Origin: a virus
Length of the DNA: 64,000 bases
Strand: one strand, 5' to 3'
Virus record (IMG/VR): IMGVR_UViG_3300010403_000002
Location: 1 to 64,000 of that record
The first letter of the stretch is position 1. Every line of letters begins with the position of its first letter. The position numbers and the translations under genes were made by a program. Below the pieces are notes generated by a model. It was given only the letters and a program-made list of their open reading frames with translations, was not told where the DNA came from and searched no databases. Positions 1 to 64,000 of the stretch are shown here, piece by piece.

Positions 1-3000
1 AGCCATCACGCTGCCCGCGACCACCGACAGTTCAAACCCCAACGCGCGGTATGTGGTCAGGTTCTACAGCACGAACAACACCCCGCTGGCTTTCTGGCAG
101 TGCCCATCGAGCGCAACTGAGCTACGCCTGCCACCTACGGTCAACAACTGGGCTGACCTCTGCACCTACAACGGCTCGGTGATCAGCGCGCCGAATGCTT
201 CCGCTTACACCAAAGACGAATTCAATCAGATGCATCCGTCCTGTGCGGAGGGGAAGTTGGTGGGCTACACGAGCGCTGGCCTGACGCAGACCTGCATTAC
301 CCCTGGTACAGGTCTGCAACTGACCGGCAACACGCTCAACGCCGCGGGCGGCGGCAGCGGCTCGGCTCCGGCAGGTTCGGGCACTGAGCTGCAAATCCGA
401 CAGGACGCGATTACACTGGGCGCGCTCCTCAATAGCGCGAGCAGTGGCAGCAGTTTGGCGCTGGGTGGTGCGGTCAACGCCTCCGCTTTGCTCACGCTCA
501 ACAGCACGACCAAGGGCTTCCTGCCGCCACGGATGACAACCACGCAAAGGGATGCGATTGCCAGTCCGACGCAGGGGCTGATCATCCACAACACGACGAC
601 TGAGCAGTTAAACGGCTATGTCAAGGCGACTGATGGCACGAGCCGCTGGCAGACCCTCATCGGCGACAACCTCACGCTGCAAAACCCGCATGTGGGCGCA
701 CCCGACACTGCCATCAGCTATGGCCTCGCCTGGAACTTCGTCACTGCGGGTACCAGCACAGCACCCAACTTCTCGACTGAGGTCGGGCAGTCGCTGGCCA
801 TGTATGTGACCAATGGTCAAAACGACATTGACCAGGCGGGCAAGAAAACCTATCAAGTGCAGAGTCTTACGATGAATGCGCGCGGGTCTGGCCAGCGTGT
901 TGCGCGCGGTCTGGCGCTCAACTGCTTTGGTGTAGGGGATTGCATCGGCGAGGACATGACTATCACGATGGCCGGGAGTCTGTCATCGAGCGGGGACGAG
1001 GGTTTCAAGTGGCAGCGATTCGCCATCCAAGAACTGAATGGACTGCAATACTCAACCGTCACTTCAATTCCGGCGCAGGCGACCATTAACACCACGCTGA
1101 GTGGCGCGGTCACGCGAAATATTAGCGAGCAGCCCGTCCCGGTCGGCTCATCAGCGGGCGTGGTGGCCGGCCAGTGGATGATTGTGGACGACGGCGCCCC
1201 AACCTCGACGGGCTACAAACGCTCGGAAGCGGTGAAGGTGACAGCGGTGCCGGATGGCACGCATATCACCGGCGTCTTTACGCATAACCACGACGCGGGC
1301 GCTGTAGTTGTTCCGGCGACCGTGCTGGTGGTGAGCAGCACGAACAATTGGGGGCCAGGGCGAACACTGGTCAATATGAGTGCGACCGCCTATACGACAG
1401 GCACCGCGCGCTGTAATCCCTGCGGCGATGGCGCGATGATTGTCGGTAGTGGCACATCGTGGGCTAGCAATATGCTCACCGGCGGGACGGCCAACAACCC
1501 CGGTGCAATCAGTTTTGAGGCTGACGACGTGACGACTTCGCCGTTCAGCCCAAGTAGCCGCCTGCGTGCGTGGTATCCGATACTACAAGTCAACAGCAGC
1601 GTTTCGCTCTCTAACTATCGGGCGAGTCAGGTCGGGCAGGGCGCTAACTACTACGGACTGGCCACCAGCCTGGGCAATTACACAATCCGCCCTGCTGCGC
1701 GACTGATGTCGTTCGACTCGATCAACGATTACTTTGCCCAAACTGTCGTCTTGTCTCCGAATAGTTTTACCTGGCAAGTGGGCGACATCGTAGAACTGGC
1801 ACACTCGACATCGTTCGATGGCGGGGGTGCAACCTGGGACTTCAAAATGTATTTGCCCGGGCAGACGTATCGCGATGGTTTGAACATTCGCAACTCAGGG
1901 ATGCGCGATTTTGCAACGGGGCTGACAATCGGCATCTATCCGGCGTCCACGCCGCAAGGATGGTGGACGACAGGGGCCGACATCAGCGGGCGCTCTACAG
2001 GGTTAAGGGTTGGCAGTGAAGGTAATGCCATCTCAATCAACTCGACCGACAACATTACCAATCCGGCTGGTAAGATTTCGTGGTCTATTGGCCCATCAAT
2101 TCAGTATTCAAGTACCAACGGGGGGCTGCTCATTGATCCATTTGCTGGCGGGGCGAACAGCTTAGCCTTTAAGCATCCGTCAGTCATCAGCGAAAGCCTA
2201 CCCCGCGCCGAGTTTACTGGCACCTGGCTCCTGCAAGGCGTTGGCTCAAACAATCCCTACTTACAGTTGAACGGTCAAAGCAGCCGTGTGTATCGTCTGC
2301 AATCCGATGGTGCAGCTACCAATGCACTCACTGCGCGAGTTTCCGTTGATGGTGGTTCGACCTGGGGCGATGTTTGGCGCTGGGGCAGTGAGGGTTTGAA
2401 TGTATTAAAGACGGTCACCGCTACCAACGGCTCGAACTGGCCCAGCTACAAGCAGATCTTTACCGCTTCCATTTATAACGGGTCAGCCGCCGTTGACAAA
2501 ACATGGTTCTTTAGGGTTGACCCACTCAGTAACTCAGCCAATGCTGACCAGAAATGGAGCGTGTGGCGCCCTACTTCCAATGCGAGCTTTCCCGTCGCCA
2601 TATTATCGGCTGAAACATCTGGCAAATTCACCTTCGGCATACAAGACCCGCTAGGTGGGGGCATAGAAGCCGTCAGAGCCGCTGTGTTTGACCCGACTGG
2701 CATTACGGCAGGGCAGACGCGCACCTACACGATGCCTGACGTTTCGGCCACGCTGGCCACGCGCACGGGCACATTTGTCACCGACAACTGCGTCAAGGTG
2801 GATGCCAATAAGAATTTCATTGACGCGGGCGTGACTTGTGGCGGTGGCGGTGGTGGTGGCGGCTCGGTGACGAGCATCACGGCGGGCGCGGGTCTCCAAT
2901 CCTCAACCACAAACCCCATCACCACCTCTGGCGCGCTCAGCATCGTCACTGGCGGGGTGACGAATGCGATGTTGGCCGGTTCGATCACTGACGACAAGCT

Positions 3001-3820
3001 GAACACGATCTCGACCCCTGGTAGGGTCAATGCCTCAGCGTTGGGTGGCACGATTGCGGCGGGGGTGTTTCCGACCCTGACCGGTGACGTGACGACGCCG
3101 GGCGCGTCGCTGGTGACCACCATCGCCAACGATGCGGTAACGTTCGCCAAGATGGCCAACCTGGCCACGAACCGGCTGATTGGGCGCTCGACTGCTGGCA
3201 CGGGCGACCCTGAAGCCATCACACCTGGCTCCACACTCTCGCTCGCTGCTGGCACGCTCGACGTAGCCAACCAGGGCATCACCTTTGCCAAGTTCCAGAA
3301 CATCGCAACCGCGCGGGTGCTGGGACGCTCGACGGCGGGCAGCGGCTCGGTCGAAGAGATCAACATCGGCACAGGTTTAGCGATTATTGCTGGCACGCTC
3401 TCCGCAACGGGGGGTGGGACGGCCATCACGGTCAAGGACGAAGGCTCGACGCTTGGCACTGCTGACACGATAGACCTGGTGGGCGCAGGCGTGACAGGCA
3501 CTTTCGCTGGCACGACTCTGACGATCACGGTTCCTGGCGCCGGTACGCCGACGTTTGGCTACGCGGCGGTGACGGGTGCGACCTACACAATCTCAGGAAG
3601 TGACAATTTCCTGAAGTGTGACACATCGTCAAACGCGATCACTATCAGCATCGGCGCGAGTGGTACGGCTGGCCGTCCGCTGAGGGTGTGGAAGTCTTCG
3701 ACGGACACAAACATTTGCACGATTTCGGATGGCACAAATTCTTATCAGATTTACGCACCTGGGGGCGTCTATGATTTTGTTGGCTCAGGTAGCGCATGGC
3801 TGGCTAGCCTTTCGAACTAG
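1..3820 (+). CDS. Tail-fibre-like repeat protein, 5' end cut by window edge
   Basis: The reading frame is open from base 2, so the true start lies outside the window and the internal GTG at 53 is probably not the start. About 1270 residues are visible. They are rich in Gly, Ser, Thr and Ala, with a segment of the LNSTTKGFLPPRMTTTQRD type that is common in phage fibres and adhesins. A nine-Gly linker lies near residue 950. Two copies of an A(V/I)TFAK-LIGRSTAGTG-type fibre repeat follow, at nt 3130-3270 and 3270-3390. The C-terminus has a compact beta-rich domain ending in FVGSGSAWLASLSN. It is likely a receptor-binding or fibre component, first of the plus-strand fibre cluster. Whether it has a signal peptide like its neighbours cannot be seen. 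Confidence 0.8.
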   Translation, partial: AITLPATTDSSNPNARYVVRFYSTNNTPLAFWQCPSSATELRLPPTVNNWADLCTYNGSVISAPNASAYTKDEFNQMHPSCAEGKLVGYTSAGLTQTCITPGTGLQLTGNTLNAAGGGSGSAPAGSGTELQIRQDAITLGALLNSASSGSSLALGGAVNASALLTLNSTTKGFLPPRMTTTQRDAIASPTQGLIIHNTTTEQLNGYVKATDGTSRWQTLIGDNLTLQNPHVGAPDTAISYGLAWNFVTAGTSTAPNFSTEVGQSLAMYVTNGQNDIDQAGKKTYQVQSLTMNARGSGQRVARGLALNCFGVGDCIGEDMTITMAGSLSSSGDEGFKWQRFAIQELNGLQYSTVTSIPAQATINTTLSGAVTRNISEQPVPVGSSAGVVAGQWMIVDDGAPTSTGYKRSEAVKVTAVPDGTHITGVFTHNHDAGAVVVPATVLVVSSTNNWGPGRTLVNMSATAYTTGTARCNPCGDGAMIVGSGTSWASNMLTGGTANNPGAISFEADDVTTSPFSPSSRLRAWYPILQVNSSVSLSNYRASQVGQGANYYGLATSLGNYTIRPAARLMSFDSINDYFAQTVVLSPNSFTWQVGDIVELAHSTSFDGGGATWDFKMYLPGQTYRDGLNIRNSGMRDFATGLTIGIYPASTPQGWWTTGADISGRSTGLRVGSEGNAISINSTDNITNPAGKISWSIGPSIQYSSTNGGLLIDPFAGGANSLAFKHPSVISESLPRAEFTGTWLLQGVGSNNPYLQLNGQSSRVYRLQSDGAATNALTARVSVDGGSTWGDVWRWGSEGLNVLKTVTATNGSNWPSYKQIFTASIYNGSAAVDKTWFFRVDPLSNSANADQKWSVWRPTSNASFPVAILSAETSGKFTFGIQDPLGGGIEAVRAAVFDPTGITAGQTRTYTMPDVSATLATRTGTFVTDNCVKVDANKNFIDAGVTCGGGGGGGGSVTSITAGAGLQSSTTNPITTSGALSIVTGGVTNAMLAGSITDDKLNTISTPGRVNASALGGTIAAGVFPTLTGDVTTPGASLVTTIANDAVTFAKMANLATNRLIGRSTAGTGDPEAITPGSTLSLAAGTLDVANQGITFAKFQNIATARVLGRSTAGSGSVEEINIGTGLAIIAGTLSATGGGTAITVKDEGSTLGTADTIDLVGAGVTGTFAGTTLTITVPGAGTPTFGYAAVTGATYTISGSDNFLKCDTSSNAITISIGASGTAGRPLRVWKSSTDTNICTISDGTNSYQIYAPGGVYDFVGSGSAWLASLSN

Positions 3821-3851
3821 CAAGGCGCGGGCGGCATTCATTTCCGTAGAG

Positions 3852-4484
3852 CTATCGTGAGTGTTGGCTGTGACTGTGAAACCGGCGCGGTGCGGTGGTC
3901 TCAGGCTGAACGAGTGTCACATCTGGAATAGAGTAATCGCTATCAACTCTGAATGGAGAAATATCGAATTCGAGTTGCGGGGGACGAGTGGGAACAGGAC
4001 GCCAACTGTGATTGCCATCCCACCCAATCACCGTTGCGAAAATTGTCCACCGTTGAAACGGCTGCCAGTCGCTAGCGAACACCGCGTGCTGTATGTAACT
4101 CCCAGCGTCAGAGCAGCAGTGTTCGGTTTCGTAGATCATTAATACCGGGGCGTTCGGGTTATCCAGGCGAAACGATTTTGCGCCCTTGATCAAGGTGAGG
4201 CCGTATCTCTCGCAAGCAAGTTGCACGTCAACATAGTTCGCCTTGTATGGTATCCAAGACAGGTCTTCGGTTCTGCCCATATAAGCTAGCCCTGTGGCAA
4301 ATGCGCGTCTTAAGCATCCGCCAGACGACTGGCGCGTAAGCCCGCGCACAGTGGTAGCTAGCGACTCGTCGGAGTCAACGATAGGCATGGGAGCTACCTT
4401 GTTGGTGCTCGCCACGCCAAGTTGGAAACTTAAGGAGCAGCAAGCGATCAGTAATGCCAGGGCGCTCAGTATTGTGTATTTCAT
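3852..4484 (-). CDS. Secreted protein, possible papain-like fold (moron)
   Basis: This gene encodes 210 residues starting with a signal peptide (MKYTILSALALLIACCS); the Cys pair might act as a lipobox, although the context is not canonical. The mature part has Cys57 in a GGCLRRAFA segment and His133 in IQHAVFASD, separated by a hydrophobic VLMIY strand. That order recalls papain-like C39-type peptidases, but the resemblance is weak. The gene runs against the late plus-strand fibre genes and starts 35 bp from the divergent gene at 4520, so it looks like an independently expressed moron. No firm function can be given. Confidence 0.6.
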   Translation of the reverse strand: MKYTILSALALLIACCSLSFQLGVASTNKVAPMPIVDSDESLATTVRGLTRQSSGGCLRRAFATGLAYMGRTEDLSWIPYKANYVDVQLACERYGLTLIKGAKSFRLDNPNAPVLMIYETEHCCSDAGSYIQHAVFASDWQPFQRWTIFATVIGWDGNHSWRPVPTRPPQLEFDISPFRVDSDYSIPDVTLVQPETTAPRRFHSHSQHSR

Positions 4485-4519
4485 GGCCTAATTCTACCAT
4501 CTACCAAGGAACTCAGATA

Positions 4520-5125
4520 ATGAAAAAGACACTGATTTTATTGGCTCTTTGCCTGAGTCTCTGCGCAAGCCTTGCTCAGGCTGGATTGGCTCAATCGCCC
4601 AGCGGTGAAGCCTTACCGATACCATGGAGCATTGCGCCTACGCCGTTTGGGCCACAACAGGTGGTAATGGGCTGTCTTGTGTATCACCCTGGGGTGATTT
4701 GTGATTATTATGAGCGGCGACCCGCGCAAGACCCAGTAGCTAAGTGGTTACGTGGCGTAGGCGGCGCGGGCACGGGCACGCCTGAAGAGATTCCGGTTGC
4801 TAGGACGTTTGGCGTGGGTATAGACGGTGGCGGTGGTGGCCCAGTCGCCAGCATCACGGCGGGCGGGCAAGCCGGTAGAACGATTGGCATAGATGCGCAC
4901 CTCGCCGAATGGGTTGAGGAATCCTACATGGAGAATGGTAAGCTGATTCTGGTCAAGCGCGGCATCAGCACTCCGTCACTTACGACGTGCGCAGGAACGG
5001 ATTGCTTCGGCGAGCAAGCTTGGAAGGAAATCTATACCGCCAAGGACGGCCAGATAGTGCTTGAGCGCATCATCAGAGGCAAGATTATTCCTGCGCAGGC
5101 TGAGCGGGTAGAGTGGCCGGAGTGA
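4520..5125 (+). CDS. Secreted hypothetical protein of fibre cluster
   Basis: The product has 201 residues. The start was chosen at the ATG that begins a clear Sec signal peptide (MKKTLILLALCLSLCASLAQA); the upstream in-frame extension has no signal-like features. The mature protein has a Gly-rich stretch (DGGGGGPVASITAGGQAG) like the linkers of the neighbouring fibres, four to five Cys residues and a charged C-terminus. It is not assignable to a known family. Its linker and position suggest a small fibre-associated or accessory surface protein. Confidence 0.7.
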   Translation: MKKTLILLALCLSLCASLAQAGLAQSPSGEALPIPWSIAPTPFGPQQVVMGCLVYHPGVICDYYERRPAQDPVAKWLRGVGGAGTGTPEEIPVARTFGVGIDGGGGGPVASITAGGQAGRTIGIDAHLAEWVEESYMENGKLILVKRGISTPSLTTCAGTDCFGEQAWKEIYTAKDGQIVLERIIRGKIIPAQAERVEWPE

Positions 5126-5131
5126 TGGCTA

Positions 5132-5491
5132 TTACTGTCCAGCTATGCGCTTTTGCACGGCTGAACGCTGTACGCATAGCCGGGCTTGAAACTCATCTTC
5201 GGCGCGCTTCAGCTTGGTCTCGAATGTTACAAGACGCTGGCAGGAAGGTAACGAGCGACGAAGCTCAGACCACGCAGGCGTGCCGACCGACACGCTTTCA
5301 CTTTTCTCCACTGTCTCGTTGCATTGCGATGCTAGCACCCTTGTGGTCAATGTTAGCTCTTCAATGAGTGCCGGGTAAAGCGTTACGTCAGACACAAGAT
5401 AGGTTGGTTGGACTTCCTGGGAAGTGCCTGACGCAACCAAGATATAGCCGCACAGTAGGACTGTGCATAATGTTGTAATTAGGTGTTTCAT
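5132..5491 (-). CDS. Small secreted protein (moron)
   Basis: The product has 119 residues. The start at 5491 is preceded by a good Shine-Dalgarno (GGAG, 5 nt upstream) and begins a signal peptide (MKHLITTLCTVLLCGYILVASG); the longer in-frame ORF to 5590 lacks such a site. The mature part is alpha-helical and charged, with three Cys residues and no recognised family. It lies tail-to-tail with the plus-strand gene ending at 5125, so it is one of several minus-strand insertions in the fibre cluster. Confidence 0.6.
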   Translation of the reverse strand: MKHLITTLCTVLLCGYILVASGTSQEVQPTYLVSDVTLYPALIEELTLTTRVLASQCNETVEKSESVSVGTPAWSELRRSLPSCQRLVTFETKLKRAEDEFQARLCVQRSAVQKRIAGQ

Positions 5492-5574
5492 TTGCTCTCC
5501 TTGTGGCATCAAGTGTGCGATTAACAGCCTGCTGAGTATACCTGTCCACCGAAGCGATAACAATGAAAACTGAA

Positions 5575-5763
5575 CTATTTCTTGTTGCATTGCTCGCAGC
5601 TAAATTGAAGATAGTCGTCGTTATTTGGAGGCGGTGTAGGCATAGGGCCAGACCGTAACTTGCCAAAACTCTTGAATCCCTCAGTCTCATACTGACCGAC
5701 CAGTATGAGACCGCCGTCGATCTGAAGCTTTACTACCATAGCGTCGAATTCTTCATTGTTCAT
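5575..5763 (-). CDS. Small hypothetical protein
   Basis: The product has 62 residues and starts MNNEEFDAMVVKLQID. It has no signal peptide and a C-terminal CEQCNKK. Shine-Dalgarno support is weak. It lies between the divergent tailspike gene (5784, plus) and the secreted protein gene at 5132-5491. The N-terminus looks like a plausible folded beta unit, but it could be spurious. Confidence 0.4.
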   Translation of the reverse strand: MNNEEFDAMVVKLQIDGGLILVGQYETEGFKSFGKLRSGPMPTPPPNNDDYLQFSCEQCNKK

Positions 5764-5783
5764 AGTCTGATTTTACCATCACA

Positions 5784-7961
5784 ATGACATTCAAAGCACT
5801 TCTTTTCGTATTATTCTCAGTGCTGGGGCTAGCTCTGCCCGCATCCGCCCAATCACGCTTCTTGCCACGGTTGGCTGATGATCCCTTCCGCCCAGCGCAG
5901 CCTGTCGTCAAGTACGAGACAATCCGTGCCGCGCGTGTGACGCCAATAGCGGTGCAGAACTCGGTGCTGGGGCGCGTGTTTCACGTGACAGCGTTCGGTG
6001 CTAAGGGCGATGGTACGACCAACGACACGCCCGCTATTATGAAGGCAGTGGCTGCCGTGAATGCGAATGGTGGCAGCGGCATTGTTGAATTCCCATCAGG
6101 TACGTTCTTGTTGACGCCGGGCAATCCGGCGAGCGATTCAACAAACTTTATGGTGACAGGCTCGGCGGGCGTGATGCTCAACTTCACGGCTACCAACAGC
6201 ACCGTGCGCCTGTCACCCGCGACCACGATCAAAGTTGTAGCCAGTTACCTCTGCCAGAACGCGGCGGGGCAGTTCGCCTCCTGCACGCAGACCCTGTTTG
6301 GCACGTCTGCCTCACCTCTCGCCAACTTCCGCATCCAGGGCAACGGCGGCAAGATCACATGGGCGACCGACACGGAGAACGGCAGCGGCTCGTCTGCTGC
6401 GCGCGTGACGGTGTTAAACGGGGCGAATGAGTTTTACTTTTTGCGCGGCAGCTACCGAGATCCGGAATGGCGCGATTTCGAGACGCAGGACTTCCCGCGC
6501 AACATTGCTCTCGATGGCGGCTACACTGATGGTAGTGGCAACACGCTCACCGATGCGCGCGTTTCCAACTGCAAATTTACTAATTATGGAGGAGCAGGAC
6601 ACGACTTAAACTCCTACTGGCAGGGGGGCAATACAGTCACGGATTGCCTATTTGAATCGCATCGTCAATGGGCATCACACGAGGTGTATCTTGGCGCGGC
6701 CAAGATAGGCAATCGGTTCGTTCGGTGCAAATTCAAGCGGTCAAATGCTGATGCTTCGCTAACTAACAAGTATGCCCTTCAGAGCTACAGTGAGGGCGGT
6801 AGCGGGGATGTGGCAGGCTTGTTGGTGGAAGATTGCGACTTTGAGGGATGGATTGCCGCAGTGCTGGTGCAGCATGCAAATATCTCGGTCTCTGGCAAGG
6901 TCGTGCGTGATGTCCAGTTCGTCAGATGTAAATTCACAGGCGATGGTACGAACACGGCGATGGCAATGGTGGACCCGAACGATTGTAGTGTCGCTTATTG
7001 CACTTTCGATAACTACCTGACGGGTATCAGCGCGACGAACGGCACGGTGAGCGGGAGCAACTTCACGGTCATCCACAACAAGTTCAAGACCGTCAAAAAC
7101 TGGGTCATTACCGGCTCAGCAATCGCCGACTCCCACGTCACCGACAACTACGGCACTACGCCGATAGTGGGTGGTGTGCTCTTTAATTGCCAGGGCAAGC
7201 GTGGCCACATCAACCGCAACCACGCCATCAACGCAGGCGGTAGTGGGACGGTGGGATTTTACATTGCGGGGGACGGCACAGAGGCGGTCGGCAATGAAAT
7301 CTTCACCGACAACAGTGTCGCCTATACCGAACTCTTTGACTTCCTGTCCGGGGCGGGCTGGACGTTCGCTGGCAATGTGGTCAACTCGAACGCCTCCGGC
7401 TACTCGCTCTTCAGTGGCAGTGATTTCAAAATCATCGGCAACACGTTCTCGGAGCGCACCATCGTCGCCGCGGGAGCCACCGGTAACAATCTCGTCTCGG
7501 AGAACATTTTCAACGGCTCGCGCGGCAAGCCTGAGATGCGCGGCACGGCCAACTTCATCAACAACGTTGCGATCAATGGCCCTTACGTTGCGACGGGCAG
7601 CGACGCCGCTGGCTTCAAGAACGCGCGCGGCAACACTTGGAATTCCTCAAACCTAATTGATACGGTCATTGCCAACGCCACAGGCACCTACACGCCGCAC
7701 ACCAATCTGTATGCGGTGTTTGCGCTCACACTGACGGGCAACACGACGATTGCCGCCTCGGAGACCACGCCGACCGACGGGCGCGCGATTACATTCATTC
7801 TCACCGAAGACGGCGTTGGTGGGCGCACCATTACCTGGAATTCTCAATATATCGTCAGTTGCACGCTCTCCACCGGGGCAAATGTGCGCAACACCGTCTC
7901 GTTTATCTACAACGCCACGCTGGGCAAGTACGTGCAGACAGGCTGCACGACTGGCCTGTAA
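5784..7961 (+). CDS. Tailspike-like beta-helix protein with signal peptide
   Basis: The 725-residue product begins with a Sec signal peptide (MTFKALLFVLFSVLGLALPASAQ, cut after AQ). Residues about 65-110 carry the pectate_lyase_3 signature (VTAFGAKGDGTTNDTPAI). A long right-handed beta-helix with repeating N-x-F/C-x-F rungs follows to about residue 610. The C-terminal domain of about 80 residues has the ALTLTGNTTI...GGRTITWN pattern seen at the ends of many phage fibres. Family knowledge suggests a polysaccharide-binding or -degrading tailspike. The signal peptide is unexpected for a virion protein assembled in the cytoplasm, so a secreted depolymerase is the alternative. Confidence 0.85.
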   Translation: MTFKALLFVLFSVLGLALPASAQSRFLPRLADDPFRPAQPVVKYETIRAARVTPIAVQNSVLGRVFHVTAFGAKGDGTTNDTPAIMKAVAAVNANGGSGIVEFPSGTFLLTPGNPASDSTNFMVTGSAGVMLNFTATNSTVRLSPATTIKVVASYLCQNAAGQFASCTQTLFGTSASPLANFRIQGNGGKITWATDTENGSGSSAARVTVLNGANEFYFLRGSYRDPEWRDFETQDFPRNIALDGGYTDGSGNTLTDARVSNCKFTNYGGAGHDLNSYWQGGNTVTDCLFESHRQWASHEVYLGAAKIGNRFVRCKFKRSNADASLTNKYALQSYSEGGSGDVAGLLVEDCDFEGWIAAVLVQHANISVSGKVVRDVQFVRCKFTGDGTNTAMAMVDPNDCSVAYCTFDNYLTGISATNGTVSGSNFTVIHNKFKTVKNWVITGSAIADSHVTDNYGTTPIVGGVLFNCQGKRGHINRNHAINAGGSGTVGFYIAGDGTEAVGNEIFTDNSVAYTELFDFLSGAGWTFAGNVVNSNASGYSLFSGSDFKIIGNTFSERTIVAAGATGNNLVSENIFNGSRGKPEMRGTANFINNVAINGPYVATGSDAAGFKNARGNTWNSSNLIDTVIANATGTYTPHTNLYAVFALTLTGNTTIAASETTPTDGRAITFILTEDGVGGRTITWNSQYIVSCTLSTGANVRNTVSFIYNATLGKYVQTGCTTGL

Positions 7962-7977
7962 TTACACAAAGGAACCT

Positions 7978-8499
7978 ATGAAACGCATTTTCTTTCTGAC
8001 TGTTTTCTGCTGTCTCTCATTTAGCGCCTTTGCGCAAACACCGAACGGCCCCGCAGCCAAACCTGCGCCTACGAAGTCTGAGACTGCGGACAATACGACA
8101 TATCTGCCTATACGCACTGACAAGCAAGCTAGAGCGGGTGCCGCGGGCGATCAGAGCCTGAAGGCGTATGGCAAGGGCGACGAAATCACGAGCGATCCAC
8201 CAAAGCTCACCCCTGCCGAGCAAGAGGCGGGCAAGCTCCTCTCAAAAGACATCACCACCGCGCAGCAACTGTTGCAGGCAGCGCAGAAGATCATTGATAA
8301 AGGGATCGGTGACGCTGATGTCGAATTGTATATGTACAGGTCGCGCGAGCAGCAGCTCAACATCTTGAAGGGGCTAGACGTGCAGAAGGAGAAATGGTTC
8401 GCCAGTGTGTGGCAGAGGTCGGGTTGTGATCAATGCGCGGTTGATCTTAAGACAGGGGCGCTCACGAAGCCTGCGCCAGCCGAGGCTCCGAAGAAGTAA
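7978..8499 (+). CDS. Secreted helical protein of fibre cluster
   Basis: The product has 173 residues. ATG 7978 has an AAGGA site 6 nt upstream and opens a signal peptide (MKRIFFLTVFCCLSFSAFAQ). The mature protein has a Pro/Ala-rich linker, then a helical region (LTPAEQEAGKLLSKDITTAQ) and a CDQC pair near the C-terminus. The last 38 nt overlap the convergent GT-C-like gene tail to tail. No family is recognised; it could be a periplasmic chaperone or fibre accessory protein. Confidence 0.65.
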   Translation: MKRIFFLTVFCCLSFSAFAQTPNGPAAKPAPTKSETADNTTYLPIRTDKQARAGAAGDQSLKAYGKGDEITSDPPKLTPAEQEAGKLLSKDITTAQQLLQAAQKIIDKGIGDADVELYMYRSREQQLNILKGLDVQKEKWFASVWQRSGCDQCAVDLKTGALTKPAPAEAPKK

Positions 8500-9595
8500 C
8501 TGCCCGTTTGCGGGGAAGGCCGAGCGCCTGGATGCTGACATACAGACTCAGCGCGGCTAGGCCAAAGTGGAAGGCCGCACGCAGCACAAAGGGCAGGGCC
8601 GAAATGCCCGTGCCGGTGTGGGCGTATCCAACGGCGACGAAACCGACGAGCAGGGCTGTATAAAGGGTGCGTGCGTTGGCGAGCGAGACCGTGCCTGCAA
8701 CAACCAGCGCAAACGGTAGGAATAAAACCACACTGCGCTCCAAGTCGCCGCAGAAACTAATTGGCAGCGCGAGCAGCAGCGCGGCGCAACAGCGCGTAAA
8801 GGTTGACATCGTGCCTGCACGCCATGCCCGAAAAACTCCGACCGCTGCTAATAGGTAAATGGGCCAAAGCGCCGTCCAGAGCGTCAGGAGCAACGCCTGC
8901 GCTGCGCGCAGCACTCCGAGATCATAGAACGGCTGCAAATTATAGGTAAGGGCATAGCGCAGAAAGTCGCCCTGGGTGTCCACTCCTTGCGGGGTGCCAC
9001 GCATGCCAAGCCAGACTGCGAGCGGTAACAGCAGAAGCCACAGCAGCGACCTGCGCAGCGGGTAGGCACAAGCCGCCCAGGGCAACAGTAGCAGGATGCC
9101 GTACTCCTTGGTGAGCGCCGCCAGACAGACCAGCGGCAGTGCCAACAGCGCGCGCTCACTTTGCAAACAAAGCGCGATCAGGCAGGCAAGCAGGAGTAAC
9201 AGCGGGTCGGTCAAAATCGGTTGCCCGCCGTAGCGCGCGATTTGCAGCGCCACGCCGAGTAACAACACGGCTTGTGGGAAGAGTGGCACAGCGGCGCGCT
9301 GAAGTAGCAGCCAGAGAGCGCAGAGGGCCGCAAGTAGGCAGAGCGGCGTGGTCAGTCGAAAAGCGGTCAGGGTGTCGGTGTTGAACAGTGCCGCCAAGTG
9401 TCCGGCCAGCCAGGGCACGACCACGCGCAAGTTGTAAGGTGAACCCACTTGGCCACCTGCGGCCATCAGGTTGTAATAGTAGCTATCCCACCCGACGCGG
9501 TGGGAGCCGCCTGCGTAGAAGAACAAGTAGCAGTAGTGCGCCGCGCCAGCGACGAGCGCGACGAATAGCGGCCAGAGCTGGCGGTGTTTGGTCAT
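8462..9595 (-). CDS. Polytopic GT-C-like glycosyltransferase candidate
   Basis: The 377-residue product has about nine to ten hydrophobic helices. A loop after helix 1 carries GWDSYYYNLMAAGG and the LRVVVPWLAG segment, and an internal LTKEYG motif follows helix 5. Both patterns recall GT-C-fold lipid-linked sugar transferases (ArnT or mannosyltransferase type). In phages such enzymes change host surface glycans and so block superinfection. The start codon overlaps the stop of a 31-residue membrane peptide (ATGA), implying translational coupling. It is moron-like: antisense to the late fibre genes. Assignment to GT-C is by pattern only. Confidence 0.6.
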   Translation of the reverse strand: MTKHRQLWPLFVALVAGAAHYCYLFFYAGGSHRVGWDSYYYNLMAAGGQVGSPYNLRVVVPWLAGHLAALFNTDTLTAFRLTTPLCLLAALCALWLLLQRAAVPLFPQAVLLLGVALQIARYGGQPILTDPLLLLLACLIALCLQSERALLALPLVCLAALTKEYGILLLLPWAACAYPLRRSLLWLLLLPLAVWLGMRGTPQGVDTQGDFLRYALTYNLQPFYDLGVLRAAQALLLTLWTALWPIYLLAAVGVFRAWRAGTMSTFTRCCAALLLALPISFCGDLERSVVLFLPFALVVAGTVSLANARTLYTALLVGFVAVGYAHTGTGISALPFVLRAAFHFGLAALSLYVSIQALGLPRKRAVTSSEPRLAQAS

Positions 9596-9687
9596 CGTGT
9601 AAGAGCGTAAAGAAATCCCAGAAACAGTGCCAACGCGAGCAGGAAGAGAAGAAGGTCAAGGGCTTGCTTGCGCTTTGGTGTCGCCAT
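9592..9687 (-). CDS. 31-residue single-span membrane peptide
   Basis: The ORF begins MATPKRKQALDLL, then continues with a Leu/Phe/Ala-rich span and ends ALTR. It has a basic N-terminus and one transmembrane helix. Its TGA overlaps the ATG of the GT-C-like gene (ATGA), a standard coupling arrangement. A GTAGGA site lies upstream. By analogy with phage serotype-conversion operons, where a small flippase-type membrane protein precedes the glycosyltransferase, it may assist that enzyme. It is much shorter than GtrA, so this is inference. Confidence 0.5.
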   Translation of the reverse strand: MATPKRKQALDLLLFLLALALFLGFLYALTR

Positions 9688-9733
9688 TCGCCGCACATCC
9701 TACGCCTCGTCAGTCAAAGCAGTCAATAAAGCT

Positions 9734-11746
9734 ATGCGTAAATCTATCATCATTCTGAGCCTGTTATGTGCGCTCTGCTTGAACGTCCACGCGCAAAAAG
9801 TCACCTACACGGCGGGCAAGATCGAGTATGTGAATCACGACCCGACGGGCGAAGCCTGCCAGCGTGACGCCGCGCGCAAGACCGTTGACGGAGTAGTTTA
9901 CACTTGCGCCAATGGTGTGTACGCGGCCATCGGCGGAGGCGGCGGAGGTTCGGGCACAGTCACCAACAGCGGCACGTTGACCTCTGGCAAGGCCATCATC
10001 GGCAATAGCGGTGTGCAGGTGAAGGCTAGCAAGCTGACCATCACCGACCCGGCAACGACGGCGACGCTCACCATTGCCGACAACAAGACCCTAACAGTCT
10101 CGAACACGCTCACCTTCACGGGCACCGATTCATCATCGGTAGCCTTTGGCGCGGGCGGCACGGTGCTGTACAGCGGCGGAGCACTCGGCACGCCGTCTTC
10201 CGGGACATTGACCAGCGCCACGGGCTTGCCCCTGACAACAGGCGTAACCGGTACGCTCCCGGTCGCCAATGGCGGGACAAATCTCACTGCCGCCGCTGAC
10301 GATAATGTAATGGTGGGCAACGGCACGACCTGGCAGACGAAGGCGCTCACTGACTGTCAAGATTCGAGCGGCAATCACCTTAATTACAACGCCACTACCA
10401 ACGCCTTCTCCTGCGGCACGAGCAGCAGCGGGAGCGGTCTGACGATCAATACGTCCACCATTACGGGCGGCACGACCACGCGCCTGCTCTTTGATAATGC
10501 GGGGACGGTGGGCGAGATCTCGGGGCTTACGTCAAACGGCTCGACCACGCTGGTGCAGACCAGTAACGCCGCCGCCGCCTTCGAGTCTGGCCCGAATGGC
10601 TCGACCAACCCGGTCTTCCGTCTCGTCAACAACACAGCGAGTGCGGCCACCGGCCTCTCTATTACCGGCAACGCTGCCGGCTCGGGTGTGACGCTGACGG
10701 CTCTGTCCTCTGGCTCCAATGACAGCATCAATATCGTCTCAAAGGGAACGGGGGGGGTGCGTGTCAACAGTGGCGTGCTTACCACCATTGTAAGCGAGGT
10801 TAATAACTTTTCCGTTGGCACGCCGAATGGTGCGCGCGTGGTGGTTGGCGATTTTAGTGCTGGCACGCCAGTGCTATGGGTGCAGAATGCTGCCGCTACC
10901 GTGACGGGCTATGTCGGCCACATTGACGGCTCGAACAACATAGTATTTGGGTCTTTTACCGCCCATCCGGTGGTCGTCAAGCAAAATAACGTGACGGCGC
11001 TGACGATTGACACCAGCGCCAACTTTGGCTTCGGGACGGCCACCTTCGGTACATCGGCGGCAAAGGTGCTAGCCCTTGCCAGTGGCACAGCGCCGACTTC
11101 GCAGCCCGCCGACATAGTGCAGGTGTGGTCTTCCGATTTCGCGGCTGGCGATGCCCGGCTGCGCGTCCTGAGTGAGTCCGGCGCACGCATCAGCCTTGGC
11201 AATAATGCGCTTGTCTTCGCCACGGGCACGACTGACGACACTGGTATCAAGCGCGTGGCGGCGACGGTCACAGGGTTCACTGATGGCGGAACCTCGAACC
11301 TGGGCTGGTATCAGTGGGCGGGTGAGTGCTTCCTGGCGGCAGATGCGACCAGCACGAGCGCCACGCTGGCCAATCTCTCCGGCTGCACGATCTCTGGCCT
11401 AGTCAGTGGGCGCAAGTACACCTTCGAGGCGAAGCTGTTCGCTAGCAACAGCGTAGCAGGCGAAGGCGTCAAGATTGACTTTAACGGCGGCTCGGCGACG
11501 AGCACCAACTTCATTGCTCAGTGTGAGGGCTTGGACTCCACATTGACCATCAACACTCAAGTGTCAGCACTGAACACGGCATGCTCGGCGGCCACCTTCA
11601 CGGGCAATGGGTTCATCCGCGTGACTGGCTCGTTTGAGCCGTCCGGGAGTGGCACCTTCATCCTCCGCTTTGCCGAGAACAGTGCTTCGAGCGGTACGTT
11701 GACAGTGAAGCGCGGCAGTTCGATTCGGATGTACGACAGTCCTTGA
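9734..11746 (+). CDS. Tail-fibre-like protein with signal peptide
   Basis: The 670-residue product starts at ATG 9734, where a signal peptide begins (MRKSIIILSLLCALCLNVHAQ). A short N-terminal domain with two Cys (to about residue 60) leads to a Gly6 linker. The fibre repeat follows: ALGTPSSGTLTSATGLPLTT, then GTLPVANGGTN, typical of long tail fibres. The rest is a Ser/Thr/Gly-rich beta-structured shaft. The C-terminus (about residues 520-670) resembles a carbohydrate-binding beta sandwich (FEAKLFASN, GSFEPSGSGTFILRFAENS). It is probably an adhesin or fibre. Confidence 0.8.
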   Translation: MRKSIIILSLLCALCLNVHAQKVTYTAGKIEYVNHDPTGEACQRDAARKTVDGVVYTCANGVYAAIGGGGGGSGTVTNSGTLTSGKAIIGNSGVQVKASKLTITDPATTATLTIADNKTLTVSNTLTFTGTDSSSVAFGAGGTVLYSGGALGTPSSGTLTSATGLPLTTGVTGTLPVANGGTNLTAAADDNVMVGNGTTWQTKALTDCQDSSGNHLNYNATTNAFSCGTSSSGSGLTINTSTITGGTTTRLLFDNAGTVGEISGLTSNGSTTLVQTSNAAAAFESGPNGSTNPVFRLVNNTASAATGLSITGNAAGSGVTLTALSSGSNDSINIVSKGTGGVRVNSGVLTTIVSEVNNFSVGTPNGARVVVGDFSAGTPVLWVQNAAATVTGYVGHIDGSNNIVFGSFTAHPVVVKQNNVTALTIDTSANFGFGTATFGTSAAKVLALASGTAPTSQPADIVQVWSSDFAAGDARLRVLSESGARISLGNNALVFATGTTDDTGIKRVAATVTGFTDGGTSNLGWYQWAGECFLAADATSTSATLANLSGCTISGLVSGRKYTFEAKLFASNSVAGEGVKIDFNGGSATSTNFIAQCEGLDSTLTINTQVSALNTACSAATFTGNGFIRVTGSFEPSGSGTFILRFAENSASSGTLTVKRGSSIRMYDSP

Positions 11747-11800
11747 TGTGTCTCAGTCTTGAGCGCGTCCGCCTGGTTCCTCTTCTTACCTATATCTCAA

Positions 11801-13264
11801 ATGAAAAGACTTCTTGTTATTGCTAGTTTGTTGCTGGCCGCGCTGCCTGTGTGCGCGCAAGTGCCAGCCAACATCCAGGGCGCGACCGTGGGCGCACTCC
11901 CGACGGCCTCCGCTAATACGGGGAAGGTGTACGTCGTGACTGACGGTCTGACGGCGGGCGACTGTGCTGTGGGTGGTGGCTCGACGCGCGTCCTCTGCCG
12001 CTCGGATGGCTCTACGTGGACGGCGCTTGGTGATGGCAACACTGGCAGCGGCAATCCGTTCGCAGACTCGACGGCGATCATTAAAGGCAGTGGCGACGCC
12101 TCGAAGCTGTTGCGCATCGAGGTGGACGGCTTCACGTCAGGGCAGACGCGCGTAGTTACACCGCCCGACAGTGACACTAAGCTGCCGATTGCCGATCAGT
12201 TCTTAACCTTCACGGGGCCGACCGCCGCACGCACCTACACGATGCCCGATGCGAATCGGACGCTTACCAGCACGGCGGATAATCTCTCAGTATTTGCGGC
12301 GACGACCTCCGCGCAGTTGCGGGGCGTGCTGAGTGACGAGGTTGGGAGCGGGGCAGCAGTCTTCGAGAACGCGAATGCGACGTTAGGCAATATTACGGTA
12401 AGTGGCTGTACGGGGTGTGGTGGCGGTGGCGCGTCTGACGGCTCTGGCACTGAATTACAACGCACTGATGGCGCGGGCGGGTTTGTGAAGGTAACAGGAA
12501 GCAGTGTGAGCGGTGGGGCGGTCACGCTAGCATCGCCGCTAACCATCGCTGACAATGCTGCCGTTATATCACTGAGCCTGACTACTACACACACGGTTGG
12601 CAGTTATTTGTCTTTTAATAGCGGCGGGTCGCGTTTGATAGGCAACACCGGAAGCGGTTCCGGTGTTGGCGCAGATAAGTTTAGTATATATGGTGGCAGC
12701 CATGTCTTTCTAGTTGATTTTGCAAGTGGTGTAACAGGCATCAACCAGACTGGTGCCTCGGCTCAGTTGCACGTAACTTCAGGTTCAGCGTCTCGCGTTA
12801 CCGCGATCTTCCAGGCTGCGGCAAGCGATTCAGTAGATAAAATTCAAGTGCAAGAAAGCGATGGCACTGTCAAGTTCGCAGTAGACAAAGACGGCAATGC
12901 CCTTATTGGCGCGGCTGGTTCGCCGTCCGCCAACGGCGGGAAGGTGCTAGCCTTCGGCGACAATGGTTCAACTAATCCCACGATGGCATCTAACACTGCG
13001 GGCATATTTGCTAAGGACGTGAGCGGCACGGTTGAGGCTTTTGCAGTGGACGAAGCCGGAAACTCAACGCAAATATCTCCTCATCGCCCTGGCACGGATC
13101 AATGGTACTTCTACAGTTGTAACTCACGCACTGGCCGCTGTGTTGAGGTGGATATGGAAAAGCTGGTCAGGACTGTAGAGAGTAAGCTAAACGTCAAGCT
13201 AATGAAGGAATGGTACGAACAGCCCAACTTGTTTCAACCACCTTCAGGGAGCGTGTACAAATGA
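11801..13264 (+). CDS. Tail-fibre-like protein with signal peptide
   Basis: The 487-residue product has a signal peptide (MKRLLVIASLLLAALPVCAQ). Residues about 20-70 form a small module with GKVYVVTDG and CAVGGGSTRVLCRSDGSTW, shared with the fibre at 14075 (paralogous N-termini). A TRTYTMPDANRTL fibre motif, a Gly-rich linker and a Ser/Gly shaft follow. The C-terminus is charged (VEVDMEKLVRTVESKL) and may form a trimeric coiled coil. Its TGA overlaps the next ATG (ATGA). Confidence 0.8.
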   Translation: MKRLLVIASLLLAALPVCAQVPANIQGATVGALPTASANTGKVYVVTDGLTAGDCAVGGGSTRVLCRSDGSTWTALGDGNTGSGNPFADSTAIIKGSGDASKLLRIEVDGFTSGQTRVVTPPDSDTKLPIADQFLTFTGPTAARTYTMPDANRTLTSTADNLSVFAATTSAQLRGVLSDEVGSGAAVFENANATLGNITVSGCTGCGGGGASDGSGTELQRTDGAGGFVKVTGSSVSGGAVTLASPLTIADNAAVISLSLTTTHTVGSYLSFNSGGSRLIGNTGSGSGVGADKFSIYGGSHVFLVDFASGVTGINQTGASAQLHVTSGSASRVTAIFQAAASDSVDKIQVQESDGTVKFAVDKDGNALIGAAGSPSANGGKVLAFGDNGSTNPTMASNTAGIFAKDVSGTVEAFAVDEAGNSTQISPHRPGTDQWYFYSCNSRTGRCVEVDMEKLVRTVESKLNVKLMKEWYEQPNLFQPPSGSVYK

Positions 13265-13647
13265 AAAAGAATCTAGTTATTGTACTGTTACTCTGTTTCA
13301 GCCTAAATCCGTGGGCGTCTCGCGCGGGTGACATTGGCGGTGCGCGCGTAGTAACGCCCACGCCCGGTTCTACCGTCACTATCACAATTAGCACCGACGC
13401 CAGGCACACAATCGCAACCTGGACGGCTGCGGAGGCCGAGACCGTCAACGTCTCAGGTACGCCGCTGGATGGCGCAACAATGACCTGGATCATCGTAAAC
13501 GATGCCACATTGGGGCGTGTTATCACGTTAGGCACTGGCACACTCGGCATTGGTATCGTCACTGGCATTATCAGCAAGAAATCAACCATCGCCTTCGTCG
13601 CTTATGGTGGAACGTTCCATGAGACTGGACGGGCGGTTGGCCTGTAG
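13261..13647 (+). CDS. Secreted stand-alone fibre C-terminal domain
   Basis: The 128-residue product starts at the ATG overlapping the previous stop. A signal peptide (MKKNLVIVLLLCFSLNPWASRA) is followed by one beta domain with TWTAAEAETVNVSGTPLDG and GRVITLGTGTLG. That pattern is normally seen at the C-terminus of longer phage fibres. Here it stands alone, so it may be a detachable tip or cap that assembles on the product of the upstream gene. Confidence 0.65.
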   Translation: MKKNLVIVLLLCFSLNPWASRAGDIGGARVVTPTPGSTVTITISTDARHTIATWTAAEAETVNVSGTPLDGATMTWIIVNDATLGRVITLGTGTLGIGIVTGIISKKSTIAFVAYGGTFHETGRAVGL

Positions 13648-13660
13648 TATGGAGGACATA

Positions 13661-14071
13661 ATGTACAAATGGTTCAATGGTAAATGGCAGATGCGTATGC
13701 TGGCCTGTGTGATTGGCCTGGTGGTCGCGTTTAGCGGCGGCGCAATTACAGGGCAGGTTCCCACTAACACAATCCTGACTATCAAGAATGCCAACGGTGC
13801 GGTGCTCAGTGGCGTCACCTATCCTGATGCTTTCCTCATTGCCTTCAAAGACAGTGCATCAAAGACGGAAATGATTGATGCCTTTGCCTCAGCATACGGG
13901 TATCAGGCAACTATCAATGGCTCACCCAATCCGCAAACCAAATTATTATTTGCGGCAGAGAAGCTGAACGGGTACTTACGAGATATTTATAGAGCAGAGC
14001 AGATTAGGACGGCTGCCGCCACTGCCAGCGCGACTGCCGCCGCAACTGCCGATACGAAATTTCCACAATAG
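13661..14071 (+). CDS. Membrane-anchored or secreted hypothetical protein
   Basis: The 136-residue product starts at an ATG 5 nt after GGAGG. The N-terminus has a charged-aromatic stretch, then a hydrophobic segment (MLACVIGLVVAFSGGAITG). The mature part ends in an Ala/Thr-rich tail (TAAATASATAAATADT). It lies between two fibre-domain genes in the same operon. No family is recognised. Confidence 0.6.
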   Translation: MYKWFNGKWQMRMLACVIGLVVAFSGGAITGQVPTNTILTIKNANGAVLSGVTYPDAFLIAFKDSASKTEMIDAFASAYGYQATINGSPNPQTKLLFAAEKLNGYLRDIYRAEQIRTAAATASATAAATADTKFPQ

Positions 14072-14074
14072 CTT

Positions 14075-15286
14075 ATGAAACCAGCGATACAAGTTGTTAC
14101 TCTATGGTTTCTGCTTGGCGCGCTCGGAATGGCGCAGGTGCCAGAGAACCCTAAGCAGGTTATCGTTTCCGGCTTACCTAGTTCGGCGGCTGGCAAAGAC
14201 AAGGTGTATCTCGTTACCGACGCGAGCAGCACATCGGACTGCACGGTGGGCGGCGGCTCGTTGCGCGTCAAGTGCCTGTCCAACGGCTCGACCTGGCTCA
14301 GTCTGACGGCTGATTATGTTCCCAAGTCTGTACAGATCAACGGGAATACACTCAACACCGATGTCACGATCACCGACGCGAACCTCTCCACGTCGGATGT
14401 GACGACGAACAACGCCACAGCATCAAAGCACGGCTTCTTGATGAAGCTAAGTGGGTCATCGTCTGATGTGCTCAAAGGTGATGGCACTTGGGGCACGGTA
14501 AGCGGCGCGGCACATAATCTGCTTTCGTCCACGCACAGCGATACAACCACTGCCTCGGCAACGCGCGGCGATGGGCTGTTCGCGGTGGGCGCAACTCCAA
14601 CTTGGCAGCGGGTTGCCAAGCCCTCGGTTACTGGTGGCTATTTCAAGTGGAACGGCACTGATATAGTCGCGTCCACTCTGGCGGCAGCCGGGACAGGTTC
14701 TTGCACCAATCAGGTCGTCACGGCTGAGAATGCCGACGCTGCGCCGACTTGTACAACGCTCACGTCCAGCTATGTCAACACCTCGATTGCCCAAACCGGC
14801 GTTGACATAAACACCTCACATCAGGTCACAGCCACGCACTTATCCGCCGCGCTGCCCATTGCTCAAGGGGGAACAGCGAACACGACCGGCGTGCAGACCT
14901 ATGTGATGTTCAGCACGACAACAGCCCCGGCTTGTAGTAACGGCGGCGGCACTACGACATTCATCGGTATAAGTGGCGCGGGTAACACAACGGAAACGAG
15001 TGTGTCTCGCTACGTAGTACCCCTGGCTGGCACGGTGAAGAATCTTCGGGTGTGGTTGGGTGCTGGGGTTCCATCAAGTGAAAGTGCCGCCGCGAAGGTA
15101 GTTTTGAACGGCTCTGCTCAAGCAAATCCCACTTGTTCAATTGCTGCGGCTGGTACGACTTGCAATGATACGAGTAATACTCTCGCTGTTGTGGCAGGTG
15201 ACACGCTCAATGTCCAAATCAATTGCTCTGGTGGCACTAGCGCATTAAACGCACGAGCAGCAATCAGCTTTACGATTCAGCAATAA
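14075..15286 (+). CDS. Tail-fibre-like protein with signal peptide
   Basis: The 403-residue product has a signal-like N-terminus (MKPAIQVVTLWFLLGALGMAQ). Residues 21-80 repeat the module of the fibre at 11801 (KVYLVTDA, CTVGGGSLRVKCLSNGSTW). The mid part has the fibre signatures ASKHGFLMKLSGSSSDVLKG and AAHNLLSSTHSDTT, and later LPIAQGGTANTTG. The C-terminal domain of about 120 residues has four Cys that could form disulfides outside the cytoplasm. It is the last gene of the signal-peptide fibre cassette; the next gene follows after 15 nt and has no signal. Confidence 0.8.
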   Translation: MKPAIQVVTLWFLLGALGMAQVPENPKQVIVSGLPSSAAGKDKVYLVTDASSTSDCTVGGGSLRVKCLSNGSTWLSLTADYVPKSVQINGNTLNTDVTITDANLSTSDVTTNNATASKHGFLMKLSGSSSDVLKGDGTWGTVSGAAHNLLSSTHSDTTTASATRGDGLFAVGATPTWQRVAKPSVTGGYFKWNGTDIVASTLAAAGTGSCTNQVVTAENADAAPTCTTLTSSYVNTSIAQTGVDINTSHQVTATHLSAALPIAQGGTANTTGVQTYVMFSTTTAPACSNGGGTTTFIGISGAGNTTETSVSRYVVPLAGTVKNLRVWLGAGVPSSESAAAKVVLNGSAQANPTCSIAAAGTTCNDTSNTLAVVAGDTLNVQINCSGGTSALNARAAISFTIQQ

Positions 15287-15301
15287 GGCAGAGACAACAC
15301 C

Positions 15302-16477
15302 ATGCCATTTTGGGACATATTCCGAAACGCAGGTCGGCGTGTGGGCGACTTGTTCGACGAAGAAGAATTGCTGCGGACGCCTGGCATCAATCCAGACGTG
15401 CAGCATCCGCTCCGCCGTCCGCTCATCAATCGCCCGCAGGCTTCCCCCGTGCTCGACGACGGCTTGCGCGACGATGCACCAATGGCGACACGTCCTCGCT
15501 TGGCCGTGCCACCTGCCGAGCTGGAGACGAGTCCGGCAACGCGACCGCGCACTGTTGCACCGCAAGCTGATTTCAACCCGCAGCCCGCGCTGGGCGCATC
15601 GCGCCCGCGCTTCGCGGACGAGTACGACAACACGCGCCACGAAGCGTTGCTCGGCTTGGACGAGAAGGCGCGACAACCGGGTGGACGGCGCAAACTGGCC
15701 TTGCAGAATGCGCTGCTTGGCGCGCTGAGCGGTATCGCCAATGCGTCGCGCAACCCTCACGCAGGCTGGCGCGAGATGTTGGCCGGGGCTGCGGGCGGAG
15801 CGGGAACCGCCGGGATCGTGAGCGCTGCGCGTCCCGACCTGGGCGCAAACCTGAATTGGGAAATGGTGGGCCGTCCGCGCTATGAGCAGGAGCGGGAGCG
15901 GCGCGACATTGAGAGCACGCGCGTGCTGAAGCGGCGCAAAGGAGAGGCCGAACTGGCGACGGAGGAGTCACAGCGCCGCAACTATGAAGACCAAATGACA
16001 ATGCGTGGGCGCGAGAGTAGCAGGCAGGATGAAGAACTCCGGCTGCGACAGCGGCAGACCGAGCAGCAACTCAAGCTCGAGCAAGCCAGGCTGGAAGCCG
16101 TCCAGCGTGGCACTCCCTCGCGGGTTGACCTCGAAGAAGACGATGGCACGGTGAGCACTTACAACATCTTCCCCGACGGCACACAGGTCTATTTAGGTAA
16201 AGCGGCGCGCGATCTCTACGAGCGCCGACAGGCGACGACCAGCCAGGCCAATACGCAGGCGCGCATCCAGGCAGGCGACCGCCGCACCGATAAGCAGATA
16301 GCTGCTGGTGATCGCCGGGCGCAGAGCCGGGCAACAGCCCCGCGAGCGTCAAGAGCTAAGCCTATAACATACGTCCCGCGCGCAGAGGTTGAGCAGTACG
16401 CCAAGGATCGCGGCAAGACCTTTGAACAAGCCCTGTCCGACTTGATGAATCTGGGCTACAGGCTGGCACCAAAGTAA
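15302..16477 (+). CDS. Coiled-coil structural protein (internal virion type)
   Basis: The 391-residue product has no signal peptide. An amphipathic N-terminus (MPFWDIFRNAGRRVGDLF) is followed by a Pro/Arg-rich linker and a short hydrophobic Gly/Ala region (ALLGALSGIANA, AGAAGGAGTAGIV). A long charged coiled coil (about residues 195-265) rich in Arg, Glu and Gln comes next. Directly upstream of the giant polyvalent protein, it fits an ejected internal virion or neck protein. No specific family is recognised. Confidence 0.55.
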   Translation: MPFWDIFRNAGRRVGDLFDEEELLRTPGINPDVQHPLRRPLINRPQASPVLDDGLRDDAPMATRPRLAVPPAELETSPATRPRTVAPQADFNPQPALGASRPRFADEYDNTRHEALLGLDEKARQPGGRRKLALQNALLGALSGIANASRNPHAGWREMLAGAAGGAGTAGIVSAARPDLGANLNWEMVGRPRYEQERERRDIESTRVLKRRKGEAELATEESQRRNYEDQMTMRGRESSRQDEELRLRQRQTEQQLKLEQARLEAVQRGTPSRVDLEEDDGTVSTYNIFPDGTQVYLGKAARDLYERRQATTSQANTQARIQAGDRRTDKQIAAGDRRAQSRATAPRASRAKPITYVPRAEVEQYAKDRGKTFEQALSDLMNLGYRLAPK

Positions 16478-16482
16478 CAGTA

Positions 16483-19400
16483 ATGCCACAAGACGCTTTC
16501 GCACAATGGCGCGCGGAGCGGCGCAAGACGGGGAAGCCTGCACCAGCCCCGACTCCTTTGGATGATCTGACGGAGTTTGCGCGTGCGCGTGGCGCAACCG
16601 TCACGAGCACCAATCGTGGCCGCCACAATCCAGGCAGCGCGCATTACGACAACCGGGCGATTGATGTGCGCACACGCGACCGCTCGCCCGCCGAAGTCGA
16701 GGCGTTGATGAATGACGCTGAGTCTTCGGGTTATGCCGTGCGTGACGAACGGCAACGTCCGTCCGGTCAGCAGGTCTGGGGCGGGCCGCACTTGCACCTT
16801 GAAGCGCAGGAGCCGCCCGACGACTTTGCGCAGTGGCGCGCAGAACGGCAACGCCCGCAACCTCGCAATGAGCCGCAGATAGGCCCGCGCGTCGCACAGC
16901 CAGCGACCGCAACCGATCCCTTTGAGCGGCAGCAGCCTGTCAGCATCGGTGGCCGCCCGCTCGTCACCCCAACACAGCCAGTCAAGCTACCCGCTGTTAA
17001 TCTGCGTGAGGCGCGTCGCCAGGCTCGTGATTTTACCGTTCCGCCCGAGCTGCAATCTCCCACTCCCGAACAATTCCAGAACGAGTTACAAGCTACGCGC
17101 ATCCAGCGCGAGCAGGCACGGCAGGCCTATGTCGCACAGCAACAGGCCAAGGTCGCAGGGCAGGGCAGGCTCGCAGAAGCCGGGACACGCTTCGCGCGCA
17201 GCGCAGCTAAGTCAACCGTCGCCCCGTTGGAGATGATCGCTGCCAGCCAGCCGACGGAGATTGGCGAAGAGGCGGTGAGGCGAGCGTCCGGACTGCCGCA
17301 GCTCGATACCGCGCTTGATGAATACTTGCCGGTTGATCCGAGCAAGCGGATGACGGCCAATCCGCTTGACCCGGACTTCTACTCGGTCACGATCCCGGAG
17401 GTCGCGGGCAACGTTGTCCCGATGATCGCTACCGGTAAAGTGCTGCCAGGCGGGCTAGCCTCGCGACTTGGCGCGACGGCAACCGGGATGATGCAGGCTG
17501 GGGGGCAGGGCTACCGTGAAGCGCGCGAATCCGGGGCAACCCGCGAACAGGCTCAGCGCCACGCCGGAGCCGAAGGCGTGATCGCTACGACAGAGATGCT
17601 GGGCGGCCAGGCGGCGCTCGGCAGTGCAGTGCGTCCCGTGGCGCGCGAGGTCGCTAAGGACATTGCCAAGGACGTAGGCCAAGAGGCTTATCAGCAGTGG
17701 CTCTCGAACCTCAACGCGGCTGATTACTCGAAGATTGACCCGCAGCGCGGCGAGTTCGAGGACGTGCCAGTCAGCGCGGTGGGTGGCGCACTGGTCAGCG
17801 GCGGGATGAACGCTGCGCACGCTGGCGCGCAACGTTTTGCCGGGAATCGCGCACAGGCCAGAGACACCGCCACCGTGCAGCAAGAACCCCTCGCGCCGCC
17901 ACAGATGCAGCGCACGGGCCAGTTGCGACCCACGCAGGTTGTCCCGCGCGCACAATTGGAGATGGCAGCCAGGCAGGGCACAGCGCCGCAGGCTGCACCA
18001 CAAGCCGCACCAGGAGCCGAGGAAAACCCGCTCGAGGCCTTCTTGCGCGAGCGGACGGGGAAGCTGGCTGAAGTAGCGCCAGCCGCTGAAGTAGAGAAGC
18101 CCTTGAGTGCGATTGCGCGCCGCAAGCTCGCGCAGGAGCAAACACTGCGCGAACGTCAGACACAGGCTCAGCAGAGCAATATGGATGCTGCTGATCAGCG
18201 CGCGGAGATGCTGCGGCGCGGTGATCTGGCGGGCGCGGCTGACCTACTGGCCGGGGAACTGGAAGTCATCGGCACGCAGTTGAAGGATGCGCGCAAGCTG
18301 GGCGATGTTGAGATGCAGCGCCGCCTGGTGGTATCGCGGCAAGCTGCTGAGCGCCAATATGACGAATTGCAGGCGCAAATCAAGCAGCAACAGCGCGCTG
18401 TACGTCCCGTGGCTCCGCCCAAGGCTGCCAGGCCACCCAGAGTGCCGCCGAGCGCCGAGAACGAGCCTCCACAGGTACAGCAGCGGGCGAACGCGCCAAC
18501 GGCTGAAGCGCCGCAGCAATCGGGCAAACTGCTCCGCTCGGTGGTCAACCCCGAAGGCGGGGTGCCTGTCGTGCAGCGGGCGACGCCGAGTTTTGAGAAC
18601 CTGGCCGAGCGTGAGGGTCGTCGCGAGTTCAACAGCGAAGAACTGGAAGGGAATCGTAACCTCTGGCAGTTCGTGAAAAAGCAGGGTGGCGTGCAGCGCA
18701 GCGTCGCCAATCGGGGCGAGTTGAGCTATCTGGTCGGCAGGGAAGGCGGTGCGCCCGGTGTAGTGAGCGATGCCGGGCTGCCAGTGGACGAAATGCGGCG
18801 CTACGCGAATGAGGCAGGCTTTGGGCCTTACGAGACCGAAGACGACTTCTTGCAGGCGCTGCGGAGAGGCCGGAACGAGTTTTCAAACGCGCGCCGTGTG
18901 AGCCGCTCGCTGGCTGACGAAGAAGAGGCTTACTACAGACAGAAGGGAAGCGCGGCGATGGAAGCCCCGGAGTCACCATCGCCGCTGAGTCAATGGGAAG
19001 TCCGGCGACAGGCTGCGGAAGACAAGGCTGTCGACCTGCGCCAGCGCATGATGGATGTCAATGACCAATTAACGCAAGTTGCAGTTGGGCGAGCACGCCT
19101 CTCGGACAGCGAGCAAGAGAGGTTACAACATGACCACATCTACCTAAAGCAGCAATATGCAGAAGCTCAGCAACGATTGCGCGATCTCGAACAGGCAGAG
19201 CCAGGCGAGCACTCGCCCCATATGCAACAAGAGGCTGAGTCCTTAGCGGGTGTAGTGTTTACACCCAGTAAGCCCGCCGAACAAATGACGCGGGCTGAAT
19301 GGGAAGCGCAGCCTGCAGACTGGAAGCGCAAGAACGACCATGAACTTGCCATCATCAAAGCCCTGAAGCACGGCCAGTCTGTCCCTGGTGAGGTCTTGGC

Positions 19401-22400
19401 AGGCTATCCACGCCTAAAGGCACGCTATGCCGCCCTGCTACAACCTGCAGAGGTCAAACCACCCACCGCGCCACTCGATTCAGCCTATCGCAAGCTTGGC
19501 ACTGAAGATGCGCAATCAATCAGCGATCTCTACGCCCGCGCCGATGATGTGCACCGTCGCTCATCCACGCCGGAAGAACGTGCGCGCGCACAACAGGCGC
19601 GTGAACTGGTTGGTTCACTGACTGAGGCTGAGCGCCGCGCGGTTGCCGAAGTCTTACCGGAGCGCCGCTTCTCGCCCGTGAAAGAGGCAGACCAGCCGAA
19701 CTACGGGCGCGCCGTCCAGGACATTGCGCTTGATGAGGCCAACCCGCAAGAGTTGGCGAACTTCGAGAGCGTGGCGAACTTCTTTGACGAGATGGCAAAG
19801 GGTAGCGCCGCCTTGACGCAGGATGAGCACGCCGCCGCGCGCCAGCAGTTAGAGCGCGCTGCCGAACTGCACGCCGAAACGATCACGCCGGAGCAGCGCC
19901 GCATAGCCACAGGGCTGAACGTGCTACTGACCTCGACAAAGGGCGATGCGGTGCGCTTCCGTCAGTTGTATGATAAGCTTCACGAAGGAGAGTTGACGCG
20001 CAATGAAGCCTACACGCTCAAAGACATCGGCAAGCAGTACGGACTCGCAGCCGTCTACCTTGACCACATTATTGCCGAAGGTGGAAGACGACGAGCAGAC
20101 ACAGCGGCGGCATCATCGCGCGCTGAGCGACCTGTTGAGCTTCGTCGTGAAGCAACAACGGGCCAGCCAGTCGAACGTCCGGCCAATGCCAGCGCGCAGC
20201 CTGCGTCCGGCGAGCGAGGCCGTAACACCATTGCCCGGCAAGGTGCTGCCAATGCGCCCGAAGTCGTAGGCGAGACCTCGACTACCGAAGCCAACCCAGC
20301 TAGTCAGCCCCTACCACAAGAGCAGCGCACCGTTGTGCACGACAATCCCACCATTCACGGCAAGCCTATTGTAGCTGAGACTGCCGATGGCCGCGTGATC
20401 GTGCCAAATGAGGCCAATAAATCGGGTGTGTCAGTGGTGAAGGATCAGAGCGGCAATCTACCAGAGCAGGGGGCAGCCTTTGGCGTGCGTCAATCAGGCT
20501 TCCCTGATGGTAGCTGGTACGTGACTGATCAGCACGGCGAAATTGTCAGATTTGGCGTACCGATGGGCGAGCTACCGCGCCGCTTCAAGACCAGTGAGGC
20601 TGCATTCAAGGCCGGGGAAAAGTGGGTTAAACAACAAGATAAAATCCGCGCCGGGCAGAAAGAAGGGCCAGCCTCTCACCCTGACGCCGCCTTTATCGAA
20701 TCTGTCATCCGCGAGCAGGGCGGGGAAATGCCCCGCGCCAATCTCATCCGCGAGTCTGGCCTGGTGCGCTCACGCGCGAATCCGGCGCTGGCAGCGCTGA
20801 AGGCTGAAGGGCGCGTAGTGGAAGAGAACGGGAAACTGCGTTTGGTAAAAACGCAGGATATTATCCCATCTGCCCGCCAACCAGGGGCGGAAGGTCAATC
20901 CGGTCAACCAGTTCTCAATAAGCGCAACCCCGAAGCCGGAGCCGTCCGCCTCGGTGGCCCGCCGCGCATTCCGCCCAACTTCGACCTAACCAAGCACGCA
21001 ACCGACATTGCTGCCCGGATGAAGCGCGAGCGCCGCAGCAAGGCTGAGATGGCGCAGGCTGTGCAACTACTGCGACACCTTGAGGCTGCGCAGAAGGCCA
21101 ACGATGCAGCAGCGTTCCAGGCTGCCCACTCACAACTCCGCACGCACGTCGAAGGCGGACCGGTCAAGCGCGCCGTCGCAACCGGCGGGGAAGTCCTCAA
21201 CTTCGCGCGAAGTTTGATGCTCACGGGCGATTTGCCACACATGCGGCAAGGACTCTTTCTGACCGTGCCGCCGCGTTACTGGAAACAGGCAACCACTGAT
21301 ACCGTTGAGGCGCTGCACAATGTCCGCGACGCGACATTCAAAGCTTTCCGTAAGATGCTCGAAAACGCCCCCGCCGCGAAACTCGGCACAAAATACGATC
21401 TCTACCTGGCCAGCAACGGAATGGCGGAAGAGAACTTTGCCTCCAAGTGGGCGCACAAGTTCTTCCTCACGCGCAAAGTTGAGCAGGTCTACGCCTCTTA
21501 CCTTGATCTGCGCCGTATTGATGCCTTTGAGCGAGCGGCTCGGCGCATTCTGCGCAACACGAAGCTAGGCGCGGAAGAGAAAGAAACGGCGCTGCGTGAT
21601 GCTGCGCGCGCCATCAATATCCTGTCCGGTCGTGGGCAAGTTGGCGAGACGGTCGAGAGCGCGATTCCGCTGCTCAACAAGATTCTGCTGGCCCCGCGTT
21701 ACACGATCAGCCGCTTGCAGATCCCGACACTGCTCCAACCGCAGAAGCCGGGCTACCGCGACGCTGTGCGTGACTTGGCCGAAACGAGCGCCGTGCTGCT
21801 CAGCCTGGGCGGTCTGGCGGTGGCAGCCGGTGTGGCCAGCACGTCGCTTGATTACGATGACCCGGACTTCCTGAAGCTGCGCGTGGGTAATAAGGTTTAC
21901 GACCTCTCGGCGGGGCTAGCGCCGGTCGCCAAGATCGCCGCGCAAGTGTCGGAGTGGGCTTGGTCGCAACGGCCTAGCGAGACGCGGCGCGAGCGGAAGC
22001 GGGTTTCAGAAGAGACAGTGAGCGACTTAGCGCGCTTTAGCCGCGGGAAGTTGTCGCCTGCGGCTTCGCTTATGGCTGACGCGTTGAGCGATTGGACGAA
22101 CATGGCAGGGGAGAAGGTGACGCCCACCAAGGCAGTGCTCGACCGCGTGATCCCGCTCATCTTGCGCGACACAGCGAATGCCTGGCAGGCGGAAGGGCCG
22201 GTCGGGGCGGCGGAGATCTTCCTGCCGGCGGAGCTAGGCGTGGGCACGGCAGTCTACCCGCAATCGCCCCTGCGGCAATCAGCACTGGCGGGGGATTTGC
22301 GCCGCTTTGATCTACCACGCGGCAACCTCTATCAGAAGGCAGGCGAGCCGAAAGAAACCTTCAAGGAACGCCAGCAAGCCTATGGCGAGATGTCGCGCGA

Positions 22401-22635
22401 GTTCGCACGGAAGCTCGCAGATGCACCGACCTACAAGGCTGCGCCGGACGAAGAGAAGAAGGCCATGTTGGGCTTGCTCGGCGAGCGGCTCAAGGATGCG
22501 AGCAATGAAGTAGAGCCAGACCGCGCCAAGCTGGAGCCAGACCGCATTCAGAGCGACGCTGAAGCGGCAGAGGCTAGGCGACGGAAGAAAGCGGCGAGTG
22601 AGCGGGGAAGGCTGCGGTATCAGCCGGAGCGGTGA
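16483..22635 (+). CDS. 2050-residue polyvalent/ejection protein with M15-like peptidase motif
   Basis: Residues about 25-107 carry SAHYDNRAIDV (Ser52, His54, Asp61) and GGPHLHLE (His103, His105), the zinc-site pattern of VanY/M15 D,D-peptidases, suggesting local peptidoglycan cutting during entry. A short DxFAQWRAER motif flanks this domain on both sides (residues 4 and 113). A long Ala/Gln/Arg-rich helical body follows. Near residues 1765-1830, hydrophobic helices and DPDFLKLRVGNKVYDLSAG resemble the C-terminal domain of phage large polyvalent proteins (LPD38-like). The length and composition fit an internal virion protein that is ejected with the DNA. It is the last gene of the plus-strand late block, facing the early operon. 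Confidence 0.75.
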   Translation: MPQDAFAQWRAERRKTGKPAPAPTPLDDLTEFARARGATVTSTNRGRHNPGSAHYDNRAIDVRTRDRSPAEVEALMNDAESSGYAVRDERQRPSGQQVWGGPHLHLEAQEPPDDFAQWRAERQRPQPRNEPQIGPRVAQPATATDPFERQQPVSIGGRPLVTPTQPVKLPAVNLREARRQARDFTVPPELQSPTPEQFQNELQATRIQREQARQAYVAQQQAKVAGQGRLAEAGTRFARSAAKSTVAPLEMIAASQPTEIGEEAVRRASGLPQLDTALDEYLPVDPSKRMTANPLDPDFYSVTIPEVAGNVVPMIATGKVLPGGLASRLGATATGMMQAGGQGYREARESGATREQAQRHAGAEGVIATTEMLGGQAALGSAVRPVAREVAKDIAKDVGQEAYQQWLSNLNAADYSKIDPQRGEFEDVPVSAVGGALVSGGMNAAHAGAQRFAGNRAQARDTATVQQEPLAPPQMQRTGQLRPTQVVPRAQLEMAARQGTAPQAAPQAAPGAEENPLEAFLRERTGKLAEVAPAAEVEKPLSAIARRKLAQEQTLRERQTQAQQSNMDAADQRAEMLRRGDLAGAADLLAGELEVIGTQLKDARKLGDVEMQRRLVVSRQAAERQYDELQAQIKQQQRAVRPVAPPKAARPPRVPPSAENEPPQVQQRANAPTAEAPQQSGKLLRSVVNPEGGVPVVQRATPSFENLAEREGRREFNSEELEGNRNLWQFVKKQGGVQRSVANRGELSYLVGREGGAPGVVSDAGLPVDEMRRYANEAGFGPYETEDDFLQALRRGRNEFSNARRVSRSLADEEEAYYRQKGSAAMEAPESPSPLSQWEVRRQAAEDKAVDLRQRMMDVNDQLTQVAVGRARLSDSEQERLQHDHIYLKQQYAEAQQRLRDLEQAEPGEHSPHMQQEAESLAGVVFTPSKPAEQMTRAEWEAQPADWKRKNDHELAIIKALKHGQSVPGEVLAGYPRLKARYAALLQPAEVKPPTAPLDSAYRKLGTEDAQSISDLYARADDVHRRSSTPEERARAQQARELVGSLTEAERRAVAEVLPERRFSPVKEADQPNYGRAVQDIALDEANPQELANFESVANFFDEMAKGSAALTQDEHAAARQQLERAAELHAETITPEQRRIATGLNVLLTSTKGDAVRFRQLYDKLHEGELTRNEAYTLKDIGKQYGLAAVYLDHIIAEGGRRRADTAAASSRAERPVELRREATTGQPVERPANASAQPASGERGRNTIARQGAANAPEVVGETSTTEANPASQPLPQEQRTVVHDNPTIHGKPIVAETADGRVIVPNEANKSGVSVVKDQSGNLPEQGAAFGVRQSGFPDGSWYVTDQHGEIVRFGVPMGELPRRFKTSEAAFKAGEKWVKQQDKIRAGQKEGPASHPDAAFIESVIREQGGEMPRANLIRESGLVRSRANPALAALKAEGRVVEENGKLRLVKTQDIIPSARQPGAEGQSGQPVLNKRNPEAGAVRLGGPPRIPPNFDLTKHATDIAARMKRERRSKAEMAQAVQLLRHLEAAQKANDAAAFQAAHSQLRTHVEGGPVKRAVATGGEVLNFARSLMLTGDLPHMRQGLFLTVPPRYWKQATTDTVEALHNVRDATFKAFRKMLENAPAAKLGTKYDLYLASNGMAEENFASKWAHKFFLTRKVEQVYASYLDLRRIDAFERAARRILRNTKLGAEEKETALRDAARAINILSGRGQVGETVESAIPLLNKILLAPRYTISRLQIPTLLQPQKPGYRDAVRDLAETSAVLLSLGGLAVAAGVASTSLDYDDPDFLKLRVGNKVYDLSAGLAPVAKIAAQVSEWAWSQRPSETRRERKRVSEETVSDLARFSRGKLSPAASLMADALSDWTNMAGEKVTPTKAVLDRVIPLILRDTANAWQAEGPVGAAEIFLPAELGVGTAVYPQSPLRQSALAGDLRRFDLPRGNLYQKAGEPKETFKERQQAYGEMSREFARKLADAPTYKAAPDEEKKAMLGLLGERLKDASNEVEPDRAKLEPDRIQSDAEAAEARRRKKAASERGRLRYQPER

Positions 22636-22656
22636 GCTATTATCTGTCGGGAAGGT

Positions 22657-22923
22657 TTAGGATACGCCCTTACCATCTATCTCATCGGCCACAGGCCGCA
22701 TTCGCCGATGCTCGGCAAATAGTGTTATGGCGTGCTCCCAACGCAGTGAGGGGCCGATATGAAAACCAAAGCCACATGTCGTGCAGACGTATTCGGTATA
22801 GCCTTTTTCTTTGTGCAATGATTTACGGTAGGTATCCAACGACAGAGAGGCAACGCCGCACGCTGGGCAGTAGGCGAGTCGGGCAAACTTGCTGGTTTTG
22901 GATTCTTTCGTATAATGCGACAT
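22657..22923 (-). CDS. Small zinc-ribbon protein
   Basis: The 88-residue product contains CPAC (from Cys19) and CTTC (from Cys47), the four ligands of a zinc ribbon, followed by an aromatic/basic tail. It is the last gene of the leftward early operon, 3 nt after its upstream neighbour. The function is unknown; it may bind nucleic acid or protein. Confidence 0.65.
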   Translation of the reverse strand: MSHYTKESKTSKFARLAYCPACGVASLSLDTYRKSLHKEKGYTEYVCTTCGFGFHIGPSLRWEHAITLFAEHRRMRPVADEIDGKGVS

Positions 22924-22926
22924 TCC

Positions 22927-23433
22927 TTAGTCCCACCATCCGCGTAGGTGCTTCTTCAGCATCCTGCCAAGATAATCAATGTCCTGCTGTGCTAAATACT
23001 CAGCATGCTGCCAGACATAAGTCCGCCGGCGCGATGACCATTGCGGGTAGGCTGCGTGCTCGTATCCCGCCAACTCCGGATAATCATCAGCTTCAAGTCT
23101 ACGGCATAACTCTGACACGATAAGTAGCTGCTTGGCGCTGCGCTCCGAGCTGGTCACCTTGCCGTGCTTTTGATGATGCGTTGCCATTAATCGTGCGGCG
23201 GTTGAGAGCATATCCATCAGCGGAGCATAGTCACAAGTATCAAAGTGCCAGACAACGGAACGGAAACGCCAGCAGTTGCGCAGGCCCACATACAAACACC
23301 AAAGCCGCCAGCGCATAGCTGCATAAGGACGCCACCCTTCATGGTTGAATCCGAGTAGACGGCGCAGCTTGAGCCTCAGCGAGCGCCACTGTGTTGGCTT
23401 GCTTCTGGTGATTATCTCTACCGTTTTTTCCAT
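22927..23433 (-). CDS. Conserved-type phage hypothetical protein
   Basis: The 168-residue product is helical and rich in Trp and His, with SERSAKQLLIVSELCRRL and a C-terminal KKHLRGWWD. This organisation (helical repeats ending in RGWWD) is one I associate with uncharacterised early phage proteins. It overlaps the HNH gene upstream by 95 nt in another frame. No function can be assigned. Confidence 0.6.
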   Translation of the reverse strand: MEKTVEIITRSKPTQWRSLRLKLRRLLGFNHEGWRPYAAMRWRLWCLYVGLRNCWRFRSVVWHFDTCDYAPLMDMLSTAARLMATHHQKHGKVTSSERSAKQLLIVSELCRRLEADDYPELAGYEHAAYPQWSSRRRTYVWQHAEYLAQQDIDYLGRMLKKHLRGWWD

Positions 23434-23776
23434 CTTTCATCCTTTTAAGTTGCAGTTCGTTGCGCTCCCGATTGCACTGCACGCAGCTTGCCACCAGATT
23501 CTCCGCTGTAGAATTGCCGCCTAACGCGTGCGGAAACAGGTGGTCAGTAGTAGCCTGATACGCCGTGATGGTTTGCCCCTCGCCGTCCACATAGCGGAAT
23601 TGTCGGCCAAGATCACATAACCCGCGCCGCCGATTTTTACGCACGGAGGCCACTGTCTTGATGATCCGTCCGCACCAAAAGCAGCGATCACGCTGCATCA
23701 TCAGCAGGAAATCGAGGTGACGCCGAGCTGTCAGGCGTTCATGGCGAACCTGTTTGCTGCTGCAATGGACTGTCAT
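23339..23776 (-). CDS. HNH endonuclease
   Basis: The 145-residue product has CFWCG followed by TTDHLFPHALGGNSTAENLVA and SCVQCNRERN. Two CxxC pairs form the structural zinc site and DHxxPxxxGG/N/H is the HNH metal-finger core. ATG 23776 is chosen because the longer ORF (to 23944) runs back into the promoter and RNA region and adds an implausible N-terminus; no clear Shine-Dalgarno precedes it. It could be a homing-type or packaging-associated nuclease. Its position beside the large structured RNA is notable, although that RNA shows no intron core. Confidence 0.75.
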   Translation of the reverse strand: MTVHCSSKQVRHERLTARRHLDFLLMMQRDRCFWCGRIIKTVASVRKNRRRGLCDLGRQFRYVDGEGQTITAYQATTDHLFPHALGGNSTAENLVASCVQCNRERNELQLKRMKDGKNGRDNHQKQANTVALAEAQAAPSTRIQP

Positions 23777-23834
23777 AACAATGTGAATATAGCACAGGAT
23801 GCCCGTCTTTATTGATCGAAATGCGCCTTGTCTA

Positions 23835-23843
23835 TGGTAAAAT
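23835..23843 (+). promoter_or_regulatory. Extended -10 promoter for structured RNA
   Basis: TG-G-TAAAAT matches an extended -10 element. A TTGATC hexamer lies 20 nt upstream of the TAAAAT, an over-long spacer, so the extended -10 would be the main contact. Transcription would start near 23850 and enter the gene-free structured region. It points opposite to the surrounding early operon. Confidence 0.4.
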
Positions 23844-23849
23844 ACTGTC

Positions 23850-24720
23850 CACATCGAGGACGCACACAGCAGTGAGGCCGTCCGATCAGCAAGCTTGCGG
23901 GCTAGATCGTGAGCCGGGGTAGTTTGACAAAGTAAAACGAGCACGATACGCCGAAGGCCGTCAGGAAGAAAGCAAACTTACTGCTTAATCCTGACGGCCT
24001 TTCGTTTGCCGCGAGCCAGATAAATGGCATAGGCAGGTGTCTAAGCTACCTCGCGACGTTGCGCAGAATACGCCTTGACTCAGCCGAACGCAAGCCAGAT
24101 AATGCGTCCCGTCTAAGCTAATCAGATGACTATGGCGATCACACTGCCAAAACTGAATAACTTGACCGCGCTGGCGCGGCGATACCTTTGTGTCTGCCCG
24201 TTGGCGTGTTTATGGCTCTTGAAGTCTGAGCAATGAGCAGTTGCATACTGCGCGGTTGGGGTGGAAGGCGAGATCACCGAGAAATCAAGCCTCCGGCGGT
24301 TTGCGAGTCTTGCGCTTCGGCGCTTTCACTCGCAGACGCCAGCCGAACGGGGAAGCCACCCGGTCAGGTTCAGCGCGAGATTCAACCGGAGCGATAATCC
24401 GGCCAAGCGGGCGCGCTGAGTATTGAAAACTGTTACGACTGCTTAGGCCGTTCCTCTGGCGTTATGCTCGCCAGAGTCTTCCCGGGCAACGCCGTGCTAC
24501 TAGATGCACTCACCGCCGCCTGCGTCCCGGTTGCAACTTGGTCTCTTGAAAGAATCGGCTAAGGTGGTACGGATAGCCTGTGAAATATCGGCAAAGCGGC
24601 TCAGACGGGAAGCTTCTCCACACTCGTAAGGTAAGACCAAGCGGGAAGGGCGGCGTTTCTCTACATGTGATTATTGCGGTGGTAACGGAATCTCAGCCGG
24701 GAACTCATCAGCCGGCCTCC
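23850..24720 (+). ncRNA. Candidate large structured noncoding RNA (about 0.87 kb)
   Basis: No credible gene exists here on either strand, although genes elsewhere are packed edge to edge. Perfect stems include: 13 bp (23954-23966 with 23989-24001); CCGCG/CGCGG (24166/24175); GCGAGT/ACTCGC (24303/24328) enclosing GCGC-TTCG-GCGC, a cUUCGg tetraloop in the plus-strand RNA; TCAGCGCG/CGCGCTGA (24370/24412) enclosing CCGGA/TCCGG (24386/24398); and CTCTGGCG/CGCCAGAG (24454/24469). The tetraloop and the promoter at 23835 favour the plus strand. Giant ornate phage RNAs such as GOLLD and ROOL are a natural comparison; identity is not established. Confidence 0.55.
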
Positions 24721-24724
24721 TTCC

Positions 24725-25195
24725 TTATTCGTCCTCTACGGAAAGACCGAGCGCGCTACACGCAGCCAGCGCAATCTGTTCGGGCGTGGCAGGTAAGAAG
24801 ATGCCCACATCCATACAACTCAATACGTAATCAAAAATCTTTTGCTGTCCCACCCGACCTAGCCCTAGGGCGTGGTAAAGTTCGCCAAAGAAGCGCAGCC
24901 AAACTTGATGGGCTGCGTCTGCTGGGTCTGAGGTACGCGGGTACAACCACGCAACCAACTTAGCCGCCGCTTCTCGGTCGGTAAAGAAGGCGGGCACTAT
25001 CTGAGGGTACATCTGGTCTGGCGGTAATGGCTTAAATAATGCTGACATGCTCGCGCGCAGACGAGCCTGCTCTTGCCACTCCTGATTGTTTGGAGGCAAC
25101 CCCCAACCTTCGCCCCATTTGCTGCCAATTTCAGTCCAGCCCATCTTTTGGGCCAGCGCGGCGCACGCTGCTGTTCTGCTTATCTTCTCGCTCAT
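24725..25195 (-). CDS. Phage early hypothetical protein
   Basis: The 156-residue product is helical and acidic at the C-terminus. It contains DREAAAKLVAWL, a segment I associate with phage early proteins of unknown function. A GGAG site precedes the ATG. The start overlaps the stop of the upstream zinc-ribbon gene (ATGA). Confidence 0.65.
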   Translation of the reverse strand: MSEKISRTAACAALAQKMGWTEIGSKWGEGWGLPPNNQEWQEQARLRASMSALFKPLPPDQMYPQIVPAFFTDREAAAKLVAWLYPRTSDPADAAHQVWLRFFGELYHALGLGRVGQQKIFDYVLSCMDVGIFLPATPEQIALAACSALGLSVEDE

Positions 25196-25341
25196 TCTGC
25201 TCCTTTCACTTCACACAGGAACTTAGCCTGCCTGGTCTTTTCCTGGCCGCACTTGCAACGATACGTGGCGACGCCTGTCTCTTCGTCGAAGGCGACCAGT
25301 TTCTTGAATCTGCAAACGTGTCTTCTTTTTCGGGTAGCCAT
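25192..25341 (-). CDS. 49-residue zinc-binding protein
   Basis: The start at 25341 is supported by AGGAAA upstream. Residues include VCRFKKLVAF and YRCKCGQEKTRQAKFLC, so a four-Cys zinc site is likely. It is coupled to the following gene by ATGA. Function unknown. Confidence 0.55.
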   Translation of the reverse strand: MATRKRRHVCRFKKLVAFDEETGVATYRCKCGQEKTRQAKFLCEVKGAE

Positions 25342-25423
25342 TAGTTTCCTATTGCGGCTCAGCAGGGGAGCCATTATCTGTATTCATCTTTCCAAGCATA
25401 TCCAGTACGTCCGATAATGGCTT

Positions 25424-25894
25424 TTATGTCCCAGCGGCCTCGGTTGTCGGGTCTTGGGACTGCTTAGGTGTCGGGTTCAGGGCAGTGTCAATCCACGATG
25501 TGAAGCCATTAGGATTAAGGCCCGCGCTCGCCGCCAAATTAGTCAGGCTGTCTTTCGCGCGCCGCAACGCCTCATCCTTCACCGTGATTTGCTGGCGCAG
25601 TTCGTCGCGCTCGCGTTCAAGAGCAAACCGCTGCGCCTCGAGATCGAAAATCTTTGAACGCAAATTACCACCTCGCGCGGGCGTCCTGTCCAGTTCCGCT
25701 TTCACGATTGATAGTTCAGCCCGCAACCGCTCGCACTCCGCCAACTGCTCGGCTTGGGCGGCAAACTCGACGAGCGCATCACGTATCAACTCGCAATAGG
25801 ACTGACCGAGAAGGATGCACGGCGTCTCGCCAAGCAGTTGTATATCCAGATCGGAGCGCAACGTGTTGAGCCTTTTCAGGTCTTCGTCATTCAT
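25424..25894 (-). CDS. Coiled-coil hypothetical protein
   Basis: The 156-residue product has a long central coiled coil (about residues 45-118, heptads such as LRSKIFDLEAQRFALERERD) and a C-terminal Pro/Thr tail. Such proteins often surround early phage gene sets; no specific family is recognised. It abuts its upstream neighbour (the gene ending at 25895) with no gap. Confidence 0.55.
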   Translation of the reverse strand: MNDEDLKRLNTLRSDLDIQLLGETPCILLGQSYCELIRDALVEFAAQAEQLAECERLRAELSIVKAELDRTPARGGNLRSKIFDLEAQRFALERERDELRQQITVKDEALRRAKDSLTNLAASAGLNPNGFTSWIDTALNPTPKQSQDPTTEAAGT

Positions 25895-26197
25895 TCACTC
25901 CCCCTCTTTCCCGGCCCGCAATGAGCCGCGCTCGGTCGCCACTTCCATCATTTGACGCAGCTTGCGCTTCTTGGCTTCTATACGGTCACGATCCCCGATA
26001 GTGATGGGCAGACCGAGTTCCTGTAGCAACTCGACCACTCCCAACACATCATCCAACTCGATGGATAGAACCTCCACGTTGCCGCGCCCATCTGGGTACG
26101 CACCCTTAACGGCGAATCTATTCACCTTGCATGCCGCCTGAATGACCTCGGCGCACTCTTCGTTCAGGCACTCCAATACGTGCTCAATTAGGTTCAT
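25895..26197 (-). CDS. All-alpha NTP pyrophosphohydrolase-like (MazG-like)
   Basis: The 100-residue product contains LNEECAEVIQAACKVNRF (Glu13, Glu14, Glu17) and ELDDVLGVVELLQELG (Asp49, Asp50), the paired acidic helices that bind Mg2+ in the all-alpha NTP-PPase superfamily. Family knowledge suggests hydrolysis of (d)NTPs to monophosphates, for pool control or removal of alarmone-type nucleotides during replication. The length fits the short phage subfamily. It overlaps the upstream gene by 14 nt. Confidence 0.7.
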   Translation of the reverse strand: MNLIEHVLECLNEECAEVIQAACKVNRFAVKGAYPDGRGNVEVLSIELDDVLGVVELLQELGLPITIGDRDRIEAKKRKLRQMMEVATERGSLRAGKEGE

Positions 26198-26435
26198 TTT
26201 CCCTCTTTCCCGGCCCGCGCTTGGCGGGCTTCTGCTGCTTTTCGATCACCTGCAATAGGTAGATCACTTTATCTACAACCTCGCCGACCGGCACGCCCAA
26301 CGCGAATTGAGCGTGCGCATCTTTAAGCCACATCGTGGTCGGATTATCTGCAAAGCCCCTTCCCCCGCCGAACGACGGAAACCTGTCGGCAATGAGCTTC
26401 ACGATGTTTTGACGCTGTTTTTTAGTTACTCGCAT
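26184..26435 (-). CDS. Small early hypothetical protein
   Basis: The 83-residue product starts at MRVTKKQRQNIVKL; the upstream 19-codon extension is Arg/Gly-rich and contains the GGGAGG site itself. It has basic ends and helices (VGEVVDKVIYLLQVIEKQQ). No family is recognised. Confidence 0.5.
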   Translation of the reverse strand: MRVTKKQRQNIVKLIADRFPSFGGGRGFADNPTTMWLKDAHAQFALGVPVGEVVDKVIYLLQVIEKQQKPAKRGPGKRENEPN

Positions 26436-26518
26436 TCCGCGTTCCCTCCCTCGTCTGCCTGTTCCCCTTGTAGTGCGAAGGCCAGCAGACACGCACGCCC
26501 ACTGGCCCCTTGCGCCAT

Positions 26519-27166
26519 CTACTGCGCCCTACTCTTCGCAATGTCTGCCTCAAGCTGCGTGGCCAAGCTGTAATCGCCCCGCTCTCTCAACTGCGCGATT
26601 TTCTGGTTCAGCCGGTCATAGCTGACCGGAAGATCAGGCAGTTGATAAGCCACTGCCGGAGCGCCCAACACCACGTTCACCACACGCAAGCCAACCGTGC
26701 CGCCGCTGGGCTGCTTGCCTTCGCTGCTCACTTGCAACCCTAGATGTGGGCTGAAGCAGTTCTTCTGCCACGCCCCCGCAACTGTGCGCTCACCACATGT
26801 CACCTTGAACGGCAAGCCAGGCCAGTCAGCATTCAGGCCACTGCGGCTGTAGGTGGTCGCCGGGTAGCCGAGAAAGTCGAGCACTGCGCTGCCGTCGTGT
26901 GTGCGCAACTGGCCGTGCTGTGGATCAATCCACGTCTTCAGGTTCAACGTAACGGCACCATCCGGCTTTCGATGCTGCTGCGTTTCATAGCTGCGCCCGT
27001 CGCCATAGGTAAAGCGCCGGAACGTTGAAGTGACGACGCCATTGGTGGCGAACTCCACATCCACCGTTGACGGGAGAGCGAACTGCGGCGCGGATTGTGC
27101 GCGAGAGATGCGCCAGCCAACTGCCAGCGCCAACAGACAAATCGAAACAGCGAGCAATTTCTTCAT
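26519..27166 (-). CDS. Secreted protein in early operon
   Basis: The 215-residue product starts at ATG 27166, 7 nt after AAGGAG. A signal peptide (MKKLLAVSICLLALAVGW, cut near RAQS) precedes a beta-rich domain with two Cys (CGERTVAGAWQKNC). A C-terminal helical pair follows (SYDRLNQKIAQLRERGDYSL). Secreted proteins in the middle of an early replication operon are uncommon. Together with the following Cys-rich gene it may act on the host envelope, for example in exclusion. No family is recognised. Confidence 0.6.
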   Translation of the reverse strand: MKKLLAVSICLLALAVGWRISRAQSAPQFALPSTVDVEFATNGVVTSTFRRFTYGDGRSYETQQHRKPDGAVTLNLKTWIDPQHGQLRTHDGSAVLDFLGYPATTYSRSGLNADWPGLPFKVTCGERTVAGAWQKNCFSPHLGLQVSSEGKQPSGGTVGLRVVNVVLGAPAVAYQLPDLPVSYDRLNQKIAQLRERGDYSLATQLEADIAKSRAQ

Positions 27167-27201
27167 GGGTAATCTCCTTGTGTTAGTTGTTACAGGTGAG
27201 G

Positions 27202-27459
27202 CTAGGTGAGTATACATCCGGGGCAGGTGCTACAGCACCCCATTGTGTTCCAGCCGGGCGTTCCCTCACCGCAGTCATAAGACATCACCTCGCAGCCTTC
27301 TGCCAGGGAGCAGCAGCCGGAACAGAAGGTGGACATATACCGGCAACCCGCTGGCGGCGCCGGAAAGCTGCAATCGGCGTATTGTGGTGCGGTAAACCAC
27401 ACCAGCGCCGCGCAGAGTAGCAAGGCGAGTGAGAGGAAAAACGTTTTGTTCAACTTCAT
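27202..27459 (-). CDS. Cysteine-rich secreted mini-protein
   Basis: The 85-residue product has GGAG 7 nt before the ATG. A signal peptide (about residues 1-27) is followed by a mature part of about 57 residues with 11 Cys, including CSGCCSLAEGC and GCCSTCPGC. The density and spacing suggest a disulfide-knotted extracellular or periplasmic peptide rather than a zinc finger. It lies next to another secreted protein gene. Function unknown. Confidence 0.6.
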   Translation of the reverse strand: MKLNKTFFLSLALLLCAALVWFTAPQYADCSFPAPPAGCRYMSTFCSGCCSLAEGCEVMSYDCGEGTPGWNTMGCCSTCPGCILT

Positions 27460-27519
27460 TGAGTGATTCTCCTTTTCGGGTTTTGAGTTAATCGGGGCTA
27501 CTAAGATCGCTTAGCAGCG

Positions 27520-27933
27520 CTATTGCGCGTTCCGTCCAGGTCGTTTCTTCTTCAGCTTTCCTTGATACAACCGACAGCCACACGGCTCGGCGTACACACA
27601 CTTGCCAACCTGCACTTTGGTTATCTCAACTTTGTGAGTCGGGCAGATGTCGTTCTTGATGTCTTCGAAGTGCGCTTTGATCACGGCCAGTGTGCGCGCC
27701 TCGTCTGCTTCTTCCTCTTCTTTAGTGGGATAAGAAGCTTCAGTACAACACAGCCTGGCCATCACTTCTTCGCCCAGCGGCAAGCCGTGCGGTATACATG
27801 GATAAGCCAACGCGTACATTGGAGCGACAACGCCATGATCAGTTGGTTGCGCGACGGATTCATAAGGAATGCCTTTGTCGCACGTCTTGTTAGCTGTGCC
27901 GTTGAAATGGCGGCAGGTGGTTGTTTTGAGCAT
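27520..27933 (-). CDS. Cys-rich phage protein with CRHFNG motif
   Basis: The 137-residue product begins TTCRHFNGTANKTCDKGIPY, a start I associate with uncharacterised phage early proteins (C-x-HFNG...C..G(V/I)xY). There are about eight Cys, including CLCC-like and CGC groups, and an acidic helix (PTKEEEEADEARTL). Metal binding is likely. It overlaps the upstream stop by 1 nt. Confidence 0.6.
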   Translation of the reverse strand: MLKTTTCRHFNGTANKTCDKGIPYESVAQPTDHGVVAPMYALAYPCIPHGLPLGEEVMARLCCTEASYPTKEEEEADEARTLAVIKAHFEDIKNDICPTHKVEITKVQVGKCVYAEPCGCRLYQGKLKKKRPGRNAQ

Positions 27934-28124
27934 TAGGCGTCCTCCGTAAGCTGGGCAATCAATGCCTCAAGCGTGAGAATGCAAAAGCAGGCGGCAAGGT
28001 GAACTCTGTAATCATGCTCCCCGGCTAGCGCGATTAGCTCAGCGTCGCCTGCTAGGTCTATGGGCCACAGTAGATTCATCGGCATCTTCCCGGTCGGAAT
28101 ACCCCAATGCATTCCATAGATCAT
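27933..28124 (-). CDS. Small hypothetical protein
   Basis: The 63-residue product has a mixed hydrophobic/acidic sequence (MIYGMHWGIPTGKMPMNLLW). Start and stop overlap both neighbours by 1 nt, which supports coupling. No family is recognised. Confidence 0.45.
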   Translation of the reverse strand: MIYGMHWGIPTGKMPMNLLWPIDLAGDAELIALAGEHDYRVHLAACFCILTLEALIAQLTEDA

Positions 28125-28693
28125 TAGTTCACCTCTCTGCTTTCGGTTGGCACGTCGGGCAGTTCCCTACTGCCCACACCCCGCACTCCGCGCACACGAT
28201 CACGCCCGGTAGTAACAGAGCGAGGCCGTGTGCGGTTGCTTGCTGTCTGACCGCTAAGCCGTCTTGTCGAGCCTGACTGGTAGCCTGCTGCAAGATGCTC
28301 AGCGAAGCCTCTAAGTCTATCGGCCTCGTCCCGGCTCTGTTGGTGACGACCTTTGCCGCGTCGCCAGGCGAGTCGTCTTTCGACGGCGGGGGTAAGCTTC
28401 CCGCCTGGCCTAATAACTCGCTCTCTAACGAAGCGGAGCACATATCTGTAGTTTCCGCGTCCATCCTTTTCAACCCTCCATAATTCAGCCCAAGCATCAT
28501 CTTCGGGTATTTGATTTTCTGCTTTATTGTTCCAAATAACCGACAGGTCTAAGTCTTCTGTTTCCAATGTGATGATTTGCCCGGTGATTTCATCGGGTAT
28601 TTGCCTGATTACATCCCCGCCATCTGCCAGAGTAGTTGAAATACCCTCAAGCCTAGCGCCAGGCATATAATCGCCATCACCCAATGCTCCCAT
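28124..28693 (-). CDS. Hypothetical protein overlapping zinc-ribbon gene
   Basis: The 189-residue product starts at MGALGDGDYMPG. The first 100 residues look protein-like (ITLETEDLDLSVIWNNKAEN, WRVEKDGRGNYRYVL). The last 85, which overlap the zinc-ribbon gene in another frame, are Arg/Gly/Ser-rich and could be a read-through tail. Either a genuine overlap or a frameshift ending the gene early is possible. Confidence 0.4.
   Translation of the reverse strand: MGALGDGDYMPGARLEGISTTLADGGDVIRQIPDEITGQIITLETEDLDLSVIWNNKAENQIPEDDAWAELWRVEKDGRGNYRYVLRFVRERVIRPGGKLTPAVERRLAWRRGKGRHQQSRDEADRLRGFAEHLAAGYQSGSTRRLSGQTASNRTRPRSVTTGRDRVRGVRGVGSRELPDVPTESREVN
28129..28464 (-). CDS. Protein with C-terminal zinc ribbon
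   Basis: The 111-residue product starts at ATG 28464 with GGAGG 12 nt upstream. Its C-terminal CAECGVWAVGNCPTC is a compact zinc ribbon unlikely to arise by chance. The middle is helical (ASLSILQQATSQARQDGLAV). It overlaps another same-strand ORF (28124-28693) over its whole length; the zinc ribbon and ribosome-binding site make this frame the more convincing of the two here. Confidence 0.55.
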   Translation of the reverse strand: MDAETTDMCSASLESELLGQAGSLPPPSKDDSPGDAAKVVTNRAGTRPIDLEASLSILQQATSQARQDGLAVRQQATAHGLALLLPGVIVCAECGVWAVGNCPTCQPKAER

Positions 28694-28794
28694 GATGTTT
28701 TCACCGCGGGTGGCTGGTAAAAGGGACGCAGGCATCCCATCACATAGCCCACCAGTGCGATTAGTAAGAGTGTCGCTTTTAGTCCTGTGTCCAT
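28609..28794 (-). CDS. Two-span membrane protein
   Basis: The 61-residue product has AAGGAAGG just upstream of ATG 28794. There are two hydrophobic helices (ATLLLIALVGYVMGC and HWVMAIICLALGLRVF) with a short loop, a holin-like topology. It is in the early operon, so a role in membrane tethering or exclusion is equally possible. It overlaps the next gene by 85 nt. Confidence 0.5.
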   Translation of the reverse strand: MDTGLKATLLLIALVGYVMGCLRPFYQPPAVKTSWEHWVMAIICLALGLRVFQLLWQMAGM

Positions 28795-28806
28795 TGCCTT
28801 CCTTGC

Positions 28807-28908
28807 TCAGCCCAGAGACCAGAAGAGCGCCCGTATCATTCCTATTACAGCCAGTACCGCCGCCAAGATCAGCAACTCTCCCAGTAGTTTGTTTTGCTCG
28901 TCGTCCAT
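28807..28908 (-). CDS. 33-residue membrane peptide
   Basis: The ORF starts MDDEQNKLLGELLILAA, has one hydrophobic span and ends RALFWSLG. AGGAGAC lies 5-6 nt before the ATG. It directly precedes the two-span membrane gene and follows a multi-span membrane gene, so three membrane genes are consecutive. Confidence 0.45.
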   Translation of the reverse strand: MDDEQNKLLGELLILAAVLAVIGMIRALFWSLG

Positions 28909-28953
28909 CCTGGTCTCCTTCCGCCTCACCCCCAGCATCAGGAATGAGGCGCG

Positions 28954-29565
28954 TTAATTTGGGCGCTGGCCCTCCCTCTCTTCTCCATTGATGTACTGCG
29001 GCAGCGGCTCAGTGTGCCGCTCTCCCGCTCTCCCGCTCTCCCGCTTCCCTACTCCGGCCTGTGCGACCGGTTGCCGCCGTGAAGCAACCGCAAAGATCAC
29101 CATCGCCGAAGCCAATTCAAGGAAGGCGAGCAGCGCAGCATTGACCGCCACGTCATCACCGAACATCCGGTCGAGCGGGGTAGCCTCGCGTGCGCTCATC
29201 CCGATCTGGCGCGCGATGGCTTTGCTCGATGCCCTGGCCGCCGCCGCCATCCCAGCTTCGTACTTGCGCACCTGGGCAGAGTTGAAGGACTCGACGCCGG
29301 CAGCGCGCACGCCGTTGTACGCGAGATAGCCAGCGTTGGCGGAGCAGATGACCGCGAGCACGACCTTCATGAAAGTCTCACCAGGCGTCTCGACGTGGAA
29401 CAGGTAGAGCGCGGCGAGTCCCGCAATCGCTGCCGAGACCGCCACCCAGACGCCAAGCTGCGCACCGTAGACCCACCACGCGGCAACGCTGATGCCGCCG
29501 ACGAGCAGCGTGTAGATCAGCAGGAATACCACCCAATCAAACAGTGTTCTGCGGTTGTCACTCAC
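28954..29565 (-). CDS. Multi-span membrane protein
   Basis: The 203-residue product is taken from a GTG (VSDNRRTLFDW) because GGAGAGGAAA sits just upstream; the longer ATG starts lack a site. About five hydrophobic helices follow (VVFLLIYTLLVGGISVAAWW, LGVWVAVSAAIAGLAALYLF and others), with a polar loop of about 60 residues before the last one. The C-terminal tail is charged. No family is recognised; it may be an early envelope or exclusion protein. Confidence 0.55.
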   Translation of the reverse strand: MSDNRRTLFDWVVFLLIYTLLVGGISVAAWWVYGAQLGVWVAVSAAIAGLAALYLFHVETPGETFMKVVLAVICSANAGYLAYNGVRAAGVESFNSAQVRKYEAGMAAAARASSKAIARQIGMSAREATPLDRMFGDDVAVNAALLAFLELASAMVIFAVASRRQPVAQAGVGKRESGRAGERHTEPLPQYINGEEREGQRPN

Positions 29566-29594
29566 TTGTTTCCTCTCCGGCACCATGGTTGTTG

Positions 29595-29909
29595 TTAGTC
29601 TTGCTTTGGCGCGAACTTGCGCGGAAACGGTAAATCCCAATTGTCTACGACCCGTTGCCAGTCCAGATCGTCAGCCTCGGCATCGGCCTGTCCGACGCGG
29701 AGAACGCTAGCGAATTGCTCTTGAATGTGCGGCAGCAACATCGCCTCTTTGGGGAACATTCCAGCAGACGGCAAGCTTAAGAAAACGCTCGTTACCGCGC
29801 ACTCCAGGCACATGCCGTTGTCTGATTTGCGCACCGGTCGCGCTTGCTGGTTGCCGGTTTTTTCGGCTACGCATTGCTTGCCACAGCGCGGGCAGTTTTT
29901 AATGTTCAT
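29595..29909 (-). CDS. Zinc-ribbon protein
   Basis: The 104-residue product starts at MNIKNCPRCGKQC, preceded by AAGGAG. CPRC near the N-terminus and CLEC after a 20-residue basic segment complete a zinc ribbon. The C-terminus has LDWQRVVDNWDLPFP. The start overlaps the end of the methyltransferase gene by 11 nt. Confidence 0.6.
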   Translation of the reverse strand: MNIKNCPRCGKQCVAEKTGNQQARPVRKSDNGMCLECAVTSVFLSLPSAGMFPKEAMLLPHIQEQFASVLRVGQADAEADDLDWQRVVDNWDLPFPRKFAPKQD

Positions 29910-31173
29910 CGTTCTCCTTGTCGGCACCATCTTGTTCTGTTATTGCTTCGACCGCCGCTTTGATAAATTCCGCCGCTGTTTGCGGACAGATTGCATTGCC
30001 GTAGCCCCGCAAGAGTCCCACCCTGCCGGGAATCCCATTAGCCAAGCACTGAAGGCTGGATTTAACGCGCCGCGCTTTTCCGTCGAGACAATAGACGAGT
30101 TCGTAATCACTCCACGCGCCACCACATTCAAACTGACCGTTGCTTTTGTCCCGTCCGGTCGCCGCCCCGTCAACGTCGCACCCTTCGCCATTTGTGAGCC
30201 GTCTGCGTTGGCCGCCGTCGGGGTGGGCCATCCCCCTAAGATAATCCCCTGTACTTGATCTTCCAGTCTCGCCTGGCCATCGCACGCTCTCTCCGGATTC
30301 CCGTTGCCGCCGTTGTTCGCTACGCGGGGCGTCCCCCAACCAGCCAGCGTCACTTGCTGGCTTAGCGGAACACCCGTATCCCAAGGACGGGGCGGCTGAT
30401 TGCCTCTTGCCCCGTCCTGTGCTGTTGGGCTGCACCAGCCCGCCAAGACTGCCTGGTCTGCCAAGTTGATTTGATGCCCGCTCTCCATCCTGGCCAATGC
30501 TTTTGCCGGGTCCGCGTAATCCCCGCCGCGCTCGTTGCTGTCCGGTGAACGCCATCCAGTAAAGCCGCTGTCTGATGTGGGGCGCGCCGGGTTCACAATC
30601 AAATTGAGCGTAATTGCCGCTCTCGACCCACCATTCTCTAAAAACCTCTGCTGCAAGTTCTCCAAGCTCGCCGACGATAGCTTCAGCAATTCGCTCACCG
30701 ACTGTATCGGTTTTCGTGCCTGTGCCCGCAGCGCACAAATCTGCGGCCCCGACTCCATATCCCAACGTTTCCAAGTCAGCGCGTACTCTGGCGAGCCATC
30801 TACGTCCAAGCGGGCTTGCAGTTTGCTCTCCAAAGACGATTGCAGGCGCGCACTGAGCAATAAGGCTGCGGAAGTATGGCCAGAGGTGGCGCGGGTCTTC
30901 TTCGCCGCGCTGCTGGCCGGCTTGGCTGAAGGGTTGGCAGGGCGGTGAGCCTGTCCAGACGGAGCAGTTTGTGGGCCATCCGGCGAGTCGAAGAGCTTCT
31001 GACCATCCAGCAACGCCAGCAAAGAAGTGGCATTGAGTGAATCCCATAACGTCCACTGGTCTGACTTCTTGAATATCTCGCTCATCAACTTCACCATTAG
31101 GAATCAACTTCGCCTTTATCAATTCGCGCAGCCACGCGGCGGTTGGCTTGTCGTGTTCGTTGTAGTAATTCAT
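29899..31173 (-). CDS. DNA C5-cytosine methyltransferase (phage Dcm type)
   Basis: The product has 424 residues from ATG 31173 (429 from 31188). Motifs run in order: FFAGVAGWSEALRLAGW (AdoMet site), GSPPCQPFSQAG (catalytic Cys), VFGEQTASP (the ENV motif, replaced by GEQ as in phage enzymes), GAPHIRQRLYW (QRxRxY) and GNAICPQTAAEF (C-terminal motif). It methylates cytosine C5, probably protecting phage DNA from host restriction. No restriction partner is seen. A second long ORF in the +1 frame lies wholly inside it. Confidence 0.85.
   Translation of the reverse strand: MNYYNEHDKPTAAWLRELIKAKLIPNGEVDERDIQEVRPVDVMGFTQCHFFAGVAGWSEALRLAGWPTNCSVWTGSPPCQPFSQAGQQRGEEDPRHLWPYFRSLIAQCAPAIVFGEQTASPLGRRWLARVRADLETLGYGVGAADLCAAGTGTKTDTVGERIAEAIVGELGELAAEVFREWWVESGNYAQFDCEPGAPHIRQRLYWMAFTGQQRARRGLRGPGKSIGQDGERASNQLGRPGSLGGLVQPNSTGRGKRQSAAPSLGYGCSAKPASDAGWLGDAPRSEQRRQRESGESVRWPGETGRSSTGDYLRGMAHPDGGQRRRLTNGEGCDVDGAATGRDKSNGQFECGGAWSDYELVYCLDGKARRVKSSLQCLANGIPGRVGLLRGYGNAICPQTAAEFIKAAVEAITEQDGADKENDEH
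29940..31097 (-). CDS. Overlapping +1-frame ORF of Dcm locus (AGWxTP repeat protein)
   Basis: The 385-residue ORF lies inside the methyltransferase gene on the same strand. Its ATG overlaps the TAA of a small upstream ORF (TAATG), a normal coupling site. The sequence is not shadow-like: it has GSPEYALTWKRWDMESGP, repeated LAGW-(S/G)-(T/S)P blocks (AGWCSPTAQDG, AGWGTPRVANN, GGWPTPTAAN) and a C-terminal NPAFSAWLMGFPAGWDSC. I associate these features with annotated phage proteins near Dcm genes. The function is unknown. It could be a separate protein or the product of frameshifting. Confidence 0.5.
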   Translation of the reverse strand: MVKLMSEIFKKSDQWTLWDSLNATSLLALLDGQKLFDSPDGPQTAPSGQAHRPANPSAKPASSAAKKTRATSGHTSAALLLSARLQSSLESKLQARLDVDGSPEYALTWKRWDMESGPQICALRAQARKPIQSVSELLKLSSASLENLQQRFLENGGSRAAITLNLIVNPARPTSDSGFTGWRSPDSNERGGDYADPAKALARMESGHQINLADQAVLAGWCSPTAQDGARGNQPPRPWDTGVPLSQQVTLAGWGTPRVANNGGNGNPERACDGQARLEDQVQGIILGGWPTPTAANADGSQMAKGATLTGRRPDGTKATVSLNVVARGVITNSSIVSTEKRGALNPAFSAWLMGFPAGWDSCGATAMQSVRKQRRNLSKRRSKQ

Positions 31174-31228
31174 CTTGTTGCTCTTCATCCCGGCGCACGT
31201 CTTCGTGCGCCAGCCAGTCGGCGCTCAT
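31097..31228 (-). CDS. 43-residue charged coupling ORF
   Basis: The ORF starts MSADWLAHEDVRRDEEQQDE and is strongly charged. Its ATG overlaps the stop of the gene at 31225 (ATGA) and its TAA overlaps the ATG of the ORF at 29940-31097 (TAATG). It may be a real micro-protein or simply carry ribosomes to the internal frame. Confidence 0.4.
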   Translation of the reverse strand: MSADWLAHEDVRRDEEQQDELLQRTRQANRRVAARIDKGEVDS

Positions 31229-31509
31229 TCTGTTTTCGCTCCAACCAAGCTGGCGGGATCGGCGCAGAGGTTGAGCCAGTATTCCTTATCTGCGAGCGGC
31301 ATCACCAGGTCGGCCTTGATGGCGTCAGCAAAATCAATCTGGAAATCAACCGGCAACATTGCCTTGCGAATCACAGCCACGGCATTGTTAGCGAATTCCT
31401 CCAACTCGCCGCCTTTCAGAGCGCCAGCCTGGGCGAGCAGGTCACAGGCACGCTCAATGCCGTCGTTGAAGATCGCGTTGTAGAGTGGGTTGTGCAGTTT
31501 TTCGATCAT
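31225..31509 (-). CDS. Early hypothetical protein
   Basis: The 94-residue, mainly helical acidic product (GIERACDLLAQAGALKGGEL) has a strong AAAGGAGGA site before the ATG. No family is recognised. It heads a run of overlapping genes leading to the methyltransferase. Confidence 0.55.
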   Translation of the reverse strand: MIEKLHNPLYNAIFNDGIERACDLLAQAGALKGGELEEFANNAVAVIRKAMLPVDFQIDFADAIKADLVMPLADKEYWLNLCADPASLVGAKTE

Positions 31510-31519
31510 GTGTCCTCCT

Positions 31520-32368
31520 TTATGCGTTGCGGTCTGCCGGTTTCACGGAGGGCATCTGGCAAACGCGCAAATCCAGCGGCCATTCGCTCCAATCGCCGCC
31601 CTTGCGGTCTTCGTACCGATACTTGAACACCAGCTCTGTCTTGAAAGAGGAGGCAGGCGGGATCATTTCAATCGGATTTGCGCCAAGCTGCTTCACAAAG
31701 CAAGCCACGTCCTGCGCCTTACACTGCGCGACGATTGAACGCGCCCAGCGCAGATCGAATGGACGCGCACCGTGGCCAGATTCCCCGCCAACGATTATTT
31801 GACTTAGCCAGCTAGCAGCTAGCTCCAAATCAATTTCGCCTAGTAAAGGTTCGCACGATACGAACCAGACAACGGGCAGATTCCACAATCCCGGCTGGTT
31901 CAGAATCGCCCGCGTCCGCTTGTCAAACCATTCTTGATTTTCTGCTGTGAAGCCGAGCCAGACATTCGGATAAGTTGCGCGGCTGAAGTCGGCGGGCAGG
32001 CAAGATAAGATTCTATCGGCGCGCTTTGTGAGCAATTGCCAGTCAAGCCAGGGAGTCGCCTTTATCAGCGGCCAGAGCTTCGCCCGTTCTTGCTCAATCG
32101 TCGGGTGATCCTCGAACACGTCCGCCATACTTGAACAAAACACCCGACGGCGAACACCCTCACGCTCAGCCTTCGCGTTCCATTTCAAAGGCTCGCGCCA
32201 GTGCTTTTCGCCGAACGTGCGCCGCTCAGCTTTCGGCCCCCAGCCAACGCCGTAACGCTTTGCCCACGTCTCTGCATAGCAATGCTCGCAAGCGGGAGAC
32301 ATGCGAGTACACCCCCAGGCAATGTTAAAAGTGTGATCCGTCCACTGGATTGCTGTTTTCTCTCCCAT
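31520..32368 (-). CDS. DUF5131 (phage Gp37/Gp68 family) protein
   Basis: The 282-residue product has the N-terminal signature IQWTDHTFNIAWGCTRMSP with ACEHCYAE. Cys20, Cys27 and Cys30 (C-x6-C-x2-C) suggest an iron-sulfur cluster. VVWFVSCEPLLGEIDL and IIVGGESGHGARPFD are further family blocks. It is a common phage and plasmid protein with a presumed radical-SAM-like fold and no established reaction. It sits between two methyltransferase genes. Confidence 0.8.
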   Translation of the reverse strand: MGEKTAIQWTDHTFNIAWGCTRMSPACEHCYAETWAKRYGVGWGPKAERRTFGEKHWREPLKWNAKAEREGVRRRVFCSSMADVFEDHPTIEQERAKLWPLIKATPWLDWQLLTKRADRILSCLPADFSRATYPNVWLGFTAENQEWFDKRTRAILNQPGLWNLPVVWFVSCEPLLGEIDLELAASWLSQIIVGGESGHGARPFDLRWARSIVAQCKAQDVACFVKQLGANPIEMIPPASSFKTELVFKYRYEDRKGGDWSEWPLDLRVCQMPSVKPADRNA

Positions 32369-32458
32369 TTAAGTAGTCTCCTGTTCAGCGCGCTCGCAGA
32401 ATGCGCGCATCGTCTCGATGATGCGGGCGGCGAGTTGTTCAGCTTGTGCGAGTTTCAT
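32369..32458 (-). CDS. 29-residue ORF
   Basis: It begins MKLAQAEQLAARIIETM and ends FCERAEQETT, directly followed by the DUF5131 start (TAA then ATG). The pattern LAxxI...CERxE recalls the very beginning of Pol X-type nucleotidyltransferases, so it may be a truncated remnant. Evidence is slight. Confidence 0.3.
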   Translation of the reverse strand: MKLAQAEQLAARIIETMRAFCERAEQETT

Positions 32459-32465
32459 TACTTAC

Positions 32466-33551
32466 CTAAAAGCCAAACCCGATGTTGGTCTGGCAGCGTT
32501 GCTCGATCAGCTTGATGTACTCAGGATTGAGTTCGATCAGAATTGCGCGACGACCATTTTCAATAGCGACCTTGCCGGTTGTACCGCTGCCCGCGAACGG
32601 GTCAATCACTGTGCCGTCTTTTGGACATCCAGCAAGAATACAAGGGCGTATCAAGTCGGGCGGGAAGGTGGCGAAGTGCGCACCTTTGTAACCTTTCGTC
32701 GTGACGGTCCAGACGCTTTTCTTATTCGCCATTACCCCGCCACGCGGCGAACCGTCAGCGTTGAAATATCCGCTATGACCCTGTGACGCCGGAGCGCCGC
32801 CCGCCATCTTTGGCGTCCATTCTTTGCCTGACTGTAGGCGCGTATCCGGGCATTGTTTGTTGCCGCCGAACTTCACCGCCTTCATTGCGCCATTCGTCTT
32901 ACCCGGCACACGATCACTGCCCTTCTGATTCTCTACGTCCTGAATTAAGCGCGCCGCACTGGTGTCTTTGATTGGCTCTTTAATTGATTCCTGGTCGAAG
33001 TAGTACCGCGGCGATTTGCTTAGCAAGAAGATTTGTTCGTGCGATTTTGTGCATCGGTCGGTAACTGATTCGGGCATCGGGTTCGGCTTGTGCCAGATGA
33101 TTTCCTGCCGCAAATACCAGCCATCAGTACGCAGTGCGAAGGCAACCATCCAAGGGATTCCGATGAGGTCTTTTGCCTTCAGGCCTCGAGTGCCACTGCG
33201 GTCAGCCATTGCTGGCTTAAATGTCCCGTAACGATCTTTGCGGCGCTTGTCCAGCGCCTTCGCACTTGTACTGCCCGCTGCAACGTAATTACCCCAACTG
33301 CCCGAGTAGCTATCTCCAAGGTTCACCCAGAGTGTCCCGTCTGTGCGCAGAACGCGCCACACTTCTCGGAATACCTCAACCAATCTAGCAACATAAAGCT
33401 CCGGCGTTTCTTCCATACCAATCTGCTCTTTTCTTCCGTAATCCCGTAAACCAAAGTACGGCGGACTTGTGACGCAGCACTGCGCACTGCCAGCTTCAAG
33501 CTGTGACAGTTTTTCGAGCGCGTCGCCTTGAAGAATAGTGAGCAGGTTCAT
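32466..33551 (-). CDS. Beta-class DNA amino-methyltransferase
   Basis: The 361-residue product starts at ATG 33551, overlapping the upstream stop (ATGA), with TGGAGC as ribosome-binding site; the 30-residue upstream extension is rejected. Motif IV TSPPYFGLRDYG (residues 28-39) comes before motif I VIDPFAGSGTTGKVA near the C-terminus, the beta-class order. TSPPY fits either N4-cytosine or N6-adenine methylation. The region between holds the target-recognition part. An orphan phage methylase is likely, protecting against restriction or marking DNA. Confidence 0.85.
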   Translation of the reverse strand: MNLLTILQGDALEKLSQLEAGSAQCCVTSPPYFGLRDYGRKEQIGMEETPELYVARLVEVFREVWRVLRTDGTLWVNLGDSYSGSWGNYVAAGSTSAKALDKRRKDRYGTFKPAMADRSGTRGLKAKDLIGIPWMVAFALRTDGWYLRQEIIWHKPNPMPESVTDRCTKSHEQIFLLSKSPRYYFDQESIKEPIKDTSAARLIQDVENQKGSDRVPGKTNGAMKAVKFGGNKQCPDTRLQSGKEWTPKMAGGAPASQGHSGYFNADGSPRGGVMANKKSVWTVTTKGYKGAHFATFPPDLIRPCILAGCPKDGTVIDPFAGSGTTGKVAIENGRRAILIELNPEYIKLIEQRCQTNIGFGF

Positions 33552-34090
33552 TGCTCCAGCGCCCCCTCCCAAGCTTCGTTTGTGACTCCGAGATACCACA
33601 GCAATACCTCGCGCGCTTTTTCCCAGCCGTTGCACACGCACACGCAGTAGCCTTGCTCCGATAGCCTAGTAATCCAGTTCCGCTGTGATAGGCTCACATC
33701 TGAAGCAGTGGCGCTTTGGCGCTTCAGCTCGATGTACAGGCCGTGAAACCCGCGCGCGGCGACCGGCAAGAAAATATCCAACACTCCGGCTTTAACGCCT
33801 TCAGCGCGCAGCTTGCCTGCTACAGCCTTGCGCCGATGCCCCCCGTTTGGGATAGCGTAAGCAAGATCGAGCGCGGGCAAGGTTTGCTTTTGTCCTTCCA
33901 TCCAGTTGAAAAGCATTACCTGCTCTTCGTGCTCGGTTGGGCATTTGCGCCGCTGCTCACTCATCTCTTTAGCCACGCGATCAATCCCCGCACGCCCAAC
34001 GGCGGCAGGAGACAGACCGGGCACCTTACGCCCAAACTTCGCTTGGTGCGCGGCGGCAAGCTCTTCTGTGATGCCGTAACTTCTGCTCAT
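33548..34090 (-). CDS. VRR-NUC domain nuclease
   Basis: The 180-residue product has the compact VRR-NUC core: AIPNGGHRRKAVAGKLRAEG, then GVLDIFLPVAARGFHGLYIELKR, then SQRNWITRLSEQGY. The catalytic Asp and the E-L-K triad are present, although the usual Pro before the Asp is Leu. A helical N-terminus of about 45 residues precedes it. Stand-alone phage VRR-NUC proteins are thought to resolve branched DNA. It is coupled to the methyltransferase by ATGA. Confidence 0.8.
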   Translation of the reverse strand: MSRSYGITEELAAAHQAKFGRKVPGLSPAAVGRAGIDRVAKEMSEQRRKCPTEHEEQVMLFNWMEGQKQTLPALDLAYAIPNGGHRRKAVAGKLRAEGVKAGVLDIFLPVAARGFHGLYIELKRQSATASDVSLSQRNWITRLSEQGYCVCVCNGWEKAREVLLWYLGVTNEAWEGALEQ

Positions 34091-34093
34091 TGG

Positions 34094-34531
34094 CTAGTTG
34101 CCCGCCGAAGTTTCGCCAAGCGCGGGCAGTAGCTTCTGCACTTGCCCGGTCAGATACATTTGCTCGACAGCCTCTTGAGTTTCCTCGTAAATCGTCTTAC
34201 CACTTGGCAATACGACGAACGCATAAAACTCCTGTTCAAAACTCACTGTGCCGTTTTCGACAAGATCGAGCTTGGCCTTAATGCCGAGCGCTAGGCTGCG
34301 CCAGCGCTGCCGCGTTGCCTGCTCAAAAGCGGCCTGCGAGTAATATGTGTCGCGCACGGGCATCTCTTGAATGTACTTGACCTGGCGATTTTTCATCTTG
34401 AACTGAATCAAGACTCGGTTGTCATCCCAGCCGTACATGAAGCCCGTTGCACCGTAGCGGATCAGCGTGCGCTCTATTTCGGTGCGCGATTTCTCAGGGC
34501 TGACTTGTGTTTTTGCTGCAAACTTAGCCAT
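34094..34531 (-). CDS. Conserved-type phage protein (KSRTEIE..YGATGF)
   Basis: The 145-residue product starts at MAKFAAKTQ, preceded by AAGGAAAG. SPEKSRTEIERTLIRYGATG, then WRSLALGIKAKLDLVENG and the FEQEFYAFVVLPSG block are features I know from a widespread uncharacterised phage early family. Its place among recombination and replication genes suggests DNA metabolism, but no role is established. Confidence 0.65.
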   Translation of the reverse strand: MAKFAAKTQVSPEKSRTEIERTLIRYGATGFMYGWDDNRVLIQFKMKNRQVKYIQEMPVRDTYYSQAAFEQATRQRWRSLALGIKAKLDLVENGTVSFEQEFYAFVVLPSGKTIYEETQEAVEQMYLTGQVQKLLPALGETSAGN

Positions 34532-34727
34532 TGGTCTTTCCTTCTCCTGCTTTGTCCGGCTGGTGCTCGTCCAAAATGCGCTCAATGTGGTCACGCATCG
34601 GCTCTTCGGCCCAGCCGTCACCACTGTCTTTGCCTGCCATCCAAAGAACCAAGCGGTGCGCACGTTGGCCATTGCCGTCCGTGAAGAGGTGATGCGCGAT
34701 TTCGGTTGCTAGGTCATGGTTATTCAT
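34524..34727 (-). CDS. Small early hypothetical protein
   Basis: The 67-residue product contains LFTDGNGQRAHRLVL and GWAEEPMRDHIERIL, helical and acidic. Its start overlaps the upstream zinc-ribbon stop (ATGA) and its end overlaps the next gene by 8 nt. No function is known. Confidence 0.6.
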   Translation of the reverse strand: MNNHDLATEIAHHLFTDGNGQRAHRLVLWMAGKDSGDGWAEEPMRDHIERILDEHQPDKAGEGKTNG

Positions 34728-34906
34728 CGTTTCACCGCCTCGCGTTGCTCATTGGCTTCCTGCGCCATCTCCGCTCTCACTTTCGGCGCGCACTCCCAGC
34801 AGTACCGCATTGCCTCAATGATGCGCTCGCAATCAATGCAGACAGGTGCGAAGCATTCATCGCACTCGTCCAGGAACCCGTCACCTTCGTTACACGTTGG
34901 ACACAT
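34724..34906 (-). CDS. Double zinc-finger mini-protein
   Basis: The 60-residue product has four CxxC pairs: CPTC, CDEC, CIDC and CWEC. These could bind two zinc ions, as in a small RING or treble-clef-like unit. AGGAGG precedes the ATG. It is probably a protein- or nucleic acid-binding adaptor; the function is unknown. Confidence 0.65.
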   Translation of the reverse strand: MCPTCNEGDGFLDECDECFAPVCIDCERIIEAMRYCWECAPKVRAEMAQEANEQREAVKR

Positions 34907-35336
34907 CGTGTTCCTCCTGCTGTTCCGTTTCTTGTGGTGTCTCGGGTGCTGGCGACAGGTCGCACTCCGGCATCTTAATTGCCGTTTGTTTAATTTGATG
35001 TACCTCGCACACTAACTCGGCGACAACTGAATGGCGCGTGATATTACTCGCCCCGTCTTTCACGTAGACTTCCATTTCATCAATAAGACCATCCCCGTTG
35101 TGGCACTTCATATCGAGGTACTTTTCGGCAGCGTCTTGGGCGTCCCGCGCGTGAATCCCCCTGCACCATTCAATCTCATCAAACTCCGCTTGGGTAAGCT
35201 CACTGATCTCGCGTTTGTCTTTATGGCCAAACCACTCCTTACGATTGACGCAACGAAATAAAGGCGCGCATTTGTGGCTCCCCCGCCAATCCCAATCACC
35301 ACAAGAAGAACATTTGATAAAATTCGATTCGCTCAT
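34890..35336 (-). CDS. Zinc-binding early protein
   Basis: The 148-residue product has an N-terminal CSSCGDWDWRGSHKC motif (zinc ribbon or CCHC-type), an acidic middle and a Gln/Glu-rich C-terminus. GGAG lies 6-7 nt upstream. It overlaps the following gene by 17 nt. No family is recognised. Confidence 0.55.
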   Translation of the reverse strand: MSESNFIKCSSCGDWDWRGSHKCAPLFRCVNRKEWFGHKDKREISELTQAEFDEIEWCRGIHARDAQDAAEKYLDMKCHNGDGLIDEMEVYVKDGASNITRHSVVAELVCEVHQIKQTAIKMPECDLSPAPETPQETEQQEEHDVSNV

Positions 35337-35364
35337 AATTTTCTCCGCCGTGTTTTGTTGTTGA

Positions 35365-36096
35365 TTATTCGTGTGCTTCTTTATCAGGTTGCTGCTCGGG
35401 TGCGCGCCTCTCGGCTGCCCGCTCCGCCGCGCGTGTTATCGTCACTTCCAGTCCGTCGTAAGCAGCCTTTGGTAAGTCCTGCCCAAGCCGGAGGAGTAAT
35501 TCATCCGGCGAAATAAAAGTCCGCGAACTTACGCTGAATGCAGCGCGGATAATGTCGTCAGCCTTCGTGCCAACCGGCAGCGCCAACTGGCCGCGCTTGA
35601 TTTCCAGCCACTCCATTAGGTTTTGATTGCTGAACAGATTCGCCGCTACTACTTCTTTCCAGAATTGCCCATGCTCGCCTTTGGCAGGTCTCAGCTTCGG
35701 CTCTTTCTTCGTCCGGCTCTCTTTCTCGGTCAGCGGCTCGCCGGTCTTATCGCCCTTCTGCACTTCGACCTCGAATACAGCGTCGGGTAAATCGAAAAAC
35801 CTAGCCGTCTGCACACGCTCGGAAAGTGGTGCATCAAAGCGCGCCTTGAAGCGCTTACGCCCGCCAAGTGCTGTTTTGTGCGGTGGAATGCTGGCGCGGA
35901 AACGAATAGCCGTTGGTAGATGCGCGTCGTGTCGCACGGTCAGCGTGAGCAGTCCGTTGCCGCAATCAAAGAGGCGTCTGGCAGCGAGCACGTGAGATTG
36001 CTCAATTACGAAGATCACGCACATTTCGCCGTCACCGCCCGTCAGGTTGCGGTCGGAGTTGTCGAGCTTGGCGTTGAAGATGATCGGTTCGCTCAC
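35365..36096 (-). CDS. Early hypothetical protein, GTG start
   Basis: The 243-residue product starts at a GTG (VSEPIIFNAKL) overlapping the upstream TGA (GTGA), with GGGAGGT 6 nt upstream; the ATG 15 nt earlier contains that very site and is rejected. The N-terminal half is beta-rich (LTLTVRHDAHLPTAIRF). The middle is Lys/Glu-rich and the C-terminus is Arg/Glu-rich. No family is recognised. Confidence 0.6.
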   Translation of the reverse strand: MSEPIIFNAKLDNSDRNLTGGDGEMCVIFVIEQSHVLAARRLFDCGNGLLTLTVRHDAHLPTAIRFRASIPPHKTALGGRKRFKARFDAPLSERVQTARFFDLPDAVFEVEVQKGDKTGEPLTEKESRTKKEPKLRPAKGEHGQFWKEVVAANLFSNQNLMEWLEIKRGQLALPVGTKADDIIRAAFSVSSRTFISPDELLLRLGQDLPKAAYDGLEVTITRAAERAAERRAPEQQPDKEAHE

Positions 36097-36536
36097 TGTG
36101 TTACCTCCCATAAAGCTTTCTGCTCAGTTGGCGCTTTATCAACGCGCGGCCTGCTCTCTCGACTCCAAGAGCCACCACCGGCAACCCCCAACTCTTTGTA
36201 GCCAGCAGCTCGCAAAGAAGCCCCGCCTTCGCTGGGCAGCGTGTATGTGATCAGGCGGCGATAACCCAACGCGAATACAGCGCGACGAACTGCGCCAAGT
36301 AGGAACGAGGCGGCGTTATGCGTGCCATCAGTGCAGAGCCGCGTGAGTTCCATCGTCCAGCCATCGTCAGACATGCGCGCGGTTGGTCTACTGACCACTG
36401 CCACGCCGACGACTTTCTCGCCGTCGCTCGCTCCGACACCGAACTTCCAGCCAATCGGCGGTAAGTGATGACGATGGTGTTGCGCGATAAACGTGCAAGC
36501 CTCGTCAAAGTTGATTGGCTGTAGTTGCAAAGCCAT
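36093..36536 (-). CDS. XF1762-like GNAT-type protein
   Basis: The 147-residue product begins LQPINFDEACTFIAQHHRHH, followed by WKFGVGASDGEKVVGVAVVSRP and LTRLCTDGTHNAASFLLGA. This is the layout of the phage XF1762 family, which has a GNAT acetyltransferase-like fold. The substrate is unknown. It lies between DnaB-linked genes in the early operon. Confidence 0.7.
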   Translation of the reverse strand: MALQLQPINFDEACTFIAQHHRHHLPPIGWKFGVGASDGEKVVGVAVVSRPTARMSDDGWTMELTRLCTDGTHNAASFLLGAVRRAVFALGYRRLITYTLPSEGGASLRAAGYKELGVAGGGSWSRESRPRVDKAPTEQKALWEVTQ

Positions 36537-36538
36537 CG

Positions 36539-36730
36539 CTAAAACATCCCCACTGCTGCTTTGCGCTCACTCTGGTAAATCTCTTCGCAATCAGCCCGCC
36601 TGCGCTCGGAGTCGCGGAAGACGGCGTTGCGAATGTCTTGCAACAACGTGAGCGTTTCTTGCTGGTCTTGTCGCTGCGCCAGGACAATGCGCTCGTCCAG
36701 ATAGTCGAGCATTTCCGTTGTACTACTCAT
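36539..36730 (-). CDS. Small helical protein next to DnaB
   Basis: The 63-residue product is one long helix rich in Gln, Arg and Glu (DERIVLAQRQDQQETLTLLQ). The start overlaps the DnaB stop (ATGA). It may be a helicase-associated factor, judged only by position. Confidence 0.5.
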   Translation of the reverse strand: MSSTTEMLDYLDERIVLAQRQDQQETLTLLQDIRNAVFRDSERRRADCEEIYQSERKAAVGMF

Positions 36731-38112
36731 AGGTCGTTGTCCTTCCGTAGATTTTCAAAGCTTGCTGACACCTTGTTAAACCGCAGTTCGATCTTGCCGG
36801 TTGGCCCGTTGCGGTTTTTACCAATAATCAAATCAGCCAGTCCGACGCGCGTCGTTTCGGGTTTGTAGTATTCTTCCCGATGAAGCATCAGCACGATGTC
36901 TGGCTCGTATCCACCGACATAGGAAACGTCATTCAATGTCGGCGCTTTCACGTCCTGTCCTTCGGTTTTATTGAGCGGCAGAATTGCGATCAGTGGCGTG
37001 TTGAACTCTTTAGCGATTGCTTTTAGTTCTTGCGAAAGCGCCTCACAGCGAATCTTCTCGCTCGACTCTTGCGCGCGACTCGCGCCCGGCAAGCGCATCA
37101 GCGAAAGGTAATCCACCAGCACGAGCGAGAGCGGCTTACGCAGACGGCGCAGCTTGGCTCGCACCTGCATCGGTGAAAGCGCCGGACGGTCATCAACGGT
37201 GAGGTTACCGATGCGAGAGAGCACGACACGCGCCGCGTTGAGGCGCTTCCACTCTTCGGAACTCAGTGTGCCTGTCCGAAGTCTGCGCAAGTCAATGCGC
37301 GCTTCTTGTCCGTACCAGCGGTTCACGACCTGCTTTTTGCTCATCTCCATCGAGAAGACCGCAACCGTCTTACCTTCGTTGGCGGCGTGCTTGGCCGCAT
37401 TCAGTGCCGCGCAAAACGCGAATCCGCTTTTTCCCATCGAAGGCCGACCAGCCACGTAAACCAACTCGCCCGGCTCAAAGCCAGCCGTCAGATAGTCCAA
37501 GTCGTAAAAGCCAGTAGCCGTCCCGATGATTGATTTATTCGCCTCGGAAATCGTAATTATCTCAGAAAAGCGCACGTCGGCCATTTCCTTAACCGACTCC
37601 CACGTATCACGGCAACCGGGCAATTCCAGGTCGTAACCGACGCGCTGCGCCCGCTCAATTACGTCCTCAACGGATTCAGATTTGTCATAGGCAATTTCCA
37701 TGAGGAAGCGCGCCTGTGTGAGCACTTCGCGCCTAAGCGCCTGCTCTTTCACGGCACGGGTGTAGTTGTCAATGTTCGAGAAACGCGGCACGCCGTCGTA
37801 GAGACTGCTCAGGTAAGCCGGGCCACCAACGCGCTCTAGGTCGCCCGTGGCCTGCAATTCGTTCTGCAAAATCAGTGGCTCAAGTGAGTGGCCGCGCAAG
37901 ACAATGCGCCCCATCGCCGCGAAGATGACGCGATGACTGTGCAGTGAAAAAGTATCCTCTGGCTTGGCGTTCGGGCCGACTGGTAAAGCCGCCGCAGTTT
38001 CGGCATAAAGCGCTCCGCCGTCGAGCAGGAGCACGCCGAGGATCATCCGTTCAGCTTCGCTGTCGTGCGGTGCTACTCGTTCGAGTTGTGCGGAATTATT
38101 CTGTGACATCAT
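36727..38112 (-). CDS. dnaB: Replicative DNA helicase, DnaB family
   Basis: The 461-residue product has an N-terminal helical domain (PHDSEAERMILGVLLLD) that contacts primase and the initiator. The RecA-like ATPase follows, with Walker A GRPSMGKS (residues 222-229), SMEMS, and Walker B LVLVDYLSLM (Asp334); a C-terminal KNRNGPTGKIELRF block completes it. The length and order match full-size DnaB. It unwinds DNA at the phage fork. Its start overlaps the initiator gene by 17 nt, so the two are co-expressed, and the phage carries its own helicase rather than borrowing the host's. Confidence 0.95.
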   Translation of the reverse strand: MMSQNNSAQLERVAPHDSEAERMILGVLLLDGGALYAETAAALPVGPNAKPEDTFSLHSHRVIFAAMGRIVLRGHSLEPLILQNELQATGDLERVGGPAYLSSLYDGVPRFSNIDNYTRAVKEQALRREVLTQARFLMEIAYDKSESVEDVIERAQRVGYDLELPGCRDTWESVKEMADVRFSEIITISEANKSIIGTATGFYDLDYLTAGFEPGELVYVAGRPSMGKSGFAFCAALNAAKHAANEGKTVAVFSMEMSKKQVVNRWYGQEARIDLRRLRTGTLSSEEWKRLNAARVVLSRIGNLTVDDRPALSPMQVRAKLRRLRKPLSLVLVDYLSLMRLPGASRAQESSEKIRCEALSQELKAIAKEFNTPLIAILPLNKTEGQDVKAPTLNDVSYVGGYEPDIVLMLHREEYYKPETTRVGLADLIIGKNRNGPTGKIELRFNKVSASFENLRKDNDL

Positions 38113-38944
38113 CGCGCTTCTTGTGCTTGCCTTCGGTTAGTGCCGCCGTGCCGCGTCCTGTCCAATCGTCGTAGGCGGGGCCAGGTGGGGCGTGTGAACC
38201 GTTTCGCGCTGGCGCTCTCGCTTGATCCCTGCGCCAAGCGGTTAAATCGCGGACAACGAAATTCAGGGCGCTTGTTCTACTTCGCCCGGTGTCGAACTCG
38301 CGCAAGTCGGCAATTGTGAATTTTGCAAGTTGCAATTCTTTGGCGGCTTGTTTTATCCGACCGACAACGCTGTAGTGCCTGCTGGTTTCCGCTGTGATTT
38401 CAGCCAGGACGCATTCAAACTCCGAAAGCTGACCAGGTAGGGTTTCTTCGCCGAGGAAGTCAGAGGTGCACTCTCCCTCTCTCTTCTGACGGTCTTCCTG
38501 ACGGTTATTCCTTATATGCGTGTCGTCTCGTTCACCTTTTATGTCGTCAGCTTCACCTTTTACGCTCCCTAAAAGGTGAACGTCCTGCACCTTTTCTTGG
38601 TCTAATTGGTGAAGCTGGTTCACCTTTTTACCGTCTAAAAGGTGAAGCCCGTTCACCTTTTCTGTCGTTTCGTTCACCTTTTCTCCGGTCAGTAAGAGGC
38701 GATAGCGAGAGCGATTTCCGCGCCCGACTCCGCGTTGTTCGCAAACGATCAAGCCTGCCGATTCCAGGTGCTCGACGATGCCGATTGCTCCGCGTTTTGT
38801 TATGTCACAGGCTTCCGCAATCATGGTCATTGAAGGGAAACAGATACCCTGTTCATCCGCTCTTTCAGCTAAAAAAAGCAGGACGAGTTTACGTTCGGAC
38901 TTGAGTTTTACGCGCCATGCGGCGTCTCGGTATGCTCTGCTCAA
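38096..38944 (-). CDS. Replication initiator-like winged-helix protein
   Basis: The 282-residue product probably starts at TTG 38944 (SRAYRDAAWRVKL), with CGGAG 8 nt upstream; homologue-like spacing to KLVLLFLAERADEQGICFPS supports it. The ORF is open further upstream, but those ATGs lack ribosome-binding sites. A HTH_36-type winged helix spans about residues 15-75 (MIAEACDITKRGAIGIVEHL). The middle is built of EKVN and LHLL repeats encoded by iteron-like DNA. The C-terminus has a DnaD-like helical part. It probably binds those iterons and loads DnaB, like lambda O. Confidence 0.7.
   Translation of the reverse strand: MSRAYRDAAWRVKLKSERKLVLLFLAERADEQGICFPSMTMIAEACDITKRGAIGIVEHLESAGLIVCEQRGVGRGNRSRYRLLLTGEKVNETTEKVNGLHLLDGKKVNQLHQLDQEKVQDVHLLGSVKGEADDIKGERDDTHIRNNRQEDRQKREGECTSDFLGEETLPGQLSEFECVLAEITAETSRHYSVVGRIKQAAKELQLAKFTIADLREFDTGRSRTSALNFVVRDLTAWRRDQARAPARNGSHAPPGPAYDDWTGRGTAALTEGKHKKRDDVTE
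38531..38682. repeat. Iteron-like repeat array (candidate origin)
   Basis: The 10-bp unit TTCACCTTTT occurs in direct orientation at 38531, 38552, 38619, 38652 and 38673, and inverted (AAAAGGTGAA) at 38571 and 38637. Degenerate copies are TGCACCTTTT at 38586 and AATTGGTGAA at 38604. Centres are spaced 15-21 bp. The array sits inside the initiator gene, upstream of dnaB, exactly where lambda keeps its origin in gene O. It is likely the phage replication origin. Confidence 0.65.
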
Positions 38945-39352
38945 TGTCCGCTCCGGGAAGGCTAAGGTGATGGAACGAACAGCACGGCCAGGTAGAATGG
39001 CTCGCCGTTCTTGGGCCTTGCCTTCAGAGTTGCTACACAGTGAAGACGCAGACGCGCGAGGCGGCGAGCCATCCGGCATGAATAAACTTGTGCGGATATA
39101 TTTGCAAGCCTGGTGGGCCACGCACGTCTTCCGCGATCATCACTGTGTAGCGCGGACAATATAGCATAAATCCGAGATATGGTGTAACGAAAAATGCGTT
39201 TTAAGCCAATAAAGACGCGGGTTTTAGTGCGATTGCTCGCACGATTTTCGTGAGAAATGTTCACCGAAATCACCGTGAGATGTCACCAGTCCGTTGGGCA
39301 CCGTGCGGGCTGATGTAGGGTTAATAGTTTCGCTCCTGGTGGGAGCGGCGTT
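38945..39352 (-). other. Leader/regulatory region of replication genes
   Basis: No convincing gene is seen in these 408 bp. A 36-codon ORF (MARRLARLRLHC...) ends just before the initiator but lacks a ribosome-binding site. The region holds a leftward promoter (39158-39187). It also has stacked small palindromes GTGCGA-TTGC-TCGCAC and CACGA-TTT-TCGTG near 39230, and a run of GTGA/TCAC half-sites at 39249-39287 that could be an operator. Confidence 0.45.
39158..39187 (-). promoter_or_regulatory. Sigma70-like leftward promoter
   Basis: Read on the minus strand: TTACAC (-35), an 18-nt spacer and TATATT (-10, five of six matches). The transcript would start near 39150 and read through the initiator and dnaB genes. 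Confidence 0.5.
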
Positions 39353-39607
39353 TTACTTGAACAGCACCGCGCGGACTGCGCAGTCTTTGGCCTCCAACAA
39401 TTTGCGTAGGGCAACCGTGCGCTCTGGGTTGCGCGGCAGAGCGGCGCCGATGGTGACAGTTCCACTCTCCGGCACGTTGTCGCCTTTAACGATGGCGTGC
39501 GCTAGGTCGCAGAAAGGTTTGCTGATTTCCTGCAAATGAGGGGGCAGGTGCTCATAAGCGAAGAATTGCAATAGTGGTTCGTTGGTCGGTTGGTTCTCAG
39601 TGTTCAT
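39353..39607 (-). CDS. Conserved-type phage early protein (LLQFFAYEHLPPHLQ)
   Basis: The 84-residue product has LLQFFAYEHLPPHLQEISKPF, then NPERTVALRKLLEAKDCAVRA, a pattern I know from many phage early regions with no assigned function. GGAGGT lies 6 nt before the ATG. Here the usual single block is interrupted by a short Gly/Val segment (VKGDNVPESGTVT). Confidence 0.7.
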   Translation of the reverse strand: MNTENQPTNEPLLQFFAYEHLPPHLQEISKPFCDLAHAIVKGDNVPESGTVTIGAALPRNPERTVALRKLLEAKDCAVRAVLFK

Positions 39608-39636
39608 AGGTTACCTCCTTGTTGTTAGTTCGAGAG

Positions 39637-39768
39637 TTACTCTGACCAGAAAAGCACGTACTCGATCAATCCGATCTGCTCCAGGAGGGCCTCGTCTTCT
39701 GTCTCGTTAAACTCTTCGCAGAGCGCGTCGTGCTTGGCGATTAACCGTTCTCGTTCTTGAATGGACAT
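39637..39768 (-). CDS. 43-residue acidic peptide
   Basis: The start MSIQERERLIAKHDALCEEF is preceded by a perfect AGGAGGT at proper spacing. The product is helical and acidic, ending EYVLFWSE. It lies between SSB and the LLQFFAYEHLP gene. Function unknown. Confidence 0.55.
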   Translation of the reverse strand: MSIQERERLIAKHDALCEEFNETEDEALLEQIGLIEYVLFWSE

Positions 39769-39850
39769 GAGTACCTCCTGGTTGTTGTATGGCCCGCCTC
39801 CTCCCAATCAACACAGCGCGCCGCGCGGGCTAGACGGAGCGCCGATCTTG

Positions 39851-40315
39851 CTAAAAAGGTATTTCGTCGTCGTCATGTTTGGACATTCGCGTTGCAGCGG
39901 TCGCCGCCGCTGGCTTGCTGCTCGGCGCGCGCTTGGCCGGTTCTCGCGTTTCCGCCTTGGCTGGTTGGTCTCCCTCGCCGCGCTCGGTTTTTGCGCCGAT
40001 GAATTGCAGTTCGGTGGCTGTTACTTCCAGCGACGAGCGTTTGTTGCCGTCGCGGTCGGTGAATTCCTCCAGGCGCACACGGCCTTCGAGGTAGACCGGT
40101 TTGCCTTTCGACAGGTACTCACTCGACACTTCCGCGAGCCTGCCCCAGCACGTGACGCGGAACCATGTGGCGACTTCTTCGTTTTCGCCGTTATTCTTGC
40201 GGCGCTCGGTGGTGGCCACGGAGAACTTGCAAATGGCTGTGCCTTGCGGTGTAAACTTCAGCTCGGGATCGCGGCCTAGATGGCCTATTATGATGATTTT
40301 GTTGAAAGATGACAT
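39851..40315 (-). CDS. ssb: Single-stranded DNA-binding protein
   Basis: The 154-residue product has an OB fold with NKIIIIGHLGRDPELKFTPQ, WFRVTCWGRLAEVSSEYLSK and GKPVYLEGRVRLEEFTDRDG. A Pro/Ala/Lys linker follows, and the acidic tip DDDEIPF is the partner-docking tail of bacterial-type SSB. It coats ssDNA during phage replication and works with the annealing protein two genes upstream. Confidence 0.95.
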   Translation of the reverse strand: MSSFNKIIIIGHLGRDPELKFTPQGTAICKFSVATTERRKNNGENEEVATWFRVTCWGRLAEVSSEYLSKGKPVYLEGRVRLEEFTDRDGNKRSSLEVTATELQFIGAKTERGEGDQPAKAETREPAKRAPSSKPAAATAATRMSKHDDDEIPF

Positions 40316-40326
40316 GCGTGTTTCTC

Positions 40327-40728
40327 CTAGCTTAGCCTGTTATGAAGTTCGTTAATTGCCCGCTCTAGCGCGCTCATCGCGTCTGCGATGTCTACCCACC
40401 CGATGAACCGCTCACCGTCTTCGGCCTTGCCGTAGGCATACTCTTCAAGTTCTGGGTGTAACTGGCGCAGTCTATTTAGTAGCGCTTGGTCATTCTTTGC
40501 CCACTCTTCGCGCTCCTGTTCAGACTGTTGCATTCGCACCATGTCCAGATCGTGACACTCACCGCGCAGATGGAATCCTGGCATTAAGCAGCGGTCTGGA
40601 AACTCGCAGCCGAATAAGTCGTCTTCTTCGTCGGGCGCGTCGAAATAGTCAGGGCCGCGATAATCCAAGTCGTCAGGCTCGAAGCCGTGCATTGTGTCTG
40701 TGATGTCGTCGTAAAGCTCAGTCTGCAT
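40327..40728 (-). CDS. Acidic Cys/His phage protein
   Basis: The 133-residue product has a very acidic N-terminus (PDEEDDLFG). The motif CEFPDRCLMPGFHLRGECH follows, a Cys/His cluster I associate with phage early proteins of unknown role and probably metal-binding. The C-terminus is helical. It lies between SSB and the Rad52-like gene. Confidence 0.6.
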   Translation of the reverse strand: MQTELYDDITDTMHGFEPDDLDYRGPDYFDAPDEEDDLFGCEFPDRCLMPGFHLRGECHDLDMVRMQQSEQEREEWAKNDQALLNRLRQLHPELEEYAYGKAEDGERFIGWVDIADAMSALERAINELHNRLS

Positions 40729-40745
40729 ACTCGCGCCTGCCTTGG

Positions 40746-41276
40746 TTAAGGTTTGTGATATAAATAAAGCCCCAGGCCGAACTTAGCTGCTGCGCGCCGC
40801 AGTGCCATTGATTCGGCGTTGCTAGAAGGGTCTCCGTACATCCGCTCGCCCTCTTCCGGCTCTTCCTCGGTGCCGGTGGCTTCGCGGTAGACAATCCCTT
40901 CAAGACAGGGAATGGAAAGCCGCACCGTCAGAACAAGCCGCCCTTCCGTGTTCCAGACGGTCGAGCGCACCTCGTAGCTCCAGCCGGCGGCATGGAGGTC
41001 GAGGTATTTCACGGCGTGATACCAGGGGATGAAGCTTATCGCCCTGCCACCTTTGGTTTTCTGTTTTAAGTGGCGCTCTTTAATCGGCTGAGACAGGTCG
41101 GCGATGATTGCAGCAAGGGGATGCAGTGCCGCAGTCTGCGTTAGTGACTGTTTTGCGTCCGCGTCTTTCTTCCATTCCGCGTAGTGTGGCGGGCAGAAGC
41201 CTTCCCGCGTTTGGCCGGTATATTTACATTCTGCTACTTCGCAGGTTATAACTGGGACTACAACTTGAGCTTTCAT
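40746..41276 (-). CDS. Rad52-like single-strand annealing protein
   Basis: The 176-residue product has an N-terminal C-x4-C-x10-C-x2-H zinc motif (Cys12, Cys17, Cys28, His31). The Rad52-type core follows: ISFIPWYHAVKYLDLHAAGW, VLTVRLSIPC, then YGDPSSNAESMALRRAAAKF with GLGLYLY. Such proteins anneal complementary ssDNA for phage recombination and repair, with SSB. It lacks the long C-terminal tail of eukaryotic Rad52, as usual for phage proteins. Confidence 0.8.
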   Translation of the reverse strand: MKAQVVVPVITCEVAECKYTGQTREGFCPPHYAEWKKDADAKQSLTQTAALHPLAAIIADLSQPIKERHLKQKTKGGRAISFIPWYHAVKYLDLHAAGWSYEVRSTVWNTEGRLVLTVRLSIPCLEGIVYREATGTEEEPEEGERMYGDPSSNAESMALRRAAAKFGLGLYLYHKP

Positions 41277-41287
41277 AGTGTTCCTCT

Positions 41288-41452
41288 CTATTCCTCTTCG
41301 TCGAAGTGAATCGTCAAATGAATGTCCACTCCCGCTACCTTGAGCGCCAGCAGCGTGGCATCCGGGAGCCTATATAAGACTCTCGCGCCGAGCGTCGGGC
41401 GCAACAGAGCAAGAATCGCTTGCTCGATTGCACGGCGTTTGCTGTTGCTCAT
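41288..41452 (-). CDS. 54-residue early protein
   Basis: The start MSNSKRRAIEQAILALL has GGAGG 5-6 nt upstream; the much longer in-frame ORF to 41758 runs through a structured noncoding stretch and is rejected. The product is a short alpha/beta protein ending HLTIHFDEEE. It is coupled by ATGA to its upstream neighbour. Confidence 0.55.
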   Translation of the reverse strand: MSNSKRRAIEQAILALLRPTLGARVLYRLPDATLLALKVAGVDIHLTIHFDEEE

Positions 41453-41610
41453 GCTGCCTCCGTCTTTCTCCGTTCGTTCATTTCCTGATAGCCGCGCGCC
41501 GTTTCCATCGCCGCCTTCGTGCCGTGGATTTGCCAGATGAGCTGCACGCAGACGCGCTGTAGCGATGTGAGTGTGATCATTGCTGTCAACAAGGGGATCG
41601 GATATTTCAT
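41449..41610 (-). CDS. 53-residue membrane-associated peptide
   Basis: The start MKYPIPLLTAMITLTSLQRV has GGAAG 5-6 nt upstream. One hydrophobic segment is followed by a basic tail. The TGA overlaps the next ATG (ATGA). Confidence 0.5.
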   Translation of the reverse strand: MKYPIPLLTAMITLTSLQRVCVQLIWQIHGTKAAMETARGYQEMNERRKTEAA

Positions 41611-41784
41611 TGAACTTCCGTGTGTAAAAACGCGGGGCGAATGCTTGCGCGCCCACCCCGCCAAGACGCTGGATTGGTGCGGATGTGATTCGCGCGTGCC
41701 GAAGTTGAATCGGCTTAGGGCTAGTAATTCCCCAACTAGCCTTAGAGTCCACACTCACGCGCGAGCAATGCGATGACAGCCGGT

Positions 41785-41854
41785 GTTTAGCCGCTCAGCT
41801 GACCTTTACAGATGCCTCTGTACCTGCCGGTAGCTAAACGTCTCAAGGGTCAGC
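41785..41854 (-). ncRNA. Candidate pseudoknotted RNA element
   Basis: GTTTAGC (41785) pairs with GCTAAAC (41833), while GCTGACC (41798) pairs with GGTCAGC (41848): two interleaved perfect 7-bp helices, the definition of a pseudoknot. A third stem TACAGA/TCTGTA (41807/41817) lies inside. Pairings hold on either strand; the minus orientation is chosen because the operon runs that way. It could be a cis-regulatory element for the two small genes downstream. Confidence 0.45.
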
Positions 41855-41884
41855 AATCCGACTGCAACCGCAATTTCAAAGACC

Positions 41885-41946
41885 GCCCGGCGTGGAGCGG
41901 GACAAGCTCACAGCGCCGGGCTTTCCGAGCGGCATCCCGCGCTCGG
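41885..41946. terminator. Two GC-rich hairpins
   Basis: GCCCGGCG (41885) pairs with CGCCGGGC (41914), followed on the plus strand by TTT. CCGAGCG (41925) pairs with CGCTCGG (41940). They lie just past the stop of the minus-strand gene at 41960, so they may terminate or stabilise that message; no long U-tract is present on the minus strand. Confidence 0.35.
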
Positions 41947-41959
41947 AAGATGAACATTC

Positions 41960-42295
41960 TTACGCTCGCATCAGCGCGTATATAAGCTTGGCCTTTGTTG
42001 GCAGGCCCGCCGGTGCGGTATAGACGTAGATTTGATTAATGCGCTGGCTGCGCTCAGCTACCGTCCCGCTGATCTGTCGCGGGCATTTCATTCCGCGAAT
42101 GCCGTTGGTTAAGCGTACCTGGATTGTCGTCAGCAGTTGAACGTCAGCAGACCTGGAAGCCAGGAGCAAGAGTCGCTTCACTTCATCAAGCGAGAGCGGA
42201 CTGTAGGCGCGTTTGGGTTTGCCGTCGTATCGTGCGCCGCGCTCGTGCGGGCAGCGAGTATCCAGCAGTTGGTCTTGCATTGGTTCTCTTTTCAT
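41960..42295 (-). CDS. Early hypothetical protein
   Basis: The 111-residue product has GGGAGGT 8 nt before the ATG, which overlaps the upstream stop (ATGA). It contains RCPHERGARYDGKPKRAYSP and basic helices. No family is recognised; a nucleic acid-binding role is possible from the charge. Confidence 0.5.
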   Translation of the reverse strand: MKREPMQDQLLDTRCPHERGARYDGKPKRAYSPLSLDEVKRLLLLASRSADVQLLTTIQVRLTNGIRGMKCPRQISGTVAERSQRINQIYVYTAPAGLPTKAKLIYALMRA

Positions 42296-42663
42296 ATATC
42301 GAACCTCCCATAACGCTCGCCTTTTTGTAGCAAACTTGGCGCAACCATCACGGCTTTCTCGCGCTCGTCTTGCGCTGCTACGATCTGCTCGAAGTCGAGC
42401 GATTCGTCATCGTTCAGTTTCCGAACCATTGAATCGAGAAATGCCTTCGCTGGCGATTGCTCAATCCTTGGCGCGTGTGACCGTCGCCCCTTGTCAGTCA
42501 CCGCAGGCATCGTGGCGGCGCGCTCAGCACGAACAATCTCGTGCAGTAGCAAGCTGACCTTGGCTGCCGACTCCTTGGCTTGCTCGAAGCGCTCAGCGGC
42601 GACGTGTTGTTCGAGCGCGTCGAGGTGCATAGCTAGCTGTTGTTTCAGGTCAGCGGTGTTCAC
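42292..42663 (-). CDS. Helical early protein, GTG start
   Basis: The 123-residue product starts at a GTG (NTADLKQQLAMHL) overlapping the upstream TGA (GTGA), with AAAGGG upstream. It is helical throughout (LEQHVAAERFEQAKESAAKV). No family is recognised. Confidence 0.5.
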   Translation of the reverse strand: MNTADLKQQLAMHLDALEQHVAAERFEQAKESAAKVSLLLHEIVRAERAATMPAVTDKGRRSHAPRIEQSPAKAFLDSMVRKLNDDESLDFEQIVAAQDEREKAVMVAPSLLQKGERYGRFDI

Positions 42664-43067
42664 TTGGCTACCCTTTCCTGTGTGGCGGCGATTGGTGCAG
42701 TTTGTTGAAGTTCGGCGAGCAAGTCGCGCGCGGCTTCTAAAATCATAAAGGCTCGCATTTCGCCTTTGTCTATCCATCCAGTGCTGTCTGTTGCGCCGTT
42801 CCGCGCTGATCCGGGCAAGTCGGTCTCGCGCTCAATTAACGACAGGAGATCCTGAAGTATTTCTGCCACCTTCCCGTTCTCCGCATCGTTCCATAGCTGC
42901 ACAAAACGTTTTGCTACCCATTCATCTTCGCATTCAGCCAGATGCAAAAATAGGCCGCACTCGTTGTAGATGTGATAGCGCGTCACCTCTTGCGCGCCCG
43001 ACACAAAGTCCCGCTCGGTTTCTTGTTGATAGCGAATATGTATTGGTGTTTTTGCTTGTTCGCTCAT
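42660..43067 (-). CDS. Early hypothetical protein
   Basis: The 135-residue product has a strong GGGAGGT site before the ATG. A beta N-terminus (PIHIRYQQETERDF, RYHIYNECGLFLHLAECEDE) is followed by two long helices. No family is recognised. Confidence 0.5.
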   Translation of the reverse strand: MSEQAKTPIHIRYQQETERDFVSGAQEVTRYHIYNECGLFLHLAECEDEWVAKRFVQLWNDAENGKVAEILQDLLSLIERETDLPGSARNGATDSTGWIDKGEMRAFMILEAARDLLAELQQTAPIAATQERVAK

Positions 43068-43094
43068 CTTCTTTACCTCCCTCTACGTTGCCTT

Positions 43095-43382
43095 TCAGCG
43101 CAGCCCTTCGATAAGCCGCAGCGCCCGTTCTTTGGGCTGTTGCCGGGCTTTTGCTTTTGCAATCCACGCCGAACGCAGCGCCATCACTTCAACCTTGAGC
43201 AGTCGCACGATGGTGCGTTGGCCGTTCACCACGCGCACTCTCGTTAAACTGTCCGTGCCCCCCTTGCCGTCCCGCACTGTGTTTGGCGCGAGCGTTAAGA
43301 TTCGCCCTGCCTCGTTGCAGTCAATAAGTTCATCCGGGTCGTTGAGCGGTGCGGCCAGTTGGGTTTTGAGCTTGGCTTTCAT
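43095..43382 (-). CDS. Excisionase/MerR-like DNA-binding protein
   Basis: The 95-residue product from ATG 43382 (a GTG at 43400 is an alternative) contains DELIDCNEAGRILTLAPNTV followed by a wing-like RVVNGQRTIVRLLKVEV, as in AlpA/Xis winged helices. It is the first gene after the strong leftward promoter, opposite the integrase, so control of excision or of the early operon is likely. A 13-bp inverted repeat lies just upstream of its start. Confidence 0.6.
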   Translation of the reverse strand: MKAKLKTQLAAPLNDPDELIDCNEAGRILTLAPNTVRDGKGGTDSLTRVRVVNGQRTIVRLLKVEVMALRSAWIAKAKARQQPKERALRLIEGLR

Positions 43383-43400
43383 GGCGTGTCTCAGTCGCAC

Positions 43401-43451
43401 CCGCAGGAGTGGTCAACCCCATCCCTCAACGAAAATCAACCACTCCTGCGG
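43401..43451. repeat. 13-bp perfect inverted repeat in early leader
   Basis: CCGCAGGAGTGGT (43401-43413) is exactly complementary to ACCACTCCTGCGG (43439-43451), with a 25-nt loop. It lies in the 5' leader of the leftward early transcript, immediately before the alternative GTG of the excisionase-like gene. No U-tract follows on the minus strand, so an operator, anti-termination or translation-control hairpin is more likely than a terminator. Confidence 0.55.
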
Positions 43452-43535
43452 ACGCTTCACCTCAAAGTAGAAGCGGACGGCGCGTGCCGCTCGCCGCCAG
43501 CGAAGACCGTTAGTGGTTTCGCTGACGGATGACAG

Positions 43536-43563
43536 TGTATAGTAGAACTATACCGCTTGTCAA
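43536..43563 (-). promoter_or_regulatory. Strong leftward early promoter
   Basis: On the minus strand: consensus TTGACA (-35), a 16-nt spacer and TATACA (-10). The perfect operator 43537-43553 fills the spacer and the -10 region, so repressor binding would block polymerase directly. The promoter overlaps the 3' end of the regulator gene at 43560. Confidence 0.7.
43537..43553. promoter_or_regulatory. Operator: GTATAGT-N3-ACTATAC
   Basis: A perfect 7-3-7 palindrome, identical in its arms to the one at 43874-43890. A half-site (ACTATAC) follows at 43569-43575. It is the likely repressor site on the early promoter. Confidence 0.65.
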
Positions 43564-43790
43564 GTGAGACTATACACTTTTTGCAATTTTGCTCTCGGTA
43601 CGATATTATAGGCAATCAGCAGACGCAGTAAGGTGCTACCTCTCGGCTCGGATTCGCCGGTCTCGTATTGTGAGACCGCCCCTTTTGTAACCTTTAGTAA
43701 GTCGGCAACTTGCACTTGAGTGAGTCCGGCTTTCCGGCGTGCCTTTTGTAACTTTTTGGGGTCAAGTTTGATCTCCAGAAGATTATCCAT
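43560..43790 (-). CDS. XRE-family regulator (Cro-like)
   Basis: The 76-residue, single-domain helix-turn-helix product has LTQVQVADLLKVTKGAVSQY and ETGESEPRGSTLLRLLIAY. It is transcribed divergently from the larger cI-like gene. A TTGACT-17-GATAAT promoter places the transcript start about 3 nt before the ATG, so translation is probably leaderless. It may compete for the TAGT-N3-ACTA operators and favour lytic growth. Roles of the two regulators are inferred from size and position. Confidence 0.8.
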   Translation of the reverse strand: MDNLLEIKLDPKKLQKARRKAGLTQVQVADLLKVTKGAVSQYETGESEPRGSTLLRLLIAYNIVPRAKLQKVYSLT

Positions 43791-43799
43791 AGCGGGCCA

Positions 43800-43828
43800 A
43801 TTATCCCTACCTCCCTAGGCGAAGTCAA
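43800..43828 (-). promoter_or_regulatory. Promoter of Cro-like gene (leaderless)
   Basis: On the minus strand: TTGACT, a 17-nt spacer and GATAAT. The predicted start near 43793 leaves almost no 5' leader before ATG 43790. The -35 abuts an operator-like AGT-agc-ACTATAC at 43828-43840. Confidence 0.55.
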
Positions 43829-43890
43829 GTAGCACTATACAGAAAAAAGTAGTCAAACTAGACAAGAAGGAATGTATAGTGGGACTATAC
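43828..43890. promoter_or_regulatory. Operator cluster between divergent regulators
   Basis: Three sites share the core TAGT/AGT-N3-ACTA: AGTagcACTATAC (43828-43840), TAGTcaaACTA (43850-43860) and the perfect GTATAGTgggACTATAC (43874-43890). The last ends 2 nt before the cI-like ATG and contains a TATAGT that may be that gene's -10 element. Confidence 0.6.
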
Positions 43891-43892
43891 CT

Positions 43893-44294
43893 ATGAGCAA
43901 GGATAAGCAGACTTTCGGGCAGTGGCTGTACGCAGCGCGTCGTAGTAGGAAACTGACGCAACAGGGTCTGTCGGATAAGACGAACGGTGCGGTGAGCAAG
44001 GCCTACATCAGCTTATTGGAAACTGACCGGCTCACGAATAAAGGGCGGGCACATCAGCCTAGCCAGGACGCCTTGAAGGCGATAGCGAGGGCGCTGGATA
44101 TTCCTTTAGGTGAGGCGATGCAGGCGGCGGGATGGGACATTACCTTGCCAGTGAAACACATGACCCGTGTTCATCGCATTGCGGCATTGTTCGAGCAGGT
44201 TCCCGAAGTCCAGCAAGTCACCTTTGAAGAGGATAACGATGAGTGGCTTGGCGTACTTGAAAACAAAATTAAGCGGCTCGTAGAAGAGCCATAA
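43893..44294 (+). CDS. XRE-family repressor (cI-like)
   Basis: The 133-residue product starts at ATG 43893 (an in-frame ATG at 43872 would overlap the operator). Its HTH contains QWLYAARRSRKLTQQGLSDK and KAYISLLETDRL, with SQDALKAIARALDIPLGEAM as the dimer-like extension. A C-terminal acidic helix (FEEDNDEWLGVLENKIKRLV) follows and no LexA-type autopeptidase is present. Inactivation is therefore more likely to depend on the ImmA-like peptidase encoded next. It is probably the lysogeny repressor. Confidence 0.75.
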   Translation: MSKDKQTFGQWLYAARRSRKLTQQGLSDKTNGAVSKAYISLLETDRLTNKGRAHQPSQDALKAIARALDIPLGEAMQAAGWDITLPVKHMTRVHRIAALFEQVPEVQQVTFEEDNDEWLGVLENKIKRLVEEP

Positions 44295-44345
44295 TATCAC
44301 CTGTAGTATCACTTGCTGGATTGGCCTTACAGACAGGAGGCCACC

Positions 44346-44768
44346 TTGAAAACTATTCCTCAACGCCTATGCAAGCTCGGCTGGAACCGGCGCGTCCTTA
44401 CCTACGCTGATTTCGAACAAGCCTGCGAAGACGATCAGATCACTGTCATTACGAAGCATCTGCCCGACGACCTGGGGCAGTACCGCATCGAACAGAGCAG
44501 GGAAGTGATTACGCTCGACCGCGCATTGCACGACCCGCTGCGCGTCTTCGTTGCCTTTCACGAGTTTGGTCACGCGCTCTATCACGTGCCAGGGCATTAC
44601 GGGTTGCACGCGAAGACCGAGCTTGAGGCTGACGTGATCGCCGTGGTGGCGTTGCTGCCGCGACCGTTACTTTACAAGTTATCACCCGGAGAGATTTCCG
44701 AAGCGCTGGGCTATCCACTCTCGCTGATTGATGAGCGGTATAGCATCTTGCGCAACCTTCAACTTTAA
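44346..44768 (+). CDS. ImmA/IrrE-type metallopeptidase
   Basis: The 140-residue product starts at a TTG 5 nt after AGGAGG. The zinc motif FHEFGHALYH (His72, Glu73, His76) and a downstream ELEAD (third ligand) define the family. Members cleave XRE repressors encoded beside them to trigger induction, so the 43893 product is the likely substrate. The TAA overlaps the integrase ATG (TAATG). Confidence 0.85.
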   Translation: MKTIPQRLCKLGWNRRVLTYADFEQACEDDQITVITKHLPDDLGQYRIEQSREVITLDRALHDPLRVFVAFHEFGHALYHVPGHYGLHAKTELEADVIAVVALLPRPLLYKLSPGEISEALGYPLSLIDERYSILRNLQL

Positions 44769-45958
44769 TGGCAATCAAGAAAGTCTACAGCAAACGACAG
44801 AAGGCGCACGTCTGGGGCTTTGACGTGTGGGTCGGCGGTCGGCGCAAGCGTGACTTCGCCTTTGCCACCAAGCGCGAAGCCGAAGACGCTGAGGCGGCGC
44901 TCAAGCTCGCTGCGCGGGCCGACAAGTACGGCCTGGCACGCGAGCGGGTGAAAATTACCGTGGCCGATCTGGTCGAAGCCCGCGCCGCCGCCTTGCTCGC
45001 CGCTGAGAAAGAAGGGAAGGACTGGAACCGGCGGCGCGCGGTCAAGGTGCTCCGCGCGTGGCTGAAGACGCTGCCCGCCGGTCTTGCGGTGGTTGAGGTA
45101 AAGACCGCGCACGTGAGCAAATATCTTGAGCAGCGGCGACCACACTTAAAGCAATGGTCGCTGATCCACGAACTCAGCCACATACGTTCCTGCTTGAGCA
45201 GCGCGCCGAATCACTTTCCCGGATTGCAAGACTACCAGCCGCCGAAGATGCCATCGCTGCCTGCGCCACGCCGGGGCCGCGAGCGCGTGCTTGAGCCTGA
45301 AGAGTTGGAGAAGATCCAAGCTCAACTGCGCGCGCCCTGGCCGCGTGCATCCGCGCGTGATTGCAAGCGCCGTGCGGTGTTGGCCGACTTCCTGGAATTC
45401 CTGGTGCTGACTGGGATGCGCCAGGGCGAAGCCGGGCGGCTGCGCCAAGCCGATGTCAATCTGCGTTGGCATACGGCGCGCGTGGAGGCGACGAAGACCG
45501 ACACGGTGCGCACCGTCCATTTGAACGCGCGTGCTGAAGAGATCGTCAGACGACAATTGGAAGGGAATCAGACTGACTGGGTGTGGCCGAACGAGCAGGG
45601 AACTGGCTCTTACAAAATCCATCGCACCGTCTTGAAGAAATGGTGCAAGCGCGCGGGTGTCGTCTATGGTAATAACGTGGCTGGTGGTTTCGTCCCTCAC
45701 GACTCGCGCCACACGTCGGCAACTGAGATGCTTCGTGCTGGCGCAGATCTCCCGACCGTTGGCGCGGTACTTGGCCATTCAGATATGACCATGACGATGC
45801 GCTATGGTCATACCTCACCCACTCAGCAACGCGCGGCGATTGACAGGCTTGCTGAGTATGGCGTCCATTTGGAGTCTAAAGTTCGTCTAAACGACAGACC
45901 GCTAACGGAGTCCCAGAGCGGGCAGAGCGAAGCCGAAGCACTGCGAAAAACTTCCTAA
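44768..45958 (+). CDS. int: Tyrosine-recombinase integrase
   Basis: The 396-residue product has an N-terminal arm-binding beta domain (KKVYSKRQKAHVWGFDVWVG), a SAM-like core-binding domain (about residues 62-150) and the catalytic domain. Arg218 (GMRQGEAGRL), Lys243, His311 and Arg314 (HDSRHTSATEML), His337 (LGHSDMTMTMRYGH) and nucleophile Tyr346 are all present, so it should be active. It inserts phage DNA at the host att site. The C-terminal tail after Tyr is about 50 residues, longer than usual. Confidence 0.95.
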   Translation: MAIKKVYSKRQKAHVWGFDVWVGGRRKRDFAFATKREAEDAEAALKLAARADKYGLARERVKITVADLVEARAAALLAAEKEGKDWNRRRAVKVLRAWLKTLPAGLAVVEVKTAHVSKYLEQRRPHLKQWSLIHELSHIRSCLSSAPNHFPGLQDYQPPKMPSLPAPRRGRERVLEPEELEKIQAQLRAPWPRASARDCKRRAVLADFLEFLVLTGMRQGEAGRLRQADVNLRWHTARVEATKTDTVRTVHLNARAEEIVRRQLEGNQTDWVWPNEQGTGSYKIHRTVLKKWCKRAGVVYGNNVAGGFVPHDSRHTSATEMLRAGADLPTVGAVLGHSDMTMTMRYGHTSPTQQRAAIDRLAEYGVHLESKVRLNDRPLTESQSGQSEAEALRKTS

Positions 45959-46156
45959 GTCACTGTCTGGTTTGCTTTATCTTGTCACCGGTAGACTTAA
46001 TCGAATAATCCAACCAGCCGCGCTCGTTGCTGTTCTTGCTACGGGCGAGGAATCTGGCTGAATTTCTCACGCTTGCAACCTCAAGCAGCGCAGCGCCTTG
46101 CGGACAGGTTTGGCGTTTGGTCTGGCAGCGCGAATGATTGGAGTCTATAATTCGTC
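45869..46156. repeat. 19-nt direct repeat at integrase 3' end
   Basis: TTGGAGTCTAAAGTTCGTC (45869-45887, encoding LESKVR in the integrase tail) recurs as TTGGAGTCTATAATTCGTC (46138-46156), with 17 of 19 bases identical and the same codon phase. It may be an arm-type integrase site, an att core copy or a relic of a 3'-end duplication. Confidence 0.45.
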
Positions 46157-46254
46157 CACAAAATTCCTTGCTTGTGCCCATGCTTCTGTGATATAGCGTG
46201 CTCATTCTGGAGCATCAATGACACACTTACTCACAAACCAAAAGGCGAACACAC
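45959..46254. other. Gene-free region after integrase (candidate attP)
   Basis: These 296 bp hold no well-supported gene; an 81-codon minus-strand ORF (45960-46205) has no ribosome-binding site or recognisable features. The position directly beyond int and the repeat copy at 46138 make it the natural place for attP, but no tRNA-like core is visible. Confidence 0.35.
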
Positions 46255-46449
46255 TTGAACGAACCTCATGCGGAGGCTGGTGCCGCTCGTACAATGTCGC
46301 CAGTAGAAATGCAGGTTGCTTTTGAGAAACTGACCAAGCGCGTGCTCCAACTTGAAGACGAGCGCGCGCGTGAAAAACAACGAGCAGAGAAGCGGCGCGC
46401 GGCTTGGCAAGGCGCGCTGGGTTGGCTCAAGCAGCTTGCTGAAAACTGA
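46255..46449 (+). CDS. Small coiled-coil protein
   Basis: The 64-residue product from a TTG start (AAAGGCG upstream) or a shorter version from MSPVEMQVAFEKL. It is a charged coiled coil (VLQLEDERAREKQRAEKRRA) with an amphipathic C-terminus (WQGALGWLKQLAEN). It lies just before the lysis terminator; a lysis regulator is possible but unproven. Confidence 0.45.
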   Translation: MNEPHAEAGAARTMSPVEMQVAFEKLTKRVLQLEDERAREKQRAEKRRAAWQGALGWLKQLAEN

Positions 46450-46472
46450 ATAGGCTTTGATCCTGGATTTTG

Positions 46473-46537
46473 GCCGCCGTTTGACTGGTTTGATCTCAAT
46501 GAGATTTTGCTGGTGAGACGGCGGCTTTTGTTGTTTT
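46473..46537 (+). terminator. Hairpin with U-tract ending at endolysin start
   Basis: GCCGCCGTTT (46473-46482) pairs with AGACGGCGGC (46516-46525; eight Watson-Crick pairs, one wobble, one more pair). The loop holds a second hairpin ATCTC-AAT-GAGAT. TTTTGTTGTTTT follows directly and abuts the ATG at 46538. It looks like an intrinsic terminator, but the next gene has no room for a Shine-Dalgarno. Confidence 0.65.
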
Positions 46538-47200
46538 ATGGCCACTGTAAGCGCCGCACAACTCCGTCAGATTTGCCCGCGCCTCAAATTGGAGGCAGCG
46601 CAAACCTGGGTGCCTTTTCTCAACGAGGCGGCGGCTCGGTTCGATATTTCAGCCAATGCAGACCGGCTGGCCGCGTGGCTGGCCCAGGCCGCGCACGAAT
46701 CCGGCGAATTTAGCAAGGGCCGCGAGAATATGAATTACACCTCAGTGGCGCGCATCCGTGCGGTCTTCAAGCGCGTGAGTATGCCGGGGGTGCATCGCCG
46801 GACCAATCCTGAACTACAAGCCTATGTGCGAGCGCCGGAGCAGTTCGCAAACTTCATCTACTCGCACCTACTCGGCAACGGCAACGAGGCGAGTGGCGAC
46901 GGCTGGGCATATCGAGGTGGCGGTAGTATCGGGCTGACCGGGCGTGCGCAATATCGGGAATGCGGTCGAGCGATTGGGTTGCCACTTGAACAGAAGCCGG
47001 AATTGATCGAGCGGCCATTGGCCGGCGCGCTTTCGGCGGCGTGGTTCTGGCACAAGCGCGGCTTGAACAAGGTGGTGGACGAGACGGAAGGGGAAAGGGA
47101 AACGCGGGAGGTCACGCTGCTAACCAATGGTGGATTCAATGGGTTGGCTGATCGGCTGATGTATGCGGAGAGGGCTGAGCAAGCGTTCGGGTTGAAATGA
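46538..47200 (+). CDS. GH19 chitinase-like endolysin
   Basis: The 220-residue product has LAAWLAQAAHESGEFSKGRE (catalytic Glu54 region), NMNYTSVARI and GDGWAYRGGGSIGLTGRAQY, which define the GH19 lysozyme/chitinase fold used by many Gram-negative phages. It cleaves glycan bonds in peptidoglycan to release virions. There is no signal peptide, so it needs a holin; candidate membrane proteins follow. The ATG directly abuts a terminator U-tract. Confidence 0.9.
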   Translation: MATVSAAQLRQICPRLKLEAAQTWVPFLNEAAARFDISANADRLAAWLAQAAHESGEFSKGRENMNYTSVARIRAVFKRVSMPGVHRRTNPELQAYVRAPEQFANFIYSHLLGNGNEASGDGWAYRGGGSIGLTGRAQYRECGRAIGLPLEQKPELIERPLAGALSAAWFWHKRGLNKVVDETEGERETREVTLLTNGGFNGLADRLMYAERAEQAFGLK

Positions 47201-47426
47201 GAGATGGGAGTATCCAGGCAACTGAGGCGGACATCCGACGGCATAGGGCTGAGTGTTGGAGTCCTAGCTGTAGGCGCCGGGCTTGGTTTTGTAATTGGTG
47301 CGGGTGGCATTGGTGCTGGTCGCATGCTTGGCGTGATCTACGCTGGGGTGGTGGCTCTTTTGGTTTTGGACTCAGGACGCTGCGGTTGAGATGGCCGTTT
47401 TAGTTTGGAGCAAGCGTTCGGGTTGA
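47177..47426 (+). repeat. 19-bp repeat flanking small membrane gene
   Basis: GAGCAAGCGTTCGGGTTGA occurs at 47177-47195 (the last codons of the endolysin) and again, identically, at 47408-47426. The 231-bp interval contains the small membrane ORF at 47204. The second copy looks like a duplicated endolysin 3' end left by insertion of that gene. Confidence 0.6.
47204..47389 (+). CDS. Small two-span membrane protein, holin candidate
   Basis: The 61-residue product has a basic N-terminus (MGVSRQLRRTSDG) and two Gly/Val/Ala-rich helices (LSVGVLAVGAGLGFVIGAGG, LGVIYAGVVALLVL). It starts 4 nt after the endolysin stop. The size and topology suit a class II holin, but ribosome-binding support is weak. 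It lies between the 19-bp repeats, so it may be a recent insertion. Confidence 0.45.
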   Translation: MGVSRQLRRTSDGIGLSVGVLAVGAGLGFVIGAGGIGAGRMLGVIYAGVVALLVLDSGRCG

Positions 47427-47441
47427 GGTAATAGGTGAACA

Positions 47442-48002
47442 ATGTCAGACATCGAAGACCTGCAGTTAAAGCATCCGGAACTCGCAGCGCGGCTGATCGC
47501 CTTCGCGCAAGAACTGGCGCCCCTCGGCGGCAGGCTGAAGATTGACATGCCGGGTAATTATCCCGCGCCGCAGTCTGCCACTCCCACCCCAAACGCTGAC
47601 CGGGCTGTCCTGGCGGCTCAGCCCGCCAAGGGCGAGGTGACAAAAGATCAAGCCGCTAGCTGGGCGCGGGCCGGACTCACGGCGGTCTCGTCTGCCGTGG
47701 CTATGCTCGGCGCACTGGGGTGGCTTGGCTGGATCAAGCCGGAACACCTAAGCACTTTGAATAATCCAGCACTGGCCGGGCTGTTGAGCGGTGTCATCTT
47801 TGCTGCGGCGCGGCTGTGGAGTTTGTATCAGAGCAAGAAGAAGGCAACGGAGAAGTCCCAAGAGGTCACGACTGCTCTACACACGTCGCCGCTCAAGGCC
47901 GACGAGACGCCGGTGAGCGTGGAAGAAGTCAAAGCTAAAACGAAAGAAGTTGTGCAACAAGCTCAGGTAAGTGATAACGCGGTGAAAGGGGAAGGGAAAT
48001 AA
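47442..48002 (+). CDS. Membrane protein, holin-like candidate
   Basis: The 186-residue product has AGGTGA upstream. A soluble N-terminus of about 85 residues precedes two hydrophobic helices (AVSSAVAMLGALGWLGWI, PALAGLLSGVIFAAARLWSL) and a charged, Lys/Glu-rich tail. Two spans next to the endolysin suggest a holin or lysis regulator. No named family is recognised. Confidence 0.55.
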   Translation: MSDIEDLQLKHPELAARLIAFAQELAPLGGRLKIDMPGNYPAPQSATPTPNADRAVLAAQPAKGEVTKDQAASWARAGLTAVSSAVAMLGALGWLGWIKPEHLSTLNNPALAGLLSGVIFAAARLWSLYQSKKKATEKSQEVTTALHTSPLKADETPVSVEEVKAKTKEVVQQAQVSDNAVKGEGK

Positions 48003-48005
48003 CCA

Positions 48006-48140
48006 TGCCATTTTTTCACGGCTGGGGATGGTTCAATGCGGGCGCGGCGCATTCAGTAAAGGCGCGCAGGAAAGATCGCAACAAGCGCGCGAAATCCCGC
48101 CGCGCAATGGTCAAAGCTTCAAGAAAGGGAAACCGATGAA
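48006..48140 (+). CDS. 44-residue basic peptide
   Basis: It starts MPFFHGWGWFNAGAAHSVKA and continues with a strongly Arg/Lys-rich tail. GGGAAA lies upstream, and the TGA overlaps the next ATG (ATGA). It may bind nucleic acid or membranes; the function is unknown. Confidence 0.5.
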
Positions 48141-48297
48141 AGGAAAAATATACCGGCTGCGGATTTGCCGCTGGCACTTTGCGGTTAGCTTTGGCCACTT
48201 CACATGGCGTCACTGGTCACAGAAGAGTTGGCCTCTGCCCGCCGGATCATTCGCCTTTGGTTTTGGCTGTCTGACTTATATGCGAGGTATTGCCTGA
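48137..48297 (+). CDS. 53-residue aromatic-rich peptide
   Basis: The start MKGKIYRLRICRWHFAVSFG overlaps the previous stop (ATGA) and the TGA overlaps the next ATG (TGATG). It is rich in Trp, His and Phe, with one moderately hydrophobic segment near the C-terminus. Function unknown. Confidence 0.5.
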
Positions 48298-48899
48298 TGA
48301 AACGTTATTTACTCTATCTCGTGCTGGCGCTGGCGCTGGCGTCGCAAACGGCCTGCCCATTTGCCACGGCCAATAACGCGATTGACAACATCCTGCTCAA
48401 CACTGAGCGCGCGGCTCGTTACATTGATCGCAGCAGTGAGATGGTGCATGAGCTTTACTGCCCGACTTGCGAGACGCACTTTCTCAAGAAAGAGACCGAG
48501 CTACAGCTTCAACAAAACCTGCTGACCGCGCAGGAAAAGCTGGCGCGAGCTTATGGCGCGCTACGGGCCTCTGGCATTGATACCGGTAAGATCACGCTGA
48601 CGCCGGCGCGGAAAGCCGACATCGAGAGCAATCTGACCGCGCTCAGGGTCGGGCTGCCGACGGGGAGCGAGATCGGCCCTGGCACTTCGGCGTCTGCTAA
48701 GTTGCAAGGCATCCTCGCGCCACTTGATCGAGCGGTCAGCGATGTTCTCTTGCAATTGTCGAAAGTGAAAGTCGCGCAAGCTGGCACGACCTTTCAACTC
48801 TCAGCCGCGCAGACGATGCGCGTGCAGTCTCGAATTAACCATTACGTCACTATTGGTCTATTGCCTATATCCACGACCGAGGAAAAGGCGGAACGATGA
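48297..48899 (+). CDS. Secreted or lipoprotein-like lysis-region protein
   Basis: The 200-residue product has a signal-like N-terminus (MKRYLLYLVLALALASQTAC); the Cys could be lipidated although the lipobox is not canonical. The mature part is helical with a CPTC pair and long amphipathic helices. In the lysis cluster it may play an outer-membrane (spanin-like) role, but it is larger than typical o-spanins. Confidence 0.5.
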   Translation: MKRYLLYLVLALALASQTACPFATANNAIDNILLNTERAARYIDRSSEMVHELYCPTCETHFLKKETELQLQQNLLTAQEKLARAYGALRASGIDTGKITLTPARKADIESNLTALRVGLPTGSEIGPGTSASAKLQGILAPLDRAVSDVLLQLSKVKVAQAGTTFQLSAAQTMRVQSRINHYVTIGLLPISTTEEKAER

Positions 48900-49249
48900 A
48901 TGTAGCATTCTTAGACACGCTAGGGTTGATTGGGCAAATTGCGGCTGGCTTTCTGCCGCCTGGGATCAGTAGCAAGGTTGCCAATGCTATCAACCTCGCC
49001 ATTGCTGGCATTCATGACGTTCAGTCGGAGATCGCAAACGAAGCGCGCTTGCGTGGTATTCCGCCTGAACAGCTACACGCTCAATTGATTGCTGAGAATG
49101 ATGCGCTGATGGCTGAGAGCGGCCAAGAAAGCGTAGCGCAGCACATCCGGGATCGGATTGCTGAGACTCAAAGGACGACGCCACCTGTCGCACCGCAGAC
49201 TGTTCAAAAAACGCAAGGGCGAAAGGCGGCGCGCAAAAAGAGCAAGTAG
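48896..49249 (+). CDS. Lysis-region hypothetical protein
   Basis: The 117-residue product overlaps the previous stop (ATGA). A hydrophobic N-terminal third (LDTLGLIGQIAAGFLPPGIS) is followed by helices and a Lys/Arg-rich C-terminus (GRKAARKKSK). No family is recognised. Confidence 0.5.
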   Translation: MNVAFLDTLGLIGQIAAGFLPPGISSKVANAINLAIAGIHDVQSEIANEARLRGIPPEQLHAQLIAENDALMAESGQESVAQHIRDRIAETQRTTPPVAPQTVQKTQGRKAARKKSK

Positions 49250-49328
49250 CACGCTGCTGAAACCTGGCCCGCACTCTCCGCAAGGATTGATGTGGGGTCT
49301 CACAATTCATAAGGGTTCTCTTCGGAGC

Positions 49329-49379
49329 GCCGAACTTGTACACGCTAGGATTCGTGTGCGCGTTCGGCCTTCTGTTTTT
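49329..49379 (+). terminator. Hairpin with U-tract ending at start codon
   Basis: GCCGAAC (49329) pairs with GTTCGGC (49362). GTACACG (49338) pairs with CGTGTGC (49353) inside. CTTCTGTTTTT follows and the next gene's ATG begins at 49380. This is the same layout as before the endolysin. Confidence 0.6.
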
Positions 49380-49940
49380 ATGGCTCGCTCATCTCATTAC
49401 ATCCAACTGCCCAACGGCTCACGCTCGACCATCAGCGCCAAACGCTGGCAGGCTTACGTTGCCGCCGGCTTACTGGTCGTAGTTGATCAAGCACAGCGCC
49501 GCGCTCGCTTGCGTGATTCGCTCGTGCAGGCGCGGGTGGTGGCTGGCGAAATGGAACTCTTTGAGGTAGGCGCGCGGGTGAAGACGAACGCGGAGGTGAT
49601 TGACCGCCTCTGGTTACTCTCGGAAGCCGGTCGTCAGAACCTCAGCGAGGCAGAGCAACACCGCGTTGCCGCTATCCGCCGGCAGTACGGTGAAGACACG
49701 CGCCAATCGCGGCGTAGTGACGCACCGGGCACGCGCGCTGCTGTCGCAGAGTATCTGGCTGACCAGCGCAAGCGTCGCATTCAGGCTGAATTGATCCGCT
49801 CAACGCGCACACAGATCGTAGTGCGGCGGGAACTGCTGGGCGCTAAACCGGAACTGGAGAAGGAGATTTATGCACGCGAGGCTGACACTGACAATCTGCT
49901 TGCTACTACTGCTGACTGTCCCCGCCCTGGCACAGCTTAA
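49380..49940 (+). CDS. Helical hypothetical protein
   Basis: The 186-residue product starts at the ATG abutting the U-tract (MARSSHYIQLPNGSRS); the ORF is open much further upstream but runs through the hairpin. It is Arg- and Ala-rich and helical. Its last 71 nt overlap the secreted nuclease gene in another frame. No family is recognised. Confidence 0.5.
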   Translation: MARSSHYIQLPNGSRSTISAKRWQAYVAAGLLVVVDQAQRRARLRDSLVQARVVAGEMELFEVGARVKTNAEVIDRLWLLSEAGRQNLSEAEQHRVAAIRRQYGEDTRQSRRSDAPGTRAAVAEYLADQRKRRIQAELIRSTRTQIVVRRELLGAKPELEKEIYAREADTDNLLATTADCPRPGTA

Positions 49941-50379
49941 AGGTGACTATGTCGGGTCGTATGACGGCGACCAGGTGAAAGCGACGGTGGGCGTGAAAGG
50001 CAAAACTGTGCTGCGCATCTACCGCTTGGCTGCAATAGACGCGCCCGAAGTGCGCGGCCATCAACCCGGCTGGCAAGAGTCGCGCGATGCGCTGCGCTCA
50101 GGGCTAACTGGCAAGAGCGTGACGATTACGGTGCGCGGGCGTGACACGAAATGGCGGCGACCATTGGCGGTGGTGACGGTGGATGGCGAAGACGTCGGGC
50201 TAGCGCAGGTGCTAAATGGACACGCCTGGTTCTATCGGCAGTATGCGCGCTCACTCACGCCTGAAGAGCGCACGGCCTACGAGGCAGCCGAACTCGAAGC
50301 ACGCCAACAGCATCGCGGGATTTGGCAGCAGGCGCGGCCCGTCCCACCGTGGCAGTGGCGGAAAGGAAAAGGGCGATGA
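49870..50379 (+). CDS. Secreted SNase-like nuclease
   Basis: The 169-residue product has AAGGAG 6 nt before the ATG. A signal peptide (MHARLTLTICLLLLLTVPALAQ) precedes a staphylococcal-nuclease fold: GSYDGDQVKATV, RLAAIDAPEVRGHQPG with a following QES, and RGRDTKWRRPLAVV. These supply the two catalytic Arg, the Glu and the Asp ligands. It is a Ca2+-dependent DNA/RNA nuclease exported to the periplasm or medium. A phage-encoded secreted nuclease could destroy incoming or extracellular DNA. Confidence 0.8.
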   Translation: MHARLTLTICLLLLLTVPALAQLKGDYVGSYDGDQVKATVGVKGKTVLRIYRLAAIDAPEVRGHQPGWQESRDALRSGLTGKSVTITVRGRDTKWRRPLAVVTVDGEDVGLAQVLNGHAWFYRQYARSLTPEERTAYEAAELEARQQHRGIWQQARPVPPWQWRKGKGR

Positions 50380-50600
50380 CGCAGGAAGAGTTTGATAACC
50401 TAGAACAGGGCGATGTCGTTAGAGTCGTGCTGACCGATGATGAGTTGGTGGTGATCGGGCAGCCTGGCTTTGGCGGTGTGGGAGCGCTGCGTACTGTTGT
50501 GGATTTGGTCAATCCGCAGGCTTTGGAACTCGTCGCTAAAGGTCGGTTCAATTTCGCGCGGCAAGGGGCTGCGGCCAAGAGGGGAGCCGTAGCTGGTTAG
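50376..50600 (+). CDS. Small hypothetical protein
   Basis: The 74-residue product overlaps the nuclease stop (ATGA). It is beta-rich (GDVVRVVLTDDELVVIGQPG). It ends tail-to-tail with the minus-strand zinc-ribbon gene. No family is recognised. Confidence 0.5.
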   Translation: MTQEEFDNLEQGDVVRVVLTDDELVVIGQPGFGGVGALRTVVDLVNPQALELVAKGRFNFARQGAAAKRGAVAG

Positions 50601-50797
50601 TCCTCTGCGGCTATTTGGCAACCGCCTTCTAGTCGCACGTCGCCATCCCGGTAGGTGATAATCTTGCCTTCCGCGCCGCAATCAAAGGTGACATCGCGGC
50701 GTGTGTCGCCATTGATCTGTTCGTTGATTTGGTCAATCACGAAGTCCGCCCCGCAATTAGGGCAACGGGCGTCTTTCCAGCTTGCTATTGGAATCAT
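50597..50797 (-). CDS. Zinc-ribbon protein
   Basis: The 66-residue product has CPNCGADF near residue 12 and two further Cys (FDCGAEGKI, EGGC) that could complete a zinc site. AAGGAGC precedes the ATG, which overlaps the upstream stop (ATGA). It is a minus-strand pair with the HTH gene inside the late region. Confidence 0.55.
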   Translation of the reverse strand: MIPIASWKDARCPNCGADFVIDQINEQINGDTRRDVTFDCGAEGKIITYRDGDVRLEGGCQIAAED

Positions 50798-51111
50798 GCT
50801 TGCTCCTTATCCGTGTCCCGAAACGTGATGCTCCGCAGCGCGTTGCTCATTGTTGATTTGCTCACGCCCGCTTCTTTGGCGAGCTTCGTTACGGAATCGC
50901 CCGCACCGTTCGCCCAACGCTTGCGATAGCGCAGGACGGCTTTCATTGTGAGCTTGGCCATTGGCGCACGCTCACCGCGAAGACTGGAATACTTGGGCGC
51001 GTCTTCTGGCAAGCCTTGCGCAGTTCGCCGGTAGCGATTCATGTTGCGGCGGTTTTGAGTGCGCCGCCGCTCGCGCAATTCGGATGTGGTGTAGATTTTT
51101 GGTTTTGGCAT
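50794..51111 (-). CDS. HTH DNA-binding regulator
   Basis: The 105-residue product starts at MPKPKIYTTSELRERRRT, with CGGAG upstream; an ATG at 51153 is possible. The C-terminal helix-turn-helix SVTKLAKEAGVSKSTMSNAL resembles resolvase or homeodomain-like units, and a very basic linker precedes it. It has its own promoter (51169-51197) and faces the head-gene operon, so it may regulate late genes. Confidence 0.6.
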   Translation of the reverse strand: MPKPKIYTTSELRERRRTQNRRNMNRYRRTAQGLPEDAPKYSSLRGERAPMAKLTMKAVLRYRKRWANGAGDSVTKLAKEAGVSKSTMSNALRSITFRDTDKEQA

Positions 51112-51168
51112 TGGATGCTCCGGTCGCCCCGCTGCCCCGTCCGTTTGCTTCATTGCTAACGTGATAAT

Positions 51169-51197
51169 AAGATACCACACCCTCACGAACAGTGCAA
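51169..51197 (-). promoter_or_regulatory. Sigma70-like promoter of HTH gene
   Basis: On the minus strand: TTGCAC, a 17-nt spacer and TATCTT. It would start transcription near 51162, just upstream of the HTH gene. Confidence 0.45.
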
Positions 51198-51238
51198 GTT
51201 TTATTTTCAGTAATCAGCAAAATTCTTTAGGAGAATTC

Positions 51239-51910
51239 GTGAAAGTTTTATTCTTGGCTTTATTGAGTCTCTGTGCTGTCTCCGTCCACGCCCAAGACCG
51301 CTACGCCGACTTGCAGCGAGGGCATCCCGGCGCAGTAGCTGAGTGCAGGCTTGATAAATCGGCGGTGTCGTCGCCGCAGCCGGTCGTGCAGTTCCAGTGC
51401 GTAGAGCGATTAGGCGAGGGCCAGTACGATTGGTTCTATTTGGAAATTGCATACGACCGCTTGCCACAATCGTGGAAAAAATCTCTATCTAGCCGGGCGT
51501 ATTTCTATTTAGCGCGCGAAGGTGATGATCTGGTAACTATCCAGGCGGGGCCGCTGACGGTCTGTGATCCTGGCTATGACCGAGGCGGCTATAATCGGGC
51601 TGGCCCGCCTGCTTATTGCAATAGCCAGTGGCTAACTCAGGCTGCTGAGCAGCACGGGATACCGCCGAAGACGGCAGAAAATACTTTGGTGATGAAGCTA
51701 TCGGAGGAAACTATGGACGAACAACTCAAACTGCAAGTCGAAGTGCTCTTGAGACAATATCCAAATACGCCACTGGCGCATTATCTAAGCTGTGCCATCC
51801 AGGCCTACCAACAGCCCTCGTTCACTGAGGCGGTCACGCTGCGCAAGAACTGGCTGGAAGACGTAGGTGCCGATATACGCCGTTGGGCGCACGTCCACGC
51901 GCGAGGCTGA
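51239..51910 (+). CDS. Secreted hypothetical protein, possible internal start
   Basis: The 223-residue product starts at a GTG, 7 nt after AGGAG, and opens with a signal peptide (VKVLFLALLSLCAVSVHAQ). The mature domain of about 135 residues is beta-rich with four Cys. The C-terminal 65 residues (MDEQLKLQVEVLLRQYPNTP) are helical and preceded by GGAGGAAAC just before an in-frame ATG at 51714, so a shorter second product is possible. No family is recognised. Confidence 0.6.
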   Translation: MKVLFLALLSLCAVSVHAQDRYADLQRGHPGAVAECRLDKSAVSSPQPVVQFQCVERLGEGQYDWFYLEIAYDRLPQSWKKSLSSRAYFYLAREGDDLVTIQAGPLTVCDPGYDRGGYNRAGPPAYCNSQWLTQAAEQHGIPPKTAENTLVMKLSEETMDEQLKLQVEVLLRQYPNTPLAHYLSCAIQAYQQPSFTEAVTLRKNWLEDVGADIRRWAHVHARG

Positions 51911-51911
51911 G

Positions 51912-52142
51912 ATGAATCGTAGAGCCTTTGTACAACAGGCTTCAGTGGTGGCGGTTGGCGCGCTGCTGGTTCCAAGCTTGCCCGTGGCTGAGTCTGGCGT
52001 TGATTATGGGCGTGGCATTGAGGCTGCAATTGAATCTCAGCGCGCCATCAACACACTTAGGTCGTTTTGGATGGCTGCTGAGTCGAAGGGGGAGTTTGTG
52101 CACACGAAGCTGAAGTCTTTGGGTGCGAAGAGGATTACTTGA
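51912..52142 (+). CDS. Tat-signal small protein
   Basis: The 76-residue product begins MNRRAFVQQASVVAVGALLV, a twin-arginine signal (RR-x-F) with a modest hydrophobic core and Ala-rich end. The mature part is about 48 residues, helical and basic. A dedicated Tat substrate this small in a phage is unusual. It sits between a secreted protein gene and the terminase. Confidence 0.5.
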   Translation: MNRRAFVQQASVVAVGALLVPSLPVAESGVDYGRGIEAAIESQRAINTLRSFWMAAESKGEFVHTKLKSLGAKRIT

Positions 52143-52143
52143 G

Positions 52144-52611
52144 ATGCCAGCGCGCGGCAAAACCAAAATCAGTAAAGAGCGTAAAGCTGAGCTGGTGGCT
52201 CAACTCCCCGCCTTTGGGGGCTGCGCTGCCGCAGTTGCCCGTGAGTCAGGGATCTCGCCCGATGTGGTCGAGCGGGCCGCTCGCAATCCTGAGATAGCGG
52301 CTTTGGCGGGCATAAAAAAGGCTGAGCTTGCGGCTGGCTTCGCCTCGCTCACGCAGAAACTATTGAGCCACTACGAGTTATTGGTCGAGCGGGCCGACCT
52401 AGACAATAAAGGCACTACGCTGCTGGGAATCGTCGCCGATAAGGCGCTGCTTTATGCTAATGAGCCGACGCAAATTACCGCTACGGCTGAAACTCTAAGG
52501 CAGCTTGCCGAGGCCAAACGTAAAGAACTGGGGGACAAAGGTTGGGAGCCCAGCAAAGCCGACGAGCTAGTCGCGCAGGTATACCCAGAGGTTTCGCCGC
52601 TCGTGCAGTGA
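52144..52611 (+). CDS. Terminase small subunit
   Basis: The 155-residue product has an N-terminal HTH-like part (FGGCAAAVARESGISPDVVE) that would bind the packaging site, then helices for oligomerisation. Immediately upstream of the large subunit, with a GTGA overlap, it has the position and size of TerS. Sequence identity to a specific family is not clear. Confidence 0.65.
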   Translation: MPARGKTKISKERKAELVAQLPAFGGCAAAVARESGISPDVVERAARNPEIAALAGIKKAELAAGFASLTQKLLSHYELLVERADLDNKGTTLLGIVADKALLYANEPTQITATAETLRQLAEAKRKELGDKGWEPSKADELVAQVYPEVSPLVQ

Positions 52612-54371
52612 CTGAGTTTGAAATTGAGTTAGAGCGAGCCAAAGCTGAGCGCGAGCGGGTGCTGGTGGCGCAGCTTGGACGCCCACGCTGGATTCCACAC
52701 ACTCCAACGCCGCGTCAAAAGCTCTGGCTTGACCTGGATTGCCGCGAGGCGCTGTACGGTGGAGCTGGCGGCGGCGGGAAGACAGACGCCATCCTGATGA
52801 GCCATCTGCGCTATGCAGATACTCCTGGTTATTCCGGGCTGATTATGATGCGGACCTACGCCGATCTGTCCAAGCCAAAGGCCGCGATGGATCGCATGGC
52901 CGAGTGGTTGACCGGTACAGGCGCGAGATGGTCAGGTGAAAAGAAACAGTGGCGCTTCCCATCCGGCGCGGTCATCAGCTTTGGCTACCTCGCTAGCGAT
53001 CAGGACAAGTACAACTACAAAACAGCGGAGTACCAGCAGATCACTATTGACGAGGTGACGCGCTTTCCGCTGACTGATTACGAGTTCTTGTTCTCGCGCT
53101 TGCGCCGCTTGGCCGGTAGCAATGTACCGATTCGGATGCGCCCGACCTGTAACCCGCCTGAGGCCAGTGAGCCAGGGTACTCGTGGGTTAAGGCGCGATT
53201 TATCCCGCAGGGCTGGCGACCGGCATGGGCTGAGACGACGCGCGTTTGGTGGAAAGAGGGGGAGGACGGGCGCGGGCGGAAGGTGCAACGTGCTTTCGTT
53301 CCCTCGCGCTTGGAAGACAACCCGCATCTCGATCAAGAAGCTTACGATGATTCTCTGTCCGAAATGGATAAGGCGCGCTATGCGCAGATTCGTAAAGGTG
53401 ATTGGGATGCGCAGCGGCGCGGGAATATCTACAACGATTTCACCGATGGTTACAACGGCCATCACGTTATTACCTGGGAGCAGTTCGAGGCGGTCTTCGG
53501 CGTCCCTTTTATCCCGCATCACTGGAAAGGGAACATGGGGCAGGACAAAGGTTACAGTCCTGACCCCTGCGCAACGCTCTGGAATTTCACCGCAGCCGAG
53601 AATGCGCCGGTTGCGCATAGTGTACCACTCGCTGGCTCGATCTTCGTGCCCGGCATTCTGACCTGTCGAGAGAAAGGCGTGTCGCAGGTTGGCGATGCGA
53701 TCATCGAGAAGGAGCAAATGCGCGGCTGGTCAGGCCAGGTCTTCGCGCGCTATCTCTCACACGAAGCCAATGAGTGGGAGGCGACCTACAAGCGGGAAAA
53801 GAAGCTGAACTTTCAGCGCTGGAAGCCGGGCGCTGATTTGGGCATTGGCCGGGTGCAGTATCAACAAGAGATCAAGCACCTGAACAAGCCGCATCCGTTC
53901 AAGCCGTGGCTGATGGGGCGACCGAATTACTACCTGGTCGTGCCGAATCAGATGCTCGACGGCTACACACCCAGCCTGGAAGACCCAGATGCTGACGAGG
54001 GCTTAGGGCTGCTGCGCGCTGAGTTTTTGGCCTATCGCTGGGTGGTGCCGAATGTAACTGAGCAGCGCGGTAGTACGAAGATCCAGCCATACGATTATTT
54101 CAATCACTATATGGATGCGCAGCGCGGGATTGCACAGATGTGCTTTCCACTCGTCGCCCCGCGCACCCAATACGAGCAGGTGCAAGAAGCCCTTCCCCCA
54201 GGCTGGCGCGACTCTGATCTTTCAGTGCTCCCCTGGCAGGAGCGCGACCTACGCGCGCTGGCACGCCAGGAAACACTGGACGATCTCAAGCAAACCATCG
54301 CCAATCGCCACCGGCCACAGGTCTATGATGAATGTGTGACCGACAGCGGTGAGATTGACGCCTATCTATGA
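52608..54371 (+). CDS. Terminase large subunit (packaging ATPase/nuclease)
   Basis: The 587-residue product starts at a GTG overlapping the TerS stop (GTGA). Walker A is GGAGGGGKTDA (about residues 51-61), an adenine-binding PTPRQKLWLDLD precedes it, and Walker B is ITIDEVTRFP (near residue 147). The nuclease domain begins around QDKGYSPDPCATLW with an Asp ligand. It pumps DNA into proheads through the portal encoded downstream and cuts concatemers. Confidence 0.92.
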   Translation: MTEFEIELERAKAERERVLVAQLGRPRWIPHTPTPRQKLWLDLDCREALYGGAGGGGKTDAILMSHLRYADTPGYSGLIMMRTYADLSKPKAAMDRMAEWLTGTGARWSGEKKQWRFPSGAVISFGYLASDQDKYNYKTAEYQQITIDEVTRFPLTDYEFLFSRLRRLAGSNVPIRMRPTCNPPEASEPGYSWVKARFIPQGWRPAWAETTRVWWKEGEDGRGRKVQRAFVPSRLEDNPHLDQEAYDDSLSEMDKARYAQIRKGDWDAQRRGNIYNDFTDGYNGHHVITWEQFEAVFGVPFIPHHWKGNMGQDKGYSPDPCATLWNFTAAENAPVAHSVPLAGSIFVPGILTCREKGVSQVGDAIIEKEQMRGWSGQVFARYLSHEANEWEATYKREKKLNFQRWKPGADLGIGRVQYQQEIKHLNKPHPFKPWLMGRPNYYLVVPNQMLDGYTPSLEDPDADEGLGLLRAEFLAYRWVVPNVTEQRGSTKIQPYDYFNHYMDAQRGIAQMCFPLVAPRTQYEQVQEALPPGWRDSDLSVLPWQERDLRALARQETLDDLKQTIANRHRPQVYDECVTDSGEIDAYL

Positions 54372-54383
54372 AGGAGCAACACA

Positions 54384-54779
54384 ATGATTTTGATTACCGA
54401 TCAAGAATTACGCGAGCGGCTGGTGGACAAGGCGCTGCCTGAGGCCCAACAGCTTTTGGAGATGACCAGATTGCGGCAGGCTGCCCGCTTGCTGGCCGAT
54501 GGGCGCAAGCCAGGTGAATTGACGGCGGCTGAAGCTGAAGCTGCCAAGCGCGTGCTGACCGTCGGCCCGGTGGTGCTGAGTGATGAATATCCCAGGGTGG
54601 GCACCCCGGCTTTTGATAACAGGGGCAATGAGGTCAAAGAAAAACTGCCGTGCTGGGATGTGGCGGAGGTGGTTAAGCCGGCAGCAAAGACTGGTGAGAG
54701 CACGCTGCCACCGCCAAAGACCGGTGATGGCAAGCTGCCACCGCCTGCTACTACTGCGCCAGGTAAACCCAAGGCGTAG
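54384..54779 (+). CDS. Head-region hypothetical protein
   Basis: The 131-residue product has AAGGAG upstream. Helical N-terminus, then a Pro/Lys-rich C-terminal tail with two similar units (TGESTLPPPK, TGDGKLPPP). No family is recognised; it is probably an accessory head protein. Confidence 0.55.
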   Translation: MILITDQELRERLVDKALPEAQQLLEMTRLRQAARLLADGRKPGELTAAEAEAAKRVLTVGPVVLSDEYPRVGTPAFDNRGNEVKEKLPCWDVAEVVKPAAKTGESTLPPPKTGDGKLPPPATTAPGKPKA

Positions 54780-54857
54780 CAGCTTGTGGCATGCGCGGTG
54801 TTTCTGGCCAAACTGTACGGCTTCACCATTCGGCCAGTGAATTGGGAGAAATGAGTA

Positions 54858-55046
54858 GTGGTCACCTTGATCCCGGTAGGCAGCGAGCCTTTTGAGCCCC
54901 CAACGTGTGAGCAATGCAAGAGCGCAGGCGTTCGCACGCTGTTTAAGGGGCGGTGCTTGTTCTGCCTTAACAGTCAAGAAGCGCAGCAGTTTGCTGATAT
55001 ATGTGAACGGGTCGTGCAAGACACGGACGTTATCAAAAGGAGATAG
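54858..55046 (+). CDS. Small zinc-binding protein, GTG start
   Basis: The 62-residue product from a GTG with GGGAG upstream contains CEQC and CLFC, a short zinc ribbon, then an acidic helix. It is in the packaging block. Function unknown. Confidence 0.5.
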   Translation: MVTLIPVGSEPFEPPTCEQCKSAGVRTLFKGRCLFCLNSQEAQQFADICERVVQDTDVIKRR

Positions 55047-55048
55047 CT

Positions 55049-55381
55049 ATGTTTTCAGGACACGAAGAATTCAAGAATCACATTCCGTCTGGGCTGGCGA
55101 TGGTCAATCACGTGACGGACTATCTCGGCTCGACCTATCACGCGAGCGACACCACGGTCGCGGGCTGGAAGGCGACCAACAACACAGGCTTTAGTGCGCT
55201 GCACGAGGCGGACAAGGCCAGCAACCAACCAGTCAATCGGTATGTGGATAACCTGGCCGCGATGGACATTTACGACGCGACGGATATTGCGGCTAGCGAT
55301 ACCCGTGCGGCGGCGCAAGCTATTTTCACGGCTTACGACCCATCGCTCCCGGCTGGTTTCCACGGCTCGCGCGCTCGCTAG
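55049..55381 (+). CDS. Head-region hypothetical protein
   Basis: The 110-residue product starts 7 nt after AAGGAG. The sequence is Ala/Asp/Asn-rich (YVDNLAAMDIYDATDIAASD) without Cys. No family is recognised; possibly a minor head protein. Confidence 0.55.
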   Translation: MFSGHEEFKNHIPSGLAMVNHVTDYLGSTYHASDTTVAGWKATNNTGFSALHEADKASNQPVNRYVDNLAAMDIYDATDIAASDTRAAAQAIFTAYDPSLPAGFHGSRAR

Positions 55382-55816
55382 ATGTTGACGGCTGTTCTGA
55401 TTGGCGTTTGCCTGGCTGTCGCGTTCGCTGCCTGCGCATCACTCATCTGTTTTTTGCGCTCCGACCGGGATTACTGGCGCAAGGAATATCAGGCGAGAGA
55501 TGCGGATGCGCGGCGGCGCGAGCTGTGGCTGTACGACCAGTTACTAGCTGTCAAAGGTTTTAGAGTGGTCGGTCAGCCTCTGACACCGCAGGCGAAAGAG
55601 CAGGCAGCATATGCGTCGGCGCTCAGTGAGGACGATCTAGCAGTCTTGCGCGACCGGCTGCGTGAGCGTGAAGAGGCGGGGCTGTGGTCGCCGCAGGAGT
55701 CACAGCAAATAGTCGAGGAAGTACAGAGCGGACGGCTGACCTTGGCAGGGGTTGAGCGGGAATTATGGACACGGCAGTTGAATCAATATCAGGGCAGCGT
55801 GGCCGGGCAAATGTGA
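55382..55816 (+). CDS. Single-span membrane protein
   Basis: The 144-residue product has an N-terminal transmembrane helix (MLTAVLIGVCLAVAFAACAS), then a charged coiled-coil segment and a helical C-terminus. It follows the previous stop directly. A membrane protein inside a head operon is unexpected; the function is unknown. Confidence 0.5.
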   Translation: MLTAVLIGVCLAVAFAACASLICFLRSDRDYWRKEYQARDADARRRELWLYDQLLAVKGFRVVGQPLTPQAKEQAAYASALSEDDLAVLRDRLREREEAGLWSPQESQQIVEEVQSGRLTLAGVERELWTRQLNQYQGSVAGQM

Positions 55817-56268
55817 TGAGCGGGGAAGAGATCGCCAGAGCAGTAATTGAATTAGCCCAGGAATTTTGTGGGCGCGCAGGTGCGATAGTTCCGTTGTCAG
55901 TGGAAACCGCATTGCGCGATATTCGGCACGCGTTGGAGCATGAGACTGAATTAGGGCGGGAACTCTATCGTTTGCGACAGCAAAAATGCGAGGAACTCAA
56001 GGGTGTGCAATTAGATAGAGTCGGCTGCCTGGTATTGGCGCGTTCTCAGAAAGATGCAAACCGCCCAACTAACACAGAACAACTTAATCCGCATTCATTA
56101 CCAGCCATGTCACCCAAACTGCGTGACATGGAAGTGGCAGAGCAGGCTGTCCTATCGGCGGTCTGCCTTGGTCGACCGCCTGATGAAGTCCGGCAGTTGA
56201 TGGCGGAGGTGAGATCGGCGCGCCTCCGCTGGCTGGAGTCGCTGTTGCGGCGTTCAAGGGTCGCGTAA
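55816..56268 (+). CDS. Helical hypothetical protein
   Basis: The 150-residue product starts at the ATG overlapping the upstream TGA (TGATG); an in-frame ATG at 55765 is an alternative. It is helical and acidic, ending in a basic RRSRVA. No family is recognised. Confidence 0.5.
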   Translation: MSGEEIARAVIELAQEFCGRAGAIVPLSVETALRDIRHALEHETELGRELYRLRQQKCEELKGVQLDRVGCLVLARSQKDANRPTNTEQLNPHSLPAMSPKLRDMEVAEQAVLSAVCLGRPPDEVRQLMAEVRSARLRWLESLLRRSRVA

Positions 56269-56270
56269 GA

Positions 56271-58790
56271 ATGCAGACTGCTGCTCAACCTAACCTCGCC
56301 CCCGCGCGTGAAATAGCCGCGGCCAGAATGGAGCGGCAATTCAAGCCGCGCCGTCTGGTAGATGTCTGCAAGGAGTGGGTGCAGGAACTGCGCGCCGAGG
56401 GGGAAACCCCGGAGTGGCGAGATCGGCGACTGTATAGTCAGCGGAACGAGCTGTACTATCGCGGCTATCAACGACTGCGGCAGGCTGACCTGACCAATGC
56501 GTGGCGCATCCTTGAGCCGAAGCCGATTCATTATACATATAATGAATTTCAGTTCTGGTGCAACGTCACGAGTGCTAAATTTGTGGCGAGCCGGGTGGAC
56601 TTCAGGGTCAATGGCATTCCTGAACAGGATGTTGAAGACAAGGAAATGGCGGCGTCGAAGCTGCGCAATATCGGGCGCTATTACGACGGTAGATTCTGGA
56701 ACCGCACCAAGACGCTGGACGCCAGCAAGCAGCTTCAATTCACGGGCTACCTGATCGGGTACGTGCCGTATAGTGAACGCGCGGGCGTGAAGGCTTACAA
56801 GCCAATCACGGAGCGGGTTTCGATCAAACTGGGCAAGGATGTGTATCGCTGCGCGGATTGCGGCGACGTAGGGGAGATTGATGGAAGTGGAACTTTACAA
56901 CAAGAAGGTGCATGGGCTGCCGATAGTATGTCTGCCGGCGGAACCGGAGGGCTATCTACTCTGTCAGGATCAGGAAATGGGACAGGAGATTACAGTTCTC
57001 AACCTGCCTTCACTGAGACTGCTAGCACGTGTGCCCACTGCGGATCATCCAACCTCGCCGTCACCGAAATCCCCTCAGAAGAATTCGAGGTTGAAACCGG
57101 GCAGCAAGAGTACGACGCGGGCGACGTAGAGCCGCGCCTGTTGTCCATTTATGACGTGACGTGGTTTGCGGCACTGGGGCCGGAGCGCAGTTCGCTGCTG
57201 CTGTGGGAAGAAGACCACGACGAGGCAGATCTGCAAGCTGAGTATCCCGGCATCAAGTTGCCGGGTGGTGAGGCGCAGAACGACGGCATTCAAAAGAAAG
57301 AGCAGTTGCGTCGCTTTGAGCGTAATCCGCAAAACAAGCGCAAGACGCTGACTCGTCTCTGGGTTGAGCCGCGCCGCTATCACGACCTAGAAGAAAAAGA
57401 AGAAGTTCAGACGGTCGCAGGGATTACGTTCCCGGCTGGGACGCGCTGGTCACAAATGTTCCCGCACGGCATGCACGTGATCATGGTCGGCGACCTGATC
57501 GTAGATATTTACGCGGCGGTCAAGAATGACGACATCGTGGTAATGGATTATCACGATGTGCCGAATGGTGGGATGGCACAGGGTGTTGATGCGATGTGCG
57601 AGCCGCAGCGGGGCATGAATACCACGATGTCGCTGCTCAACGTGTGGATGCGTCATAACGCTGCACCGCGCCAGCGCTTCAATCCCGAGTTGATTGATGC
57701 GGCTGACATCAGCGGTGATCCGAGCCGCGCCATCCCGATTAACGCTGCGAACCTGGGCTTGCGCGATGGCGCGACCATTGAAAACGCCATTTACGAGCAG
57801 CCAGGCGCGCAGATTCCGGCTGGCGTGTTTGGGCTAAAAGATGAACTGCGTGGTTCGATCCAGTTTGCCGCCAATGCTACGGAGTTTGCTGAGGGTATGC
57901 CGGGTTATGATAGTCCGACCTTTGGTGCGGCCAAACTCGGCACGAATTTATCTCAGTCTATTTCAGGCGTCGTGCTTGGCAAGTTCGCCGACTTCCGTGT
58001 CGGGATGGTCAAGCGCACGCTCAAGAAGCTCAGGGCCTATTGCTGGGATGAACGGACGGTCGAATTTGCCGGGAAGTACGGAGCAGCGGAACTACTGACG
58101 CTTTCCGGACAGGAGATTCCTGACAGTTTCGAGATTGAAGCGGTGCCAAATTCCTGGCTGCCGCGCACGGCTGAACAGCGTCAGCAAAATCTACAAGGCC
58201 TATTGCTGGCAACGGGCGGCTGGGCTGGTTTGCTAGCAATGCCGCCTGAGATGGTGGCAGAGTTGTGCGAAACCTTTGACGTGCAACTCGACATCAATTT
58301 GATGCCGATAGCGATTCGCACGGTGCGGCTGCGGCTTAAGCAGATGGAAGCCGCGCTGCCTGCTTTGTTGCTGGTCAATCAGCAATTGAACGCGATGGGC
58401 GCGCCGCCGGTGCAGGCGGAGGTTGATCCCATGACTGGGCAGCCAGGGCTAGCACCACTCAGTGTCGGTCAGCAGTTAGTCGAAGTCTTGCAGCCGCCGT
58501 TCAATCCGCGCGAGAAAGGCTGCGGTGAGGCGGCGGAGTATATTTCGACCTGGTTTACGACTGACGAGGGGCTGAATGCAAAGCTCGATCTAATCGAGGC
58601 AATGGGCGCATTGCAAGATTTGTACATCCAGGCCGCAGAGTTGCAGGCGGTGGTGCGGGCGGGTGTTGAGATGGCAGGACAGCCTATGCCAATGCTGGAT
58701 GCGCAGAATGCGGATGGTGCGCCGCCAAGTCAGAAGCAGAAACAGCCAGCGAAACCGCAGATGGGGGCGTTGGCGCAAACCGGAGGTTGA
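56271..58790 (+). CDS. Portal protein with zinc-ribbon insertion
   Basis: The 839-residue product is long enough for a podovirus-type portal. The core is recognisable from WRILEPKPIHYTYNEFQFWC, RSIQFAANATEFAEGMPGYD and later helices (VGMVKRTLKKLRAYCWDERT); its place between terminase and scaffold supports the call. Near residues 193-260 a CADCG pair and a CAHCG pair bracket a Gly/Ser-rich loop, an inserted zinc ribbon that portals normally lack. It forms the ring through which DNA enters the prohead. Confidence 0.8.
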   Translation: MQTAAQPNLAPAREIAAARMERQFKPRRLVDVCKEWVQELRAEGETPEWRDRRLYSQRNELYYRGYQRLRQADLTNAWRILEPKPIHYTYNEFQFWCNVTSAKFVASRVDFRVNGIPEQDVEDKEMAASKLRNIGRYYDGRFWNRTKTLDASKQLQFTGYLIGYVPYSERAGVKAYKPITERVSIKLGKDVYRCADCGDVGEIDGSGTLQQEGAWAADSMSAGGTGGLSTLSGSGNGTGDYSSQPAFTETASTCAHCGSSNLAVTEIPSEEFEVETGQQEYDAGDVEPRLLSIYDVTWFAALGPERSSLLLWEEDHDEADLQAEYPGIKLPGGEAQNDGIQKKEQLRRFERNPQNKRKTLTRLWVEPRRYHDLEEKEEVQTVAGITFPAGTRWSQMFPHGMHVIMVGDLIVDIYAAVKNDDIVVMDYHDVPNGGMAQGVDAMCEPQRGMNTTMSLLNVWMRHNAAPRQRFNPELIDAADISGDPSRAIPINAANLGLRDGATIENAIYEQPGAQIPAGVFGLKDELRGSIQFAANATEFAEGMPGYDSPTFGAAKLGTNLSQSISGVVLGKFADFRVGMVKRTLKKLRAYCWDERTVEFAGKYGAAELLTLSGQEIPDSFEIEAVPNSWLPRTAEQRQQNLQGLLLATGGWAGLLAMPPEMVAELCETFDVQLDINLMPIAIRTVRLRLKQMEAALPALLLVNQQLNAMGAPPVQAEVDPMTGQPGLAPLSVGQQLVEVLQPPFNPREKGCGEAAEYISTWFTTDEGLNAKLDLIEAMGALQDLYIQAAELQAVVRAGVEMAGQPMPMLDAQNADGAPPSQKQKQPAKPQMGALAQTGG

Positions 58791-58797
58791 GCTGCAG

Positions 58798-59097
58798 ATG
58801 CCCGAACAACAAACATCAATCGTCCGCGTGGAAGTGGATTACGCGGAGCAGCCGAGCACGGCTTACGCGAACTACGTGTCCATCTCGCACTCGCCGACGG
58901 AACTATTCATTGATTTCTGCCTGGTCGCCCCGCCGTACACGGTCGAACCCGATAACTCAATCAAGGTGCGGGCCTTTCAGCGACTGGTGATACCGGTACA
59001 GGTAGGTGCAGGCGTGGTTGAGGCATTGCGCGCACAGCTTGCTAAGCTGGCGGAAGAGCACGAGGCGCAGCAATTCCCGGAAGAGATTGGGGAGTGA
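58798..59097 (+). CDS. DUF3467-like protein
   Basis: The 99-residue product starts at MPEQQTSIVRVEVDYAEQP; YANYVSISHSPTELFIDF and VRAFQRLVIPVQVGAGVVEA match the DUF3467 pattern known from bacteria and phages. Function unknown. It directly follows the portal gene. Confidence 0.65.
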   Translation: MPEQQTSIVRVEVDYAEQPSTAYANYVSISHSPTELFIDFCLVAPPYTVEPDNSIKVRAFQRLVIPVQVGAGVVEALRAQLAKLAEEHEAQQFPEEIGE

Positions 59098-59118
59098 TCA
59101 TTACGGAGATTCAAATTC

Positions 59119-59295
59119 GTGACAACCCAAGAAATCGTCATTGATCTGTGCGGCGCACCATTAAGTCAAGCCGCGCTGGACTATATTACCCAGACAGTCA
59201 GGCAATCGGCAGAGGACGCATCTGTGACTATCGTGTTGGGTCATGTGCCATCAGAGGGGTTTCCACGTTTAGGTCTTGTGGCAGACGATGAATAA
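59119..59295 (+). CDS. 58-residue hypothetical protein
   Basis: A GTG start (TTQEIVIDLCGAPLSQ) has a GGAG 11 nt upstream. It is an alpha/beta sequence ending RLGLVADDE. The end overlaps the next ATG by 8 nt. No family is recognised. Confidence 0.45.
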   Translation: MTTQEIVIDLCGAPLSQAALDYITQTVRQSAEDASVTIVLGHVPSEGFPRLGLVADDE

Positions 59296-59635
59296 GATGC
59301 CGTTACCTGATATTTTCAACCAACCGGACTACGAAGGATTGCCCAAGTCAGAGGTTGCGCGCATCGTGGCGCGCTCTATTATTCAGGCTAACACTATCAG
59401 GTGCGAAGTATGTGGTGGAACCTGCGAGTCTCAGGTAGGTCAGGGACTGGGCGGCTACTGTGACTATCAATGCTTAGGCTGCCAGCAGCGTTATATTTAT
59501 GATGAGGGTTATCGGCTTGAGTTGACGCCTCATCAAATCGCATTGTTGAAGGTGGCCGCGCTCGGTTTGGAGTCAGATGCAAGCAGCACTGGGTCTGCAC
59601 GTGTTGATGCGCAAGAGAAGGTGATATCAAGATGA
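59288..59635 (+). CDS. Zinc-ribbon protein
   Basis: The 115-residue product starts at ATG 59288. CEVCGGTC and CDYQCLGCQQRY supply at least four zinc ligands; a helical C-terminus follows. It is another small zinc protein in the head block. Function unknown. Confidence 0.55.
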   Translation: MNKMPLPDIFNQPDYEGLPKSEVARIVARSIIQANTIRCEVCGGTCESQVGQGLGGYCDYQCLGCQQRYIYDEGYRLELTPHQIALLKVAALGLESDASSTGSARVDAQEKVISR

Positions 59636-59766
59636 CGCGCGCCGAGGCTATTACAAAAATCATTCGCCATCTACTCGCCATCGTCAAAGTGTTGGCGATC
59701 TACGCGGGAGTGCAGGCTGCATTCCCAAAACTATTCGCTGAAAGTGCACAAGCAGTGAAAGACTAG
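59632..59766 (+). CDS. 44-residue amphipathic peptide
   Basis: It starts MTRAEAITKIIRHLLAIVKV, with one hydrophobic helix. The ATG overlaps the previous TGA (ATGA). It is the last gene before a terminator. Function unknown. Confidence 0.5.
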   Translation: MTRAEAITKIIRHLLAIVKVLAIYAGVQAAFPKLFAESAQAVKD

Positions 59767-59803
59767 CAATCACAATTTACTAGGCCACTCTCACACGAGA
59801 CAC

Positions 59804-59865
59804 GCCGCCAAGTTTTTGAGCGCCACCTAAAGCACGCGCTCAGGCTTGGCGGCTTTTTCTTTTTC
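59804..59865 (+). terminator. Intrinsic terminator before scaffold gene
   Basis: GCCGCCAAG (59804) pairs with CTTGGCGGC (59845), and TGAGCGC (59817) pairs with GCGCTCA (59836) inside. TTTTTCTTTTT follows. The scaffold ATG is 17 nt further on. Partial termination would separate portal-level from scaffold/capsid-level expression. Confidence 0.75.
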
Positions 59866-59881
59866 AACACAAGGATTTTCA

Positions 59882-61219
59882 ATGTCAGACATTTCTTCAA
59901 TGGGTGCAACAGGGGCTGGCACGGCCCCTGCGCCGGCGGCTGACAACGCGGCGGCTTCAAATACCCCGGAAGCATCGGTGCAGTCAGAAACGAGCCTGGA
60001 ACAGCCTGAGCAGCAGTTACAAGCTGAGGGGCAAGCAGAAAGCGCACTTGCGGAGTCGCCTTCCGCGCCAGCAATTGAAACCGAAGTCGAGCCAGCGCCT
60101 GAAACGCTGATTGACCCGGCTCAGTTGGGCGAAAAGGCTGGAAAAGCGTTTGCTGCGTTGCGTACCAAAGCTAAGCTGGCCGATGAACTCAGTGCTTTCA
60201 AGGCTACGGCAGAACCCATCGCTAATTGGGTACAGGAACGCGGCGGCATCGAGCCAGTCCAACAGGACGTGCAGATGCTCGATGCGCTATTTGCTCCCGA
60301 ACTGGCAGGACGCGAGCCGTTCTATGACTACATAGGACAGCAGGGCGGCCCGGAAGCACTTACCCGAATGGCGCTGGATTTTGCCAGCACGCCTTTTGTT
60401 CTCGATCAAGCGTTACTAAATCTCGGTCAGGGTGCCGGTGTCACGCCGGACGATTTGCCTGCCTTGCGCGAGCTGATCGCTTCGGGTGCCTGGCGCAGCG
60501 TTGATCAGCAAGCAGCGCAGGCGTTCACGCCCGATCCCGCCATCCTGCAAAGCATTCCCGAGCATTTGCGTGAGACCTACCAGTCTCTGCCGCCCGAAGT
60601 GCGCGCTGATTTCGATCAGCGCCCGGAGAGCGTGCGTACCTGGGATTTGCAGCAGGCTTACATTGCGCAAACTGCGCAGCGCGAGGCGCAGCGGGGTAGA
60701 TTGGCTCAGCAACGCGCACAAGAAGCAGCCGACAAGGCAGCTAAAGCCGAAGCGAAAAATCAAGCTTATGTATCTGTGCAAGGCATCGTGAGGCAGAAGC
60801 TTGCCAGTATCTTCAAGGATAACGAGCAAGCGATTGACTACACGTTAAGCGCGGTTGAATCGAAGCTCTACAGCAGCCCTAAAGGGGAGACGCTGTGGAA
60901 CGAGTTGGAGGCGCATCTCGACGAGGGGGAAATGCGCGAGTTCAACAAGAAACTACCGCTGATTATTGCTGAAGCTGAGGCTATTGCGAGCCAGCAGGGT
61001 AAGTGGCTCAACGAACGCGAGGACAAGGCGCGCAAGTTTGACGATCTGATGCGGTTGGGATCAATGGATCAAATCGTGCAGATGGTGAATCAGTTGCGCG
61101 GCGCCGGACGCGACCCGCAGGGCGGGCAGCCGGTGGCACCAAATGCGAATGGCAACATTCCCCATCCTGAACGACGCGGCCAATTCGACCCGGCCAATAT
61201 TGCAGCCTATGGCCGATAA
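59882..61219 (+). CDS. Scaffolding-type protein
   Basis: The 445-residue product starts at MSDISSMGATG, with AAGGA upstream. The N-terminus is Ala/Pro/Glu-rich and disordered; the middle and C-terminus are Gln/Glu/Ala-rich helices including a coiled coil (REAQRGRLAQQRAQEAADKA). It ends QFDPANIAAYGR. Position directly before the capsid gene and composition fit a scaffold that shapes the prohead. Confidence 0.75.
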   Translation: MSDISSMGATGAGTAPAPAADNAAASNTPEASVQSETSLEQPEQQLQAEGQAESALAESPSAPAIETEVEPAPETLIDPAQLGEKAGKAFAALRTKAKLADELSAFKATAEPIANWVQERGGIEPVQQDVQMLDALFAPELAGREPFYDYIGQQGGPEALTRMALDFASTPFVLDQALLNLGQGAGVTPDDLPALRELIASGAWRSVDQQAAQAFTPDPAILQSIPEHLRETYQSLPPEVRADFDQRPESVRTWDLQQAYIAQTAQREAQRGRLAQQRAQEAADKAAKAEAKNQAYVSVQGIVRQKLASIFKDNEQAIDYTLSAVESKLYSSPKGETLWNELEAHLDEGEMREFNKKLPLIIAEAEAIASQQGKWLNEREDKARKFDDLMRLGSMDQIVQMVNQLRGAGRDPQGGQPVAPNANGNIPHPERRGQFDPANIAAYGR

Positions 61220-61249
61220 CTTCGGCCTTTTGCATTTAGGGGAATAAGA

Positions 61250-62536
61250 ATGATTGGCACAACCACTTACAACAACGTTGAAGTGTTCCTGAACCAGCTT
61301 CAGGACAACGAAGTGCACGTCCAATATCAGGACGAGGCGACTTTTTGGACCAGCGTTGTCAGTCAGCTTCCTGGTGAATGGGTAAACCAGAAGGGTTACG
61401 AAATTACCAGTGAATTCACGCCTGACAACTCGCACGGCTATATCTCGGCGGGCGGCTCGAACCCGATGGGGGGTTCGAACGACTACGCCAAGATGTACGT
61501 CGGCTTTACGCGCTACCGCAAGACAATTGATCTCGATAACGATACCTACGCCGATCTGACGAGCGGCAAAGAGTCCACCAAGGTGGACTTCGCCAAGAAG
61601 CTCGCCCGGGTCAACGCTTCGGCCATCCGCGAGATGGAAGAAGCGGCGATGGGTGACGGTCGGGGCATTAAGGCGGTGGTAGGGAGCGGCTCGACCACTT
61701 CGAGTATCGTGCTGACGACCACGCAAACCACCACTCCGACCAGTTCGAAGGGGGCGGAGTTCCTCAACAAGAACCACCGCTATGCGCTCTACGATTCGTC
61801 AAACGCTTTGCGCGAGGCGAACATTGTGGCCTCGGCGGTTGCGAAGGGCACGTCGCCCACGCTGACCCCGCAAACGACGCTGGGCGTGACACCTGCCTCG
61901 ACCGACTACCTGGTTTATTACGATCCAGGTTCGGGCACGTCTTGCAACCGTGTCCCGCGCGGCTTGGCTTATTTGGTCAATAACGGCTCAGGTCTGTTCC
62001 AGGGCTTGCTGCGTTCGGATTATCCCGAACTCAAGTCCATCGTGGAGGACTTCGCCGGGGTCAACTTGCAGCCCTCCGACATCATGCGGATCCGCGGCAA
62101 GAAGAAATACCGCAGCGGCACCAAGAACGGTAAGCTGAACTTGATTCTGCTCGCGCCGTCGCAGTTCGAGAGCTACAGCCGCAGCGGCATCAACTTCTTG
62201 CAGCTCAATGTCGGTCAGAAGTGGGACGGCACGGTGAACGAGATCGCCATGGGTGACGGGATGATCATGGAGAACGTCGTAGTTGATGAAGGCTTTATCT
62301 ACTTCCTCAACAAAGGCGACCTCTACAAGATCGAGCGTCGCAAGTGGGGCTTCGTCAAGGACGCCACGGGCACTACCTTCACAAAGAAGTCGGGCACCAA
62401 CGGCACGGGCGCTGATGGCGTCTATGCCAATCTGGGTCAAGACTGCAACCTCTACATCAAGGACCCGCGCTCACACGCGGTAGCGCAGCGCGTCGGCACA
62501 ACCGATGTCGCAACGTCGGCCAATTCCTGGTCTTAA
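61250..62536 (+). CDS. Major capsid protein (HK97-like)
   Basis: The 428-residue product has GGGGA upstream. The N-terminus resembles an arm (DNEVHVQYQDEATFWTSVVS), and GFTRYRKTIDLDND and LARVNASAIREMEEAAMGDG suggest the E-loop and spine helix. The C-terminal half has an A-domain-like beta region (KLNLILLAPSQFESYSRSGI). Its place after the scaffold, its length and its strong ribosome-binding site support major capsid. Fold assignment is by pattern and context. Confidence 0.85.
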   Translation: MIGTTTYNNVEVFLNQLQDNEVHVQYQDEATFWTSVVSQLPGEWVNQKGYEITSEFTPDNSHGYISAGGSNPMGGSNDYAKMYVGFTRYRKTIDLDNDTYADLTSGKESTKVDFAKKLARVNASAIREMEEAAMGDGRGIKAVVGSGSTTSSIVLTTTQTTTPTSSKGAEFLNKNHRYALYDSSNALREANIVASAVAKGTSPTLTPQTTLGVTPASTDYLVYYDPGSGTSCNRVPRGLAYLVNNGSGLFQGLLRSDYPELKSIVEDFAGVNLQPSDIMRIRGKKKYRSGTKNGKLNLILLAPSQFESYSRSGINFLQLNVGQKWDGTVNEIAMGDGMIMENVVVDEGFIYFLNKGDLYKIERRKWGFVKDATGTTFTKKSGTNGTGADGVYANLGQDCNLYIKDPRSHAVAQRVGTTDVATSANSWS

Positions 62537-62558
62537 GGGATAGCTGATTAACACACCG

Positions 62559-62587
62559 GGGCGGGGGTAGGTCATCCCCGCCCGTTT
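62559..62587 (+). terminator. Terminator-like hairpin after capsid gene
   Basis: GGGCGGGG (62559) pairs with CCCCGCCC (62576) with a 9-nt loop, followed by GTTT. A weak T-tract suggests partial termination after the highly expressed capsid gene. Confidence 0.5.
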
Positions 62588-62605
62588 CCCAGCAAGGAGA
62601 AAACA

Positions 62606-62887
62606 ATGGCTATTGCAGTCACATATATTGGCCCGGTGGGGGAGTGTGCGGCGCAGGGCAAGAGCGGTGCGGACTTGTATCGTCTAGCCGGCGATGGCTC
62701 TGCGACGACCGTTACGCTGACGGCGCACAAGTCGGCTGCCGTACAAGTGATCAAGGGGATCATCACCTCACAATCGGTTAGTCATAACATCACCAGTGCG
62801 ACCACCAACGCCGTGGCCCTCACCCTGGCGGCGGCCCTGGGCAACGGGCTGACCGGTGACGTGCTGGTCTGCGGCGACGCGGTGTAA
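62606..62887 (+). CDS. Decoration-type protein, paralogue 1
   Basis: The 93-residue product has CAAGGAG upstream. It is beta-rich with LYRLAGDGSATTVTLTAHKS and VIKGIITSQSVSHNITSATT. It is homologous to the next gene. Small beta proteins just after the capsid gene commonly stabilise the shell. Confidence 0.6.
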   Translation: MAIAVTYIGPVGECAAQGKSGADLYRLAGDGSATTVTLTAHKSAAVQVIKGIITSQSVSHNITSATTNAVALTLAAALGNGLTGDVLVCGDAV

Positions 62888-62897
62888 AGGGGGAGTC

Positions 62898-63173
62898 ATG
62901 CCAATCACTGGAACCAAAATCATGCCGGAAGGCGCGGAGATGGTGAAGGGCTATGCTGGTCGGCTCACTGAAGTCTGGCGACTGACTGGCGACGGCTCGG
63001 CCACCACCTATGCCCTAACGGCGCAATCCGGTCGTTATATTGAAAGCATTATCGGGATGGGCTTCACACATAATGTGAGCGCGGCCACCCCGTCGCTTTC
63101 GGCAACTCTGACCTTTGCGACAGCGCCGGGCAACACCCTGACGTTTGACGTGCAGGTCAATACACGCGAATGA
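62898..63173 (+). CDS. Decoration-type protein, paralogue 2
   Basis: The 91-residue product contains VWRLTGDGSATTYALTAQSG and IESIIGMGFTHNVSAATPSL, which align with the preceding gene block for block. A tandem duplication is the simplest origin. It may form a second decoration or adaptor component. Confidence 0.6.
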   Translation: MPITGTKIMPEGAEMVKGYAGRLTEVWRLTGDGSATTYALTAQSGRYIESIIGMGFTHNVSAATPSLSATLTFATAPGNTLTFDVQVNTRE

Positions 63174-64000
63174 TGAACCTCTCCATTCACCCATTTGACC
63201 GTCTCCCCTTCACGGAGAACTATCCACAGCCGGTCAGTCTTCGGGAATTCAACCGCGAACTGGTGACGCTCTTCGGTAAGCATTTACCGACTGGGCAGCC
63301 ACACATCCGCGCGGTCTGGATGCCGTCGCAACAGCGTGACGGTCAGGGGCGCTGGCTGGCGAAGGACTGGTCTCCCTATGGGCGGGGCGGTCATGGTGAA
63401 TGGCGGCAGCGTTACTTGTACGCCTCGTCGCAGTCTTATCAAGAAGCCTACGACGAGGCGCGTCAAATTTGGGGCGTGTGGGAGGTGTGGAATGACATCG
63501 CCCCGCAGCGCTTCTGTGTTGAAAAGCTCATCCTGCCCGAATTCGCCCTACCGGGCTGGGATCGTCACACGACCAGTTGGGTGGACGCGGCGCACATGTT
63601 CCGCGTGGGCCGTGACGGGGACGGCGATGCCTTTACCGCCCGCAAGCCGGTTGAGGGATACTACGTGCCAATGGAAGGCGTGCAGCATCGGCTACTCAAG
63701 GGTGGCGTGATCGCTACGCACGACGACTGTTGTTGCGCGCAGGCGAAGCGTGAGCAGGTGATGTGTTACGGCAGCTATGCCGAGCCGGGGGAGGCGCATT
63801 TGTCGCTCTTCCGCAAGGCGGCTTGTGGGATGCGCTACGCTGAAAAAGCCATGAAGCTGGGGCCACTTTCGGCGGCTGAGCGCGAGCAGAAGCGCAAACA
63901 GTCGGCTGAGCGGCTAGAGCAATGGGAGGCCGGTGTCGAAGCGCGGCTGACCCAGCGTATCAACGAAGCCAGGAAGACGCATCGCGGCATGCTCTCGTCT
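63170..64000 (+). CDS. Late structural-region protein, 3' end cut by window edge
   Basis: The frame starts at ATG 63170, overlapping the previous stop (ATGA), and is open to the right edge, giving 277 visible codons. The sequence is Trp- and Arg-rich (RHTTSWVDAAHMFRVGRDGD) with a CCC cluster (THDDCCCAQAKREQ) and a charged helical C-terminal part. No family is recognised; a head-completion or virion-associated role is suggested only by position. Confidence 0.6.
   Translation, partial: MMNLSIHPFDRLPFTENYPQPVSLREFNRELVTLFGKHLPTGQPHIRAVWMPSQQRDGQGRWLAKDWSPYGRGGHGEWRQRYLYASSQSYQEAYDEARQIWGVWEVWNDIAPQRFCVEKLILPEFALPGWDRHTTSWVDAAHMFRVGRDGDGDAFTARKPVEGYYVPMEGVQHRLLKGGVIATHDDCCCAQAKREQVMCYGSYAEPGEAHLSLFRKAACGMRYAEKAMKLGPLSAAEREQKRKQSAERLEQWEAGVEARLTQRINEARKTHRGMLSS

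Follow-up and report, generated by a model that had tools for sequence, protein, structure and literature searches.

An iteron array within the initiator gene of an uncultured phage, a probable part of its replication origin

Replication origins that lie inside the gene of their own initiator are known from a few models, namely phages lambda and P22 and the plasmid pSK41. In lambda the iterons are located in the middle of gene O, between the sequences encoding the winged helix and the C-terminal domain, and DnaB is recruited through the P protein. In P22 the origin lies within gene 18, which directly overlaps the dnaB-like gene 12, and gp18 hands over to gp12. For staphylococcal pSK41, the published account (PMC5703833) describes a Rep protein with a winged helix that attaches to four boxes inside rep itself; the linker encoded by the origin is dispensable, and the C-terminus of Rep recruits part of the replisome. 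The same paper presents a chimeric pPR9 Rep containing a PF13730 domain, an initiator reported to drive plasmid replication. The HTH_36 O-like initiators of Escherichia phage PhiR49_2, Shigella phage SfV (orf39) and Pseudomonas phage MD8 (gp56) belong to gammaproteobacterial phages and prophages, and for MD8 the occurrence of repeats inside the O-like gene has already been noted in print (PMC8508860). Among open-licence PMC papers we found no survey of such arrays and no code relating the recognition helix to the repeat.

We have analysed 64,000 nucleotides of viral DNA (positions 1 to 64,000 of IMG/VR record IMGVR_UViG_3300010403_000002), here called the window. A sequence-only reading of it had proposed a probable origin of the lambda O kind, an array of iterons bound by the product of the gene in which they lie. 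Our best explanation, which we consider very probable, is that the array at 38521-38682 is the initiator-binding part of the phage replication origin, carried by the very gene that encodes the initiator. The features of the locus are summarized in Table 1.

The 10-mer TTCACCTTTT has 12 matches in the window when one mismatch is allowed, compared with 2.95 expected, and none of 100 shuffles reaches 12. Eight of these matches cluster at 38531-38682, seven of them perfect and one with a single mismatch. A ninth copy was found by reading the letters directly; it lies on the minus strand at 38604-38613, and has the sequence TTCACCAATT with two mismatches. The nine copies occur in both orientations, with start-to-start steps of 21, 19, 15, 18, 15, 18, 15 and 21 bp, so that the number of copies, the seven perfect ones and the spacing of 15-21 bp given by the sequence-only reading all agree with our count. 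All nine are held within codons 147-197 of the initiator gene, placing them in the middle of the gene just upstream of dnaB, as had been claimed. Two direct copies occur in this pattern nowhere else in the whole 76,215-bp record.

Six of the copies pair into three 25-bp inverted units of the form AAAAGGTGAA-N5-TTCACCTTTT, with centers exactly 33 bp apart and with 0, 3 and 1 departures within the arms. The palindromic core is GTGAA-N5-T(T/G)CAC. The remaining three copies form the ends of direct units TGTCGT-N4-TTCACCTTTT, the first of which starts 10 bp outside the limits originally reported. Rather than a plain row of nine iterons, the array is better described as three palindromic, putative dimer sites together with three half-site units.

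Table 1. Coordinates of the proposed origin, the initiator gene and its neighbors in the window
Feature	Coordinates	Strand	Description
Initiator gene	38096..39121	-	341 aa; HTH_36 winged helix, linker, C-terminal helices
Recognition helix codons (~aa 108-120)	38762..38800	-	Thr108-Lys109-Arg110-Gly111 at N-terminus; modelled helix 109-121
Iteron array, proposed initiator-binding part of origin	38521..38682	-	codes ~aa 147-200 (linker)
Direct unit	38521..38540	+	TGTCGT-N4-TTCACCTTTT
Direct unit	38542..38561	+	TGTCGT-N4-TTCACCTTTT
Palindromic unit 1	38571..38595		AAAAGGTGAA-N5-TGCACCTTTT
Palindromic unit 2	38604..38628		AATTGGTGAA-N5-TTCACCTTTT; includes two-mismatch copy
Palindromic unit 3	38637..38661		AAAAGGTGAA-N5-TTCACCTTTT; perfect
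Direct unit	38663..38682	+	TGTCGT-N4-TTCACCTTTT
Weak candidate for melted tract	38471..38520	-	3' of array on coding strand; placed by lambda analogy
dnaB-like helicase gene	36727..38112	-	PF03796 E 4e-65, PF00772 E 4e-19, PHROG 19 E 1e-79
SSB gene, same replication block	39851..40315	-	PF00436 E 2e-34

The initiator protein matches PF13730 (HTH_36) at aa 73-125 with E 2.9e-10 and 40.2 bits against a cut-off of 25. Its PHROG matches are 1032 (E 2.9e-16) and 391, 'replication initiation O-like' (E 6.7e-16). No match to PF04492 (Phage_rep_O) was obtained up to E 1, whereas lambda O (E 6e-36) and P22 18 (E 7e-38) matched in the same test; RepA_N (PF06970) likewise gave no match to that level. The structure was predicted from a 28-row alignment and has a mean pLDDT of 59, so only the first domain of the model is reliable. 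This is a winged helix (~58-142) with pLDDT above 90 over much of the domain. It is followed by a linker (~143-235) with pLDDT mostly below 50, and by C-terminal helices (236-302) of lower confidence. The array encodes the first part of the linker, and the model has low confidence over aa 148-209. As the linker encoded by the array is disordered, the gene could accommodate binding sites without much expense to the protein.

A Foldseek search of the PDB with the model gave nothing under E 0.001, with a best value of 2.8e-3. Alignment by VIA-align to the 1000 top Foldseek chains returned winged-helix proteins of many kinds, the best having Z 9.9 over 65 residues. The matches include Rep structures (4pt7 and 4pql at Z 8.3 with rmsd 2.6-2.7 over 80-81 residues, and 5kbj in Foldseek). 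These model-based matches indicate the fold and carry no information on function. No lambda O structure is among the 50 matches listed from Foldseek or the 50 from VIA-align, an absence that excludes nothing.

The final 17 bp of the initiator gene are shared with the dnaB-like gene, and SSB and Rad52-like genes lie upstream. A 15-bp inverted repeat of 93% complementarity (39032-39046 and 39137-39151) flanks the start of the initiator gene and is a possible operator, and a terminator-like hairpin with a T run (39330-39348, + strand) is found between the initiator gene and the next gene upstream. On the other side of dnaB a Mom-like DNA modification gene (36093-36536, - strand; PHROG 1384, E 6e-33) hints that the phage DNA is modified. 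The ORF at 44768-45958 (+ strand), which we take to be integrase-like from a tyrosine recombinase motif recognized by eye, lies beside repressor-like ORFs, and the phage is therefore probably temperate.

We infer the following course of events at the array. The winged helix, probably as a dimer, would use its recognition helix to bind the palindromes, and the half-site would be read by Thr108 and Arg110. The initiator would go on to fill the array, including the three direct units, and the filled array would bend or wrap the DNA such that nearby DNA melts. The C-terminal part of the initiator would then recruit the phage's own DnaB, encoded immediately downstream, and the replisome would load there, making this the probable site of initiation. 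The melting tract is the weakest point of the mechanism. The DNA beside the array is ~60% AT for 20 bp and then ~43% AT and purine-rich, while the base level of the gene is 46% AT; the candidate tract is only moderately AT-rich.

The initiator might instead bind the array as an autoregulatory operator or for titration, with replication starting elsewhere. Two positions could be nominated for this, the segment 39155-39214, whose 60 bp are less stable than any others close to the initiator gene (z 3.2), and the minimum of cumulative GC skew at 43,463. Yet the array is located 440-600 bp into the gene and not at a promoter, and no sigma-70-like promoter was found in 38000-39700. Moreover, the lambda and P22 origins occupy the same position within their genes. 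We regard this explanation as improbable.

GC skew had been suggested by the sequence-only reading as a check on the origin, and it does not decide the matter. Negative skew stops at ~38 kb, while genes remain on the minus strand to ~43.5 kb. Third-position skew on the coding strand is -0.22 to -0.10 in the five genes from 38096 to 41276 and mostly ~0 to +0.15 in the genes from 31520 to 38112, but it is also negative in three genes further to the left. The cumulative minimum falls 5 kb from the array, where gene direction also changes. The skew is suggestive at most.

Arrays were then sought in related initiators. Set A comprises 160 loci, drawn from genome and viral contigs, that encode related HTH_36 initiators; 159 had a usable ORF and 76 remained after dereplication. 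Set B is more diverse; 51 HMM matches were reduced to 25 by length filtering and dereplication, and to 24 on removal of the window (5 phage records, 2 viral contigs and 17 prokaryote genome loci). Set C was held out, and contains 30 of 160 loci that are not near the earlier ones. Control ORFs were taken from the loci of set A, 184 in all and 174 after dereplication. An array was scored where repeats of a 7- or 8-letter motif in a 200-bp stretch came to a number reached by no more than two of 200 synonymous shuffles.

In-gene arrays exceed synonymous shuffles in 59 of the 76 set A initiators, compared with 3 of the 174 control ORFs, and they pass in 14 of the 24 initiators of set B. The same detector finds ATCCCTC four times in lambda O, within the annotated iterons, and TCGGTAAA four times in P22 gene 18, inside the annotated rep_origin; it gives no array signal in lambda P or P22 gene 12. 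In-gene arrays are thus general in related HTH_36 phage initiators, at the same position in the gene.

Searches using the initiator alone gave no confirmed relative in viral or genome contigs, and a dnaB search gave nine loci with 25-44% identity, which do not enter the evidence for the origin. The palindrome AAAGGTGAA-N3-8-TTCACCTTT was present in 42 stretches, none of which has as many as five TTCACC/GGTGAA hexamers at 250 bp or less from the match, so there is no relative of this very array among them. A search of viral contigs for the two-copy TTCACCTTTT pattern returned at least 120 stretches, many of them collagen-like Gly-X-Y genes, and was rejected as evidence of origins. Two other loci are recorded here as separate observations. 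At 372-894 of L037 an HTH-type ORF has four EKVNCSSPSDN-like repeats and 33-bp DNA repeats with AGTTCACCTTTT, and is perhaps another initiator with an in-gene array. At 900-1300 of L060 the hexamer TTCACC/GGTGAA occurs some twenty times in both orientations, often at intervals of 11-12 bp, beside the end of an ORF or within it.

The related initiators share the geometry of the palindrome. In set A there are 222 GTGMA/TKCAC pairs at a spacer of 5, distributed over 51 of the 76 genes, and at most four pairs at each other spacer from 0 to 25; the 184 control ORFs contain no pair at spacer 5. In set B spacer-5 pairs occur 16 times, in 5 of the 24 genes. In the relatives the palindromes run from a median starting codon of 86, immediately behind the winged helix, to about codon 118. 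The window contains three GTGMA-N5-TKCAC palindromes in its 64 kb, and all three are units of the array, so that its gene is among those with two or more after the winged helix. They have the core and spacing of those in the relatives, but the step is 33 bp where that of the relatives is mostly 21-24 bp (21, 24, 23 and 22 dominate). On a strict score for whole palindromes 41 of 101 genes lie above the 99% level of the null and the window lies below it, because it has only three full palindromes. The window gene belongs to the group of HTH_36 O-like genes with in-gene GTGMA-N5-TKCAC iterons, except in the step between palindromes.

In 131 genes (76 + 24 + 30 and the window) we examined how the residues that open the recognition helix go with the repeat sequence. 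Where set A proteins have arginine at the position of Arg110, 50 of the 52 genes contain at least two GTGMA-N5-TKCAC palindromes, compared with none of the 24 lacking arginine. The held-out set behaves in the same way (20 of 20 with Arg, none of 10 without). In set B, the more diverse one, the rule is weak, at 4 of 18 genes with Arg and none of 6 without. Genes without this arginine have other repeats, with GCCTACA accompanying Asp-Arg-Ser-Thr, mostly TGCCCCA accompanying Gly-Arg-Ser-Thr, and AAAACGG accompanying Asp-Arg-Lys-Thr. The last was seen in two distant initiators, L359 and L377, both with an Asp-Arg-Lys-Thr helix start and both with the in-gene 7-mer AAAACGG.

The residue at the position of Thr108 varies with the half-site. 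The nine genes with threonine contain 65 GTGAA and 7 GTGCA half-sites, compared with 222 GTGAA and 344 GTGCA in 74 genes with serine; three genes with glycine have 0 GTGAA and 16 GTGCA, and three with aspartate have GTGAC pairs instead. The window protein, with Thr-Lys-Arg-Gly, has five GTGAA half-sites to one GTGCA, matching the prediction of the threonine rule. Comparisons with nearest relatives and of residue association used 56 of the 57 labelled genes. In each of six Thr genes the GTGAA share is above that of the nearest non-Thr relative, some of these comparisons sharing relatives. In the held-out set the share was compared in the 20 of 30 genes having at least three palindromic half-sites, and is 0.92 and 1.0 in the two Thr genes, while none of the 17 Ser genes exceeds 0.70.

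There are exceptions to the rule. GTGAA outnumbers GTGCA in six of the 74 Ser genes, and one protein with Thr-Glu-Arg-Gly (L176) has a quite different repeat. The choice of A or C in the half-site is also associated with residue 53 (Ile/Val) and others. Parsimony on the tree gives ~9 changes of residue class and ~11 of repeat class; given this shared ancestry, the association rests on about that many changes and not on 131 independent genes. The covariation suggests that the repeat sequence follows two residues in the recognition helix of the protein made from the gene that carries it. On balance we favor, with moderate confidence, a wider proposal in which HTH_36 initiator genes are self-contained lock-and-key replicons, the residues at the helix start (the Thr108 and Arg110 positions) setting the half-site that stands in several copies in the linker of that same gene. 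The code would be Thr+Arg for GTGAA, Ser+Arg for mostly GTGCA, Asp+Arg for GTGAC, Asp+Ser for GTAGG and Gly+Ser for GGGGC.

This covariation bears on a second alternative, that some other protein (a host initiator, or a nucleoid or partition protein) binds the array, unrelated to the product of the gene. Binding by the gene product is a prediction, which leaves room for such a protein, but the repeat tracks two recognition-helix residues of the protein from the very gene that contains it, in the held-out set as well. No strict DnaA box (TTATNCACA) occurs near the array, so that a site for the host initiator would have to be of another kind. We therefore consider the involvement of an unrelated protein very unlikely.

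That the array is constrained as DNA is seen from its coding. The forward copies are read in two phases, as EKVN/EKVQ and as KGE, and the reverse copies in a single phase as LHLL/LHQL. One 10-mer thus appears in three codon contexts (EKVN, KGE and LHLL), and so it is the DNA and not a protein repeat that is under constraint. The sequence-only reading stated that the repeats dictate the EKVN and LHLL motifs, and the outcome it had set against its own proposal, protein repeats with free synonymous drift, is excluded by these three contexts. The 8-mer AAAAGGTG occurs eight times in the initiator gene, with a maximum of three in 200 codon-order shuffles, and the same scan gave no comparable repeat signal in six other genes of the window. 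There is a negligible chance that the repeats are the by-product of a repeated peptide (EKVN, LHLL) with no function as DNA, as can happen where direct TTCACCTTTT pairs sit in the collagen-like genes of viral contigs, since here the same 10-mer is present in both orientations and in all three codon contexts, and its eight 8-mer copies compare with at most four in 200 synonymous-codon shuffles.

The reading of the array as a probable origin bound by its own gene product, in the manner of lambda O, is thus supported by the O-like winged helix beside dnaB, the excess of arrays in related initiators over control ORFs, the detection of the lambda and P22 origins by the same method and the covariation of repeat and helix. 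What was noticed in one uncultured phage proves general in a large family of phage initiators that has been little studied, and two protein residues partly predict the repeat sequence. As the binding residues and the half-sites are encoded in one gene, protein specificity and origin sequence would change together. If the proposal is true, such a joint change in a single gene would give rise to new compatibility groups, and one gene would be enough to read off the origin of an uncultured phage. If binding agrees, the origin and the specificity group could be taken from sequence for many prophages, and these genes would provide a clean system for the co-change of a DNA-binding protein and its sites.

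In kind the finding is ordinary, a probable in-gene phage origin of known layout. The HTH_36 O-like initiators of PhiR49_2, SfV and MD8 have the same Pfam winged helix as the window protein, with the array right after it and, in most, the same GTGMA-N5-TKCAC geometry. The window differs from them in its AAAA extensions, its 33-bp step, its mixture of palindromic and direct units and its own dnaB downstream, and protein identity is only ~20-30%. Lambda O resembles the window in having its own iterons mid-gene between the same two domains and in being O-like by PHROG class, but it is a PF04492 protein with iterons ATCCCTC..., a clear adjacent AT-rich tract and recruitment of DnaB by way of P. 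By Pfam the window initiator is not a member of the lambda O protein family, although its origin probably works like one of lambda type. P22 shares both the in-gene origin and the direct overlap with a dnaB-like gene, while gp18 differs in its PF04492 domain and in its repeat. The Rep of pSK41 is distinguished by its plasmid setting, its RepA_N domain and its contact with primase rather than a phage DnaB. The best reading of these comparisons is that the window origin works like those of lambda O, P22 gp18 and pSK41 Rep.
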